Positions 1-64,000 of a stretch of 64,000 nt of DNA are shown here, piece after piece. Source of the stretch: Rugalucina vietnamica (Eukaryota; Mollusca; Bivalvia; Lucinida; Lucinidae); the NCBI GenBank assembly GCA_964017185.1, contig OZ024874.1:16239957-16303956 (forward strand), read 5' to 3'. The notes under the pieces are model-generated. The model was not told where the DNA came from. It was given only the letters and a program-made list of their open reading frames with translations, and did no database searches. Both the position numbers and the translations under genes were made by a program. Each line of letters opens with the position of its first letter. Position 1 is the stretch's first letter.

Positions 1-390
1 TCTGCATAGAACTCTACTAAAAATAGTCGTGTTAATACTTCCTGGTTACCGGCTCGCTGTAGATAAAACCACGCCGATCAATGACTGAGTCGGATACCGG
101 AAATCCAATTGTATTCGAGAGGGGGATATAAGTAATTGTCAATTCGGCTTTACAAACCGCAATATGTATTTCGACTTTCGTTTTTGATTTCGTGTATCTT
201 TTTACGGAGTAGGGGCGGGGGTAGAGGTGAATAAGCGTATTGTAGACATTAATCGTTACACACTATCAATAAGCAATCGCTGTCTTTTTTTTTTTTTTTT
301 TATTTTTTTGACAGATTTGTATTGAGGCGACCAGAAAACGATTTGAGGCGGTCAATTCGGCCGGCGGCCGGCTCTTAATGAAAACCCTGG
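1..390. repeat. Left arm of a perfect long inverted repeat (continues beyond the window)
   Basis: Bases 1-390 are the exact reverse complement of 2030-2419 (paired coordinates sum to 2420), including the length of a 17-T homopolymer and a 7-T run. Symmetry breaks at 391/2029. Position 1 still pairs, so the arm may extend to the left of the window. The inner end is GC-rich (GGCCGGCGGCCGGC). No ORF. Identity over a homopolymer suggests either a very recent inverted duplication or a fold-back assembly error. Confidence 0.93.
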
Positions 391-530
391 ATTGTTACCC
401 ATCATTGTTTTTCATGCACTGGAAAAAAGCTCAGAAGTGGGGCCATATCTCAGACTCTCAGACAATTCTAGTTCCATTTTTATTCAAGGCGAGAGCAGTG
501 GCTCAGTTGTTAGTGCAACAGACACCAGAT

Positions 531-1025
531 TCATCAGGAAAACATGTCCGTGAAATGAATACCCCCTTAAACCCCACTTTTATATAGAAAAATTTGGGTT
601 TACAGGGGTATACCTATTTTTCTTATTTTTGTTCCAAAACATTGATTGTGCGTACTCAGTTAACGTGTACCCACAATCAATGTTTTGAGCAAACATATTA
701 AAATTAACCAAATTTTTGCAATGAAATTTTCAGTTTTTAATGCTGAAAAAATTCTATATAATTGAGCTGCCTCATGGGAAAACCAACAATCTGCATGTGC
801 GAAAACAAAGGCGCAGATCAGCTTCGCGGTAACCGCGAAGCTGATCAGCGCCTTTGTTTTCGGTACTCGGATAGTACAATTCCTCTTCTCCTTAAATCTG
901 AAATTTCAACTTTCTACCTCTATTCTGTGCTTGTACGGGCCAGTTTGTGTTGGACCTGTTCAGAAACCACATTGTTGGTTTTTCCACGAGGCGGCTCATA
1001 TATTGCATGGGCAAGTTTTCGTAAT
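531..1025 (+). mobile_element. MITE family M1, copy 1, split by a family M2 insertion
   Basis: Starts with tcatcaggaaaacatgtcc and ends with catgggcaagttttcgtaat, as in the intact copy at 63323-63592. The core is the family's fold-back (acattgattgtg.. / ..cacaatcaatgt). The last ~25 bp are separated from the rest by the M2 element at 763-1000, so M1 is the older insertion. Confidence 0.8.
763..1000 (+). mobile_element. MITE family M2, copy 1 (nested in M1)
   Basis: Ends are imperfect inverted repeats (tgagctgcctcatgggaaaa / ttttccacgaggcggctca). The middle holds a perfect hairpin, gcagatcagcttcgcggt / accgcgaagctgatcagc, flanked by gaaaacaaaggcg / cgcctttgttttc. Members recur at 11.2, 17.2 and 57-61.5 kb. 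The ORFs crossing it on both strands are translations of the repeat, not genes. Confidence 0.85.
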
Positions 1026-1820
1026 GTAGAGGTTATGGTTGTAACTCCACTGGCACTGGATAGAGCAAGACACATACTTGTTGATAACCTAATATGAAGG
1101 AAGCAGTGGGTCTGCCTCGACTGGGTCTGCCCTGACACATCTGAAAAGGTAGAAACTGAGATGTAAAACCACAAAACAAACATATTATTCAAGGGAACCT
1201 AATTTTGGAAGATATTTTCTTACACCCCACTTGCAACCTATTTCACTTTTCAGAAGGTTATTTTCATAGCCTTCTACTGATTCGATGTTTTCAGAATTTA
1301 TCATATGTTGCATGGTGCCTCTGCACAGAACTGCTAACTACACCCACTTTCACTCGAGTTTGCCGTTTGAGCATTTGCATTACACAAGAAGACCATGTGT
1401 TCTGAAGATCTGAGTTTTTCTTTTCATGTTGTCCACAAAGACATCTGGATTGATTGATCTGCTGATTTGGTGACAGTTTCAAGCTAAATGAATTTTAAAA
1501 TGGCAAACTCAAGTGAAATTTTTAACTTACTACATGTATGTAGAATTTTGGCCATGTAGATACTGATAGGTAACTGCTAAAATTTATAAAATTCTGCTTT
1601 TGTCTCTATCCTATTTCAGATGTGTGTTCTTAATATGCATTGTATATGTTGTGCATAGAATTTTGAAATTAAAATGTGCTTTAACCAAACAATTACAATG
1701 TTTTCATCAGAAGAGGTGACATCATTACCTAAAGATAAATGCTGAATAGATTTTAAGAACACCTGGCTTCTGGGGCACTTTTTCAGTATAAAATAGAAGA
1801 AAAAGTTACCTGATTTACAC

Positions 1821-1907
1821 ACAAACTTGATTGACCTAAATGCTCAAATGGTAAACTCGAGTGAACAAACTTGATTGACCTAAATGCTCAAATGGTAAAC
1901 TCGAGTG
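1821..1907. repeat. 44-bp tandem duplication
   Basis: Two successive copies of a 44-bp unit beginning acaaacttgattgacctaaa and ending aaactcgagtg. A related inverted word (cactcgagtttgccgtttga) lies at 1351-1370. The rest of 1026-2029 shows no gene that I can support. Confidence 0.9.
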
Positions 1908-2029
1908 TCAGAACTAACCACCAGTCCATGGCACGATGATCCCCAGTGTACCAGACAAAAATTACATACCAGATTTTTAAAACCAATAAATTACAACTAT
2001 GTTGTCCGTCTAGATGTTTTGTAAGAAGA

Positions 2030-2419
2030 CCAGGGTTTTCATTAAGAGCCGGCCGCCGGCCGAATTGACCGCCTCAAATCGTTTTCTGGTCGCCTCAATA
2101 CAAATCTGTCAAAAAAATAAAAAAAAAAAAAAAAAGACAGCGATTGCTTATTGATAGTGTGTAACGATTAATGTCTACAATACGCTTATTCACCTCTACC
2201 CCCGCCCCTACTCCGTAAAAAGATACACGAAATCAAAAACGAAAGTCGAAATACATATTGCGGTTTGTAAAGCCGAATTGACAATTACTTATATCCCCCT
2301 CTCGAATACAATTGGATTTCCGGTATCCGACTCAGTCATTGATCGGCGTGGTTTTATCTACAGCGAGCCGGTAACCAGGAAGTATTAACACGACTATTTT
2401 TAGTAGAGTTCTATGCAGA
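2030..2419. repeat. Right arm of the perfect long inverted repeat
   Basis: Exact reverse complement of 1-390. It ends about 260 bp before the start codon of the hAT-like gene, so this arm probably covers part of its promoter; the mirror arm would then hold a second, outward-facing copy of that promoter. The stretch 2420-2677 after it is AT-rich and contains no feature I can name. Confidence 0.93.
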
Positions 2420-2677
2420 TTTCCAGATACGGAAATAAACAACATAAACAATAATATTCGATAAGTGTTTGATTTATCGAGTTGACAATAATTTATTATT
2501 TACTTTTTGAAGGTAAAGTTCATCGGCATCTTTTTCAATATCATTCGTTTGTTGTTGTTATTGCGTGATCGATCTGTTTGAAACCGAAAGTAGAAATCTG
2601 GGAAACCAGTCATGTACACAAAATGCATAGGAATCGGAGTCTGGCATTCATTCCACTTTCAACACAGCGTGATTGCG

Positions 2678-5600
2678 ATGGAGCCAAAGGCAAAGAAAGT
2701 GAAAACAGATCCAGGCCCCATAAAGGGTCAAAAGATGATGACTTCTTTCTTCAAAGCTGTCAATTCAGGTAACAGCACTGAATTCTTAAATTGAAATAGG
2801 TGGTTGAGCTTACAATGAGCTGAGAATTTATTCAGCCTGCTCCTACCTAATACCCCACCCACAACTTGTACATGGGTTACTAAGCATGGCCTGTACCAAC
2901 TTTTTCCCTCAACTTGAACAAAAACTTTACAGTGTTTGATACCACCATGAAATGAGACCGAGTCTTAGAAAATCTGTTTTGAACTAACCCGAGTCTTCTC
3001 TGGCTGCAAACCCATAAAGGGTCTGTTATAATAGCCGCCAGTCAAAAATAATCGAAGGCTATTTAATGTCAGAGAAGTCTCGGATTAGTTTTGAATCATT
3101 TTTGCTTCATGGATATAGTTCAATGCCATTTCAAGCCCTTTATGTTATTATGGCATAAGTTTGTCAGACCAACTGAGCCTCAAGTCGTCCTGCCCCACTT
3201 CCACGACTGTCTAGTTGCACTAACTGATTTATTTTCTGGCCGTTGGGCCATCAATTTTTAAGTATTTTTTGTTGCTGCTCTATTGACCTGTTGAAAATAT
3301 TTGATATTTTATTTGATCTCAAAATTTAGATTGTGGGTACACATTAGAGCAGCCTTACTGAGGCTATCCTTAATCTTTTTAGAGCAAATATAAGAAAAAA
3401 AATCATCAGTCATCACATCAGGAAAAATGTCTGTGTAATGTATACCCCCTTTAACCCCACTAACTTGGGTATGCACCTTATACCTATTTTTCTTATTTTT
3501 GCTCCAAAATATAGTTTGCGGGTACTCATTAGAAACGCCTTGATGAGGCAGTTCTAACGTGTACCCAAAATCTATATTTTGAGCAAAAATAAGAAAAATA
3601 TCAACAATTTTCTGATGAAATTTACAACTCTACAATAATCTGTGTATCACATGGGCGTGTTTTTGTAATGACTTGCTGGCTTCAAATGGCTCATATTTTT
3701 TGTATTAGGTCAGATCAGCAAGAATGATAATACAACAACATCTACTGATGACAGTACCGTCTCAACACAGACAGACAATCCTGCTAGTTTAGAAACATCT
3801 GTCGAGACCAGTGAAGTGAAAACATCTTTTCAAGGTTCCCAAGGTCAGTGAAAAATAAAATTCCATGACTTTTCCATGATAATTCCATGATCAGAGTTAA
3901 ATTTCCAGGACTATTCTATCTTTTTTTGTCATATAACTGCATAAAATTCTATTGCAAAAGTAATGTAAATAAAAATAAAACTGAATTTAAAAAAATCATA
4001 ACAAAATTCCTTGAATTTACCATGATATTTTTCATAATTTTTCAAATTCCATTACTTTTCCATGCATGGATTTTTTTCAGCCATTTTCCTTGTTTTCCAG
4101 GTTTTCCAGAGCCCGTGGGAACTCTGTCTTCCCCTCCAGAAAACTTCGGTCCATGGACTGCAGAGATGTGCCGGGAAATGATTTACGAATACTTTGATGA
4201 AGACATCGTGATTCATAATTGTTTCACATGCAATCAAAAAGACTGCACAGACATTTCTAAAACTGAAGAACTCAGAATACGCCCAAAAAAATTTCAACAC
4301 TCCTGGCTGAAGCGGGAGAATTGGTGGCTCTGTTATGTGGAGGGTGAGGGGATGTATTGTGTTATTTGTAGAAAGCACCAAATGAAACATCCACAGAACC
4401 AAGCTGAAACATTTGCCTCTTCTCCTAGTGTAAGGTTTAAGGTGGATGCATTAAAGACACATAGCAGCAGTGAAATCCATGCTGATGCTCAGAGAACTGA
4501 ATTACTCCAAAAAACATCCTGTTTCCACCAAGAGTATACCAAGAAAGAAGAAGTTAGAGACTCTGTTCTAGAACAGGCATTCTCCACTGCCTACTTTCTG
4601 ATGAAGTCTTTTATTGCCAATAGGCAATTTGTTCCATTACTTGATTTTATTGAGAAAGTATTTAATGTTGATTCTCTTAAATTTTTTGACCATAAATCAT
4701 CAGGGAGTCAAAAAGAAATTTTTGAGATACTTGGTCAGACTGTAAAAACTGAACTGTTAAGGAAAGTGAAGACTGCAGCAGCCTTTGGTGTCCTAACTGA
4801 TGAAGTTGCTGATATTTCAGTTACCGAAAACCTTGTTACTTTCATCCAGTTTTATGACTTTGGTACAAAACAGGTTGCAACACATTTTTTATCATGCCAG
4901 AATGTTCTTTCAGAATTTGAACATGCCAATGCAGAGGCCATAGCCACTCTTCTCTTGAAGGAGCTAGAAGAAAATGATGGGCTTAATTTAGAACGGCTCA
5001 CTGGTTTTACATCTGATGGGGCTTCAGTCATGGTAGGGAAAAAATCCGGTGTTGCTGCTAGGCTTAAACAAGTGAACCCTGCTCTGCTAAATGTGCACTG
5101 TATATGTCACAGGCTGGCCTTAGCTTGTACAGATTCAAATGAGTCTTTGAATTACATTAAGAATCTTGAGATCTGGCTTCGCCAGTTATGGCAGTATTTT
5201 GAGAACTCTCCTCAAAGAATGTCTGCATATTTGAAAATCCAAACTGAACTTAAGGTGATACGGCTTAACAGACAGACTGTTAAAAGAGTGGTGAAACGCC
5301 TGAAAAAAGCTTGCAGAACTAGATGGTTGAGCTTAGAAGCAGCAGTGAAAGCAGTAAAAGATGACTATGAAGCACTCCTTCAAACGCTTTCCAAGTTTGA
5401 AAAGCAAGATGCTACAGCATCAGGGCTGCTGAAGAAAATGAGGACTTTAAAATTTATTGGGGCTGTATATATATTGAACTCGGTTCTTCCAGCCATTGGG
5501 GAACTGTCCAGGCGGTTTCAGAAGGGGTCCTTCAGCTTTGCTGCAATCCTACCAACCATCAATATGACTAAGGACAGTCTTCAGACCATCTTGCAGGATG

Positions 5601-6526
5601 AAACACCCATACAAGAACTTCAACAAGACATAGACAGCCTCACAGACATGTGTGCAGATATACGTCTTAACCAGAGGGATGCTACAGAACTACAGTCACT
5701 GTTCCGTAATTACATTACAGCTTTGATCAACAACATTGAAAGGAGGTTTGAAGACAGTTCTCCTGTCCTGGCTGCTTTCAGCATATTTGATCCAAATGTA
5801 ATGCCTGAAACCACAGAAGAACTGAAAGTCTATGGAAACCAACAATTAGAAACCCTGAGCAACCACTACTTCAAGGATAATCAAGACAAGATAAACAGAC
5901 TTAAGGCCCAGTGGCATGGAATGAAATATTACATTCGAGATGTAATTAAACCCAAGTTGCCAGAGAAATTAGCAAAAACAACTCCAACAGAATGGCTACT
6001 ACTTCAATTGCTGAACCAGACTATGCTAAAGGATCTGTATCCAGACATCATGTACATTGTTGAGGTGGTTGTATCATTACCAGTCTCGAATGCGTGGCCT
6101 GAAAGAGGAGCAAGCACTCTTAAAGCCCTCAAAACTCGTCTCAGAAACAGACTTGGGACCCAGATGCTGGAGAGTCTCCTTCACATTAGTATAAATGCTC
6201 CTGAGCCTAGTTCAGAAGAAGGCCAGAACATTGTGAAGTTAGCGGTAAAGTCCTGGCTGCAGAAGAAGCCCAGAAGAAAGCTGCCAAAATATAAGTCTTC
6301 TGCAGCAGTTGAAAAGGAAGCTGCCACACCAGTCATCGTTTTGGAAGATGCAGGAGTTCAAACAGAACCAGTGGCTGTAGTGAATCAAGAGGTGTTCCAG
6401 ACTGCAGTAAGAGCTGCAGCAAAGACTTTGAACCTGGAAGGTTACAGTGATGAAGAAGGAAGAGATGAAGAGGATGAAGATGATGAAGATGATGACTATC
6501 TTTACAAAGATTTTGAAGCTGAATGA
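2678..6526 (+). CDS. hAT-transposase-derived ZNF862-like protein, three exons
   Basis: Exons 2678-2768, 3709-3843 and 4101-6526 have GT..AG introns and matching phases (each split codon encodes Gly), giving 883 aa. The start is the ATG at 2678 (MEPKAKKVKTDPG, nuclear-localisation-like). Exon 2 is Ser/Thr-rich. A BED/TTF-like zinc finger (YCVIC..H..H) lies near residue 160. The RNase-H-like hAT core follows: LTDEVADIS near 308, GFTSDGASVMVG near 376, NVHCICHRLAL near 406, CRTRWLS near 480, and the conserved WPERGAS block of the hAT dimerisation region near 741. The C-terminus is very acidic (860-876). This architecture is known from hAT transposases and from domesticated genes such as ZNF862. 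No frameshift or stop is seen. Whether it moves DNA or is domesticated cannot be told; TIRs were not found. Intron 2 holds an M1 MITE. Confidence 0.85.
3411..3672 (+). mobile_element. MITE family M1, copy 2 (intronic)
   Basis: Runs from atcacatcaggaaaaatgtc to catgggcgtgtttttgtaat, with the central fold-back gcgggtactcattagaa..ttctaacgtgtaccc. It lies just upstream of exon 2 of the hAT-like gene. Confidence 0.75.
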
Positions 6527-6583
6527 AACCAGTTTGCTTATTAAATTAATAAGCAAACTGGTTTCTTTCAGCTTCAAAATCTT
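6507..6583. repeat. Near-perfect 77-bp palindrome across the stop codon
   Basis: Positions 6507-6544 and 6546-6583 pair around 6545 with 37 of 38 matches; the only mismatch is at the T of the TGA stop (6524/6566). The 3' half is an inverted copy of the last codons and first UTR bases of the hAT-like gene. The RNA would form a long hairpin there. An ATTAAA polyadenylation-like word (6540-6545) sits at the tip. Confidence 0.93.
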
Positions 6584-6849
6584 AAATATTTGGCTGAAAA
6601 GAGTTCTCAAATTATGCCATAGCTTGCTGCCAGAACACAGGCATGATCAAGAAAAACAATTTTCAGAAAGCAAATGTATTCTAATATTAATTTTTGCAAA
6701 TTTTCTATTGTGATGTATCAAATAGATTGGATGAAACTTGACCTTAGTGTTTTTAACTGCCTTATAATACAAAAAAACCTACTCAAGAACATGACAAAAT
6801 GAGTCCAGGAGAGCTCACAGAGAGAGTCCTAGAATGCCTTATATTCGTT

Positions 6850-6950
6850 TTCGGCCGGGGGCCTTCGGCCCCCTGGACCCCCGATGAGGGGGCGCTGCCC
6901 CCTCAACCCCAGCTGGGGGAGGACCCCCAGACCCCCCTGCCTCCTACTTT
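6850..6950. repeat. GC-rich fold-back repeat
   Basis: A sharp GC island in AT-rich DNA with stacked hairpins: gggggccttcggccccc, then gagggggcgctgccccctc, then cccagctgggg followed by runs of C. It looks like the GC-rich end of an interspersed repeat. Further on, 7028-7205 contains two diverged copies of an ~40-bp segment (cagattctgtcaatt..caagatat). Confidence 0.6.
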
Positions 6951-7377
6951 TATTTTCAGGCCTTCTACTTCAAATCTTAATGAATACCCTGCAATCTCAA
7001 GCTAGATTTTGTTGATGTGTACGTAATTTGGTCAGATTCTGTCAATTTATTTTCAAGATATTTCTGACATCAATCAAGGGCCATAACTCAGTCAAAATTT
7101 TGCAAACAAAAATAGCTGATAACAATACCAAGCTATATCTTGTCAACGTTGATGTGCTTACAAAATCTGGCCAGATTCTGTCAATTCATTCTCAAGATAT
7201 TGAGCAGAAATGTTCATGGAATGGCGGAACCTCAGAACGACAGAGTGAATCCAGAATAGCTCCATATTTCCAAAGCGGGGCTATAATTATTCCTTCTTTC
7301 TATTATTTATCATGATATGTTCCATCTAAAATGGATAATGATGATGATATAAATCATTTACAGCAACCATGAAAACA

Positions 7378-10300
7378 TCACCAATATTCGAGATCAGAAT
7401 CCCCACCTTCGCTCTGTGTCGTATCGGTGTCCGTAAAATCCAAACTACCATCACTGTCGCAAAATATATTCTCAGGCGGCATCGCCTTCATCGCTGATAA
7501 CTTATTAGCCAGTCTGTGTAGAAACAGTTCTATTTCGAAGTTCACAACCGACGCCTTTGGTAACAACAATCGAGAAACAAGTGTCTGTAGAACTGTCCGG
7601 TTTAGGATAAGGTTAATATAATCATCGTAAGTGTCATGTGAATTTTCCTCTATCAGTTTCTGTGTTACACTATCACTTGGTAGAAGTCTAGACACGCAAG
7701 TTCGACTCTTAATGAAACACTGGTGGAATAGAGTACGGGCCGACAGCTGCACCAGGGTGGCCGAGGTCTGGCCGAACATCATCTGTAGCAGCTGGTTGGA
7801 GATCGACTGGAGATGGGATAGTTCGGGAAACTCTGATTCCAAGAATTCACAGATTTCCATTACTATTTCTCGATTACTGAAATACCCTGGAAAGATATAC
7901 AAGCAACAAATAAAAGTTTGAAAAATACTACAAACAGAAGAGCCAAGACATTGAAAATACAATTTTGAATACATTTTTTGCAGTAACATAATTTCAGAAC
8001 AAATGCATTGAACAATCAAATGCCTTTTGAAACTAAACCTGACAGAAACTACAATTTAGTTTTGGCTTCAGACATTTTTCATTCTTCCCATACAACCCTA
8101 TTAAAGTATCTCTGCTGTATTCACATACTAATTTTGACTCTGTAAACATTGGGGCATAAAATTTGACTTTACTCAACTATATTGTAATAAGCAGAATATC
8201 AGAATTCTCAGAAAATACAGATGGTCTTGTGATGGAAACAGTAATTTCATTCTTGATATCTTGAAAAAAATGTGAGAAGCTTTTCCACGGCATTATTACC
8301 TGCATCAACCAGATGAGCATATTGCCTTGGTGCCTTGACGACTCTATGGTGCATATTGTCCCAGTTCAGAGATCGCTGTAGTGGAATGGATAAAAATGAT
8401 GCAAATATGGGAGAAACTTTTCTGAAATAACAATGTTGAAAAAAGCCTTTATTTTCATTAACGGGAAAGGATGAAAGTATTCTGTACTGAACAAAATGGG
8501 CTTACAATAGTGAACTGTTCCAAAGAAGAATGTGGAATGACGGTATAGACCCTGTCTATCTGTAAGGCCTGCCCATTTTCAAGGCCTGCCCTGACCTACA
8601 TGTAGGCGTGTACAGGAAATTCAAAATGATCTGTCAAGTTTATTCGGATAATTTTATAGACCTCGGTTTATATATAACTAGGGATGTCAACGAATATTCG
8701 AATGTTCGAATATTCGCATTTCATAAGAATATTCGAATGCGATTTCTGGATTCGAATATTCGCATAATTTTCTAACCTGCAATATTGTCATGTATTAGAT
8801 TAAAGGAGGCCTCAAATTTATGGCCAAAAGTCGCAAAATAATACGACCAGTAATCCTGCAACATTTTGACATACTTGCAAATTGAGATTGCTCAATTAAC
8901 AGTTTGACACTTTGTTGATTCAAGTGACACTTTGTTGATTCAAGTGACACTTTGTTGATTCAAGTTGAGAAGAAAGCACTGCTTGCTTTCAATAAATGTT
9001 TTTAAGGTGTGAAAGTCCTACAATTTGAGCTGTGTCATGTGAAAGTTTAAGATGGCTGGATAGATTGACAACTCAATCCTTTAGGAACAACACAGTCACA
9101 ACATACCTTTCACAAAGTACATGTAGGCTACACGATTACAATAGAACCTAAGCATTCTTGGTGGCGGATATCAATGACATGCATGCAGAACTTAATCTTG
9201 GCTTGACAATAATGGTGTGTAGTTGCTTTCTCAGACAGAACCCCAGAGATTTCTCATTATTAAACAACTCCTAATTGTCTAGTTTTCCGTGCAAAATTTG
9301 TTGATTTTCATACATGGCGCCATTGGTATAGCCCAGATACGATTCCATGCATATACATGTACCTCATATTTTCAATACATGTACCACCAAGTAAGTCATC
9401 GTAATGGCTCTATTGGGCATAGATGTGTATATCATTCGAATATTCCAATATATTCGAATATCCTATGCGAATATTCGAATACCAATTTTGGCATTCGTTG
9501 ACATCCCTACATATAACCCTGTTTTGCTATTTTCTCAAAACTTCAGTTTACAAGATTGTCTGTAGCTATGGTTATTTGTTCTTGTTGATTAAGTACATGC
9601 CATGTTGGTTTTCCACCAAAAAAGACAGTTAGCAGGCATGAAAACCATAGTACATAGCACTTGGTATAGACTGTTTAAATGAAAATTAGTCCCGTACCTT
9701 TTTCTCTTCCTGGTTTCCCAGACTGTCCCCCTGACAGAGGGATCAGCTCCCTTTCTCAACAACTTGTGTGCTGCAGCTACGTCACCACGTATACTACAGT
9801 GAAATAATGCTGTCTGGCCTAGTAGGTTAGATATGTTGATCTGGAAGTCAAAAAGCTAACTGTATACTAAAATTTATGATTGAAAAATTTCCCAGGATCT
9901 TGATTGATCTTACTACACTCAGGGTCATTTACTTCTGACATTTATAAACTTCAAATGAAACAACCATGGGTGTTATCTGTTTATCATAGGACATTTGCAT
10001 TGGGATTTTATCACCTTCAAAGTGGAAAAAATGTAATTGAAAAATTATATTGTCAAGGATGTCCAAATTTGATAAATGTTTGTATTAGTCTGAAGAGAAA
10101 GCTACCTTGTCTGCCATAAAAAAGCAAGGAAAGATTACAGATTTTGTGTTACTGATCGTTCCAAGGTGATACTTTTGTGGTGGTTCTTTTTGTTTTATGT
10201 CTTGGTGTTTAAAATTTTTGTGCTGTTGGTGCCTTAAGTACGAGGGTTGGGATTTAAGTTCGTAGACTTTGTCCGCAGATTTTCTATTAGAGCATTTACC

Positions 10301-13300
10301 CAATATTTGATGCATTATTATACAGAAACAAAGTCTCCTTGTTTCGTGTTTACAATATTGTTCACGAAATCTTGCGCAGTGCACATATAAATGGTCTCCA
10401 TAGCAACCTAGGTTTCGCTACCCGTATTTTAAGTAATTCTGAAGTTATATGATGTTGAAGAAAATACCATTAGCTACCATATTGTAGACTATAAATTTAG
10501 CTATTAAGTCAATTGCAGGCATTCCAGTATCATGTTTTTATCTCCATATAAAGTTTTAAATCGTTAAGTCGACGTCTTATTCTGTTAAATTGGAGAAAAT
10601 GTAAAGCCAGTCGCGTTTCTTGGAAAAGAAAAATGGCGTTCACAGGTAACGTCGAAGCAAGAGCTATGATTAAATCTTATGTCTGAGTAGCATAAATGCC
10701 CACAGAAACATCCAAAATGATAGTGATTTGTAGTACAGTCGTAGAACAGATGATGCAGTGCTATTTAAATGGTTTGCGAGATTCCAAATGGATGCCCTTG
10801 AATATTACATGATGAGAAATGTGCCCACCTACAATTAACCTACAAACGATACGTTCAGCATTCTGAAGTTAAAACACAAATATGCATGATACACATAAAA
10901 TTCATATCTGGTGAATATAGTATTTATTGGCAAACCCTTGAAGGATATCTCACAAATAAGTAAAGGTATGGCGTGTTGTGTTGTTCCAGACAAGGCATAT
11001 TGATACTGTCATGTATTGAAATTTGAAGTTGTTTTGACTTCAAAATTTCGACGACGTGCCCCGGTTGTTGAAAGGGCGCTGTGTTTAATTCATTGTTGTA
11101 CAGATACTATTATGAGTAGAACTAAGCTTAATATCTTATGCAATAGGCAAAAGAATATGAGCCTGTGCATGAGAAAACCAACAATTTGCATAGGCGAAAA
11201 CAAAGACGCAGATCAGCTTCGCGGTGACCGCGAAGCTGATCAGCGCCTTTGTTTTCGCTACACGGATAGTACAATCCCTCTTCTTTCTAAATCCAAAATT
11301 TCAAGCTTCTAGCTGTCTTCTGTGACTTTACAGGCTGGTTTGTGTCGGACCTGGTCGGAACCCAAATTGTTGGTTTTCTCACGCACAGGCTCATATGTCT
11401 TCAGATGATATCATTTTTATTTCTGTGTGGCAGCCATCTGAACTTTTATCTAGAAAGTCTAAGAGCTTAAATCCCTACCCACGTATGTTTTCATATTTTT
11501 AGTTAAGTTTAGGTAACTGAGTGCAGGGTTTTCCCTGACGCAGGATATCGAGTCCCAGACTCCCAAATACCTGGCAGGGACTCTCTAAATGAATTGCCAA
11601 GGGTCCCTGGGGACCCCCAAAAAGTTTGAAAGCAATTTTCAGCAATTTGTCTATTTAATAGAGCTTCTGCAGAGGTTTTGTTTTGAATCTAGTTGTTAAA
11701 AATCTTAATGTTCATTCTTTATTTCTACCTATTAAATACTGGATGGAAAATAATCAATATTTTTCTCTTATGGGGTATAGGAACTCTAGGAATTTGTACC
11801 AGAACCCTCAAAAGTCAACCTTGGGAGTCCCAAGGACTCCTAGAATACAAAGCTGATGGAAAACCCTATGAGTGGCCACCTATTTGGAAAATAGCTGCTC
11901 ATTCGACTTACCATATGTTTTCATGGTATAAGTACCTGATTGTCAGTTTGGTTTTTTCCCACCTCCGTTTTTGGAGTGGGAATCTTTTTCTGATTGCACC
12001 TTTTCCTGATCTTTGCCTACTTGTACCTTTCTCTTTTTGAGTCAGTTACCTGGACGTCTTTCTGTATCAACATATAATTCAGAAAATCCTTCTTAACACA
12101 CAGACTGGCTCTCGTATCCTCAACTGTATCACTACTGGATGGCGACAAATCTTCCAGATAATCATACATCTCTGTCGCAGACAGGTCGCACAGTGCTAAC
12201 AAAGGGGAATTACCCCTCGCATCAAGGGAGTTAATCGAAGCTCCGTTTTCACACAACAGTTTAAACAATCGGACATCGTGACTTGAGATCGCTAGTTTAT
12301 GAAGTGGTGTTTGTCGTTTCTCATCTTGTATAGATGCATCACCACCTAACCCTGTTAGTGATAGTGAATAAAGCAAAAGTTAATGTAAATGTGGTTAATT
12401 TTGATGTATTAACTTTAAGAATTTATATATTGGTGAATAACTTAATTTGTTTGGTTTGGTTTATGGCTGAATGTCCCAGTCAACATTTATTCCAGTCTTT
12501 GTAAAGATGGTGCTGATTCCTGTGTATTGAACAGTACTATGGGATGCTTAAAATTCCAAGTGTCTCGCTACAAGGACAAAACACTGCAGAGATTTGTATT
12601 AAACCAAGGAGCTATTGCTTCTGGATCCTTTACCACTAGGCCAAGTCGCTCTCACGAACCAACCTATTATGGTATGTGAGCATAGGCAAAGTTGCAAATA
12701 CTTTGTAGATACCTTTTTTGTCCTTTTTGGATACAAATTTGTTTTTTAAATTTGCCAGTATTGCTCTGTGAGAATGGTTTGGGCATAAAAGTTTTAATTT
12801 TCTGGTTACACCTGTGATGAGTAGCAGCATAAATACCCAGTGTAATGAAGACCAGGTCTTCCACATGTTCTATAACATCTTCCAGAGTGGTAAGGTATTG
12901 TTTAGACAGGCCTATAACAGGGTCTGTGGTAGGGTCCCAGCTACTGTGATAAGCTGACCTACAATGAACATGTTCATACTTGAGCAGCTGTATAAGGAAA
13001 AACAGATTTTGCCTATGTGAAAACAAAGGCGCTGATCAGCTGTGCAGTAAAATCTATCGGCATGAACTTTACGAAGTTAAAAGCAAAGCGATTTGATGCC
13101 TGATAAAAGCTATTGTACATTGATATAAAACAAACTGTTGTTCGAGTTTCTAGACAGGTCTTTATACAAACCATTTCACTCATAATGTGCCAGGTTTATT
13201 TCTACCTACCAGACTTCATTACCCTGCGTACCACCACTATATCTTGTGATATCAACATAGAAATCCACCAGCAGTTCTAGGGCAGACTTCCCAGGTCCCA

Positions 13301-16300
13301 TGTACTCACAACCAAAGAATGTCTGGAAAGATAAAATACTGTTTGAGCTGTTTTATGTGCATAATTCATAAACAGGCCAACCTAATTTTATCTTTTGGGT
13401 TCATAGAAACAGACTGTGTTATAAGTGAACCATGTTGTAATGAGGTTACTTACTACAGACATATAGCAAAATAATCAATTTGGGAGCCACAACATGGCCA
13501 TGTAATATTGAAAACATTATTGTAATGAAGCACATTATAATGAGGTTGAAGTGTACATGTATTTAGATAAGTTCAGGTGTAATAGTGGCCAACTTTACAG
13601 AAAAGGCTGCTTATTTACACTTAACAAGCATGTCGTTGGCTCGTTGACAAAACCTCGTAACTGCACTTTTTTCAAAAAATTGTTTTTTCACATGGCGCGA
13701 TTCAAAACATTCAAATTCAGCTTGTGACAAAGCCTTGTAGGTTATGTCCAATGGGAAGTTAGTTTTTCGATGACCTTACAAAACCTCGTAACTACAAATG
13801 GTAAACGGACTTGAAAAAAAAGTGACAAAACCTTGTATATGCGATTTCAAAAAATTTAAATACAAGAAAATCTTTATCTTTTAGATATGCAAAAGATGCA
13901 TATGAATGATTTCTCATAAATGCATTCTTTAATTCATCATAAGAATCTGCTTCTAGCTTTCATTTATCAAGTTTTGTATATACGACAATTTGTAAACATG
14001 CACATTTATATATTATCTATATACACGCTTTAGTTTTTTGCTTCTCCTGAAAAATTTTGTTTTTTGCAGTTACGAGGTTTTGTCAACGAGCCAACGATGT
14101 ACTGAAACAGACAGAACATGTGGTAATATTATTACCACAAGTTCTGTCTGTTTCAGTACATGCTTGTTAAGCAGGGGGTTTTAGAGTTGGACTTTGGTTC
14201 GGACTGACCAGTTCTTGATCATTGCTGTTTTAACTTTGAAGTGTGAACAGCTTGTACTTTACTGTTATGCCACATTAGCTATTATTAAAATTAACGTATT
14301 ACATGCTACATTATATGTATGTTTCTTTATTTACTCATTATAGGAGCTTTTAAGCTGCCTTTTGCTTGTTTATCCCATACTTTACCCATGACATAATGAT
14401 ACTTACAGTTGGTACCCTGTAGTTGACACTGGCTCCCCTTTCCACCAGTAGTTTAGCCAGATATAAGTTTCTGGGTTTTACCCTCTTCTCCTCTGAGTCA
14501 AGTCCACATAGACAGATGAAGAGTGGTGTTCTTTGGTAACAGCCTGGAGAATAAGATAACATGCATTACATTATGAAAACTTGCCCATGCAATATACAAG
14601 GAATTTTTGAGCTTTAAAAATTCACAATTTACAGCAGAAAAATTTGGATATTTTTCTTATTTTTGCTCAAAACATAGATTGTGGGTACACGTTAGAACAA
14701 GGCGGTTCTAACGAGTACCCACAATCAATGTTTTGGAGCAAAAATAAGAACTAGAGGACCATTGGTCCTGTAGCTCACCTGAGAGATTATCACATTGTAA
14801 ACTCATGAGATTTAAATTAATTGAGAATCGACCAATGAAAGTCTATGCATGGACACTATTGACCCCCGGGGCATGGCCAAATTTGACCCAGGGGCATGAC
14901 TGGCACAATTTATAATGGGGACTACCAAACATTGCTACATACAAAATATAGACGCTCTGGGCCTTTTGGTTTCAGAGAAGAAGATTTTTGTTAGTTTTTC
15001 CCATTGTAGGTCTATGGAGACTATCTACCCCCGGGGCGTGGCCAAATTTGACCCCAGGGGCATGGCTGGCACAATTTATGTAGAGGACCATTAGCCATTG
15101 CCACATACAAAATATCAAAGCTGTGTGCCCTGTGGTTTCAGAGAAGAAGATTTTTTTTTTTTTTTCCCATAGCAAGTCTATTGAGACTATCAACCTCCGG
15201 GGCCTTGCCAAATTTGACCCCAGGGGCATGAATGGCACAATTTATGTAGAGGACCATTAGCCATTGCTACATACCAAATATCAAAGCTGTGGGCCTAGTG
15301 GTTTCAGAGAAGAAGATTTTTTAATTTTTTTCCCATAGTAAGTCTATGGAGACTATCAACCCCTGGGACGTGGCCAAATTTGACCCCAGGGGCATGAATA
15401 GCACAATTTATGTAGAGGACCATTAGCCATTGCTACATACCAAATATCAAAGCTGTGGGCCTAGTGGTTTCAGAGAAGAAGATTTTTTTTTAGTTTTTCC
15501 TATTGTAGGTCTAGGGAGACTATCGACCCCCGGGGCGTAGCCAAATTTGACCCCGGGGACATGATTGGCACAATTTATGTAGAGGACCATTAGCCATTGC
15601 CAGATACAAAATATCAAAGCTGTGGGCCCTGTGGTTTCAGAGAAGAAGATTTTTTAATTTTTTTCCCATAGTAAGTCTATGGAGACTATCAACCCCCGGG
15701 GCGTGACCAAATTTGACCCCAGGGGCATGAGTGGCACAATTTATGTAGAGGACCATTAGCCATTGCTACATACCAAATATCAAAGCTGTTGGCCTAGTGG
15801 TTTCAGAGAAGAAGATTTTTTTAGTTTTTTTCCTATTGTAGGTCTATGGAGACTATCGACCCCCGGGGCGTGGCCAAATTTGACCCCAGGGGCATGATTG
15901 GCACAATTTATGTAGAGGACCATTAGCCATTGCCACCTACAAAATATCAAAGCTGTGGGTCCTGTGGTTTCAGAGAAGAAGATTTTTTAATTTTTTTCCC
16001 ATAGTAAGTCTATGGAGACTATCAACCCCCGGGGCGTGGCCAAATTTGACCCCAGGGGCATGAATGGCACAATTTATGTAGAGGACCATTAGCCATTGCT
16101 ACATGTACATACCAAATATCAAAGCTGTGGGCCTAGTGGTTTCAGAGAAGAAGATTTTTTTAGTTTTTCCAATTGTAAGTCTAAGGAGACTATCGACCCC
16201 CGGGGCCTTGCCAAATTTGACCCCAGGGGCATGGCTGGCACAATTTATGTAGAGAACCATTAGCCATTGCTACATACAAAATATCAAAGCTGTGGGCCCT

Positions 16301-17709
16301 GTGGTTTCAGAGAAGAAGATTTTTGAATTTTTTTCCCATAGTAAGTCTATGGAGACTATCGACCCCCGGGGCGTGGCCAAATTTGACCCCAGGGGCACGA
16401 ATGGCACAATTTATGTAGAGGACCATTAGCCATTGCTACATACAAAATATCAAAGCTGTGGGCCTAGTGGTTTCAGAGAAGAAGATTTTTTTAGTTTTTA
16501 CCATTGTAAGTCTATGGGACCTATCTGTTGCCATGGAAACCACAATTTTGATACAATCTGCTCCAAAACCTAATGCCATCAATCCCCCAACCCAATTATG
16601 GTTCACATTAAATTTGATCAAGATCGGCCTACTAGCTTCAGAAATATTCTTCTTTGAAATTGTGGACGGACGACGGACGGACGGACGGACGACGACGGAC
16701 GACGGATGCCTGCCTATCCTATAAGCTCACCTGTGAGCCTTCGGCTCAGGTGAGCTAAAAATAGGTATACCCTTGCATACCCAAGTTTTGCTATATAAAA
16801 GTGGGGTACAAGGGGGTATATAGTATACGGACATGTTATCCTGATGTAACATGCATTAGGTATCCAAGGGTGCAAAATGAACTGGTATAAAAACAAACCA
16901 ATAATCCCCACAGATCTCAAACATGTCAAGTTTTGTAATATGGAAAATACAACATTTGCAAATTTCAACAAACAGACAAAGCTAGATGTAGCTAAATTAA
17001 AGTTCAGAGAGTACTTTTTACATAAAAATGCACATGGTATAGGCTTCAATAGAAATACAAGCACACAAGTAAACTTTTAAGTTTTAACCTGGGAAAATTC
17101 TTGTTATTAAATCACAGCAGACTAAGGGTTAGAATTGGGGCCCCCGAAGAAAAATATTTAAGCACTCCAGTAACGCCTTTGCTCTTTAATGACTGTTCTG
17201 ATGTGATGTGAGCCGCTGCATGAGAAAACCAGGAATTTTGGGTTCCGAACAGGTCCGACACAAGCCAGGCTGTAGAAGCACAGAAGATAGCTATAGGCTG
17301 GCAACTATCCGTGCAGCGAAAACAAAGGCACTGATCAGCTTCGCAGTTACTGCGTAGCTGATCTGTGCCTTTGTTTTTGCCTAGGCATTTTGTTGGTTTT
17401 CTTATGCAGCGGCTCATGTAGCTTTATGTTATTATACACACATGTATTTGCTTCTATTAGTTGTATTTACTATCTTCGACACCTGGCTGCCTTGCTGACA
17501 AAGAGCTAGCTATCTTGCTCTTTACTGTTACTGTTGTTGTTATATTATTGCAACTTTCTTCACTAACTGTACTGACCTTCATTCAAGGATGATGGATTAT
17601 TAGTGTCTCTGATGAGCTTTTCTGCTGCTGTGTAGTTGCCTGACTCCAGGGCACGTGTAAGAGCTGTGTCATTGAAGCCAAACTCTACGTGGAAAACCAT
17701 ACCAGCCAT
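7378..17709 (-). CDS. Ankyrin-repeat protein, eight exons
   Basis: Exons in gene order: 17577-17709, 14407-14543, 13210-13322, 12837-12958, 12050-12351, 9698-9840, 8300-8421, 7378-7886. All junctions are GT..AG and every phase closes: 1581 nt, 526 aa plus stop. Start is MAGMVFHVEF. Ankyrin-type segments lie at about 14-40, 46-80 (TPLFICLC..LAKLLVERGASV), 175-215 (TPLHKLAISSHDVRLFKLL..GASI) and 272-305 (GQTALFHCSIRGDVAAAHKLL). The last ~170 residues (358-526) are helical-looking, lack a known motif and end in a Ser/Asp-rich tail (..GGDSDLEYW). I cannot name the family; no SOCS box was recognised. It is probably an intracellular adaptor. Exon 4's acceptor (tgtag before GTCAGC) is the weakest junction: a better-looking cag upstream at 12989 would break the frame. 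Introns hold most of the local MITEs. Confidence 0.85.
8679..9509. mobile_element. Non-autonomous hAT-like element, 831 bp
   Basis: Terminal inverted repeats TAGGGATGTCAACGAAT at both ends, flanked by an 8-bp near-duplication (tatataac / catataac), the size typical of hAT. Subterminal DNA at both ends is packed with the palindrome AATATTCGAATATTCG and variants. A 23-bp unit (agtgacactttgttgattca) repeats three times at 8925-8964. No coding capacity. Sits in the intron between exons 6 and 7 of the ankyrin gene. Confidence 0.8.
9841..11154. other. Intronic DNA without recognised features
   Basis: Part of intron 5 of the ankyrin gene. Reading both strands I see only short chance ORFs. The word aaaaatggcgttcacag at 10629 resembles a YY1-type site, but nothing around it supports a gene start. 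Confidence 0.5.
11155..11396 (+). mobile_element. MITE family M2, copy 2 (best preserved)
   Basis: The ends are inverted repeats of about 26 bp (atatgagcctgtgcatgaga / its complement with one change). The central hairpin reads gcagatcagcttcgcggt / accgcgaagctgatcagc. It can serve as the reference for the family. Intron 5 of the ankyrin gene. Confidence 0.88.
11523..11871. mobile_element. Possible small element with GGGAGTCCC-rich ends
   Basis: Weak terminal symmetry (gcagggttttcc at the left, ggaaaaccctatg at the right) and, just inside, gagtcccagactccc matched by gggagtcccaaggactcc. No target duplication could be fixed. 11872-12049 shows nothing else. Confidence 0.35.
13003..13048 (+). mobile_element. 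MITE family M2 fragment
   Basis: A stretch with gcctatgtgaaaacaaaggc followed by gctgatcagc matches the centre of M2; both ends are missing. It abuts the region upstream of exon 4 of the ankyrin gene and may have disturbed that acceptor. Confidence 0.5.
13620..14171. mobile_element. Palindromic MITE split by a second TIR element
   Basis: The outer unit is a fold-back: cttaacaagcatg at the left, and at 14098-14171 a hairpin with arms tgtactgaaacagacagaac around ttattaccac, ending in catgcttgttaag. Inside it lies 13633-14097, with 33-bp inverted ends (13633-13665 / 14065-14097, starting TCGTTGGCTCGTTG) and several internal copies of acaaaacctcgta. Removing the insert and one TG restores a near-perfect palindrome, so the order of insertion is clear. 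Confidence 0.8.
14751..16757. mobile_element. Pearl/Helentron-like element with internal tandem array
   Basis: Inserted in M1. Starts ctagaggaccattggtcctg with tagctcacctgag at 14771; ends with the inverse ctcaggtgagcta (16745-16757), within a terminal hairpin agctcacctgtgagcc / ggctcaggtgagct (16724-16756), preceded by a ggac-rich microsatellite (16663-16707). The core is a tandem array. Little or no target duplication is seen. Known bivalve Pearl elements (CvA, DTC84) have this layout; the assignment is inference. Confidence 0.7.
14840..16530 (+). repeat. About ten copies of a ~167-bp tandem unit
   Basis: The word tttcagagaagaagattttt recurs near 14970, 15135, 15303, 15468, 15637, 15806, 15968, 16140, 16307 and 16474, spacing 162-172 bp. 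Each unit also has gacccccggggcgtggccaa, tttgaccccaggggcatga and accattagccattgctacat. Alternate units share small variants (cccatagtaag versus cattgtaggt), suggesting growth by two-unit blocks. Confidence 0.92.
17209..17417 (-). mobile_element. MITE family M2, copy 3
   Basis: Ends tgagccgctgcatgagaaaa / ttttcttatgcagcggctca are inverted repeats; the inner hairpin is gatcagcttcgcagttactg / cgtagctgatc. It lies just downstream of exon 1 of the ankyrin gene. Confidence 0.85.
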
Positions 17710-18162
17710 CTTGGTCTAGAGCGATGATTGACACATCTGTCAGAAGAAAAAGCCTTTTATAAAATACAGTTTCTCAAACTTTGAAAAAAAATAAAAATAA
17801 AATAATTAAAAAAAAATATATATATATATAATAAATAAATAAAAAGAGCAAACAAGTAGCCCAAAGGGACACAATCACTCAACTGAGAACCAAAAAGTTC
17901 AACTGTGCACATGGTTAAAACTTTTCCCATGATGATTCTTACTCCCAATCTTTTTTAGACACTCCAGGGCAGCTAACTCCACAAATCTGGCTGAAATTTG
18001 AAGTTATCCAAGATATTACAGTTGTCCAAGTTACTGACTTGAATAAAGAGATTCTGTTAAATAAGAAAATGAAGACCCTTGAGCTGCCAAAACAATAAGT
18101 AACATTTTTTCAAAAACACTAAAGGGCAGCAACTTCCACAAATTAGAAAGGAAGTGTCTCGG
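17710..18162. other. Upstream region of the ankyrin gene
   Basis: Holds the 5' leader and presumably the promoter of the minus-strand ankyrin gene. An A/T-rich run (17784-17840, including a short ta repeat) is the only visible structure; no TATA box can be placed with confidence. Confidence 0.4.
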
Positions 18163-18547
18163 CGTCCGGTACCGGACGAATTAGGCTAGAGTCTCCGCGT
18201 CCGGCAATGCCGGACACCGAGCCTATCCTCACTGGAATGGCTCCGTGTCCGGCACTACATTTTTCCTACCAGTTTCCTGGTAGTAAATGATAACAAAAGA
18301 AACATAAATCAGATTAATACCGGCTAATGTGTCACAAAATGAATTCGCTAGATATTTTTCACATCGAACGCCGCCATTATTGGATTTTTACAGTGACTAT
18401 TCGTCCAATCACAGTATGCCGTTTCATATAAGGGCTAGTGACACAGAAATATAAGGTATTTGTTCGCTCCATATATGCTAAATGGTAAAGGCTGGTAAAA
18501 CTTACTTAATCAGCAAAAAGTAAAAGATACATTGATTATTTGACTTA

Positions 18548-19870
18548 TAGTAGAGTTGCTTATGTAATCCCGTGGCCACTTTTTGTTAATCAGGGTTTCT
18601 ATATACCAAAATGTTCGGTTTGATGAGTAGATTTCAAAAATGTTTCCTGCCATTTTTTCTGTTGATTTTCAAGGTCAAGGTCAAAGGTCAAAGGTCACGG
18701 CTATTAAATATATAGGGCATATGACTGTATCTTAATTTCTGGCCGATCTTCCATGTGAATCTGCTGCAAACTGGAAAATATCGAAAGTAAATACATTTTA
18801 GCAATTCGAAAGTGCAATTTCCAAATGACCTTGACCCCTTCATTTGAAAGGTCAAGGTCATTTACCCAAAAATTGCCCCAAAAGAACGCAAAATACGCAA
18901 AATAACTGCGCGCGTACTACAATAGGCATGAGGGAGGTTGAATTCAAGACCTTTAATATGGTAGGTCTTCTTGTAGGGTTCGATATGTATGTAAGTTGCA
19001 GCGTTCGTCCAAATGAGTTGCCATAGCAGCGAAGGTTAATGACAGGACATGGTATGACCTTTGAGTGCTGTTCATATTTAAGGAAAATGGTTAAGTTTTG
19101 GAGTTGCTTATATTGTTCAATGAATTTTAAGACTTCATGATTGTAACATACCAAAGTGTTTGTTTTATTTTTTAGATTTCAAAAATGTTTCCTGCCATTT
19201 TTTCTGTTGACTTTCAAGGTCAAGGTCAAAGGTCAAAGGTCACGGCTATTAAATACATTGGGCATATGACTATCTCTAAATTTATGGCTGGTCTTCCATG
19301 TGAATCTGCTGCAAACTGGAAAATATCGAAAGTAAAAACATTTAAGCAATTACCGAGTGCAATTTCCAAATGACCTTGACCCCTCCATTTGAAAGGTCAA
19401 GGTCATTTATCCAAAATTTGCCCAAAAAGAACGCAAAATTCGCAAAATAACTACGCGCGTGCTATGACAGGCATGAGGGAGGTTGAATTCAAGACCTTTT
19501 ATATGGTAGGTATTCTTGTAGGGTTCTATACTGTATATATGTAAGTTGTAGCGATCCACCAAATGAGTTGCCATAGCAACGAAGGTTAATGGCAGGACAT
19601 GGTATGACCTTTGAATGCTGTGCATAATTAAGGAAAAATGGTTAAGTTTTCGAGTTGCTTATCTTGTTTAATGAACTTTTAGACAATCGTGATTGTAATA
19701 TATCAAAATGTTTGTTTTATCACTTAGATTTCAGAAATGGTTCCTGCCATTTTTCTACACATATCTTAAGGTCAAGGTCAAATGTCACGGTTCTAGAATT
19801 TATTGGACCGACAAAAATATTATCATTCGTGGTTGCTTCTCTGCGTATATTTGATATTAGGACCGTTTAA
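18548..19870 (+). repeat. 2.3 tandem copies of a ~548-bp unit with AGGTCA clusters
   Basis: The word gatttcaaaaatgtttcctg starts at 18630 and 19176, and a diverged copy starts at 19726. Each unit then has caaggtcaaggtcaaaggtc, a run of direct AGGTCA/AAGGTCA hexamers spaced 0-1 nt (the third unit is shorter), and further on tgaccttgacccc plus its inverse ggtcaaggtcattta. The hexamer is the nuclear-receptor half-site; any receptor binding is inference. Confidence 0.85.
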
Positions 19871-21159
19871 AAATATGGCCCCGGTCCATTTTGAGGCTTT
19901 AGACCCCATTGAGACTGTACTGTATGCATGGAAATTATCAAGTGATATGCCAAAATAACAAGTGCTCAGACAGGCTTGATCTGACAAAATTCCTACTATG
20001 TAACTTTATAAATAAAAAAGTTATACAGATATATGATGTAAGGTGTTTAAGATTTTAGTGTGACATTTTTCAATGAAGTCAAATTTGAAAGCTATCATAC
20101 TGCATCAAATTAAGAAATAGAAATTGAAGAGATACAAAATATAAAACATATGAATATATAGATAAAAATAATGAACAGCATCACCACTCTGGTAATTTCG
20201 GATTTTTGTATCACCGCACGGAAATCCACTGGGGGTCTAAAAGTAATGATTGTAAGATTTCATAATTATTGGTCAACAAATGTTTAATACTTGCGGTTGT
20301 CACTTATTTTCTTACCGTTTATACTAAGCTCAGGCCCCAATTCAGTTATCATAACAATTGGTTTAGCTCTGTCACTTCTGTACATTTTTATGAGTGTTTG
20401 TTTAGAAAGTAAGGACTGTAAGATTTTTTTCCACTTTACAGCTAAAAATTCGAAGAAACGCCATCATTTTTAAGAACCATTCTTCATATTTTATTGATTC
20501 TATTCAAAGTTTTAAATTAGTGGTATAACGGTACAAATAAGGCCAGATTTGTCTGCAAAATAACACTAGTGTTTTAAGCCAATGTCACACTTTGGGGCCA
20601 TTGTTTTTGAAACTGCCCTTTAACTAGGTAAAATCTTTAGCACATACCTGACCGTAATTCTTATGTCACTCTCATATGACCTTGAACTATTTATTTGAAA
20701 AATCAAGGTCATTTCGCTCACATATGTCAAAAATATACGCACGAATCTCATTTTACAACGTAATTACAAAACCAGAGCAAGATAAGATAACTTACAGCGA
20801 CCAATTATGTTTTGTATTTTGATGGCTGTAATATGAAACTCACTTTCATCTTTATTCTAATTGTGTTGCCATAGGCAACCAAGACTTTTATTAACAAAAC
20901 AATATGGGGTTTGAATAAATATTTCGACAAGATTTTAGTCGAATTCGATGGATTTTTACAAGCATGACTAAGGTACTACAAAATAATTGTTTCAAAAATG
21001 ATTTCTGTCTATTTAGCTTTGATCACTATAGGTCAAGATAACTGATCAAAGGTCAGAACCTCAAAATATTATACCAGCGTTTATATCATTGGTTATCATG
21101 CGGCTACAATTCAATGTTTATATCGTTATATGGTAGTAAATACTAATACTTAGACATTG

Positions 21160-22275
21160 CCTTTTGAACTTATTGTAAGTAATGCAAGTTATCTAATTCA
21201 CATATTCATGAGTTTTAATGTAAACATTAATAAATGACAGAAAAAAAATCGTTCACAATACATAAATAAACGAATTTCAGGCCCAAACCATCAAATTATC
21301 ATTGTGACACTTTATATAATTATAGAACCATATCATATGATATATTTATTGATGTTGTGGGCCCAAAATGAAAACAATCTCATTTACATATTCATTAATA
21401 TTAACAAAAAATTCGAAATTCGAGGATAAACGAGGGAAGACTATAGCCATTGCAAGGTTTTGGGTGAGTTATAATATCCATAATTATATCCCTGAAACCA
21501 ATTTTCATGGCTGCCAGTGTGGTCAGAGGGACCACCTTAATGCCATAAAGGTTGTCCTTAACAATGAACTCTTTTGCATAATGCAACATTACATGGTTTC
21601 CACACCCACCCTAGTGTGATTCTAAAGACTAGGTTGTACTCACAAAAAATATTCAAATACCAACAATAGCATGCTCTACAATGCTTAAATTGGTCTGATA
21701 GTGAAGCATGGACTTAGCAGTTTAACCTTAATACCTATCATACAAATTATTGAATTTGCATATTCATGAAAATTAATAAAACACACAAAAATTGGAGAAA
21801 AAATCTTGGAAAAATATGGGGTATACGCACAAAATCACTTGTGCCATAGCTGTTTACATACCAAGTATGCTGAAAGAAGTATCAATTGAATGCTATTGCA
21901 GTGTACTATGACACTTAAGTCACATATATGAATGATCTGATTTTTAATTTCATGAATTTTAATGAAAAATTCATAAATAGTAATGAAAAAGTGGGAAAAT
22001 AAAACGGGTAAACCTACAACCAAAAGCCCTAACATGCTGAAAATGGCATCAAATGATTGCTAGGGCAAAATTATATCATCCTGTACTACAATATATAAGT
22101 CATTTGACTTTTTGTTTTATGAATATTAACCAAACCTTTCGAATTCACGGGAAAATTACGAAAAATAAGGCGGTATACATAGAAAATCAACTGTATCTTG
22201 GTTTCTGATAGACATAGAGAGCTATAATTGGTGTCAAATGATTGCTGTGACACTGTTCTACAGTCATATAATCTG
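21160..22275. repeat. Degenerate AT-rich repeats around attcatgaatattaa
   Basis: At least five imperfect segments share a core like catattcatgaattttaatg followed by an A-rich stretch, gggtatacgcac and later atggcatcaaatgattgcta; spacing is roughly 200-300 bp. The flanking parts of the 7.6-kb element (19871-21159, 22276-23799) show nothing beyond scattered words of this kind. Confidence 0.5.
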
Positions 22276-23809
22276 ATATACTCGTGTATAATCTGCGTAC
22301 TCGCCAAATTCCGCAGTTGCAACTTACCACTAGCAATTGAAACAGATAGATATACCCGACCGTATACACAGTATCCAAAATCTGCATCTACACAGTTACA
22401 TAATAGTCAAAATTTACCTGTGTCTACACGGTTGCTGGCTAAAATTTAATGGTCTCTACACAGTAGCCTGACTGGTAAATTCAAGCACATTTTTCTACCA
22501 GGAAAGTTTCTGTGTGCTACCAGGGCTGGGGGTCTTGGCTAATAGATTTTTGTAGAAAAGTGACGATCTTTGCTGTTTAAAAGACAAAACGTCGCCACAG
22601 CCTTATCGATCTCCGCTTGGATTTAAAATCACGTAAGCCACCTACTCATTTCGGCCAAATTCTTGCTACAATGGCAAGACTGCGAAATGGCAATAACAAA
22701 ATCCTAAAATCTGATTTTTCCTATCCTGACAGTGTCTGAGATGGGCCCCTAGCATTGAAAATAACTAATATTTTTACAAATGAAAGGCGACTTACAAATT
22801 CCCTGTTTGACTCGTCGCCATCTTCAAACGATCGACACCGGTACCAAAAAACTCTACACGAAATCACGTATAGGACTCTGTTACTACGTACTATAGGATA
22901 AAAGGACAATGTCTAAGCTTTAAAATGAGATCTGATTCAGTGGTCTAGGATAAATAATAGCGGATATATGACCAATTCTGTCTGCACATGCCCGTGCTCA
23001 AAAATCGTGTTAAGGGCTGCTATGGAAACCATGCATTTTTTTTCATAGTGCAAACAAATTTATCTTTATGAACAAAAGCATTTCTGGGGTCCCAATGAAC
23101 GATTTTGCACCCATTAAAATCATCCTTGGGCGCAAGGTAGGTCAAATTAGCTCCAGGAATACCACGGTGGTTTTCTTGTTGTTGTTTTTTTTTCAGTGAT
23201 TTTTTTTATGTTTTCATTAATATTCATGAATATGCAAATAAGATAGTAATATGCAAACTAGATAATTTTCAAATGTTACCATGAGATGAAAGGGGTTTCT
23301 CTTTGCTTCGATTTGATACCACATTCAATGATTTAAGGCAAGTTGTTGCTGACATATGATTAATCTTGTATATATATCCCCGTTTCGGCGCTATTTTAAA
23401 AGTGGGTCATGGACGGGGTGTTCGTTGTATCATTCGACCATTATCATTTGACCTTGCCCTTTAACAGTAAAATTAAAGATGTGGGGATTGTTTATGCAAG
23501 TAATAAATGCATTAAAACATTTTCATTTATCCCCATGTTGATTCAAAACCACTACAAAACTAATAGATAATTCAATGATTAAGCACTTAAATGAGCTATT
23601 AAAATCATTCAAAATTCACGCTAGGGCTACCATAAAGTGCTGTTGCTATGGCAACTGTTTGTGACATGGAGGTGCAAATGACTAATATACCAAACCCACA
23701 AATATTCAAGATACCATCTATGTCAAAGATTCATTCTATATACTGCTGCCTTTGTAATGCGCCGATAAATAAGCCGTATGTCTGTAATTTTTCTTACAAA
23801 TTTGGCATA

Positions 23810-24130
23810 AATGACCTTGACCTTTAGAATTGGGTTTTCAAGGTCACTTGAAAGTGACATCAAAAATTGTCGAAATGTGTTTACTATCAATTACACTAGT
23901 TTTGTACTTTTCAAAAACATTATCTTGGTCATAATTATTGATATTGTAAGTCACACCATTAAGCCTTAGCCGTGACCTTTGACCTTTGACCTTGACCTTG
24001 AAAGTTAATAGAAAAAATGGCAGGAAACATTTTTGAAACCTACAAATGCTAATGAACATTTTGGTATATAAAAACCCTGATTAACAAGAAAAGTCCACGG
24101 GAGCATTTTTCGTTACATAAGCAACTCTAC
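23810..24130 (-). repeat. Inverted copy of the AGGTCA-bearing unit
   Basis: The complement of 23975-24127 matches 18550-18700: agagttgcttatgtaa, ttaatcagggttt, atataccaaaatgttc, tttcaaaaatgtttcctgcc and the AGGTCA run (here tgacctttgacctttgacct at 23968). This gives the 7.6-kb element a second, internal pair of inverted arms. Confidence 0.8.
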
Positions 24131-24409
24131 TATTACTCACAATTGTTAATGATAATTACTATATTAAATGAAAAGTGATTCTCATAAAGGTTGTTTCTCA
24201 TACAGGATTTGATCAAAGTTTAGTGTGACAGTAATTAAGTAAAATTAGATTTATGCCTAAATGTCCTAATTAGCTGAGCAATTTCCACTCACTTGTTGTA
24301 ATTATTTTCAGTGTCAAAAGCTAGTGAGATGTGTCATCTCAGTATAATGAAAAAAGGTCCATCTAAATGCGCTACTGCATGGATTACTTCATAAACCTTT
24401 ATCATGTCA

Positions 24410-24620
24410 CTACACAACGCCCATGTAATATAGAATTTACACAGATTTTTTTTCAGCCGTAAAATTTGAAAATTGCATCAGAAAAATTTTGATCTTTTTA
24501 ATATTAAAGCTGAAAACATTGATTGTGGGTACAGGTTAGAACCGCTTCGCCGAAGCGGTTCTAATGAGTACCCATAATCTATGTTTTGGATCAAAATTAA
24601 TAAAACTTACATACCCGTGT
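24410..24620 (-). mobile_element. MITE family M1, copy 4 (diverged, inside the 7.6-kb element)
   Basis: Recognised by the fold-back gattgtgggtacaggttaga / tctaatgagtacccataatc around ccgcttcgccgaagcgg. The outer ends are eroded. Confidence 0.6.
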
Positions 24621-24665
24621 ACATGCTACACGTAATTAATTTTTGCCAAATGCAAGAGAGTGATT

Positions 24666-25215
24666 GCGACCTTCATTTAAACATTATATACATGTGTTAG
24701 ACATAGGTCGTACGTTCTATTAACGTAGGTCATATAACCGGCAAATGGAATGCTCCTATTTTGCCTATGCATACTAGCCGGTTTGGGTCTGATCTGGTCG
24801 AAAATCAAATAAAACATTTTTTATGATAACAACGTTATTTAAACATTATATGCATGTGTTAGACATAGATTGTACATTCTAATCACATAGGTCATATAAA
24901 CGGCAAATTGAATGCTTCTATGTTGCCTATGCATACTAGCCGATTAGTGTCTTTAATATCTGGTCGAAGTTCAACATGATAAAACAAGGTTAGGTATATA
25001 CTTGTGTGGAAAATAGACCATAAGTTCTTATAACGAATATCATATAAATTGCATCTGCATCTGCGTCTGATCTGGACGAAAATAAATGAAAAATTTTTAT
25101 ATGACAAGCTTATAACTAAATATTATATACATGTTTTAATCATAGGCCGTATGTTTATATAAGTTGCATCTGCATGATCACTGGTTTGTGTCTGATCTGG
25201 TCAAAAACAGAGACA
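24666..25215. repeat. Degenerate ~180-bp tandem repeat
   Basis: Segments starting near 24683, 24847 and 25117 share atta(t)atacatgtgttagac, then tagg(t/c)cgta, gtcatataa and gcatactagccg followed by gtctgatctggtcgaaa. Confidence 0.65.
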
Positions 25216-25824
25216 ACCTAATTTATTTTTGCATTGCATATCTTATTGTATGGATTGTTTTCTAATTTACGTAATTATATTGTTTGTTTGTTTTACTTGA
25301 GAATGGTCATTTGTTGTCAGAGTTCATTTAAAAAGGAAAAAAAGAGGCGCGCAATTCGTGGTTAGCTGGCTATAGCTACTTAAAGATGAAAAGAGGCTAA
25401 TTGGCATCATTTAATGCAAGGTTAAATACATGGGCTTAAAGAACTTATTTGATAGATAATTATATTTGATAAAAAACAACAACAAGATTATATATTTTTT
25501 ATTCAACAACCAAAATGCAACATGATATTGAATTCGCTACAGTTTCTTCTTTACACAAGACATAAACAAATTAAGAGTTACATCCTCTTTTCAAAATTGC
25601 GGAACATGAATGAAAAAATATTTATTCTTCAAACTGTATTGATAGTAATAAAATTATTTGTACTTTTTACTACTTACAACCAAGAAACTAGTAGGAAAAA
25701 TGTAGTGCCGGACACGGAGCCATTCCAGTGAGGATAGGCTCAGTGTCCGGCATTGCCGGATGCGGAGACTCTAGCCTAATTCGTCCGGTACCGGACGAAA
25801 TACCATTTGGCCTAAAATTCAACT

Positions 25825-25962
25825 AATCAAAGGTTTTCTAGTCGTCCCCGTTACAATTGTGACTTGCTCAATACCACAACAATGGACACCCCTGCTGAGG
25901 ATCGAACCTGGGACCTCTGGGACCAGAGTCTGACACTCTACCCCTGCGCCAGTCCGCACCAC
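25825..25962 (-). mobile_element. tRNA-derived SINE with Deu-like core
   Basis: On the minus strand the head has a good A box (TGGCGCAGGGGT) and B box (GGTTCGATCCT), spaced as in a tRNA gene, followed by attgagcaagtcac, similar to the core of Deu-type SINEs. A functional tRNA is unlikely, because the acceptor stem does not pair. It lies 28 bp outside the 7.6-kb element. Confidence 0.6.
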
Positions 25963-26129
25963 ATTTTCAAGCCAACAATATCCGTGTTTAGAGCTGCCCC
26001 GCTTATGGCTTATTTCTATAAGTCTGGTGACTTTATTATTTTGGGCTCTTCAGGTGGTTGTCATTTTTTTATTTTTTTTTTCAAAGCTGGTGATTGTATT
26101 TACATGTGCTCTTTACAGTGTCCTGGTGT

Positions 26130-26303
26130 CAGTGGCGGATTTAGCTGTTTAGAGGGGGTTCGGGTGGTTCGCTTGAACCCCCCTCTTGGACCACATTATT
26201 TCTATTTCATGTGGAAGTTTATGAAAAATCAGGTAAAATGTTGAAAACGAACCCCCTCTTGATGCATTTGAACCCCCTTACAGAAATCCTGGATCCGCCC
26301 CTG
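26130..26303. mobile_element. Short MITE with CAGNGGCGGATYYAG ends
   Basis: Ends CAGTGGCGGATTTAG and CTGGATCCGCCCCTG are inverted repeats with two mismatches; gaaccccc(t)ctt occurs three times inside. No target duplication was found. Confidence 0.6.
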
Positions 26304-26383
26304 CTTTAGTTAGCATTTTTTTTGTAAAAAGCTTAAACTTGTTGATGATAAAATGCTATGATGACATCGATTTTCCTGACAAT

Positions 26384-26615
26384 TGATAAGCCGCAACTTA
26401 CCATAAAGTATATCTCCCAGGCTCCAGTTGTCTGTAGAGTCTCGAGGACGTCTGTTCAGTTGTAGAGCTAGGAATCGAATGGCCGTCTCTCAGGTTTTGC
26501 ACGTGGTCGTCACTCGGGAATCTCCGTCATTCGCCGGAAACATCCGATGTTGCTGTTGTGGCAATCTCCTCCTCAGAAGGCACTCCTTGTCAAGCACTCG
26601 TTCACGGGCCTGTCA
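26384..26615 (-). repeat. 3' LTR, 232 bp
   Basis: Begins TGACAGGCCC and ends CTTATCA in element sense (TG..CA). It reads as identical to 38479-38710 along its whole length. An E-box CACGTG lies in the middle; no TATA box is evident. Confidence 0.95.
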
Positions 26616-26626
26616 CTCTCCCCCTG
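26616..26626 (-). other. Polypurine tract
   Basis: In element sense CAGGGGGAGAG directly precedes the 3' LTR, as expected for the plus-strand DNA primer. Confidence 0.85.
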
Positions 26627-28395
26627 TCTAATTTTTTTAGAAATCACCATAGTATATAAGCTTACAAAATTTTAAAGGAATATGAAAGTTTGCATGGGTG
26701 CTTACATGTACCAGGTATACAGTTGAAAGTTGAGCATGCAATGGGAAATTAAGACTGAATTTAACAGAGATATGGAAATTTAGACTGACTTTAACAGAGA
26801 TATTCTGAAGCTTAACTTTGGTTGTTTGAAATAGCTGTATTAAGATGAATATATTTACAATCCCTTGAAAAGTGTGTGTTTCTTAACTTTGAAACAGTAA
26901 TGAGTTTCTTAACTTTGAAACAGTAATTGGTGTTTTTTTCCACCTTTACATAATGCCATAATATACAAACTATATACATACATGAGGGATGACTTGCTAC
27001 CTGAAATATACATTGGGTACATCTAGATAAGTTATGAGACATACAATTCCTAATTGTTTTTGATAGTTATACTAATTTTCCATATACTGATTTTACACAA
27101 TGCCCAGCCATTTCAAAAGTATGACATAACTATATGATGCACTTGTTGTATTCTTATAAAGTAATACTAAAAACCATCTGGCAATTACAGCATTTTGGAA
27201 CTAGTAATTCAAAATCTAGTTTTCATGAAATTTCAACATGTTCAATGGAAATGACTGATTTACCGGTATGTTAGATAACACATGTTATCTGATATTATTT
27301 AATTTTCAGGTAGCTTATTTGTCACTTTTATACAATACAAAATGAGGGTTACTTAACCCATATAATATAAATGGATATTGATATGAATATGAGGGTTACC
27401 TAACCCCTATAGTATAACATAGATATATAGATGTAAAACATAGCCACTTCATGTGTTGGTCCATATGCTATATAGATAAATATATATGTCTATCTAAGAC
27501 ACAACATAAAGCAACAAAAGATTAACAAAAACATAATGTATACATAACTAAAGAGAATAACACATGGTAGGATCTAGAGACTCGAGATCTGTCAGAGGAT
27601 CGGACCAGCTGCAACTAAACAAATTTGCTAGAATGAAGTAATTTAACTGAAATATGATGACAGCAAAACCAGATCAGAACCAAATCAGAACTAAATAAAA
27701 GGAGAAACAAAATCAAACTAAAGATAATGAATCTAGCTTGATACTACAACTGAATATAAGGAAAATGCTGTGCATTTTAAGGATCACTACAATGCATAAA
27801 CTTCACAGAGAAACCAAAGTCAAGCTCGTAGCTTGATCTATAGAAAAGTTTTACAAATTGACCATAACTGATCTATACTTTGGTATTTAGTTATTATACT
27901 ACAGTCTATGCATATTGGCAGTCATCCCTAAAATGACAAAACTAAATAAAATAATGTGCAGCTACAAGGGCAACTACTATGGTGAATGTGCAATGTATTA
28001 ACTTACGATTAGATGACTTCTAGATCTGTAATAATAAAAGAGAATGTATTAGTGCCAAGCAAACATGTAAATGAAATTATCAAAATACCAATTTCCCACA
28101 GACGGCAGTTTCAAAGAGCTAGCCATCTATAGAAAACATAACAGCAAATTCCCAAAGACGGCAGTTTCAAAGAGCTAGCCATCCAAGGAAAACACATGAA
28201 TTTAGAATAAAATCTTCACATTTGAAGTAGCAAACAGCTAAATTTTCCTACGTTTTAGAAAACAGCGCGCGCGTTGAAATATCCGGTTTAAAATAACAAA
28301 TTGGGGTAAAATAATCATGAGATGAACATTGACATTTTGTGGTTTGCATGAACCAGATCAAGATGTAACAGTGGATAACCATTAATTATAGGAGA
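26627..28395 (-). other. Long 3' non-coding region of the retrotransposon
   Basis: AT-rich, without a credible ORF. Small duplications are present: cttaactttgaaacagtaat twice (26882, 26908), atgagggttac(t/c)taaccc twice (27343, 27390), and a 56-bp tandem duplication at 28090-28195 holding two copies of the 19-bp motif described upstream of the nuclease ORF. Confidence 0.7.
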
Positions 28396-29874
28396 CTACC
28401 AGGGCAAGTTATATAACCTGGCTGCATTCCTATTACAGACTCTCACTATGTCGGTTAGTGTCATACCAAAGTGTTGAGCAGTCTTTTGAGCAACATCCAA
28501 GACGTCCCAAGGATAATCAGCCAAATAAGAAGAGTCTGTTTCGAGCAACAGTCTTTTGGGACCATCCAAAGAGCTCAAGGCATTCATAGATTGTGGGTCA
28601 GCAACAGTAAGAGGGGAAACACTGAAGTAGCAGTTGGGCATATCAGTACACCACTGTTTGTACTCATCCTGCCCTCCGATAAAACAATGGCGGTGGATTG
28701 GATGGTCAAGCATATCCATATCCTTTAAGAGATCATAAACTTCCTTAGCCGCCAATGTTGAGGAATCCTGATCCCGAACATGCAACACCAACACTTTATT
28801 CAGCTGTTTTGCCAGTTGAAAAGCGAGCCGAAGGAATCGGAGTTGTCCCTGAACTTTCTGATCACGGCAGTATTCCTGGTTATAACAACCATGTCTACAC
28901 TTCGTGGTCAGGTCCAGGCCAACCTCCCCTATGCCAACAGCTTCTGGATATTTGTCAACTTGCCTTTTCAACTGACCAAAAAGCGATTCCACTTCAGTTT
29001 CCGTGATCATATGGGGGTGGACACCAAGAGTAAATCTTAGCCTTGGGTCAGCCCTCACCTGATCACGAAGAAGATTCCACCTGGAGGGAAACACATAGTT
29101 TGCTATGGCAAATGGGATACGAATGGGAATAGATTTCGAGTTCTCCAGATCCGACAATGACCGATTTTCACGGCCAAAGAACTTATCCAGGTGGAAATGG
29201 GAATCAATGATTCCCCTTTTCACCATTGGATACCATCCTAGGGGAATGGAACCATTACCCAAAGTGTACTGGGTGACAAATTTAAGCCGTGTCATTGCCT
29301 GAGAATTGAGATGGGGGATAAGTCGGATCATAATTGCCGGGTGAATCAGCGCAACGAGTCTAGTTGGGGGAATCGCCATATAATCACCCAGAGAAAGTGG
29401 TTCCAAACCGGCTCTTTGGTCGTATTCTCTCAGAAAGACATATTCTTCCTGAGAGAATCTTAAGTAAGGTGAGGTGAGCTCCGTGACGGCAGCACAGCCC
29501 AGCAGCTCCAAAGGAGATCCCAGGCCCATCTCCTGACTGATAAACAGGAATAGCCCATTTAACAGCAGGAACCAGGCCTGTAGAAGACTCTCCCCGGAGA
29601 ACAACTGATGCCGCCCATGCACATCCCGCAGCTCCCTCACATTACCCGCGGACATATGACAATCCACACATGAAGTGGCAGGGTTCAAATACCATGGTAA
29701 ATGGACCCTTAAAAGATGCTTATAGACATGGGGGGAGACGGCCCCACAAACTCCACACTTATTACGAAATGTCGACCTTCCTCTTTTAGCTTGCGAAGCC
29801 ATTCTACAATGAAAAAAAATAGATCTCATGCATCGCTTCATCACAGCCTTGGGGCCATCCCCCGACACATGCAT
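28396..29874 (-). CDS. Retrotransposon ORF3: zinc-finger-like N-terminus plus TatD-family metallonuclease
   Basis: 492 aa from the ATG at 29874, or 468 aa from the ATG at 29802, which follows a splice-acceptor-like tract (29804-29820). Cysteine/histidine clusters near residues 38-60 (CGVCGAVSPHVYKHLLRVH) and 68-85 (CVDC..H) look like zinc fingers. A Leu/Phe stretch (AWFLLLNGLFLFI) follows. The C-terminal ~270 residues carry the full set of TatD metal-ligand motifs: DSHFHLD near 225, GVHPH near 284, IGEVGLDL near 316, LHVRD near 364, HCFIGG near 394 and ETDSSYL near 444. TatD enzymes are metal-dependent DNases/3'-5' exonucleases with a TIM-barrel fold. The ORF occupies the env position, 1.4 kb after pol on the same strand, inside the LTRs. 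A role in cDNA trimming, DNA repair or host interaction is inference only. Confidence 0.9.
   Translation of the reverse strand: MHVSGDGPKAVMKRCMRSIFFHCRMASQAKRGRSTFRNKCGVCGAVSPHVYKHLLRVHLPWYLNPATSCVDCHMSAGNVRELRDVHGRHQLFSGESLLQAWFLLLNGLFLFISQEMGLGSPLELLGCAAVTELTSPYLRFSQEEYVFLREYDQRAGLEPLSLGDYMAIPPTRLVALIHPAIMIRLIPHLNSQAMTRLKFVTQYTLGNGSIPLGWYPMVKRGIIDSHFHLDKFFGRENRSLSDLENSKSIPIRIPFAIANYVFPSRWNLLRDQVRADPRLRFTLGVHPHMITETEVESLFGQLKRQVDKYPEAVGIGEVGLDLTTKCRHGCYNQEYCRDQKVQGQLRFLRLAFQLAKQLNKVLVLHVRDQDSSTLAAKEVYDLLKDMDMLDHPIHRHCFIGGQDEYKQWCTDMPNCYFSVSPLTVADPQSMNALSSLDGPKRLLLETDSSYLADYPWDVLDVAQKTAQHFGMTLTDIVRVCNRNAARLYNLPW
29804..29820 (-). promoter_or_regulatory. Possible splice acceptor before ORF3
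   Basis: In element sense a T-rich tract (attttttttcattgtag) ends immediately before AATGGCTTCG, whose ATG is in frame with the nuclease domain. A strong donor-like ATG/GTAAGT lies in the 5' LTR (38496/38497). Splicing between them would make ORF3 the first ORF of a subgenomic mRNA. Confidence 0.4.
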
Positions 29875-29898
29875 ATAGTCATCCTATAAAATTTATGT

Positions 29899-29927
29899 TT
29901 CATGGAGTGATCCGGAGTTCACTCCAT
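29899..29927. repeat. Short hairpin upstream of ORF3
   Basis: catggagtga and tcactccatg are perfect 10-bp arms around an 8-nt loop (tccggagt), 25 bp upstream of the first ORF3 ATG. Confidence 0.75.
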
Positions 29928-30254
29928 GACCCAATATACAAGAAAACAATTAAGTGAAAATTTTGGCCATCAACCTCAAACATTAAATGAGTGTTAACAT
30001 TATGTTTTGCATAAAGAATATAAATAATTCAATGGCCAAGGAAGCACCATAATAAAACATTAACAGTGCTAAGGAAGCACCATAATAAAACCTTAAGAAT
30101 ATCAGATAATGATCAAGAACACAAAATGTGGTCAGCTTAATAGCTGAAGAATATTGCATTTGATATTCAAGTAAAATGACTGCAGTTAAATGAGTAAAAA
30201 GTATTTGATGGCAAATGTGTTGAAATTATGTCACCATGCCCCGGCAATGATCAT

Positions 30255-31260
30255 GCAGTTTCAATGAGCTAGCGTGAATCATCACCGAGACAGATGCCAC
30301 TTTCATGCATGTGTCAAATGCAGCCCATGTAGCTCGATCTGGCATAAATTCTGCAGTTACAAAGGACTAGCGGAAATAGATATCAGACCGAGCCACAATC
30401 ACTGAAATGATGAAGCAACACATGAAGTCATGAGAATGTAAATGAAATCTTGGCAGCAGGACGACTGGTGAAAACCCTTGCGTAGTAGTCACCCATACTG
30501 GTGCCAAAAATAAGCTTATGAAAATAAATCTGACAGCACCATCAGCAGCCGTCCCGCAGCTTCAAAGGACTAGCATGACGACCACAGATGATGATGTCAC
30601 TGATGAGACATGACGTTCACAAAAACACAAAGCAAGTCGTGACACCGACCCGAACAATCGCTATGCAGTGACAAAGAGCTGGCATTAACGACTGCACACA
30701 CCGACGTCACTGGTTTAACGTCAGCACGCTAACACAGAACACAAGCTATGACATCACAGCCCGCAATCACCTTGCAGTTTCAAAGAGCTAGCATTGGCGA
30801 CGGCAGGCGTTGACGTCACTAATACGACGACATTGACGTTGACGCCACTAATACGACGACATTGACGTTGACGCCACTAATACGACGACATTGACGTTGA
30901 CGCCACTAATACGACGACATTGACGGCACAATAACGCAGAGTAACGTGACATAATGCAAAACACTAGGACGTCACCACCGGCAATCACAGTGCAGTTTCA
31001 AAGAGCTGGCATTGGCGAAAGCAAGCGATGACGTCACTAATACGACGGCATATACGACACAATAACATGTGGACATTTACGGCACAATAAAATAAATAAC
31101 ATGACGCCACCATACACCACTGTTATGCAGTTTCAAGGAGCTAGCACAGGCAATAGCATACGCTGACGTCAAATAACATAAAGCATAATTTATGACGTCA
31201 CCGTGCACGACAGAGATGCAGTTTCAAAGAGCTGGCAAATTCAACAGTGAACGAGGACGT
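30255..31260 (-). repeat. Array of a 19-bp motif and TGACGTCA sites between pol and ORF3
   Basis: The motif GCAGTTTCAAAGAGCTAGC (plus-strand reading) occurs with small changes at 30255, 30353, 30556, 30665, 30774, 30992, 31127 and 31218, and twice beyond ORF3 at 28105 and 28161. Spacing in the array is 91-135 bp or about twice that. Most units also carry gcaatcac just before the motif and a CRE-like (T)GACGTCA after it (30702, 30811, 30969, 31029, 31164, 31193, 31256). A 29-bp subrepeat (actaatacgacgacattgac..) is tandem 3.7 times at 30819-30926. No ORF. Could be a transcriptional enhancer, RNA packaging/export signal or structural array. Confidence 0.85.
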
Positions 31261-31293
31261 CACCTATTCTTCAAACTAAACTTGTTTATGTAT

Positions 31294-34200
31294 TCAGTCC
31301 CTAAATCTGGCAGGTTTTTTAATTTTTCTGCCAGTTCTCGTAGTCCGGGGTTCTGACGGGAGTTGAGTGTTAGCAATAAACTCCCCGTCAGATTCAGACT
31401 CCGAGTCATCCTGAGAAGCATCTGAGGGGTCTGAAATGTCCTCTACCAAGCTACTGTCCTCGGCGAGACCATCGTCACTAAACAACACTGGCAATGTCAT
31501 GTCAGGATCATCTCCCAGCATGTATGGAAGTGTTTGATCAGGATCAAACAAACCACCATCTGGGAAACCATCCTGACTGGACTCTTCGAGCTCAGAATCA
31601 AGATTCTCCTCTTCATCTATGGGCAGAGTGTTGAGTAAGAAATGACGTTTCCTTTGCAGCCATAGTGGAAAAGAAGAATCGTGGCATGGTTTAATACGGT
31701 CATGGTGTACAAATTGCACTTTACGTCTTCCCTGGAGTGCATAGACCGGTGGACGAGCTCTTATGATGAGGTATGGACCAATCCAGGGGGGTCTCATTTT
31801 GGAACTTATCCCTATCTGGGTAGCGGAGTCTCGTAAATAGACTACATCGCCTTCCTTAAAGGACCTTTCATATACCCTGAGATCGTAATCTCTCTTTTGG
31901 CGCAGCTGAGTTGAGCCAATCTTCTCTCTGGCCAAGGTATGGATCTTTGAGAGATTACTAGTAAGATTTGCGACCCAAGTTGACGGGTCCTGGGGAGACG
32001 GTCTTGGCAACCCAAGAATCAGATCGATCGGTTGAATAACCTCTCTCCCCAACATGAGCATATTGGCCGAAAAACCTGTTGATTTGTTTTTCATCGAGTG
32101 AAGGGCCATAGAAATAAGTGGAAGATGCTCGTCCCAGTCTTTTACACCTCGAGAGACGTATGCCCTAATCATTTGTAGTATGACGCGATTGAAAACTTCA
32201 ACCTGGCCATTGCTGGAAGGATGGTATGGTGTTGTTCTAGTTTGTGTTATTTCCAGAGCTTTGCAGAATGCCTTGAATAAATTACTCTGGAAATTCTTAC
32301 CCTGGTCGGTATGTATTTCAAGCGGACATCCAAAGGTTACAATGAAATGTTTCAGGAAAGCCTCGGCTGTTACCTCTGCATTCTGGGCTGGCAGCGGTGC
32401 CAGCTCCACCCACTTAGTGAATTGGTCCACCATGACCAGTATGTAGACCGAACCTGCTTTAGATTTTGGATTGATAGGGCCAAGGATATCCAAGTGAACT
32501 CGTTCCATTGGATATCCAGCGTGATACAACTCTTGAGCACTTCTGGGGGTTCGATTACCCTTTTTGTTTTGGTTACAATTTGAACATTGTTGTACATATA
32601 TGTAACTATCCTTGGACATACCATGCCAATAGAATCTCTGTTTCAGCCTATCCAATGTTTTCTTTTGACCTAAATGCCCAGAGCTTTTCGAGTCATGGCA
32701 AAAGTATAATACTCGAGGTCTGAGTTCTAAAGGAACAATTAAACATTCAGAGCGGTCAATCTGGTTTGTCCAAGAATAGTACAAGATACCATCTTGCAAC
32801 CTCAGGTGGTCCCTATTTAGCCAAAGGGCTCTTGTTTCCGGACCAGTAAGTTGCAGTTCGCGAGTGGTTGGCTCGTATGAGTGCTCAAGCCAGTTTATCA
32901 CGATTCCAATACTAGGATCTTCTGTTTGAGCCCTTCTGAGCTCTATGACAGACAAGCCTTCCATCCAATTAGAACTAGCCTGGGTATCTGACATGGTTTG
33001 CGTTTGGTTAGTAATTTCGACCCCTACACTGCGCACCGCCAGGGGAACAACATCATCAACATCGTCATTGAATCGAGCCCACTGCTTATGTGCCCGCGTA
33101 CAATAAGGACACCCCCCGCAGGGGAGATCCTGTAGTTTCTGACCAGCGCTATAGCAGTCGCATTGTTCTAAAGGGTCTTTTACACGACTTAGCGCGTCCG
33201 CGTTTGTGTGTTCTGCGCCTTTCCTGTGTATTAACTTGAAATTGTATTGGGACAGTTCCTCAAGGAATCGAGCTAACTGCCCCTCTAAATGCTTAAATCG
33301 GGTTAACCAAACTAGTGAATTGTGATCCGAGCGAATGAGAAAGAAACGTCCCAGCAAATAGTGCCGAAACTGGCGACAGAACTTGACTACAGCCAATAAT
33401 TCTTTACGCGTTGTACAGTAGTTTCTATGTTGTTTTAAGAGAACATGACTGGCGAAGCAGATGGGCTTTACTACACCGTTCTGAACCTGGGATAACGCAG
33501 CCCCTATTTGATTTCCACTTGCATCTGTATCTAAAATAAACAGGCCATCAGGTGAAGGATGAGCTAACATTGGGGCCGTTATAGCTAATTCTTTCAGTTT
33601 CTCAAAACAAGCCTGATGTTTCTTTTTCCAAGTGAATATGTCTGCTTTAATGAGGGCATACAGGTCAGCTGAGACCTGTGCAAAATCCTGAATATGGTTC
33701 CTATGGTAATTCATAAAACCCAAGAAAGACTGAAGTTCTTTCACATTGGTGGGGACAGGCCAACATTTGACAGTCTCAAGTTTGTCAGGAGAGATAGTCA
33801 CACCGTTTCCGCTTACCATTTTACCAAGAAATTCCACGTTTTGCTTGAAAAAATGGCATTTACGTGGTTTTAACTTCAAGTTATGTTCTCGGAACCGGAT
33901 GAAAACCTTCCTGAGTGCTGACAATGTACCATCAAAGTCAGTGCCAAGAACGATGATGTCGTCCAAATAAACAATTACTTCTTCCCAAGTTAGGCCCCGC
34001 ATGACCAATTGAATTGCCCTAGAAAATGTTGCAGGGGCCGTACAGAGACCCATTGGTAAACGGGTCCATTGAAAACTCCCGAACCGGGTATTGAAAGACG
34101 TTTTATGCCTACTACTAGCTTGGAGTGGAATCTGGTAGTACCCACTGCAAAGGTCGAGTACACAGAACATGCTTTTGCCATACAAAGAATCCAGGCAGTC

Positions 34201-35358
34201 TTCAATCAATGGAAGGCTATAGTTGTCCTTATATGTTTTGTTGTTTAGTGCCCGATAATCAATGCAATACCTGAGCTCCCCTGTTTTCTTTCTTACAAGA
34301 ACTGGTGCAGCCGACCATTCAGACATAGAGGGTTCAATAACACCTTGTTTCAGAAGCTTTTCCAAGTATTCTTGCTCTTGCTTTTGGAACTGGAGTGGAG
34401 TGCGCCTAAACTTTTCATTAATTGGAATTTCATCATAGGTTTGAATTTTATGTTCCACTCCAGAGTTTAAACATCCCAAATCAAAATCGTCCTTTGAAAA
34501 AACATCCGAAAATTCAATGATCAATTCCTTAAATTTAGATTTCTGATCATCCGAAAGTTCCGAAATATTCTCTAAATACATTTGTTGTAAATGGGAAGGA
34601 ATATCTTGATTGACCCTCTCTGTCTGTATGTCCTGTGCCTGATATGCATGGGCTTGCTCAGTTCCCAAGTGACTTTCAGGGGATCCCATGTCATCGGTTT
34701 CCTTAACACGGATTGCATTTTCGGCATGACCTATCATTTTACCTTTCTTGTAGGTCACAAAAAAGTCAGAGTCATTTATGACTTTCAAGGTCACATGTTG
34801 ACCTTCACCATAAATGCGTGATGAGAGGATATGCTTGGATGGGCAACTCTCGACAATGTAAGTGCCATCAATGGGTTGATCTAATTTAGCTTGTATATAG
34901 CTAACAGAATGTGGCTGTACTACAGTACGTCTTATAACGGTCACCTTGGAGAATTGATATCCGGGTGTCATGGTAACACTGACAGGTAATGTATCCTCCC
35001 CTATAGTCAAAGTTTCTTTGCCAAGGTCCAAAATGCTGGACGTGGCTTTCATAAAGTCCAGACCTAGCAAACAGGGATCTTTCACTGGAGCCACACATAC
35101 AGTATGCAGAAATGTTTGTGTCCCAACAGTAATTGGTACATTGTAGATAATGCGACCCTTGACAGGGTCTGCACCAATGCCTGTCAGAACACAAACCGGG
35201 CCTAATTGTTCTTGACTATATAATGGGGCTAGATAATCATCACGCACCAAAGTCACCATGGCAGCCGTATCAAGAATGGCGTTTGTTTCAATTCCGTTGA
35301 TCAAAGTTTTAATTGACGCAGTTAAATTTCTTTGGCTTGGCAGAGAAACCTCAAACAC
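31294..35358 (-). CDS. pol: Retrotransposon Pol: protease, reverse transcriptase, RNase H, integrase
   Basis: The frame is open from 35451 to the stop at 31294. The first in-frame initiator-like codon in the unique part (35358) is GTG, so expression by frameshift from gag is more likely than an independent start. Counting from 35358: protease with an unusual DTA active-site triplet (ILDTAAMV near 30) and LLGLDF flap region near 93; RT with YLDD near 463; RNase H with DTDASG near 609; integrase with an HHCC zinc domain (HDSKSSGH..CSNC, about 888-924) and a DDE core (HLDILGP near 956, HTDQGKNF near 1016, NGQVEVFNR near 1051); then a GPY/F-like module (WIGPYLI) and an acidic tail ending in a basic TRTGRKIKKPARFRD. 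No chromodomain recognised. No stop or frameshift. ORFs in other frames here are shadows. Confidence 0.95.
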   Translation of the reverse strand: MFEVSLPSQRNLTASIKTLINGIETNAILDTAAMVTLVRDDYLAPLYSQEQLGPVCVLTGIGADPVKGRIIYNVPITVGTQTFLHTVCVAPVKDPCLLGLDFMKATSSILDLGKETLTIGEDTLPVSVTMTPGYQFSKVTVIRRTVVQPHSVSYIQAKLDQPIDGTYIVESCPSKHILSSRIYGEGQHVTLKVINDSDFFVTYKKGKMIGHAENAIRVKETDDMGSPESHLGTEQAHAYQAQDIQTERVNQDIPSHLQQMYLENISELSDDQKSKFKELIIEFSDVFSKDDFDLGCLNSGVEHKIQTYDEIPINEKFRRTPLQFQKQEQEYLEKLLKQGVIEPSMSEWSAAPVLVRKKTGELRYCIDYRALNNKTYKDNYSLPLIEDCLDSLYGKSMFCVLDLCSGYYQIPLQASSRHKTSFNTRFGSFQWTRLPMGLCTAPATFSRAIQLVMRGLTWEEVIVYLDDIIVLGTDFDGTLSALRKVFIRFREHNLKLKPRKCHFFKQNVEFLGKMVSGNGVTISPDKLETVKCWPVPTNVKELQSFLGFMNYHRNHIQDFAQVSADLYALIKADIFTWKKKHQACFEKLKELAITAPMLAHPSPDGLFILDTDASGNQIGAALSQVQNGVVKPICFASHVLLKQHRNYCTTRKELLAVVKFCRQFRHYLLGRFFLIRSDHNSLVWLTRFKHLEGQLARFLEELSQYNFKLIHRKGAEHTNADALSRVKDPLEQCDCYSAGQKLQDLPCGGCPYCTRAHKQWARFNDDVDDVVPLAVRSVGVEITNQTQTMSDTQASSNWMEGLSVIELRRAQTEDPSIGIVINWLEHSYEPTTRELQLTGPETRALWLNRDHLRLQDGILYYSWTNQIDRSECLIVPLELRPRVLYFCHDSKSSGHLGQKKTLDRLKQRFYWHGMSKDSYIYVQQCSNCNQNKKGNRTPRSAQELYHAGYPMERVHLDILGPINPKSKAGSVYILVMVDQFTKWVELAPLPAQNAEVTAEAFLKHFIVTFGCPLEIHTDQGKNFQSNLFKAFCKALEITQTRTTPYHPSSNGQVEVFNRVILQMIRAYVSRGVKDWDEHLPLISMALHSMKNKSTGFSANMLMLGREVIQPIDLILGLPRPSPQDPSTWVANLTSNLSKIHTLAREKIGSTQLRQKRDYDLRVYERSFKEGDVVYLRDSATQIGISSKMRPPWIGPYLIIRARPPVYALQGRRKVQFVHHDRIKPCHDSSFPLWLQRKRHFLLNTLPIDEEENLDSELEESSQDGFPDGGLFDPDQTLPYMLGDDPDMTLPVLFSDDGLAEDSSLVEDISDPSDASQDDSESESDGEFIANTQLPSEPRTTRTGRKIKKPARFRD

Positions 35359-35383
35359 TTCACAATGACGACTCGGATCTGAT

Positions 35384-35430
35384 CGGACTAGGCATTGGTC
35401 GTCGACTGGCCTAGTCCGCTCAAGTTTAAA
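35384..35430 (-). promoter_or_regulatory. -1 programmed ribosomal frameshift signal
   Basis: In element sense the heptamer T-TTA-AAC (35424-35430) sits in the gag frame as required. After a 5-nt spacer (TTGAG) comes CGGACTAGGC (35409-35418), which pairs perfectly over 10 bp with GCCTAGTCCG (35384-35393) around a 15-nt loop. The gag stop (TAG, 35388-35390) is inside the 3' arm. Slipping back one base enters exactly the open pol frame. Confidence 0.88.
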
Positions 35431-38075
35431 TCTTGAACGGACTGTGAAGTCCTAACATATGCCTCAGGGCTTCGAGGTCTATCCGATTGTTGAGGCATAT
35501 TCGGACCACCTGAATAGGGTTGCCTATCCGGACTGCCCGAATATGTGGGTCTACTAGGTGACTGTCTACTAGGAAAACCTGGGTTTCTCTGTGGGGATCT
35601 GTTTTTATTGTACCTATCTCTATCAGGCCAAGGTGGTGGGTTATTCTGATAATCTCTATAAACCTGACTAGATTGTTGACTAGGCTGCCTTTGCTGAATT
35701 GGCGGGTATCCTTGAGTGGGGGGATAACCACGGCTATCATACTGTGGGGGGTATCCAGTATACTGTGCAGGGTAACCCTGAGATGCTGGATATCCCTGTA
35801 CTGGATATCTCTGGTAGTTATTTGGCGAATAGCCACGGTTTGAGTAATTATCATGCCTAGCGGGGCTGGTATAGTGTGGACCATTGCCACCACCAGGCGA
35901 TCCACCCCGATAACCGCCAGGTGATCTTTGTCTGGACCAACTTTGGCCCTGTGGTCCTGACGAATATCGCGATGGGGACCGTGATGGTGATCTATAGAAA
36001 GCAGGCAGTCCTTTTATGATTTTCATCATGTCGTCACATTTTCTTTTAATGCCTGCCACTCTATTTTCCTCTTCAACACTAAAAACCCTCTCTTGAAATG
36101 ATACCTTTCCGCCACCAATTGCCTTTTTGTTTGCAAGAATTGTTTTAATGCGCTTGCACGCTTCGTGAATAGTTGAGGGTGATTCATTCATTACCATCGT
36201 GGCTGCTTCTTTGTGCTTGCAGCCACGAAGGAATGCCTCAGTTGATACTTGCTGAATGAGAGCTGTCCGCTCACTTTTGTAACCGTCCAGTGTAATTGTC
36301 ATAATGCGTTGCAAATATGACTCGAGAGTTTCATCCTCCTCTTGTTTAGAGGAATGAAGGCGTTGCCTTGCTGCTATTGGCTCCTCTTTTAAGTCAAAAC
36401 GCAAGGCAAGCTCCTGTCTTAGTCCATCATAATTGTCTCTATTGTCTGACCTCGAGGCATATTCCAAAGCTTTGTCCGTCAAGCAGTCATATAGTCTGTC
36501 AAGTTTCTTGTCATCAGACCAACCCTTCCTTCTGGCTATCCTGTCAAATTTCATTATAAAGGATGACCAGGACAGACCAGAAGAAGGGTCCCCGGAATAC
36601 AGCTGAAGCCGTGGAGGCGGAGGCGAATTGCTCCGGCTGGAACTGTCAGAAGTTGACCGTCTAGACCGGTATCTCCTGTGTCTAGAACGGCCTCTATCTG
36701 AAACAGTCTGGCCAGCTGTGGTATCTCCTTGTCCGGTTTGTGAAGTTTGTCCCGTCAGTAATGTTGATTGTCCCGTTAGTGATGTTGGTTGTCCCGTCAG
36801 TAATGTTGATTGTCCCGTCAGTGATGTTGGTTGTCCCGTCAGTAATGTTGATTGTCCCGTCAGTGATGTTGGTTGTCCTGTCAGTAATGATGATTGTCCC
36901 GTAAGTGATGTTGGATGTGCAGTCAGTGATGTTGGTAGTCCGGTCAGAGATGTTGGTTGTTGTGTCAGAGGTACTGGTTGTATAGTGATTGATGTTGGTT
37001 GTCCTGTCATTGATGTTGGTTGTGCAGTGATTGATGTTGGTTGTGCAGTGACTGATGGTGGTTGTGCAGTGATTGATGTTGGTTGTCCTGTCATATTTTT
37101 CGAAATTTCCTGTGTAGCGACTGGGCTGATGGTGTTAGAAAAAATGGCCGACTTCGGAATCGCTGCCATTATGCTATCAATTAGCATCTGTTGAGGGTGT
37201 TTTGGTTTAACGTCCACTGTAGCAGCAGGAATGGGCTGAAATATAGCTGTAGTAGGTTGTGTTAAAACAGGTTTGGATGGTGGTGGAGTTGCCAACTGAC
37301 CAGATGGCTGGACAGGTGAGTTTTGGTTGTCAGTCTTTAAGGTTAAAGGATCTGGAGGGGTTGATAGTGATTTTTTGAAGATTGGCAATTTCTGGGTCAC
37401 TGGGACAGGTGGTTGTAACCATTTGCTTACATCTAACATGAAAGTGTCATGGACAGACATTTTTGATTTGAGCTCTGCCGTTGCTTTGTCCTGATGAGCT
37501 AATTGAGCTTGTAAATTGGTATTTACTGTTTGCATCTTCCCCATGGAATCTGTAATCATCATCATTTTTTGAGACAAGTTGTTACCTAATAGATGCAATT
37601 GATGGGACATGACGTCCACTTGTTGGGCCAACATTATCACAGATTCCTGGACAGGGTCAGGATTTTCTGGGTTTTCTTGGTGAAGATGTTGCTTCACCAT
37701 TGTTTGTGAGGTTTGTTCAGTCTGATCCATCTGTTCGGCCGTTTCATTATCATAAAAGTCATCTTGCTGTCCCGAGAGGATATTTGAGTCAGTCTGGGGT
37801 GCGGGAGAGAAAGGGTATTGTGTGTCAGATTCCTCCGATTTTTCTGAGCCGTCTGAAGTGGCATGAAATATGAGGGATAATTTACCATCATCAATCCATT
37901 GCTGCCAAACTTCAGCTTTGAGTCTTATAGCCGCCAAATGATTGACGGTTATTTGTGGTTGTTTACCGGCCAGAACTTCATTTCTCAGACTAATAATGTC
38001 TGCGGCATACTTGGGTCCAATGTTCTCAAGAGTTTGCAGGTCTGCCTGCGAACATGTATATATGTTAATTGACAT
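35388..38075 (-). CDS. gag: Retrotransposon Gag with N-terminal helix-hairpin-helix
   Basis: 895 aa from the ATG at 38075; the frame is open for 20 more codons upstream, but without ATG. Residues ~2-35 (INIYTCSQADLQTLENIGPK.., then AADIISLRNEV) match the helix-hairpin-helix pattern of ComEA-type DNA-binding proteins. A Gln-rich coiled region follows. About 330-450 is a degenerate 8-residue repeat (TGQPTSLT, TGQSTLLT). An Arg/Ser stretch (SRHRRYRSRRST) precedes the retrotransposon gag domain (~500-650, LSWSSFIMKFDRIARRKGW.. to HEACKRIKTIL). The last ~190 residues are Tyr/Gly/Pro/Gln-rich, like disordered prion-like segments, with no CCHC zinc knuckle. Gag forms the particle. RNA binding may rest on the RS and YG-rich parts. 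The antisense ORF at 36628-37194 is a shadow of the repeat. Confidence 0.92.
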   Translation of the reverse strand: MSINIYTCSQADLQTLENIGPKYAADIISLRNEVLAGKQPQITVNHLAAIRLKAEVWQQWIDDGKLSLIFHATSDGSEKSEESDTQYPFSPAPQTDSNILSGQQDDFYDNETAEQMDQTEQTSQTMVKQHLHQENPENPDPVQESVIMLAQQVDVMSHQLHLLGNNLSQKMMMITDSMGKMQTVNTNLQAQLAHQDKATAELKSKMSVHDTFMLDVSKWLQPPVPVTQKLPIFKKSLSTPPDPLTLKTDNQNSPVQPSGQLATPPPSKPVLTQPTTAIFQPIPAATVDVKPKHPQQMLIDSIMAAIPKSAIFSNTISPVATQEISKNMTGQPTSITAQPPSVTAQPTSITAQPTSMTGQPTSITIQPVPLTQQPTSLTGLPTSLTAHPTSLTGQSSLLTGQPTSLTGQSTLLTGQPTSLTGQSTLLTGQPTSLTGQSTLLTGQTSQTGQGDTTAGQTVSDRGRSRHRRYRSRRSTSDSSSRSNSPPPPRLQLYSGDPSSGLSWSSFIMKFDRIARRKGWSDDKKLDRLYDCLTDKALEYASRSDNRDNYDGLRQELALRFDLKEEPIAARQRLHSSKQEEDETLESYLQRIMTITLDGYKSERTALIQQVSTEAFLRGCKHKEAATMVMNESPSTIHEACKRIKTILANKKAIGGGKVSFQERVFSVEEENRVAGIKRKCDDMMKIIKGLPAFYRSPSRSPSRYSSGPQGQSWSRQRSPGGYRGGSPGGGNGPHYTSPARHDNYSNRGYSPNNYQRYPVQGYPASQGYPAQYTGYPPQYDSRGYPPTQGYPPIQQRQPSQQSSQVYRDYQNNPPPWPDRDRYNKNRSPQRNPGFPSRQSPSRPTYSGSPDRQPYSGGPNMPQQSDRPRSPEAYVRTSQSVQDLNLSGLGQSTTNA

Positions 38076-38458
38076 AGTGATATTGGCAATAATAAGCAAG
38101 TCACAATGAACATACACAAAAGTACAGGTGAGCAATACAGGAAAATATATGGGCCAAACAGGTGAGGGAAACAGGCTTAAATCAACAATTGGGCAAAAAA
38201 CAAGTCAAACAACATGTAATTTCAATATTTAATTCAAAAATAAGGTCACCCGTATGACTGAATATCACACGTTTGACAAAAGCTAATAACTTTCCTGTAA
38301 ATAAGAAAATAATGATAATACAAATAAGCGTTGCGTTTGGGGACTAGAAAATGACCTTGAATATGTTTAATAATTTAGAAATTACCTTTTAAGACGCTAA
38401 TTTGATGTTTTTAACACGAAAATCCCGCAATTTTGACAATCCGGAAATGAATTTTGCT

Positions 38459-38475
38459 TCCCATCCTCGTCGCCA
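38459..38475 (-). other. Primer binding site for tRNA-Ser(GCT)
   Basis: In element sense TGGCGACGAGGATGGGA lies 3 nt after the 5' LTR. It is complementary over 17 nt to the 3' end of animal tRNA-Ser(GCT) including CCA (from general knowledge of that tRNA). Confidence 0.85.
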
Positions 38476-38478
38476 CTT

Positions 38479-38710
38479 TGATAAGCCGCAACTTACCATA
38501 AAGTATATCTCCCAGGCTCCAGTTGTCTGTAGAGTCTCGAGGACGTCTGTTCAGTTGTAGAGCTAGGAATCGAATGGCCGTCTCTCAGGTTTTGCACGTG
38601 GTCGTCACTCGGGAATCTCCGTCATTCGCCGGAAACATCCGATGTTGCTGTTGTGGCAATCTCCTCCTCAGAAGGCACTCCTTGTCAAGCACTCGTTCAC
38701 GGGCCTGTCA
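38479..38710 (-). repeat. 5' LTR, 232 bp
   Basis: Identical by eye to the 3' LTR. In element sense it should hold promoter and start site. Near its 3' end is ATG/GTAAGT (38496/38497), a strong splice-donor consensus. The 76-aa ORF here is a chance reading of the LTR and flank. Confidence 0.95.
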
Positions 38711-38714
38711 CAAT

Positions 38715-39078
38715 CTACAATTTGTTAAGGCGTGGCACAGGCCGTCCGACTGAAATAACTTTAAATGTGTTCAAACTGTATCTTATATAATAACCCTGGG
38801 TTTTATTTGATTTTTAATTACCTGCGTAAATTAGACAAAGGGTAATCTGAGACGAGTTCATGCCCTTTTAACCGGTGTCCAGGTACAAATCACAGGTCCA
38901 TTGGCACACCCCTAGTAGCCCAATAATTCTCGGATCTCCACATGCAGAATATTGTATGCAGAAGGACAAAATAACATGCGGTAACAGTCACCATATATGG
39001 CGAACTGTAAGGACTAATATTCATTACAGTAGAAGAGCAAAAAGCTAATGAGGAAGCCTTCAATCAATACACCGTCAG
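38715..39078. other. Flank between the LTR element and the LINE
   Basis: AT-rich sequence; I see no gene or repeat that I can support. Confidence 0.4.
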
Positions 39079-39833
39079 AATCAGAATCAGAATCAGAATA
39101 GTTTACTGGTGAAACGTCAAACTGACAATACCACACCAAGGGGATGGGGCTTGACCGGAGGGGATTAGTCCCGAGCTCTCACAAGAGAAGTAAATTTAGA
39201 CACACAATAATCTGACAATTCAGCAGAGGATATCAGCAGAGGAGTTCATTCCAATCTCTAATAGTCTGGGGAAAACTGTGTAAATAGGCATTTGTACTTG
39301 CTGAAGGTATCTGAAATGCTGATTCCTACAACGCCTATTTTGGGGGATAAGGTCATCCGTGGGTACTTTTGCTCTCCCTTTTAGACCTTTGTAAAGCAAT
39401 ATGATTTTATTATCCTTCCTTCGTTTCTGCAGGGATTCCCATTTTAGTTTTTAAGGATGTCAGTCATACTACCTTTTTCATATGTATAGTTCCTACATAC
39501 AAACCTAGCTGCACGCTTTTGTACTTTCTCCAAATCATCTATAAGATGATTTCATAATGACGGCCCCAAACTGAGCTACTATATTCAAGAATATGTCTCA
39601 CCAGACCTTTATAGGCAGCTTCTCTCACATCTTGGGGGCAATTAAGAAAACAGATTTCGTCTAAACAAACCAAGGGTCCTATTGGCTTTGGTGCACACAT
39701 TGCTGATGTAAGTATTCCATTTTAAATCCTTAGTTATTGTTACACCAAGATATTTGATACTTTCAACATTTTCCAACACAGTACCCTCAAGCTTGTAAGA
39801 AGCCTGAATTTTACTAGTACGTTTATTCGTCAG
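39079..39833 (-). pseudogene. Non-LTR retrotransposon 3' part, decayed
   Basis: Minus strand. Translation resembles the end of a LINE reverse-transcriptase region (VESIKYLGVTITKDLKWN, then AYKGLVRHILEY), with a TAA and a frameshift after RRNLFS near 39642. The 3' end carries a (TTCTGA)n tail (39079-39102). The upstream half of the ORF is at 49289-49650; the two were one until element A inserted, as the 8-bp duplication ttcgtcag shows. Confidence 0.8.
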
Positions 39834-40560
39834 GATTCCGGGACATCTCGGCCCATAACAAACTCGGCCCATGACAAACTCGGCCCATAACAAACTCGGC
39901 CCATGACAAACTCGGCCACCAAATTTTGGACTATACAAACTCAGCCCATACAAACTCGGCCCATTAAATTTATTTGATAAAATAGATGTAACTTGTTGTG
40001 ATAAATTTATTCTTGCCAAAAGACATTCAATTTGTTTATAAACAGTTTATTTAATAATAATATATGTAACATGTAATAAAATTATTTTGATTAAAAGACA
40101 TTGTATTTGTTTCTAAAATGTTCTGATCTTATTGATTGCTTAGATTTTTTAATTGTCGGTGTTTACAAACTAGGCCAATTAAGCAAGTTTGATTAATTTA
40201 ATTTGGCCACACTTTATTGTAAGTTTCCAAAATGCGCTCGCATGGGTGGGGTGGGGAGGAAGTTACGATAAGGATAACTGATTTAGATTTAAATGATACC
40301 AAGGACTTTGGGAGAAATAAAATAAAAGTGTAAAGATGTAAGAGAAAGATTTAATGAAGAAAAGCATACAACAAACAATATACAATAACATGCAACATTT
40401 TACTTACCATGATTTTCAGTTATTAATTCGAAGTATATATGGGATGACGTGACATCACCGCACTGTATAAGTCAAATAAAAATGAAGACAACCAACTGAT
40501 ATCACTATAGCTGTTGACTGGGGCATTGCACCAAAACAATATGCAAAGCAAACATTATTG

Positions 40561-40620
40561 TATTGAGATTTAACGTCCAAGTTTTTCAGTCATGCCGAGA
40601 CGGAGCCACTGCTTCCTGGT
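40561..40620 (-). mobile_element. SINE 3'-end fragment
   Basis: The complement reads ccaggaagcagtggctccgt..atgactgaaaaa..acgttaaatctcaata, matching the 3' part of the SINEs at 52188-52371 and 60481-60672. Confidence 0.65.
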
Positions 40621-40704
40621 TTTTATTATAAAATCAGGATTACAGCTTACCTTTTTCAAAGTCCATGACAAAGGGGTTTATATAGCGCTGACATGTTTTC
40701 TTGA

Positions 40705-40808
<104 letters not shown>

Positions 40809-41545
40809 CCTTTTAAAATGAATAAAAGTGAGTAAGTAAAATAAATGAACTAGGCCCATGTCAAACTTAAATTGTATAAATTGATAAATAAATGAATAAT
40901 AATATAGAAAAAACGGAAATAAAGAAAAGGCAGTGGCTAGGGATACGGTACCGTATCTTTAGCCCGTGGGCGGCTAGAGATACGGTACCGTATCTGTAGC
41001 CTATATATCGGAAATGGCTAAAGGTACGGTATAGATTATAAATCGATAATATGATATTTTCAGGTGAGTTTTAAGTTGAATCATTGCCAGTATCCTAAAT
41101 GGCTAAAGGTACGGAAGACTAGAGACACAGACTTAAGAAAACAATGTAGTATGGGAGATAAGGGAAAAATCGTTCAAAATGTGATAAAAGTATGAAACTT
41201 GGCACAATACCTCCTTTGACCACTTGATTTAAGAAAATGCCAGGACACAAGTGATAGGATAAAAATTGTGGCGGCCATCTTGAATATCAAAATGGCCGCC
41301 AATAAGAAGTTGACAAGTGAATAATTCGGCTCTCAGACTACATAGAGACATGATTTAAATGTCATTTTATATGTTTTGGTACACGAGGAAGCCAGAACAA
41401 TGAAGAAAAAAGCATTATTTTACATGTCTGTGTGTGAAAATTCTCTACAGAGGGTATTTCGTCTAAATAAAGCCATTGTAAAGATGAACATTGAGGTGTA
41501 ATCTTTAACAAAGCATTACTACGGTTAAAGATGACGCTAAAACAA

Positions 41546-43611
41546 CTATACATTAACTTTTGCTGAAACCTGGACAGAGTAATTACTTGACATTGAATAA
41601 TTCAAGTACATGCATGTATATTGAAACGTATCCAATACGTTTTTATTGATAACAGGTTGCCGCGCAGTTGCAGAGCCCTGTGCATGGAAGTGAAACAGAC
41701 ATGCATTTGCATAGCCGCCGACATGCTTTTCTTTGCAACCACATTTGACAAGCTCTTTACACACTTTGGCTGCTTCTGGAAGTGACGTCCAGGAAGGAGA
41801 ATTGTGCTTTTCTTCCAGCCTCATTCTCCTGGACTCGGTAACTCCTGATTCGCAACGAGGGTCTGTCCCCAACAGTACCCCACTGCACGTTTGAAATGCT
41901 CTTTCAATGTAGCCTCAGTTGGAGGTATGCGATCTATTTGCCTTCCCGTAGCAAACAACAATTTTCTACTGTGATCGACCTGTGTGCTCTGACTTGGTCT
42001 GTCATAAAGCAGAATCACGAACCTCTGCAGATGTTTCATAGTCTCGTCCAACAGTGAAAGTGGCATATTGCCTAGATCATAAACTCTGGGAAACCAAGCT
42101 ATTTTCTTTCCAACACTGCTAAGAAAAGACATCATATCACAGCCAGTGATATCTATAGCATGGAAGAGGGGGAGGGCTCTGGAATTTTCTCGTCCAAGTT
42201 TGTTTGCAATCGTTTGTATTGCAATATATCTATATTGCTTCTTGACCCCAAAAGCAACCCATAGCTCATCAATATGCAAATCATGAAACGTATCGAAAGG
42301 ACTACAACATCAGTGTCTACAGTCCTAATCAAAATTTTGCGATGACCCTGTTTTGCACAATGAAGAGCATGAATGCTCAGTCGAGTGTCGGATTCTTAGT
42401 GATTACATGTGGCAATACCAGCACCTATTACTCTGTTGCTGCATTAAACTGTTTTCTTGGGGTTGGTTAAACCGATAGGCAATCTGTAAGACAGCTGTAC
42501 AACTCTGTTTTGTTTTCATCAACCCGAAGTAAGCTTTGCCAGTTCTTTGGAGTTGTGCTTTTCACAATGATTCGACAACCTGAACCGCGCTTTTCCCTTG
42601 TGGAACTTCTAGGGCTTCTCTCGATGAAACGGTCCCAAACAACACCCAAGCGTATTTCCGATGTCTGCAGTAGATTGACAAGATTTGGTATGAACACAAC
42701 TTCAGCGCAGTCACCAAAAGTTGTAGTAGAAACTTTCGGTTCAAGCATATTCACAACCACAGACCAATCAACAATTTTGCCTCAACCTCGGGCATGTCTT
42801 TCTATGGTACTGTAATAAGGCTTTCAAGACACCCCATTAGATCAGACTTTGTACCATGTCTTAGATCTCCCATGTCTGAAAGTGATGGGGGCATTACTTG
42901 ATTTTCATGTCAGAAAAATTTACCCGTATCTCCATCTCTTGACTGACATGATATATACGGTACATTCTGCTGAAAAACTCGCAATTATTCTTCAAAGATT
43001 TGATTTCATGGGCTGTTCTGGAGTGCTTAGTTTGTTGCGTTTTCCTGAACAGGGAGGCATTGTTTTTAGGAATGATGTTCGAAATCAGAACCGATCTTTG
43101 ATTCAACCTTTCATCTACATACATCTCACACTGTGACTGAGCAATTGTCTGAACTTCACGTAGAGAGCTAACAGTCGTTTCATCCATAACTCCTTTGAAT
43201 CTAAGGTAACCAGATCCTGACTACCTTCATTGAAGGGATTTCCTGATTCCTCAAAGGCTGATATCATTGCCTTGATGTGACTTCCAAATTGTGCTTGAAC
43301 TGAGGGCTCTTAACCATGATGATGTGAACCTTTTGCATGCGGTGGGTTTTCAAAGGCCTCAATAATGAGGGCGATCTCTGGGCCAGCCATCCATTATATC
43401 AATGGATTATCGTGATCCCGATTACACCACCATCTCTTTTTATTAAATCATTCATCTGTTCATGGGCCTGATCCATTGCCTTGCGGTGGCTTCTGTACAA
43501 TGAAGTTGCCTTTGACGCTGACGGCACAGTTTGGTTTTCTTTAAACAGAATCATATCTTTGATATGAATTGGAAGCCATCTGGCATAGTTTGTGTGATCG
43601 AAGACAAACAT
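41546..43611 (-). pseudogene. Decayed gene of an uncharacterised repetitive invertebrate family
   Basis: Consecutive minus-strand pieces in several frames form one broken coding region: 43611-43399 (VFDHTNYARWLPIHIKDM..MDQAHEQMNDLIKRDGG), 43398-42894 (WMAGPEIALIIEAFE, then EVQTIAQSQCEMYVDERL), 42760-42467 (STREKRG..LLRVDENKTEL), 42279-41821 (LWVAFGVKKQYRYIAI..FHAIDITGCD..LLYDRPSQ..QELPSPGE), 41760-41546 (Cys-rich CKELVKCGCKEKHV). Several frameshifts and stops separate them. The same motifs occur, to my knowledge, in many unannotated multi-copy proteins of molluscs and cnidarians. Its place inside element B suggests the family is transposon-borne. Function unknown; I saw no clear DDE triad. 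Confidence 0.6.
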
Positions 43612-44400
43612 CTACGACACAAGCTGAGCCACGGCACAAACTGACCAAGACATTGGACATAGAGGTCAATGTTTGCTTTACATAATGAGGCAACTGCATA
43701 GCAAGAAGTTCCAGTTCTACAGAACTACAGCCTTCTCCAGGATCTATAATTTTACACTGTTTTGATATTGGGAATTGTTATTTCTTAGCATAAACAGTCA
43801 AGCAGGTTTGTTAGTTTTAGTTGTTGCTACAGCTATGGTCATGTCGGGACGCTGTCCCCATTGTCACTATTAACTGCCATACGAACATATGTCAGTACAA
43901 GTAAACGGATCACCCTAAGCATCCAATCAGTCTGGTAAGAGACTTCACTGGCTTATATGGGTTTGTCTATGACATTAATATTTTTAATTCAAACAGAAAA
44001 CTATATTCAGAAACTTGATAGGCAACTGGGCTGATATTGAGTAATCCCTGAAATCTAATGTCATTCTGTTGATTTTGACTTGCAGTGACACATACCGTTT
44101 TGGTAGCTACAAATGTATGAAGTGTTACATGGCTTTCTTACATTCACTGAGCCAAATAAACTTATTTAATGCATTTGCTGAATCAGAACACATAAATCGG
44201 AACTGAAATCGAGTCAAAAACACGAACAGAATTCAAGATATTGTCATATTTGTATTTTTTAATGGCAGCCATCTTGAAATCCAAGATGGCCGCCACTAAA
44301 ATGCTCATATCACTTGTGTCCCGGTCTGTTTTGATTTATAATCAAATAATGAAGCTTTGTGCCAAATTTCACACTTTTATCACAAATCCCTACTTACCGA

Positions 44401-45768
44401 CTGTACTAATGTTAATGTATAAAGTTGAAAGATTTCAATTTTATTTCTAACCCCGTGGAACGAAATTTTCAATTGTTATATTTGAGTGTGTGTATGTGCA
44501 ATATCACCATTATCTACAATTATTTGACCGACATCAAAGGATATAAAGCCAACTCGCAGTGTGAAAGTTTCTAATGATGCGTGAAGATATTAACATGATA
44601 ATATTAGTCTCAATTAGTTGCTTAACCATCAATACGATGTCCGCGTCTCAATGTGCGAACAACAAACATGACAGTAATGAAGTGTCGATTTATTTTGTCC
44701 TACCATTAAACCCATGAAGTAAGACGTTGGCATTGTTTAATTTGCCAATTATTATTCGGCGAATGCTTTTAACTTTTGTTATGCTTAAGTAAGTAACTGC
44801 AATATAAAACAATTAAGCTATTACTCAATTCAATCGCCGTACAATTTTAAAACGTGCATGCAAATCTTGATTCATACCGTCAGAATGGCTCCTATACTTC
44901 ACATCGAGCAAAAAGTTGAACTTTCATGCATTTGAATGTGCTATTGAGCGCCATCAGAATGCCGAAAGCGTTCAGTTTTATAAGAGAGATAAAAGTGTAG
45001 AAAAGGCGCAAGTGCGTGTTTCGTATAAGTTGAACGAAAGACTAAAATACTTTGAGATTTCATTCAGGTGTATTCACGGCGGCAGTCTCGAGGGACAGGA
45101 GTGAAAGAATCTATCTATCTATCTACCTATCTATCTATCACATGTAAAACATGGCTTTATCAATGCGCTGCAGATAAAGAAACGGCGTAAGTTTGAATTG
45201 CGGCTCTCCACGTCAGTGCATTTACTTGAAAATTTAAAACAAAGTAATTTGACATTTTCTAAGACTTGCGCTTTCTAAGTTAGAATTTGCAGTTGAAAAA
45301 ATTGTCTATCAAAGAACTCTTTCCGTGATTTATGATATAATTTTACGCTTAGTTTACACGTTTTCTTGTTCTATGCGCTTATCTTAAGTTGGAAATCATG
45401 TTGTGATACTTTGGCAATTACTGTTTAACTTAAGACGTCGATCGATGTTTTTTCTTTTTGCGTCGAAATGATTGAGATACATACATGTATGTTCCTTTAT
45501 CTAAGGAGCTTTTTTATTTAAAAGTTAACAAGCGATTTTCCATTAACATCAAGTAATAAATTGCCAGAAATTCAATCGCCTTTGTCTCGTACGTTTTTTA
45601 GTTGTTATATATATATGCATAATTTCCCAAGCAATTAAAAACAATTAACGCTACTACTGTTAAGATTATTGTGCATGTGTAGAGCTTGCCCAACCATGAA
45701 ACTGTGAGAAAAGTAAGACACCCGTAAATGTTTATTTTTATTATTCATTAGGAAACTTGCAATGCTTC
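44401..45768. other. Non-coding interior of element B
   Basis: AT-rich. A (CTAT)n microsatellite lies at 45110-45138 and nothing else is recognised. The 62-aa ORF at 44916 has no feature to support it. Confidence 0.45.
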
Positions 45769-46102
45769 AACTTAAAACTCACCTGAATATATTATATTAT
45801 CGATTTTTGATCTATACCGTACCTTTAGCCATTTCCGATATATAGGCTACAGATACGGTACCGTATCTCTAGCCGCCAGGCTAGGGGTACGGTACCGTAT
45901 CCCTAGCCCACAGGCTAAAGATACGGTACCGTATCCCTAGCCACTGCCTAAAGAAAAAAAGAAAAAAAGAAAGAAAGAAAGAAAAAGAAAGAAAGAAAGA
46001 CGAAATAAAGGAGGATATCAACAAAAATAAAATGATTCATGTGTGATAAAAGAAAGAAAAGAAAGAAAACAGCAAAAATGAAAAATCAAAATAAGGTCAT
46101 AC

Positions 46103-46205
46103 CTGTGTCACACAATCGATGTTGCCATCGAGAACACCCATCACACTGAAGCGCATGGCGCCTGCCAGTTACCTCTTCATGACACTTGATACATGGAAAT
46201 TCCAT
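46103..46205 (-). pseudogene. PHD-like first exon of a MULE-type transposase gene (rest missing)
   Basis: The ATG at 46205 opens MEFPCIKCHEEVTGRRHALQ, then CDGCSRWQHRLCDTG, a Cys/His pattern like a PHD finger; CACAG/GTATGA gives a donor at 46103/46102. Such an N-terminal module precedes MULE transposase domains in marine invertebrate proteins (general knowledge). The expected following exons are not found in 39834-40928, so the gene appears lost or cut off by element B. Confidence 0.55.
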
Positions 46206-46309
46206 AACTATCACTGACTTTCTTTTCAAAAATGATTGCAGATATGAAATTTCTTCCTGATTTATACGCAACATGCATTTTGAGAAAAATATGACATTGG
46301 CTGACACTA

Positions 46310-48798
46310 TACAATGTGCGCTTGCACGTAAGTCAATGCGCGCTTGTACGCTTACAGGAGTGATGCTAATTACTAATTTTCAATTAATTAGACAGGATGA
46401 CAGTGAATTCCAAGCTGATTGTCATGCATCTGATTAAACTTATCAAATCGTTTATTAGTTTCAGCTGTCCATTCTTTTCTTAAAAAAAAATAATAAATAA
46501 ATAATCCTAACTCTTTTAATTTTGTCTTATATTCATTTTCTCAAAACAAAACAAACAAAAAAGTCATTTTTTTTTCTTTTGAAAGATACTAAATATATAA
46601 TTTGTTGCTGAGATAAAGACGAAGAGATTAGAAAGTCCACCTAGCGGCCACTTTATGATTGTCGCGCGTGTACCTGTGGCGCCACCTACGATCCGCCGCC
46701 ATACTGTTTCGAAGACAAAACCAGTGCTATAAATATCGGCGTTCATTGGAAATTTCATACATCCAATGAGATAATATTTTATTCAATAGAAACTGTTAAC
46801 ATTTAATATTTCATTTAGGAACCAGATTTTGATGTTTGTAGTGTTTTATTGGATTTTTGATTGTTAATTATACGTTGATAAAACACCTAATTCCTTGTTC
46901 GGCGTTTCAAAATGGCGACCAAGCGGATTATAGTCGGTACTTTTTGACTAAAAGGCGTTGTAACTAAAAGGCTAGGTAATCTTTAAACAACAAAATATGA
47001 AAGAAGAAAGGCATAAAAATCGTTTTATTTGTTGATAGGCACACAATCTATGACTGTGTTTGTCTTACGATCGTATAAATGTTGACAATTTTTGTCATTT
47101 AAGCAAAAACGGTTCGGCCCGATCTCAAAACGATGTGTAATTGTTTTTTATTAAAAAGGCTTCTATGAATGACTTTTCTTTGGCAAACAAGATCAATTTT
47201 CTCAAAGAACAATGTCTTACAAATCGTTTTATTGCCCTTCGATGCGGTTTGGGTATTTTTGAAAGCTTCAAATCGCCCTAATGAATCAGCTGTTTTTCAC
47301 AACTTTTCGTCGCTTTGGCGTCAAAATGGAGATTTTTCTACACATTGGTTGGCATTGCAAATAAGACCAAAAAGTTACACTTGAATGAAGAATGACATAT
47401 CATGCATTTACAGATGATCTCCAGTGATCGGTTGTCTATTTAGCCGATAGTTTATTTTGTATTTATAACCACACACCCTCCCCATGTGCCGTGCCCGGGA
47501 CAGGATTTGGGATAGCCGCATGCCCGGAAAAGTGATGGGGACAACAGAACAATTAGTTTCCACATTTTTTTTCGAAATAAAAACAGTGACAAAAGAAGAA
47601 ATGACATATGCGTAGCAAAATGCAGGAATTTAATTATACGTTAAGCCCGAATTCGAGAAGAAAAAAAAATAGGATCCGGCGAAAGGCGCTCTGATATGCA
47701 GATTGCATTTTGACATTGATGCTGTTGAAAAACATCCCATTGATGCATTTTCGTGCAATGTGAAAACTGCGAGACCGCGCTTGAAAACAGACACCATAGC
47801 ATCTATTGAAAAAATCGTTGCTCAGCACGGGCAAGTATACATATAAAGCTAGAGTATTATCTTTTCAACATTTTGAGTATGACTTTATCATGATGACAGC
47901 TAACATTGCAAGAAAAGTGTGGTTGCATGTTGGCCTAGAGTGTATTATTATTTTTCATTATGTATTTATTTCAATTACTTTTCCGAATACAATCTTCAAT
48001 AAAGTTACAAAAACTGTGTCAGGTATCTGTCATTAATGCGGCACGTGCCTGCAACGTGACATAAGTGCGTCTTTAACGGCTCGAAGATCAAACAAGTCGC
48101 CGAATCAACAGGTATTGCACGGTGCAATACAGGTAGCTGGTAATAAAAGTGTCATTTTTTCTTTTGAAATTTCGGCGGCGACTTCTTAGCATATACATGA
48201 ATGCAAGTACGAAAGATAGAGGAGAAAAAAAAGAAGAATATTCAAATTCATGCCTGACTGATTCCATTTAATTCACATAATCCGTTCCTCACTGCCCTTT
48301 TGTAGAGAAAAGTATAAAATATGACCAATAAAACGAAGGGGAAAAAAGAAGATAGAAAAAATCGAAAATGGTTGTTGAACCAAACGTATCTCTCCAACGT
48401 GTGCAATTGAATTATATTCGGATATTGGCAGTATTCTTCATTGAAAGTGATAGATAGATGTGGCTAGAATTGATATAGGGCAATCTCATTACGCTCATTT
48501 ACGTCGGGGGACATCAAAATCGTTGTTGTCAGGTCTAAAGCTTAAAAAAGATGATTTAATTTGAATTGAAGCTTTCACCTTGTTCAATAATTATCCTTAT
48601 TTTTACGGTGTTAAGTATGATTAGAGATACGGCGAGATAAATCAGTTTGCGTTTTCTTTAATCTAAAGATAATCCGTTAAGAATCGTTGTATGTGTCCAG
48701 TAGCGTAGAAAAAAAAGCATAATTATGGGCTTAATTCGTAAGGAAAAAGAACAACAGCTTGTGCAAATCGACTGATAATTGATAAACAACTAAAGAGA

Positions 48799-48834
<36 letters not shown>

Positions 48835-49185
48835 GTCTTTCTGACAAAGATGCCGGTGTTTAGTATCTATTTGTTGGAAATTTAAAGCTCCATTTAACAG
48901 AAATAAAATCTTTTACTATTATATGAATTATGGCGAAGAAAATTTAAACGATTTATATTTGCTAATATACAAAAATTCGGACCACATTCAGCGGCCGGTA
49001 AAACATTGATTTATTTTTTCACCGATTTACCTGTCTACCTAAGCGACAGACACAGTGGAGGCAAATATCAATATTCAATAGCAGTTTCAGATCTCTGTAT
49101 CTTTATCTCAGTTTGTTGTTATAATATTTCACACTCATAACCTTATTCCATTTTAAAAAATGTATATAATAATTATTTTATAAAA
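46310..49185. other. Non-coding remainder of element A
   Basis: No credible ORF. aaaatggcgaccaagcgg at 46910-46927 looks like a YY1-type site at a possible start (short ORF, stops after 11 codons). A (CT)n microsatellite lies at 48801-48834, a GAAA-rich tract at 45955-46000. Confidence 0.45.
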
Positions 49186-49288
49186 TAGGGGCCGAGTTTG
49201 TCATGGGCCGAGTTTGTATGGGCCGAGTTTGACATGGGCAGAGTTTGACATGGGCCGAGTTTGTTATGGGCCGAGTTGTCCAGTTACC

Positions 49289-49650
49289 TTCGTCAGCTGC
49301 ATCATGTTGCACTTGACCGGTTGGAATCTCATACCCCATTTACGGGCCCAACTACCTAATCGATCAATATCCTTCTGAAGTTTCACTGTATCCTCCACAT
49401 TCACAATTTCACGATAACAACACAATCACCAGCAAAGAGTTTGATTTTCGACTCAATATCCGAGGTGTTATCATTTATATGCAACGAGAACAACAAGGGA
49501 CCAAGAACGGTGCCCTGAGGGACACCGGATACAACAGGAGCCCAGTCTGATTTAACGCCATTTACCACAACTCTTTGCTGTCTATAGCAAAGGAAGGCAT
49601 CACTCCATTTAATTGTCCTCCCACCAATGCCATAACCGTAAATCAAATTT
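49289..49650 (-). pseudogene. Non-LTR retrotransposon RT fragment (upstream half of the split LINE)
   Basis: Minus-strand translation shows RGRT-like IGGRTIKWSDAFLCYRQQR and the RT motif VVSGVPQGTVLGPLLFSLHI, then IKLFAGDCVVIV, with G in place of the first catalytic D of the usual F-A-D-D. After one frame change it continues to CNMMQLT at the insertion point. Confidence 0.8.
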
Positions 49651-49651
49651 G

Positions 49652-49772
49652 TCAGTTGTGCAACACAGCTCCAGAGACAAGACAGCATTTTGTAGGGGAA
49701 TGTGCTTTCTTTGATGAAGGGAGTAAGATTTATATAGAGAAACTGAAGGTAAACTGGTACCCCGTTATCACT
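49652..49772 (+). pseudogene. C-terminal zinc-knuckle scrap of a second LINE, opposite orientation
   Basis: Plus-strand reading ICQLCNTAPETRQHFVGECA has the C-x2-C..H-x4-C pattern found after the RT in many LINE proteins. It abuts the minus-strand LINE head to head, so this is a separate insertion. Confidence 0.55.
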
Positions 49773-50013
49773 TAAAGTGGCAACTGGCATAGGTAACTGT
49801 CTCCTTGGTTTTCATTGGCTTATTCAAAAAAAGCGATAATCCAATCAAACCTAGAGTAACATAGTTTTAAATATTATGCAAATCCTTAAGATATTTTTCT
49901 TATTGATTATTGAGCCATTATTGTTATTTCCATAATTAATTCTTTATTTAAATTCAATGATCATCATTCCAAAGACTTATGTTACGAAATAATGAAATAA
50001 AGAATTATGCAAT

Positions 50014-50319
50014 TTGATCGACATCTCGCGAAATCTCGTTGAAGTCTCACGGGCAGAATCCTGCCCGTTTTCATTATACATGTCCCTATATACATGTCCC
50101 TATATACGTATAGGGCAGGTACAAGTCAAAACTGAAGGCGGACCCGATTCTATCAGGTCAGCATATCCCGAGTCTAAAAAATCACGTGAGACGCATAGTA
50201 GCACTGTTGCTCTACGATGCAACATCAGCATGTTGACTGTTTTGTTGCTGAGTCGTGGTGCCTCCATGGATGCAAGCCTTGCGGCTGGCTGTGAAAAAGG
50301 TGATGTACTTTCATATTGA
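50014..50319 (+). CDS. Short ORF of uncertain status
   Basis: A 101-codon ORF; from the in-frame ATG at 50230 it reads MLTVLLLSRGASMDASLAAG, hydrophobic then polar, followed by a weak donor-like AAAAAG/GTGATG. It could be a first exon, but no second exon was found. Upstream are tandem copies of tatacatgtccct (50077-50104). Most likely not a gene. Confidence 0.15.
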   Translation: MIDISRNLVEVSRAESCPFSLYMSLYTCPYIRIGQVQVKTEGGPDSIRSAYPESKKSRETHSSTVALRCNISMLTVLLLSRGASMDASLAAGCEKGDVLSY

Positions 50320-50329
50320 AAGTATATCT

Positions 50330-52187
50330 ATCTCTATCATGATTCTGAACTCTCTTTCGCACCCTGTATATCACTGATGCAATCAAATTTGTTACGGCAC
50401 AGATTGATGCAACATTTCACGAAGGTAGGGGGAAATGGAGAACGTTACAATAATTTCAATTTTACAGACATTAATTTTAGGATGTCTGGGTCGTGACTTT
50501 GTGAGAAAACAAAGTATGGATGCCTTCAGTTTTTGCCATAAGTAGTTTGTTAAAAAACCTTACATTGTGACAGAAATTAAAAAGTTTATTGAAAAAATAT
50601 GTCACCAGAAACACGAAAATTGATTATGTTTGCTAATTGCTCAAATTCTTCATCATCGTTGTTTCAATATAATCATATATACCGAAATCATCCCCTGTTT
50701 CATACCACCAAACAACAGTCGTGTATTCGGGCCGACTTTTGCACAATATGGTGTTAACACACCTTGGTTGGATCGTTTTGGAAGCAACGTACGTCAATGA
50801 TCGAGTTCATTGCCTGCATGCAACCTACGTCCGAGAGATGTTTTTGAAAAATGATGCTAACTGCTGCGGATCTTTAGGCCAAAAATGATTTTTCTTACGG
50901 TGGACACTTTCGCAGGATAAAAGAGATGTTTAATTTTTACTATTTTGTGCTGTGAATTGACAGCTTTAGTATAAATTTGGATAATTTGATTATTTGATTT
51001 TTTAAATTAATCTACATGTGTATGAAAATATGGTGAAAAGTGTATAACCATATTCTCCATGATGTAGCAAGTAAAGCTTCTGCTATTTTTCCCCGTAGTT
51101 ATGGGTGACCTATTGCACAATGTGAATGCTGTTTCACGTTGCTTTTGGTCTGGAAATCTTTTCTGGAGTATGACTGATGCTAGTGGTCCTGCACACTGCA
51201 GTTTCTTACTCCCCTCACGTTTCAGAAAATATGATCGTTTGCTATAGCAATATTGCAACAAACATAGTTGAGTCCCTACCAGGTATTTGGGCAAAGGGTG
51301 GGGCGGAGGAGGGGGGGGGGGCAGATACAATGGCTAATTCATGAGCTAGAGAGCGCATTAGTGATTGTTTTTGGGGAATTACAGAGCAAACACTTTATAG
51401 GTGGGGTGGAGAGTGTTGAGTTGTGCAAAATACTATTAGGGAGATGGGGTAAGCAATGTCCGGGGGAGTCAATCCATTACTTTCAGGTGCAGGGAGTCCA
51501 CCTGCAGGGACCTTCTGTAGTCTTTATACATCGTGCGCTAGTTCACTGTTTCAGGCGTTCATTTATTTACCTGTGCTTTCAAGACAAATGCGTAACGAGA
51601 AATTTTAGTGGGTACCGAGTGAAAAGTGCATGGGACTCTCACTGACACTCCCTCTCCCCGCACCCGAGGGTTTGGTACGAAAGTTAGAGCAAGTGCCTTT
51701 TCAGCAAGATTTAGCCTCACCCTCATCTTCTGCAGTGGTTCACACCATTTAGTTAGTTGTTCTGTCCTCGTGGTGAATCTCTTACTAGTCAATGAATCAT
51801 CATGGACAAACAAATAAATCATGATAGCCACCATGATAAATAAAAATACGAGGACTCATAGACTCAGTAAGCTGCACGATGATTGAGATCCCTGGGCGCC
51901 CAATAACTTACTGAAATCCGGAGCAAAAGAAAACACCAGTTGAACCCCGGTGGGCCAAAAAAGACAAGAAGCTCCGGCCCCAACCAACTAAAATTAATAG
52001 TTTTAAGTCAGGGAGTCTGACGCCCGACTCACCGGCGGGCAATTAAAGAAGGCAGGATAGTTATCAACCGTGATTGCAGAGTGTCGCATAACTTTATATT
52101 ATACCCTATACGTCTGTAACGTGTAATGATTTTTTTCTGAACTGAAAAACAATGTAGGACGGTGAATCACGTGCGACAGTCGATACC
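50330..52187. other. Intergenic region
   Basis: Several chance ORFs on both strands, none with recognisable domains or consistent splice sites. A G-rich tract lies at 51297-51322. Confidence 0.45.
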
Positions 52188-52371
52188 TTTGTTTGTTTGC
52201 ATTGAGGTTTCGGTCATTTCGGGACGGAGCCAGCGCTTCCATGGTATTAACCAGGACTGAGGAGTCAATGTGTCTTGCTCAAGGGCACAACTCGGTGCCG
52301 CTAGTTGGTATCGAATCCAGGACCCCTCGATTTGGAGTAAGATTCTCTACCATTACGCCACCGTGCTCCCC
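52188..52371 (-). mobile_element. tRNA-derived SINE, full length
   Basis: Minus strand: head gggagcacggtggcgtaatg with A box TGGCGTAATGG and B box GGATTCGATACC, a Deu-like core gcccttgagcaagacac, the shared 3' part atggaagcgctggctccgt and an aaacaaac tail. The ORFs across it are artefacts. Confidence 0.8.
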
Positions 52372-52634
52372 ATATGTCTTTGTAACACACTGTATACGTT
52401 GATTTTAAGAAATCTAACAGAGTTTTGCGATTTTACATGGCAGATATCACGCTATGAGCTTTTTACAGAACGTTTACTAGAAGTGGATATTTGTCACAGG
52501 AGTATGTGGATGATCTTAACACATATTTGACGAATGGATTCTCCCATCGTTATTAATTGGGTGGGTCCACTTAAATAAATAGGGGCTTCAGGTGTGATTT
52601 TAAAATTTTATCTCATTTTTCGATGAAATTTCTC

Positions 52635-52709
52635 TGCGCAAACAGAATAGCCCCAGATGGGACGCCGCGTTCTGCGGCGTCACATCTGGGGCTATTCTGT
52701 TTGCCTATG
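52635..52709. repeat. Perfect fold-back with GACGCCGC/GCGGCGTC tip
   Basis: gcaaacagaatagccccaga and tctggggctattctgtttgc are perfect arms; the tip pairs gacgccgc with gcggcgtc around gttct. The outline is that of a short palindromic MITE. Confidence 0.85.
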
Positions 52710-53320
52710 CCCCACAAAAAGGACGCCAGGCTTAAATTAGTTTATGATGGGTGATCAATTTCCATTGTTGCACATTCGACATCTTTACGGAGAGACGTTA
52801 ATGTATCAAAAGAAACAATACCGATACACGAAAGTAGCAGTAAGTAAATACCACAGTTGAATCTGTATGGAGCGCATTTGGTTCCTCTAATTAGATTAAA
52901 CCTAAAGGGTTAGTAGAGGTAAAAGTAGACAATGATCAGGAAATTGCGCAATCAGAAAGAAATTCCCACTCCAAAAACCGAGTTGGGAAAAACTAACGTA
53001 ACAATCAGGTACATGTACTTTCACTAAGAAAACCTATCGTAAGCCGAGTGAGCAGCTATTTTCCCAATAGGCGGCTACTCTGTTACCCAAACATTTTAGT
53101 CATTTGTGCCTTCATGCCATAAACATGTACCATAGAAACAGATGTATGTGGGAACCTCGGAACGAATTTTAAGGTGTTAAAAAGAATATCCGCAAAATTT
53201 GCGTTACCACTATTAGCTTGGTTTTAATGGTTCAAAGGCCATACAATTAATGTCAACTTGCGTGCGTGTAAAGAATTATTAGCAAAAGGGTATAAAACAG
53301 AAATAACGCTGTTGCTCTTG

Positions 53321-53384
53321 CAATCAGAATCAGAATAATTTTAACTGTTTACCGGTGAAACGTCAAATTGACAATGCGTGCGTT
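53321..53384 (-). mobile_element. LINE 3'-tail fragment
   Basis: cagaatcagaataa..gtttaccggtgaaacgtcaa matches the 3' end of the LINE at 39079-39125 (same hexamer tail and tggtgaaacgtcaa). Confidence 0.65.
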
Positions 53385-53394
53385 CGTAGTTCTT

Positions 53395-53860
53395 TCCAAT
53401 GGTAAAAATGGTACCATTGGTAGACAAATGCCGTTCAAGGTTTTACCAATGGTACCATTGGTAATGCCATTGGTACCAATGGTACCAATGTTACCAACAT
53501 ACGGCAGCAAATTATGCAGACAGACTACAGCGTGGGCAATTCTACCAACGCGGGAAAAGTCACGTGATTCAATATGGCGAGCCTAAAAATATATCATGAA
53601 TTTCGTAAATAAGCAATATTTTTGTCATACATGCAAATGTAAATGTTATTAACAACACGATATACGTGAATAAGAAAGACAAAAACAAGTGAGTTGTATT
53701 GATCAATATGATAAAAAAAATTCCACCATGTGATCTACCAATGGTACCATTGGTACCAATGGTACCATTGGTAGCAGAAATCGTTCAGGGTTTTCTGGTT
53801 ACCATTGGTAAAAATGGTACCAACAGTACCATTGGTAGATTTACAGATTTTACCATTGGG
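53395..53860. repeat. Two clusters of the TACCAATGGTA / TACCATTGGTA palindrome
   Basis: At 53396-53500 and 53736-53858 the words accattggtac and its complement follow each other some 15 times; the second cluster is largely the reverse complement of the first (including ngttcaNggtttt). The pair is an inverted repeat around a ~235-bp spacer. Confidence 0.85.
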
Positions 53861-53892
53861 AGAACCCCGAACGTAGCCAATACCACACTTGC

Positions 53893-54645
53893 ATAACCCC
53901 CAGGGGGGTACTCTCATTGTTTGTGGATACATAGGCGAGGCCCCAGCTTCTACCCCCAAACCCAAAAAATTACTGACATTTGCTGACCACCCCAAACAAA
54001 TACCAGTCCTATCAGGCATACCCAAAAAAATACTTGAACTTTTAGCTTACCCCAAAAAATTACGTATTCATCTTTTTTATGCCTATTGATGAAATTTTAT
54101 CACATCCATATGATCTAAGCTGTTGGTGGGACATTACAACCAACAGAACACGTCACAATACAGTTAGTATATGTAGGAACTAGGAAGTAAATACCAAGTT
54201 GGATAAAATTTAAAGATTTTCAAAGTGTAAGTCTTAATGATGGTTATGATTCCATTTGATTTGCAATCCAAACCAAGCTTCCAAAATTTCACCGAGACCA
54301 GTCATAAGGCATGATCGCAAACAAAATTGAATCTTAAGGCCTTGTAAGACATAAGTGTAAGCCACTCTTATCTTTATAGAAATAAAGAGATTTCCCAAGA
54401 AATGTGCAAAACCCAAAAAATTCCTTAGAATTATAGATTATCAGACCCCAAAAAAATAATTCAGAAAAGGCATGACCCCCCAAAAATATCAATAAAAAGC
54501 TCACTACCCTAAAAAATAACTAGTTTTTCTGAAAACCCCAAAAAATACGGAAATTCAAAATTTTGACCCCAAAAAAGTCAGCCTCGCCTATGTATACAGA
54601 AAATTTCAGAGTACCCCCCCCCCCCCCCCCCCCTGGGGCATAACC
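53893..54645. mobile_element. MITE family M3, copy 1, with poly-C end
   Basis: Inverted ends: ataacccccaggggggtact..acataggcgaggcc and ggctgacttttttggggtc-side cctcgcctatgtat..agtacc(C)n..tggggcata. The interior repeats (a/c)ccccaaaaaat(t/a). The C tract at 54614-54633 is about 20 long. Confidence 0.75.
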
Positions 54646-54649
54646 CAAC

Positions 54650-55679
54650 AACATTTTGTCAAGTAAAGACATTCATTTAGAAAGCTGTAATAAAACATAT
54701 TAATCCAAGTTAGCATGAACTTTATTTTGAACTGATTTTTGTATAAAAAAAATCCAACCATGTGTCAGCGAGTTGAATGTCTAAACGTCTGTTGAGGACT
54801 CAGTAGAATTGTGGCCGATATTGACATTGGGGGTAATCAGACGGACCAGAATTTTAGACACACAATCAAACGGTGCATCGTGAGAGTATTTTTCACAGCT
54901 GTCAGAAACGTCAAAAATGTAAATGTGGCTTAAAAGTTGTCACAACCGCTTACCTGTGACTCGGATAATATAAGAACAAAGTAATTAACTTATAATGTAC
55001 CCGTAAAATTGGTTAGAGAGTGTTCATTGGTGAGGAATTGTCATTTTGGCACCAGTAGTTGGGTATCGTCACGGCGTGTAGAGTGAACATTTGACAGGTA
55101 ATTCTGAGAGGTTTTGCACTTATCAGTGCTTATTAGTGCTTATTTCTTTGTTTGTTTGAATTGTTGATTTATGTCACAGTCAACAGTTATGGCCATTTTG
55201 GGACATTAGTATGTCATGACATCCAGAATATGCTTTGAAATACAACCACCAAAGTAAACAACCAATGCTTATGTGTATGGTCCTATGGGTGGATGACTAA
55301 GCCACTTTTTCTGTTCAAGCTGAGAGTATCTTTGAAGCAGTTAACCGGTTAACCAGTATTATAAATCAGGTGGTCAATCAATCAGTTAAAGCTTTGCCTG
55401 GTGTAGTTCTGGCCAAGCTGTTGGAAATTTTAGCAGATCAACTGCATTGGAAATATAAGGCTTGTCCTCTATTCATAATATTTACAGGTCTCCTGTATAT
55501 GCCTTGAGGCACAAGCGGCCCATCTATTTCTCATTGTCCCAATGGGCGGGTACCCATGGTGGTTTTATTGGTCTTATGTTAATAAGGTATACTCACTGTT
55601 TTCTTTTTCTTTTTTTTTCTATCTAAAGGTTCATAATGTCTCATTGATATCATCTTTGACCCACTGATCTCTTTTTCAG
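54650..55679. other. Upstream region of the phosphatase gene
   Basis: Presumably holds the promoter and a 5' leader exon; a splice acceptor (ctctttttcag) ends at 55679. No start site can be placed. 55176-55230 has words like the SINE 3' end. Confidence 0.4.
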
Positions 55680-55692
55680 TCCAGTCATCAAG

Positions 55693-56316
55693 ATGAGGAA
55701 ATATGGTGCTCAGATAGCTCAAATCACACCAAACCTGTGGCTTTGTGGGGTAGCAAATATTAAGGAAGAGAATCTCAGAGACCTTGATATAACACATGTA
55801 CTGAACACAGCGGAAGAGTTGAGAGACTTCAAATATCCAGTCGTTGATGGCGTTGGCTTGTGCATTAAGCATATAACAATGAGGGACAGTGAAGATGAAG
55901 ATCTGTTGCACTACTTGGACACATGTGTTGATCATGTACATAGTGTTGTTGAATCAGGTGGAAACATTTTGGTTCATTGTGTAGCTGGAGTAAGCAGATC
56001 TGCCAGTGTTTGTATTGCATATCTTGTGAAGTATCAAAACACCTCTTTGAAAAAGGCTTATTTTCATGTCTTACACAGAAGATCATGTATTTTTCCAAAC
56101 TTTGGATTTTGGAGACAGTTGGTAATATATGAGGAAGCAGTAAGGGGCCGTAACTCTGTGGAAATGTTACCTTTTATCTTTGGCACAGTTCCTGATCCTT
56201 TCAGAGTGGATGCTGAGAATAGACTCAGATTTGCATGGATGAGAGAACTCATTCTTTACTGGACACTACATTTCATCATATTGCTGGTTCAGATAATGTT
56301 CATATTGTTTCAATAG
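55693..56316 (+). CDS. Atypical dual-specificity phosphatase (DUSP14/18/21-like) with C-terminal membrane segment
   Basis: One coding exon, 207 aa. The ATG at 55693 lies 13 nt after a good splice acceptor, so the 5' leader is probably spliced. The N-terminus IAQITPNLWLCG and the block GFWRQLVIYEEAVRGR (~136-151) are typical of the DUSP14/18/21 group. The active-site loop HCVAGVSRSAS (~95-105) has the C-x5-R signature intact; D65 in RDSEDED is the likely general acid. After the catalytic domain comes a group-typical FGTVPDPF, then LILYWTLHFIILLVQIMFIL (~186-205), a strongly hydrophobic stretch that could anchor the protein in a membrane. It would dephosphorylate Tyr/Ser/Thr residues in the cytoplasm. 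AATAAA at 56726 is a possible polyadenylation signal. Confidence 0.93.
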   Translation: MRKYGAQIAQITPNLWLCGVANIKEENLRDLDITHVLNTAEELRDFKYPVVDGVGLCIKHITMRDSEDEDLLHYLDTCVDHVHSVVESGGNILVHCVAGVSRSASVCIAYLVKYQNTSLKKAYFHVLHRRSCIFPNFGFWRQLVIYEEAVRGRNSVEMLPFIFGTVPDPFRVDAENRLRFAWMRELILYWTLHFIILLVQIMFILFQ

Positions 56317-57072
56317 TAAATGTGTGCTATTCTATCTATAATAGGGGGAAAAGTTGTGTGCTCTTTTGCCACAGTAGTTTGGTATGGTGATATGTTTTCT
56401 TCTACAATAATCGCCCATTGGGGCCTAAAGAAATACATGGGCTGGTTGTGCCTCCAGGCAAAGCTTATACGTGACACTACTGACTGACCATCTGATTACT
56501 GGTAAACCGCTCTGCAGGTTTGAGCCTTCCCTGGAAAAGTGGTTCAAATCAAATCATCCATACATATAAGCCTTTGTGGCTTAGTCATGTTAGTTGGATG
56601 GTGATATTTTAAGCACTTGTTGGATGTCATGACATCCTCATTTTGGTTAAAAGTCCCATTAAATGGAGGCAACATCCCGACATGACTTTTGCTGTTGGCT
56701 TGGACGTAAAGCATCAATTGAAACAAATAAACAAATAATTTGTCAATTGCCTGATGTGCATGAATTTTCTATTTTTCCATTGAAAGCAATGAAAACAAAA
56801 GAAACTAAACTGATATATTTTTTAAATTTTGCTTTAACTGGGGTCAATTAACCAGACATAGTTACACAACCTTTTCTTCATTAATAACTATATTTTTTTA
56901 TTTTATAATGATTTTTGCAGATGATTTTATATTGGGACTATAGCTTTACTTTTTTATGTGATAAATGCTAGTCTATCTATGTTATTTATGTATCGGTATG
57001 TCAAGCATCTTAGACCACCATCTTCATAAATTTCAGACTAGTTGTGGTTGCTATATGCATCATTGTTGTGAT
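56317..57072. other. 3' flank of the phosphatase gene
   Basis: Probable 3' UTR and intergenic DNA, AT-rich; nothing else recognised. Confidence 0.4.
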
Positions 57073-57291
57073 TTGAGCTGCAACGCGAGAAAACCAATCT
57101 TCGGGGTTTTCGACCAGGTCCGACACAAAGCAACCTGTACAGTCACAGATGATGGCTACAAGCTTGAAATTTTGGATTTAAGAAGAAGAGGACTTGTACA
57201 ATCCATGTAGCGAAAACAAAGTTACTGCACAGCTGATCTGTGGTTTGGTATTGGCATTTAAGCAAATTTCCGGTTTTCTCATGACGCGGCC
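57073..57291 (+). mobile_element. MITE family M2, copy 4
   Basis: tgagctgcaacgcgagaaaa at the left and ttttctcatgacgcggcc at the right; inside are ttcgaccaggtccgacacaa and a shortened version of the central hairpin. Confidence 0.8.
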
Positions 57292-57621
57292 TTTTGTCTT
57301 ATATTCAAAGTATTAAGGGTTTGAATTATTTCTGTCATGACTACAACTTCAAAATTTAGTGTGCAATATATTTATTCAATCTGTTTAGAGATTAAAATTA
57401 TTACTTGCCATATCAACTTATGTGTTTGTTCATGTTCTAAAGTATAACTTTACATACATACATACATGTAATCTCACGAGAAAATGGAAAATTCCGATGG
57501 AGACATGTACTGTTTAACTCAGCGTACTTTATCGTTCACATTTGTATGATTTAAGGCTTACCTTACCCTCACCGGGTAAAGGTATAGTAAATGCTCGTTG
57601 GCTCTCCCGTCGTCGTCCACC

Positions 57622-58129
57622 ATGAGCCTTTGCATGAGAAAACCAACAATTTGGGTTTCCGACAAGGTCCGATACAAACCGGCCTGCAGGCTATAAGCTT
57701 GAAATTTAGGATTTAAGAAGAAGAGGGTCCCTATAGCGAAAACAAAGGCGCTGATCAGCTTCGCAGTTATTGTCGCGAAGCTGGGGTTAGTAACTCTAAG
57801 CCATCTCAACTTACAACCAACTTTTTAAGTATCTCTTAGGAATTATGGTGAATAACTGAAAAGGGCCTTAAGTACGGTGACAGTTTAACAGCATCGTAAC
57901 TTTATATTTAACTCAAGCCCACCTTAGCGTCGTCTTATCTGACGAGGTGACACCTTTAATTTCAAAAAGCTCAAGTTAGAGTAACTAAGAAAGTAAGAGT
58001 GTAAATCTCAAGATCGTCGTAAGTATGTCGGAAGTAGGGGAACTTAGAATGTCTTCGAGCTACTTACCCCAGATCTGCACCCTTGTTTTCGCATAGGCAA
58101 AAATCGGAGTTTCTCGCGACGCCGCTCAT
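57622..58129 (-). mobile_element. MITE family M2, copy 5, interrupted by a 0.29-kb element
   Basis: The ends atgagcctttgcatgagaaa and ttctcgcgacgccgctcat frame the element. The central hairpin is broken at 57781-58072 by a segment with imperfect inverted ends (ctggggttagtaactctaag / cttcgagctacttaccccag). Confidence 0.75.
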
Positions 58130-58184
58130 ACTATATGCATCCTTTGGCGCCCGTTGCCTCCACCGTCGTCGTCTGTTGCACTTC

Positions 58185-58462
58185 TCATTACGAAAACATG
58201 CCCATATGATATACAGTAACTTTTTCAGGTCAAAAATCGATAATTTTCAGAGGAAAAATTTTGATATTTTTCTTATTTTTGCTCAAAACATAGATTGTGG
58301 GTACACGTTAGAACCGCCTCGGCGAGGCGGTTCTAACGAGTACCCACAATCTATGTTTTGGAGCAAAAATAAGAAAAATAGGTATACCCCTGCAAACCCC
58401 AGTTTTTCTATATAAAAGTGGGGTTTAAGGGGGTATAGATTACACGGACATGTTTTCATGAT
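58185..58462 (-). mobile_element. MITE family M1, copy 5
   Basis: From tcattacgaaaacatgccca to ggacatgttttcatgatg, with the central fold-back gtgggtacacgttagaaccg / cggttctaacgagtacccac around cctcggcgagg. Confidence 0.88.
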
Positions 58463-59495
58463 GTCATGGAATGGGCCACGAAAGTTTGTATAATTGCCAC
58501 AATTACCAGGATTATCGAGGCGCTTGATTACGTCCTCTGTCTTCACGGATGCTCTGCCGATAGAGGGCGTGATAGATCGTGTTACAAACGGACTAAAGAT
58601 TTATGTTTATGAAAAATAGTTAGCCTAGGCTTTTAGGGGTTGTCTGCTGCTACCCCAGCGGGCTTACAACAAGGACACGTATTAAGACCATTGGTCCTTT
58701 GGTTCATGGACGTTACTTCAGTATTGCCGGATGAAAAACGTATCATATACATTGTATTTCGACCCTTAAGGACCCGATGGTCAGTGCTAGTGCATGTTAA
58801 AACGCCTCGAAAGATGAAAAGAAAGGAGTTTACGATACATTTCAAATGGCTCAAGAGCAGTGATGACGCACAAACGTCGGAATGCTTTTAATTCCATGAC
58901 CATCTCAGCTTTTGGATTTCGTGATTTTGTGTCCAATGTGAATTTTTTTCGCAGATTGCGGAACCAGCGATAATTACAGTAAATCAAAATAATGTTTTTG
59001 GCAGAATTTCTCAATTTCTTCTTTCTCGCGAAAATCGCGAAAATCATCGCTCGCGAAAACAAGTTGGTTTACATTAAACCGCATGAGTGTAGGCTTACAG
59101 TTCACAGGTTACTTAAGGTCATTCACCAAACGTGCTACGCTGCCAACCGTTAGACAAAATACAAACGATTCTTCGTGTAGACCCTAATTGCTTCTGAAAA
59201 ATATAACATGTTGCTTTTTCTCGAATGACCGAATTTCTGGCAGTACTAGTATCTGCGGCAAACTTGAAACAGTGATGACGTCTTCTGTACAAGAATTTCA
59301 AGGCAAACATTTTACTGATAAATACAAAATATACGTAGGAGTATGTGAAATATTCCACATGCTTGAAAGCAGCTTTTAACATATGACCGAGGACAAAATA
59401 TACTTATGACGCACGAGAATAGATTTCATAACAACCCTAGACAACGATCAGCCTCAGATTACGTGATCGTTTCAAAGTTATGTCTATTTGATATC
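58463..59495. other. Intergenic region
   Basis: Chance ORFs only. 58640-58700 reads faintly like an RT loop motif in translation (GLQQGHVLRPL), too weak to call. Confidence 0.4.
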
Positions 59496-59722
59496 AGCCT
59501 TCATATTAGAAAAACAATTTAGGTCTTTGACAAGGTTCGACACAAACCAGGCTATATAGCAACACAAAATAGTAAGAAGCTTGAAATTTCAGATTTAGAA
59601 AGAAGAGACAACGTACTGTCTTTCTGGAGCGAAAGTCAGCTGTGTGGTTACTTCACAGCTGACACGTGCCTTTGTTTTCGCCTGTGCTTGTTGTTGGTTT
59701 TTCTTATGCTGTGGTAGCTCAT
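59496..59722 (+). mobile_element. MITE family M2, copy 6
   Basis: Shares acaaggttcgacacaaacca, tagaagaagagg-like aagaagagac and the 3' end gttggtttttcttatgctg..gctcat; the hairpin is diverged (cagctgtgtggttact..cacagctg). Confidence 0.7.
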
Positions 59723-60480
59723 ACGATATTGATGATATGTAGTTATTATTATTTACAAAGCGATTTGATGCATGCACATTCCTTCACACGCAAAAATCTG
59801 TAGAATGAGCCACGTTAGAAGAGTTTATGTGAGATTCAGTGACATCTTCTGGCTTCGTTGCTGGGATTGTTTTTGGTTCCATTGACTACAAAGATAGGCC
59901 TACAAGTGTTGTTGAATTGAAATAATGGATTTTCATGTTGTTTTTTTGTTGTTTTTATTTTAACATTTTTGGATTCAAAATGGTTTATCATGACGGGGCT
60001 AGGATGTAAACAGTTACACAATGTAGGCACCTGAGCCACATATTTTATTGCCTTACCTGATTGCGACACGGCCTCTCAGTCTGTGGCACTCGCCCTGTCG
60101 AATCAGCAACAGTATGTGGCTCTCTGTCTATGGTCTTTCAGTCAGACACATGTTCTCTGTCCATTCATGATTGCCCGATAAATTCTTCAGACAGTTTATA
60201 TCGCGACAAGAACACACTGATTATTGCACGGCATGGCAGTTTCCGTCCAGGAAAATTATGGTTTTGCATTTGCGAAAAAGAAAGGCGCAACTCAGTTGCG
60301 CGTAATCCGGGGACCTGTAAATGTGTTTAGAGGACAAGCCTCATATTTGCAATTGGGAATGCAGTTTATCTGCTAAGATTTCCAACGGCTGGGCCAAAAC
60401 TAAGTTGCGCGGCAGACAACCACAAAGCTGACCAGCGTCATAGATAGTACAGTCCATCTAGACTTCCAAACTCTATTGTA
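59723..60480. other. Intergenic region with possible diverged M2 pieces
   Basis: 60250-60300 (ttgcatttgcgaaaaagaaa, ggcgcaactcag) and 60400-60465 recall M2 but cannot be aligned with confidence. Confidence 0.35.
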
Positions 60481-60672
60481 GGGAGCGCGGTGGCCTAGTG
60501 GTAGAGCGTCGAACACCAAATCGATCCCCACAAGGGTCACCGTGTTGTGTCCTTGAGCAAGACACACTCACCCCTAGAGTACTGGTTAAAACCCATGAAG
60601 CGGTGGCTCTGTCCCTACATGACTGAAAACTTCAAACGGTTGACTGTGACGTTAAACCTCAATACAAACAAG
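60481..60672 (+). mobile_element. tRNA-derived SINE
   Basis: Head gggagcgcggtggcctagtg with A box TGGCCTAGTGG; the B box is reduced to aatcgatcccc by a deletion; Deu-like core gtccttgagcaagacacact; 3' end ccatgaagcggtggctctgt, acgttaaacctcaatacaaa. Confidence 0.8.
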
Positions 60673-60781
60673 CAAAATCTATTATTTCAAGCCTCTGCCC
60701 ATCTTCTGTGGCTGGTTTATTCCGGTTTCTGTCGGACCGTAGTCAATACTCCTGAAGTCAGATTTTATCATGTGTGTCACT

Positions 60782-61003
60782 TGAGCCTCGAAACGAAAAG
60801 ACCAGTCTTAGGGATTTCCGACCAGGTCCGACACAAATCGGTCTATACACACACAGAAGAAAGCTAGAATCTTGAACTTCCGGGCTTAAGTACTATCCGT
60901 GTAGCGAAAACAAACCGGGCACAGATCAGCTGTGTAGTCACTGCACAGCTGATCCGCCCCTTTGTTTTTGCTTAGGTAAAAATCCGGTTTTACTATGTGA
61001 CGT
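60782..61003 (+). mobile_element. MITE family M2, copy 7
   Basis: tgagcctcgaaacgaaaaga at the left, ttccgaccaggtccgacaca inside, hairpin gatcagctgtgtagtcactg / cacagctgatc, and atccggttttactatgtgac at the right. Confidence 0.78.
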
Positions 61004-61099
61004 TATTCACTTATTGCATGACAGTTTCTGGGAAAGTTCCAGGAGACGATAATGAGTGTAAACAGAAGCAGATGAAAGAACTTCATTATCATAATTATC

Positions 61100-61322
61100 A
61101 GCAGCCTCCCGAGAAAACCGGTCTTACGGGTTGCCAATCAGGTCCGACACAAAGCGACCCGTACAATCACAGAAGACGGCTAGAAGCTAGAAATTTCGGA
61201 TTTAACAAGTTGTGCTGTGTAGAGAGAACAAAGGCGCTAATTATCTACATGCAGTTACTGCACAGCTGATCTGCGCTTTTGTTTTCCCAAAGGCAAATAT
61301 CCGGTTTTCTCATGACGCGGCT
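61100..61322 (+). mobile_element. MITE family M2, copy 8
   Basis: gcagcctcccgagaaaaccg, caggtccgacacaaagcgac, hairpin cagttactgcacagctgatc and atccggttttctcatgacgc. The flanking word attatcagcagcc recurs at 61325, starting the next partial copy. Confidence 0.78.
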
Positions 61323-61324
61323 AA

Positions 61325-61530
61325 ATTATCAGCAGCCGCCCGAAGAAGTCTGGCTGAGATTTCCCATAGGGTCTGAGTTTCGCCGGTACAAACCGGCCTG
61401 CTCAGTCACAAATTAAAGATACTAGTTCAATAGAGGCTTGAAATCTCGGATGCGGAAACTTTAACGTTTACACAATACCGGCAACGATTGACATTTGCGC
61501 TGATCAGTATGCACAGGATTCAGAGGCTGA
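61325..61530 (+). mobile_element. MITE family M2, truncated copy 9
   Basis: Begins attatcagcagccgcccga, like copy 8, and continues to ggcttgaaatctcggatg and gcgctgatcagtatgca, where similarity stops. Confidence 0.55.
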
Positions 61531-62180
61531 TTGAAGAAGCATTTTTGTAAATGCGTATGATAGATTCCATTCTTCGAGCTGATTCCATAATTTTATTATT
61601 GATTGCTTATCTGACTGTGCAGCTAGTTAATTCGGTTATTGGAGTATTATATGAGTGCTTGAACAAGGGACCTGACGAGACCGTTTACAAGTGGTTCACG
61701 TAGCACACACTAAAGGAATGTTTTGAGGAATTAATGGTGTTCTGTTAAACGGCTCGAAGCTCGTTTATGTATAATACAATATACTTAAAAATATGAGTTG
61801 AAGAATTAAAACAAAATAAGTAAAATAAAATGTTAGTCCTGATAATAGTGATATAACGTCGACAAGAGACAGCCGACTTTTTAGTGACTTGAACTACGCC
61901 TTGAACCAGCCTCGTCGGGATTGACAACATATTGAGTATCATATTGTTCCACGGCAGGTTCGTAGAATTTTTCTCCTCCTTTCAAATATCACAGAGGCTT
62001 GAAGTTGCAACCACCATTAAATCATGTCATTGGAGTAATTTTTCTTTTGGATAGTGACTAGGAATTCGGATCCAATTAAAATTGGAATCGCAATTCAGAC
62101 AACTAGTGGAAGCTAGATATCACATTAAAATGATAACGATAATTACAATACGAGAAAACTCAAATTCAATCATTTTAATT
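61531..62180. other. Intergenic region
   Basis: No gene or repeat that I can support. Confidence 0.4.
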
Positions 62181-62537
62181 GGGTATATCCACCCGCAGGG
62201 AGGTATTCTGAACTTTTTCGTATGCATAGGTTCGGCCCCAGCATTAGCTCTGTACCCCAAAAATACCTGGACTACTCCCAAAAATTACCCGTGATTTCTA
62301 ACCCACCCATAAAAATATGCAAAGTTTTCGTACTACAAATAATGCATATTTTGTTAAAATAAAACACATAAAATAGTATTATTAAGTGACTCTAAAAGAT
62401 TGTCCTCCACTAACATACCTTAACAAAAATAAATAGGGGCCTATTCATGGGAAAAAAAAAACAAAGGTTTGACCACAAAAAAGTACGCGTATCCAAAATA
62501 TTTCAGAGTCCACCCCACCCACCTGGGACCCACCCGT
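62181..62537. mobile_element. MITE family M3, copy 2
   Basis: gggtatatccacccgcaggg, tatgcataggttcggcccca and repeats of ccccaaaaata match copy 1; the far end is aatatttcagagtccacccc..cctgggaccc. Confidence 0.6.
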
Positions 62538-62803
62538 GGATTTCTTCTTTTCACATTGTGTGATATCTTCAGGGCACGTGGACCATTCTTGGCAAAAATT
62601 AGAATACAACCAATAAGCTAAACTGTCGCAACCCCTAATACGCTATTACTGGAAACGAAAGGTCCTAGATGTAAAAAGTTGCAATCCTGGGTGATTTGCT
62701 TGAACGACTTTTCATATTTATGGCAGTCCTTACTAAACCGCTAGTTGTTTAACGTCTGAACGGGCCTCACATGTCATTGTGTATTACCTGAGTGGAAAAC
62801 GAA

Positions 62804-62887
62804 GTTTATGTTATGTTATGTTATGTTATGTTATGCTATGCTATGCTATGCTATGCTATGCTATGCTATGCTATGCTATGCTATGCT
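62804..62887. repeat. Pentanucleotide microsatellite (TTATG)n then (CTATG)n
   Basis: About 6 units of ttatg pass by a single change into about 11 units of ctatg. Confidence 0.97.
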
Positions 62888-63322
62888 GATTACCGAACTG
62901 AACAAATCGATGGTGAATCGATCATTAGACTGCTGTACGGGTATGCGCAAGAATATGCATACATGTAAATTAACAGTTGTTAAAAGTTGCGTCAAAATAT
63001 AAGATGCAAGAAGCAGCATCGATTTTGATTGATTTCATCAGAGTCAGGTCAAAGTAATGTGAAGAAAACAAAATAATTGCAGATTCTTGTTGCAGAAATC
63101 AAGTGCACAAAGAACCGTAAGGTAAACTGCCGAGATTTCCATTTCAGTAAACATGAAACAAGTCTCCTGATTTTATTACATTGATTTGGAAAAGAGCTAT
63201 TCATCTTACTCTTCATGCGTATTGTAACATTTTTTGTGCTGTATTTCTTTCCCAACTGATCTCTAAAGTGGGATTTTTAATTTTTGATTTTACAATCTTT
63301 GTGCCTTCTTTTCTTTCATTCA

Positions 63323-63592
63323 TCAGGAAAACATGTCCGTGTGATGTATACCCCCGTGAACCCCACTTTTATACAGCAGAACTGGGGTATGCAGGGGTAT
63401 ACCTATTTTTCTTATTTTTGCTCAAAACATAGATTGTGGGTACACGTTAGAACCGCCTCGGCGAGGCGGTTCTAACGTGTACCCACAATCTATGTTTTGA
63501 GCAAAAATAAGAAAATTGTCAAAATTTTTCTGCTGAAAATTTTCATTTTTTAAGCTCAAACAATCTCTGTTTATTACATGGGCAAGTTTTCG
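63323..63592 (+). mobile_element. MITE family M1, copy 6 (best preserved)
   Basis: Starts catcaggaaaacatgtccgt, ends catgggcaagttttcgtaat; the centre is a perfect fold-back from ttgctcaaaacatagattgt to its complement, tip cctcggcgagg. Useful as the family reference. 63593-64000 shows nothing further. Confidence 0.9.
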
Positions 63593-64000
63593 TAATGATA
63601 TCTAGCGTTCGACGTTTGTAGTTGTCTCTACTGATGTAGCATACCGTATTCGTTCTAATTAATGCACAGTGCGCTTAACTTTGTCAAAATAAAGTTAAGG
63701 TTACAAAATATCTCTCTTCAGCACAAACACATTTACATTCAATGGTTATGGATAGAGCAAATAGAACACACATGATAAGAAATAAAAAAATAATTTTATA
63801 TACAAATGGTAGTCTCAGTAGTCAGGATAGTAGAGTCTTCGAATTCAGTAGATTCAGTAGAATGTATCTGTTTAAAATATTCATGTCAAAATATCAATGT
63901 CAATGATGATGTCATTTAAGTGTTCCAACCATTGCAAAATAAGAGTTTGAACAGTTAAAGCTAAGTTTTAATGCGGCTAATATGACATTACTGTGTAAAA

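Follow-up and report, generated by a model that had tools for sequence, protein, structure and literature searches.

A TatD-family gene carried after pol by a Ty3/gypsy-type retrotransposon lineage of the bivalve Rugalucina vietnamica

A complete-looking LTR retrotransposon and its third open reading frame

This study analyzed a 64-kb stretch of DNA from Rugalucina vietnamica, referred to in its full length as the window. One complete-looking LTR retrotransposon was identified on the minus strand, from 38710 to 26384 (Table 1). Gag, pol, and a third open reading frame (ORF3) are all encoded on this strand, and ORF3 lies between pol and the polypurine tract, as the first-pass annotation had described. 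The LTRs, which it had read as identical, match at 234 of 234 positions, a count that includes one chance base on each side of an LTR proper of 232 bp bounded by TG and CA. Paired TG...CA LTRs with a short target-site duplication are those of an LTR retrotransposon, and the order protease, RT, RNase H, and integrase in pol is that of Ty3/gypsy elements; RT, RNase H, H2C2, and rve exceeded their Pfam cut-offs, and two models of an aspartyl protease scored below the threshold. The element is young and, by its domain order and Pfam matches, of the Ty3/gypsy type. Pfam detected no CCHC zinc knuckle in gag, in which 21-bp tandem repeats (36705-37135) encode a seven-residue TSLTGQP-like repeat. The putative primer-binding site presumably corresponds to the 3' end of tRNA-Ser(GCT), and no tRNA genes were found in the 64-kb window.

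The spacer between pol and ORF3 measures 1.4 kb and contains short repeats, and about 1.8 kb without any ORF of 100 codons separates ORF3 from the polypurine tract. A GCTAGCTCTTTGAAACTGCA-type motif is repeated on the coding strand at 30664-31263 and 28081-28192, flanking ORF3 on both sides. The core spacer motif TCTTTGAAACTGC was considered as a general feature of these elements and rejected, since the 21 loci scanned showed it only in the two families A and B; the spacers of families C, D, and E carry other repeats. Elsewhere in the window, an 885-codon ORF (3869-6526, plus strand) presumably resembles a hAT-type transposase or ZBED-like protein, and a 218-codon ORF (55660-56316, plus strand) with an HCxxGxxRS motif is one that we take to resemble a dual-specificity phosphatase.

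Table 1. Features of the window element, with further loci and proteins discussed in the text
Feature	Position	Strand	Basis or remark
5' LTR, TG...CA, 232 bp	38479..38710	-	identity with 3' LTR; second match of LTR query
3' LTR	26384..26615	-	repeat comparison and LTR query
Target-site duplication ATTG, 5' side	38711..38714	-	reading of element ends
Target-site duplication ATTG, 3' side	26380..26383	-	reading of element ends
Putative primer-binding site TGGCGACGAGGATGGGA	38459..38475	-	TGG-starting sequence after 5' LTR
Splice-donor-like site ATG/GTAAGT, near 5' LTR end	38491..38499	-	sequence; recurs across LTR families
gag ORF	35388..38204	-	sub-threshold Pfam matches to Retrotrans_gag and an HHH-like N-terminus; 7-aa repeats
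pol ORF (protease, RT, RNase H, H2C2, integrase)	31294..35451	-	ORF list and Pfam
Part of pol-ORF3 spacer, five copies of TGCAGTTTCAAAGAGCTAGC-type repeat	30664..31263	.	repeat reading
Splice-acceptor-like site CTATTTTTTTTCATTGTAG, directly before ORF3 ATG	29804..29822	-	sequence
ORF3 (zinc finger CxxC...H...H-LPWY, middle region, TatD domain)	28396..29802	-	Pfam, alignment, copy comparison
Polypurine tract region, tract TTAGACAGGGGGAGAG, adjoins 3' LTR	26616..26640	-	
Non-coding-looking elements L109, L110, L111	C13:47414650-47422050; C3:67292500-67296500		
Proteins holding ORF3 N-terminal and middle part, many with gag Pfam domains	P0255-P0288		

The frame of ORF3 (28396-29883, minus strand) is open over 495 codons. 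The start that had been placed at 29874 is less likely than the MASQ codon at 29802, from which the protein most likely runs to the stop at 28396, because other family copies are in different frames upstream of this codon, the database protein P0001 begins at MASQ, and the acceptor-like site immediately precedes it. Numbered from MASQ, residues 199-465 of 468 match the full TatD_DNase domain PF01026 (7.9e-35; 120.9 bits; cut-off 27). The only other Pfam matches of ORF3 were two sub-threshold amidohydrolase models, and a viral glycoprotein domain was not found.

The TatD motifs named in the first-pass annotation are present, with HxH, E, H, H, and D aligned with active-site residues, and its N-terminal Cys/His cluster corresponds to a finger that is conserved across the family and followed by P (LPWY here). 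Among 54 aligned proteins, including that of the window, H202, H204, E293, H341, H372, and E421 are invariant and D423 is nearly so. The HxH assigns ORF3 to the Group II TatDs as PMC10085689 defines them. ORF3 shares with YcfH, TATDN3, and TATDN2 of this group the domain and the HxH, E, H, H, and E/D residues but differs from them in being encoded by a retrotransposon and in its added finger and middle module. Of 39 aligned ORFs from the same genome, 37 retain the full active-site signature HHEHHD; these 39 are the longest open frames of fetched copies, mostly intact, with decayed copies not represented. The exceptions are L124, with one change, and L118 (C12:8760900-8763500), an intact 743-aa ORF3 that reads CQEKHN and has lost four of the six residues, namely the HxH, the His of LHxR, and the Asp of ETD; this sequence indicates that catalysis is not always kept. 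Among the database matches listed, 109 of 120 relatives retain the signature, and five of the other 11 are gapped at some of the sites.

Linkage of ORF3 to pol and insertion as a unit

The ORF3 protein was searched against the genome of its own species (1.09 Gb, 47 contigs) and returned at least 91 rows (86 of 146 candidates scored), in several families, with identities to the window copy of 98-100%, 78%, 61%, 44-49%, 34%, and about 32%. An integrase search returned at least 86 rows (85 of 3252 candidates scored). Both counts are lower bounds, less similar integrases falling outside the sample. A PF01026 search returned 90 rows (all 101 candidates scored). Another 20 ORF3 copies were examined, each together with 4.4 kb of upstream DNA, and in 17 of them RT or integrase lies directly upstream on the same strand. 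The three exceptions are L092, which is rearranged; L104, which has neither within 4.4 kb, an integrase lying 11.3 kb upstream of ORF3; and L108 (C1:43014756-43020410), an internally deleted element with a 5' LTR, part of the integrase, and ORF3 but no RT match, whose LTRs are identical over 251 bp and whose target-site duplication is CTAT.

The linkage was also counted from the side of pol by pairing the integrase rows with the PF01026 rows, to which six rows of the ORF3 search were added. In 38 of the 39 scored integrase rows at 60% identity or higher (36 loci), the same strand carries a TatD no more than 12 kb downstream, and in 36 of these 38 the distance is 1.0-2.9 kb. One close pol locus, C11:55302109, showed no TatD within 12 kb in this pairing of search rows. 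A hand estimate, which takes the 1.09-Gb genome to have under 100 TatD places, puts the chance of a TatD in the 12 kb downstream of a random site at about 1 in 2000. Below 60% identity, a TatD follows in 12 of 47 rows, ten of them at 1.55-1.87 kb; the other 35 lack it, 23 of these with open frames of approximately 1600-2000 codons, and TatD is thus a trait of some clades only.

The LTR search revealed LTR pairs of family A around six ORF3 copies and of family E around seven. Both ends were read in 12 ORF3-bearing elements selected because their LTRs were paired, and 11 have perfect 4-bp target-site duplications; in two cases, the boundary was moved by one or two bases so that it fell on the TG that begins the LTR. 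In C17, the duplication matches at three of four bases if the LTR begins at TG. Homology between copies of one family ends abruptly at the LTR end, and the flanks differ. The first-pass annotation had named the pattern that would make ORF3 a chance insertion, namely element copies lacking ORF3 together with a duplication of its own, or introns of a host gene, around ORF3; close pol relatives carry ORF3 in nearly every row, and the duplications are those of the whole element. A chance insertion of ORF3 is ruled out by this linkage, by the duplications, and by codivergence with pol.

Elements of approximately 7 kb with LTRs 93-96% identical to those of the window were also identified by the LTR search, several pairs lying about 6.9 kb apart. 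Pieces from two of these elements (one in two pieces, the other as its 3' half) contained no gag, pol, or ORF3 match, and in the 3' pieces L109 and L110, the sole listed ORF of at least 100 codons has 112, ORFs that run off the piece being excluded from the listing. As candidates for intact family-A elements without ORF3, they were rejected: they share the family-A LTR, but the pieces read matched neither gag nor pol. Judged by these sequences, the elements of L109, L110, and L111 are likely non-coding, LARD-like passengers mobilised in trans. A 538-aa TatD ORF of another type, H, occurs at four dispersed places; the copies at L112 (C2:17608149) and L113 (C11:14782171) share 99.4% identity across a stretch of no less than 2.2 kb that begins about 0.53 kb upstream of the ORF, and no pol was found within 3-3.5 kb upstream in the two of the four that were examined.

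Divergence, expression, and modular relatives of ORF3

The distances of pol and ORF3 were strongly correlated, with a Mantel r of 0.927 for 13 pairs (0 of 20000 permutations) and 0.830 for ten pairs (1 of 20000). The 13 pairs include four of database proteins, in which pol and ORF3 were paired by an inferred common contig; such coincidences numbered six compared with an average of 0.25 in a shifted control, which is an indirect argument for the pairing. Between the window copy and family B, dN/dS was 0.197 for ORF3 and 0.083 for pol, and against families C and D, it was 0.13-0.18 for ORF3, with dS near saturation. These ratios indicate purifying selection on ORF3 between families. Within ORF3, the TatD part (0.118) is the more constrained half compared with the N-terminal part (0.280). 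Young copies were compared in 14 pairs, 4 to 47 changes apart: in 12 of these (7 to 47 changes), dN/dS ranged from 0.22 to 1.77, and the other two had no synonymous change. Such ratios are those that fresh insertions would give and offer no evidence of current selection; because they are not low, selection is visible only between families. The family-A values (0.75-0.93) are probably inflated by the leader before MASQ, which is in other frames.

The LTRs and the approach to ORF3 contain candidate splice sites. All four LTR families read (A, C, D, and E) have a GGTAAG donor at a distance of 19-23 bases from the LTR end, and a GGTAAG in the last 40 bp was obtained in 7 to 29 of 2000 shuffles per LTR. 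Before the ORF3 ATG, a pyrimidine-rich tract ends in CAG or TAG. The acceptor cut falls 1-11 nt before the ATG in families A, B, C, D, E, and E2 (pyrimidine fractions 0.69-0.81); a similar site was recognized by eye in family G, and H has one at the greater distance of 30 nt. Among background YAG sites of five loci, 76 of 1402 have a pyrimidine fraction of at least 0.75, a bar below which B and E fall. In a second pol clade, seven loci have an acceptor-like site 3-33 nt from the ATG (pyrimidine fractions 0.75-0.88), L118 among them having no clear start Met and L117 and L121 being near-copies. The recurring donor near the LTR end and the acceptor just before the ATG suggest that ORF3 is probably produced in the manner of env, from a spliced subgenomic mRNA.

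The second, distant pol clade, whose integrase is 43-48% identical to that of the window, carries the same ORF of finger, helical part, and TatD domain. To it belong the ten elements with TatD at 1.55-1.87 kb, nine of which have ORF3 open frames of 500-829 codons. The finger C-x4-C...H...H-x-P is invariant in all 13 second-clade-type proteins aligned (five from this genome and eight from databases). Compared between the clades by hhalign, the finger and middle module matched with a probability of 99.0 (E 7.4e-18, 143 columns) and the TatD parts with an E of 3.3e-56. In the TatD tree that the first-pass annotation had called for, 34 ORF3-type TatDs (17 own and 17 database) fall together on one side of a branch with an SH-aLRT of 97; this was a quick tree without TATDN1 and TATDN2, with 12 prokaryotic rows, two bacterial PDB chains, and human TATDN3 on the other side. 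A single capture of TatD appears likely from these sequence comparisons. One second-clade pol (L114:2-1603) ends in a PHD finger (PF00628), possibly a chromatin-targeting part of the integrase.

A profile search with the second-clade ORF3 listed 48 proteins, 21 of which have gag-type domains (PF00098, PF12836, or PF14893). In two examples of approximately 1125 aa each, a gag with a zinc-knuckle-like motif is followed by the ORF3 N-terminal and middle part, 33-65% identical to ORF3 in the aligned pieces, and both proteins end where the TatD barrel would start. This arrangement suggests that the N-terminal module is able to function within Gag.

Proposed role, alternatives, and wider occurrence

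ORF3 belongs to a Ty3/gypsy-type lineage as one of its regular and long-standing genes and is not accidental cargo, as supported by its position, its linkage to and codivergence with pol, purifying selection between families, and the intact active site. We consider it probable that it encodes a working nuclease used in the cycle of the element. ORF3 would be translated, as env is, from a subgenomic mRNA joining the donor near the 5' LTR end to the acceptor before the ATG, and a spliced mRNA would allow it to be made apart from Gag-Pol. The finger and middle module may bring the protein to the ribonucleoprotein or particle of the element, where the TatD barrel would act as a metal nuclease on the nucleic acids of the element's own replication. 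The substrate that we prefer, only tentatively, is the cDNA 3' end before integration, at which the enzyme would trim single-stranded 3' overhangs, remove deaminated 3' nucleotides, or cut abasic sites. As described in PMC4176340, E. coli TatD is a 3'-5' exonuclease on ssDNA and ssRNA that shortens 3' overhangs until about two nucleotides remain and takes off deaminated bases at the 3' end; TATDN1 and TATDN3 are reported to cut abasic sites in duplex DNA as AP endonucleases (PMC10085689). Ragged or deaminated cDNA ends would be fitting targets for such activities before integrase acts.

The main rival to a function at cDNA ends is an action on RNA, whereby ORF3 would clear RNA:DNA hybrids in the manner of TATDN2 or degrade host small RNAs against germ-line silencing. 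According to PMC12709183, human TATDN2 is an RNA 3' exonuclease and endonuclease that resolves R-loops, and primordial germ cells of medaka require tatdn2. E. coli TatD also digests ssRNA (PMC4176340), and the probable separate spliced expression and the finger module would fit a trans-acting factor. However, the element encodes its own RNase H, and we regard an RNA substrate as unlikely. It is distinctly improbable that ORF3 serves chiefly as an accessory protein for structure or RNA binding, in which the TatD fold is retained and catalysis is secondary: the dead active site in the intact ORF of L118 and the Gag-fused module without TatD would agree with this, but the six active-site residues are intact in most proteins of both sets examined, and the TatD part is the more constrained.

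In errantiviruses and retroviruses, env is a third ORF between integrase and the polypurine tract and is expressed from a spliced subgenomic mRNA. ORF3 resembles env in position and in its probable spliced mRNA and has a nuclease in place of the glycoprotein. An env-like job, be it spread between cells or an attack on host DNA, would fit these two features but is highly improbable given the Pfam matches of ORF3, and a nuclease that attacked the DNA of the host would deprive the element of that host. Captures of host genes do happen, but a host TATDN gene or retrocopy that landed by chance in this one element deserves virtually no credence, with none of the present data in its favor and several families and a second pol clade carrying ORF3 at the same place with codivergence.

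The nuclease proposed here has precedents among captured enzymes; ORF3 is an extra enzyme ORF between pol and the 3' LTR that is conserved among copies. The closest are the enzymatic ORF3s, DEDDy exonuclease and GDSL esterase, of the bdelloid rotifer LTR retrotransposons Vesta and Juno (PMC5408684), with which the window element shares an extra enzyme ORF after pol, intact catalytic residues, and a non-env ORF3. One bdelloid class is likewise a 3'-5' nuclease but belongs to the DEDDy family, not to TatD (PMC5408684). In that source, the bdelloid enzyme ORFs are mostly in recent branches and show no significant departure from neutrality, whereas one ORF3 is common to two pol clades here and is under purifying selection between families. 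Orchid Ty3/gypsy elements are reported to have recently acquired an m6A demethylase domain, a parallel in which enzyme and host differ (PMC9289625). The first-pass annotation knew of no described class of LTR element with TatD, and no description of TatD in an LTR retrotransposon was found in the open-licence PubMed Central literature; "TatD" did not occur in the papers on transposable elements that were text-searched. If the reading is correct, a DNA-repair-type nuclease joins the proteins that retroelements encode and keep under selection, and the families, the dead-enzyme copy, and the Gag-fused group form a natural set for asking what use a retroelement makes of a 3' nuclease.

The named relatives of ORF3 are for the most part proteins of bivalves (Saccostrea, Crassostrea, Mytilus, Pinctada, Dreissena, and Ruditapes), with one from the sea slug Elysia. 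Others are in metagenome-assembled genomes of Thiodiazotropha and Sedimenticola and are probably animal host DNA, because one Thiodiazotropha contig is inferred to be shared with a pol. Among viral contigs, none of 50 pattern stretches was a relative of ORF3. Prokaryote contigs yielded 174 relatives, the best 80 of 174 at 20-30% identity and all in bacterial or archaeal records. The proposal that such elements may explain multi-copy TATDN2-like invertebrate genes is partly supported: TATDN2- or TatD-named proteins of Saccostrea, Crassostrea, and Mytilus belong to the same family, and in the single protein of the Mytilus coruscus gene model P0071, an integrase H2C2 zinc-binding domain is joined to TatD. 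Expansions of "TATDN2-like" genes in molluscs may consist of transposon genes. It is possible, though rather doubtful in so full a form, that an ancient molluscan and perhaps wider gypsy lineage brings its own nuclease to the particle, with the finger and middle module targeting it and TatD finishing or repairing cDNA 3' ends, and that most multi-copy TATDN2 or TatD genes of molluscs are element genes. Two related pol proteins (P0154 and P0239) carry a macro domain (PF01661), possibly another enzyme capture, and P0064, of the same TatD family, is fused to a PF08719 domain.
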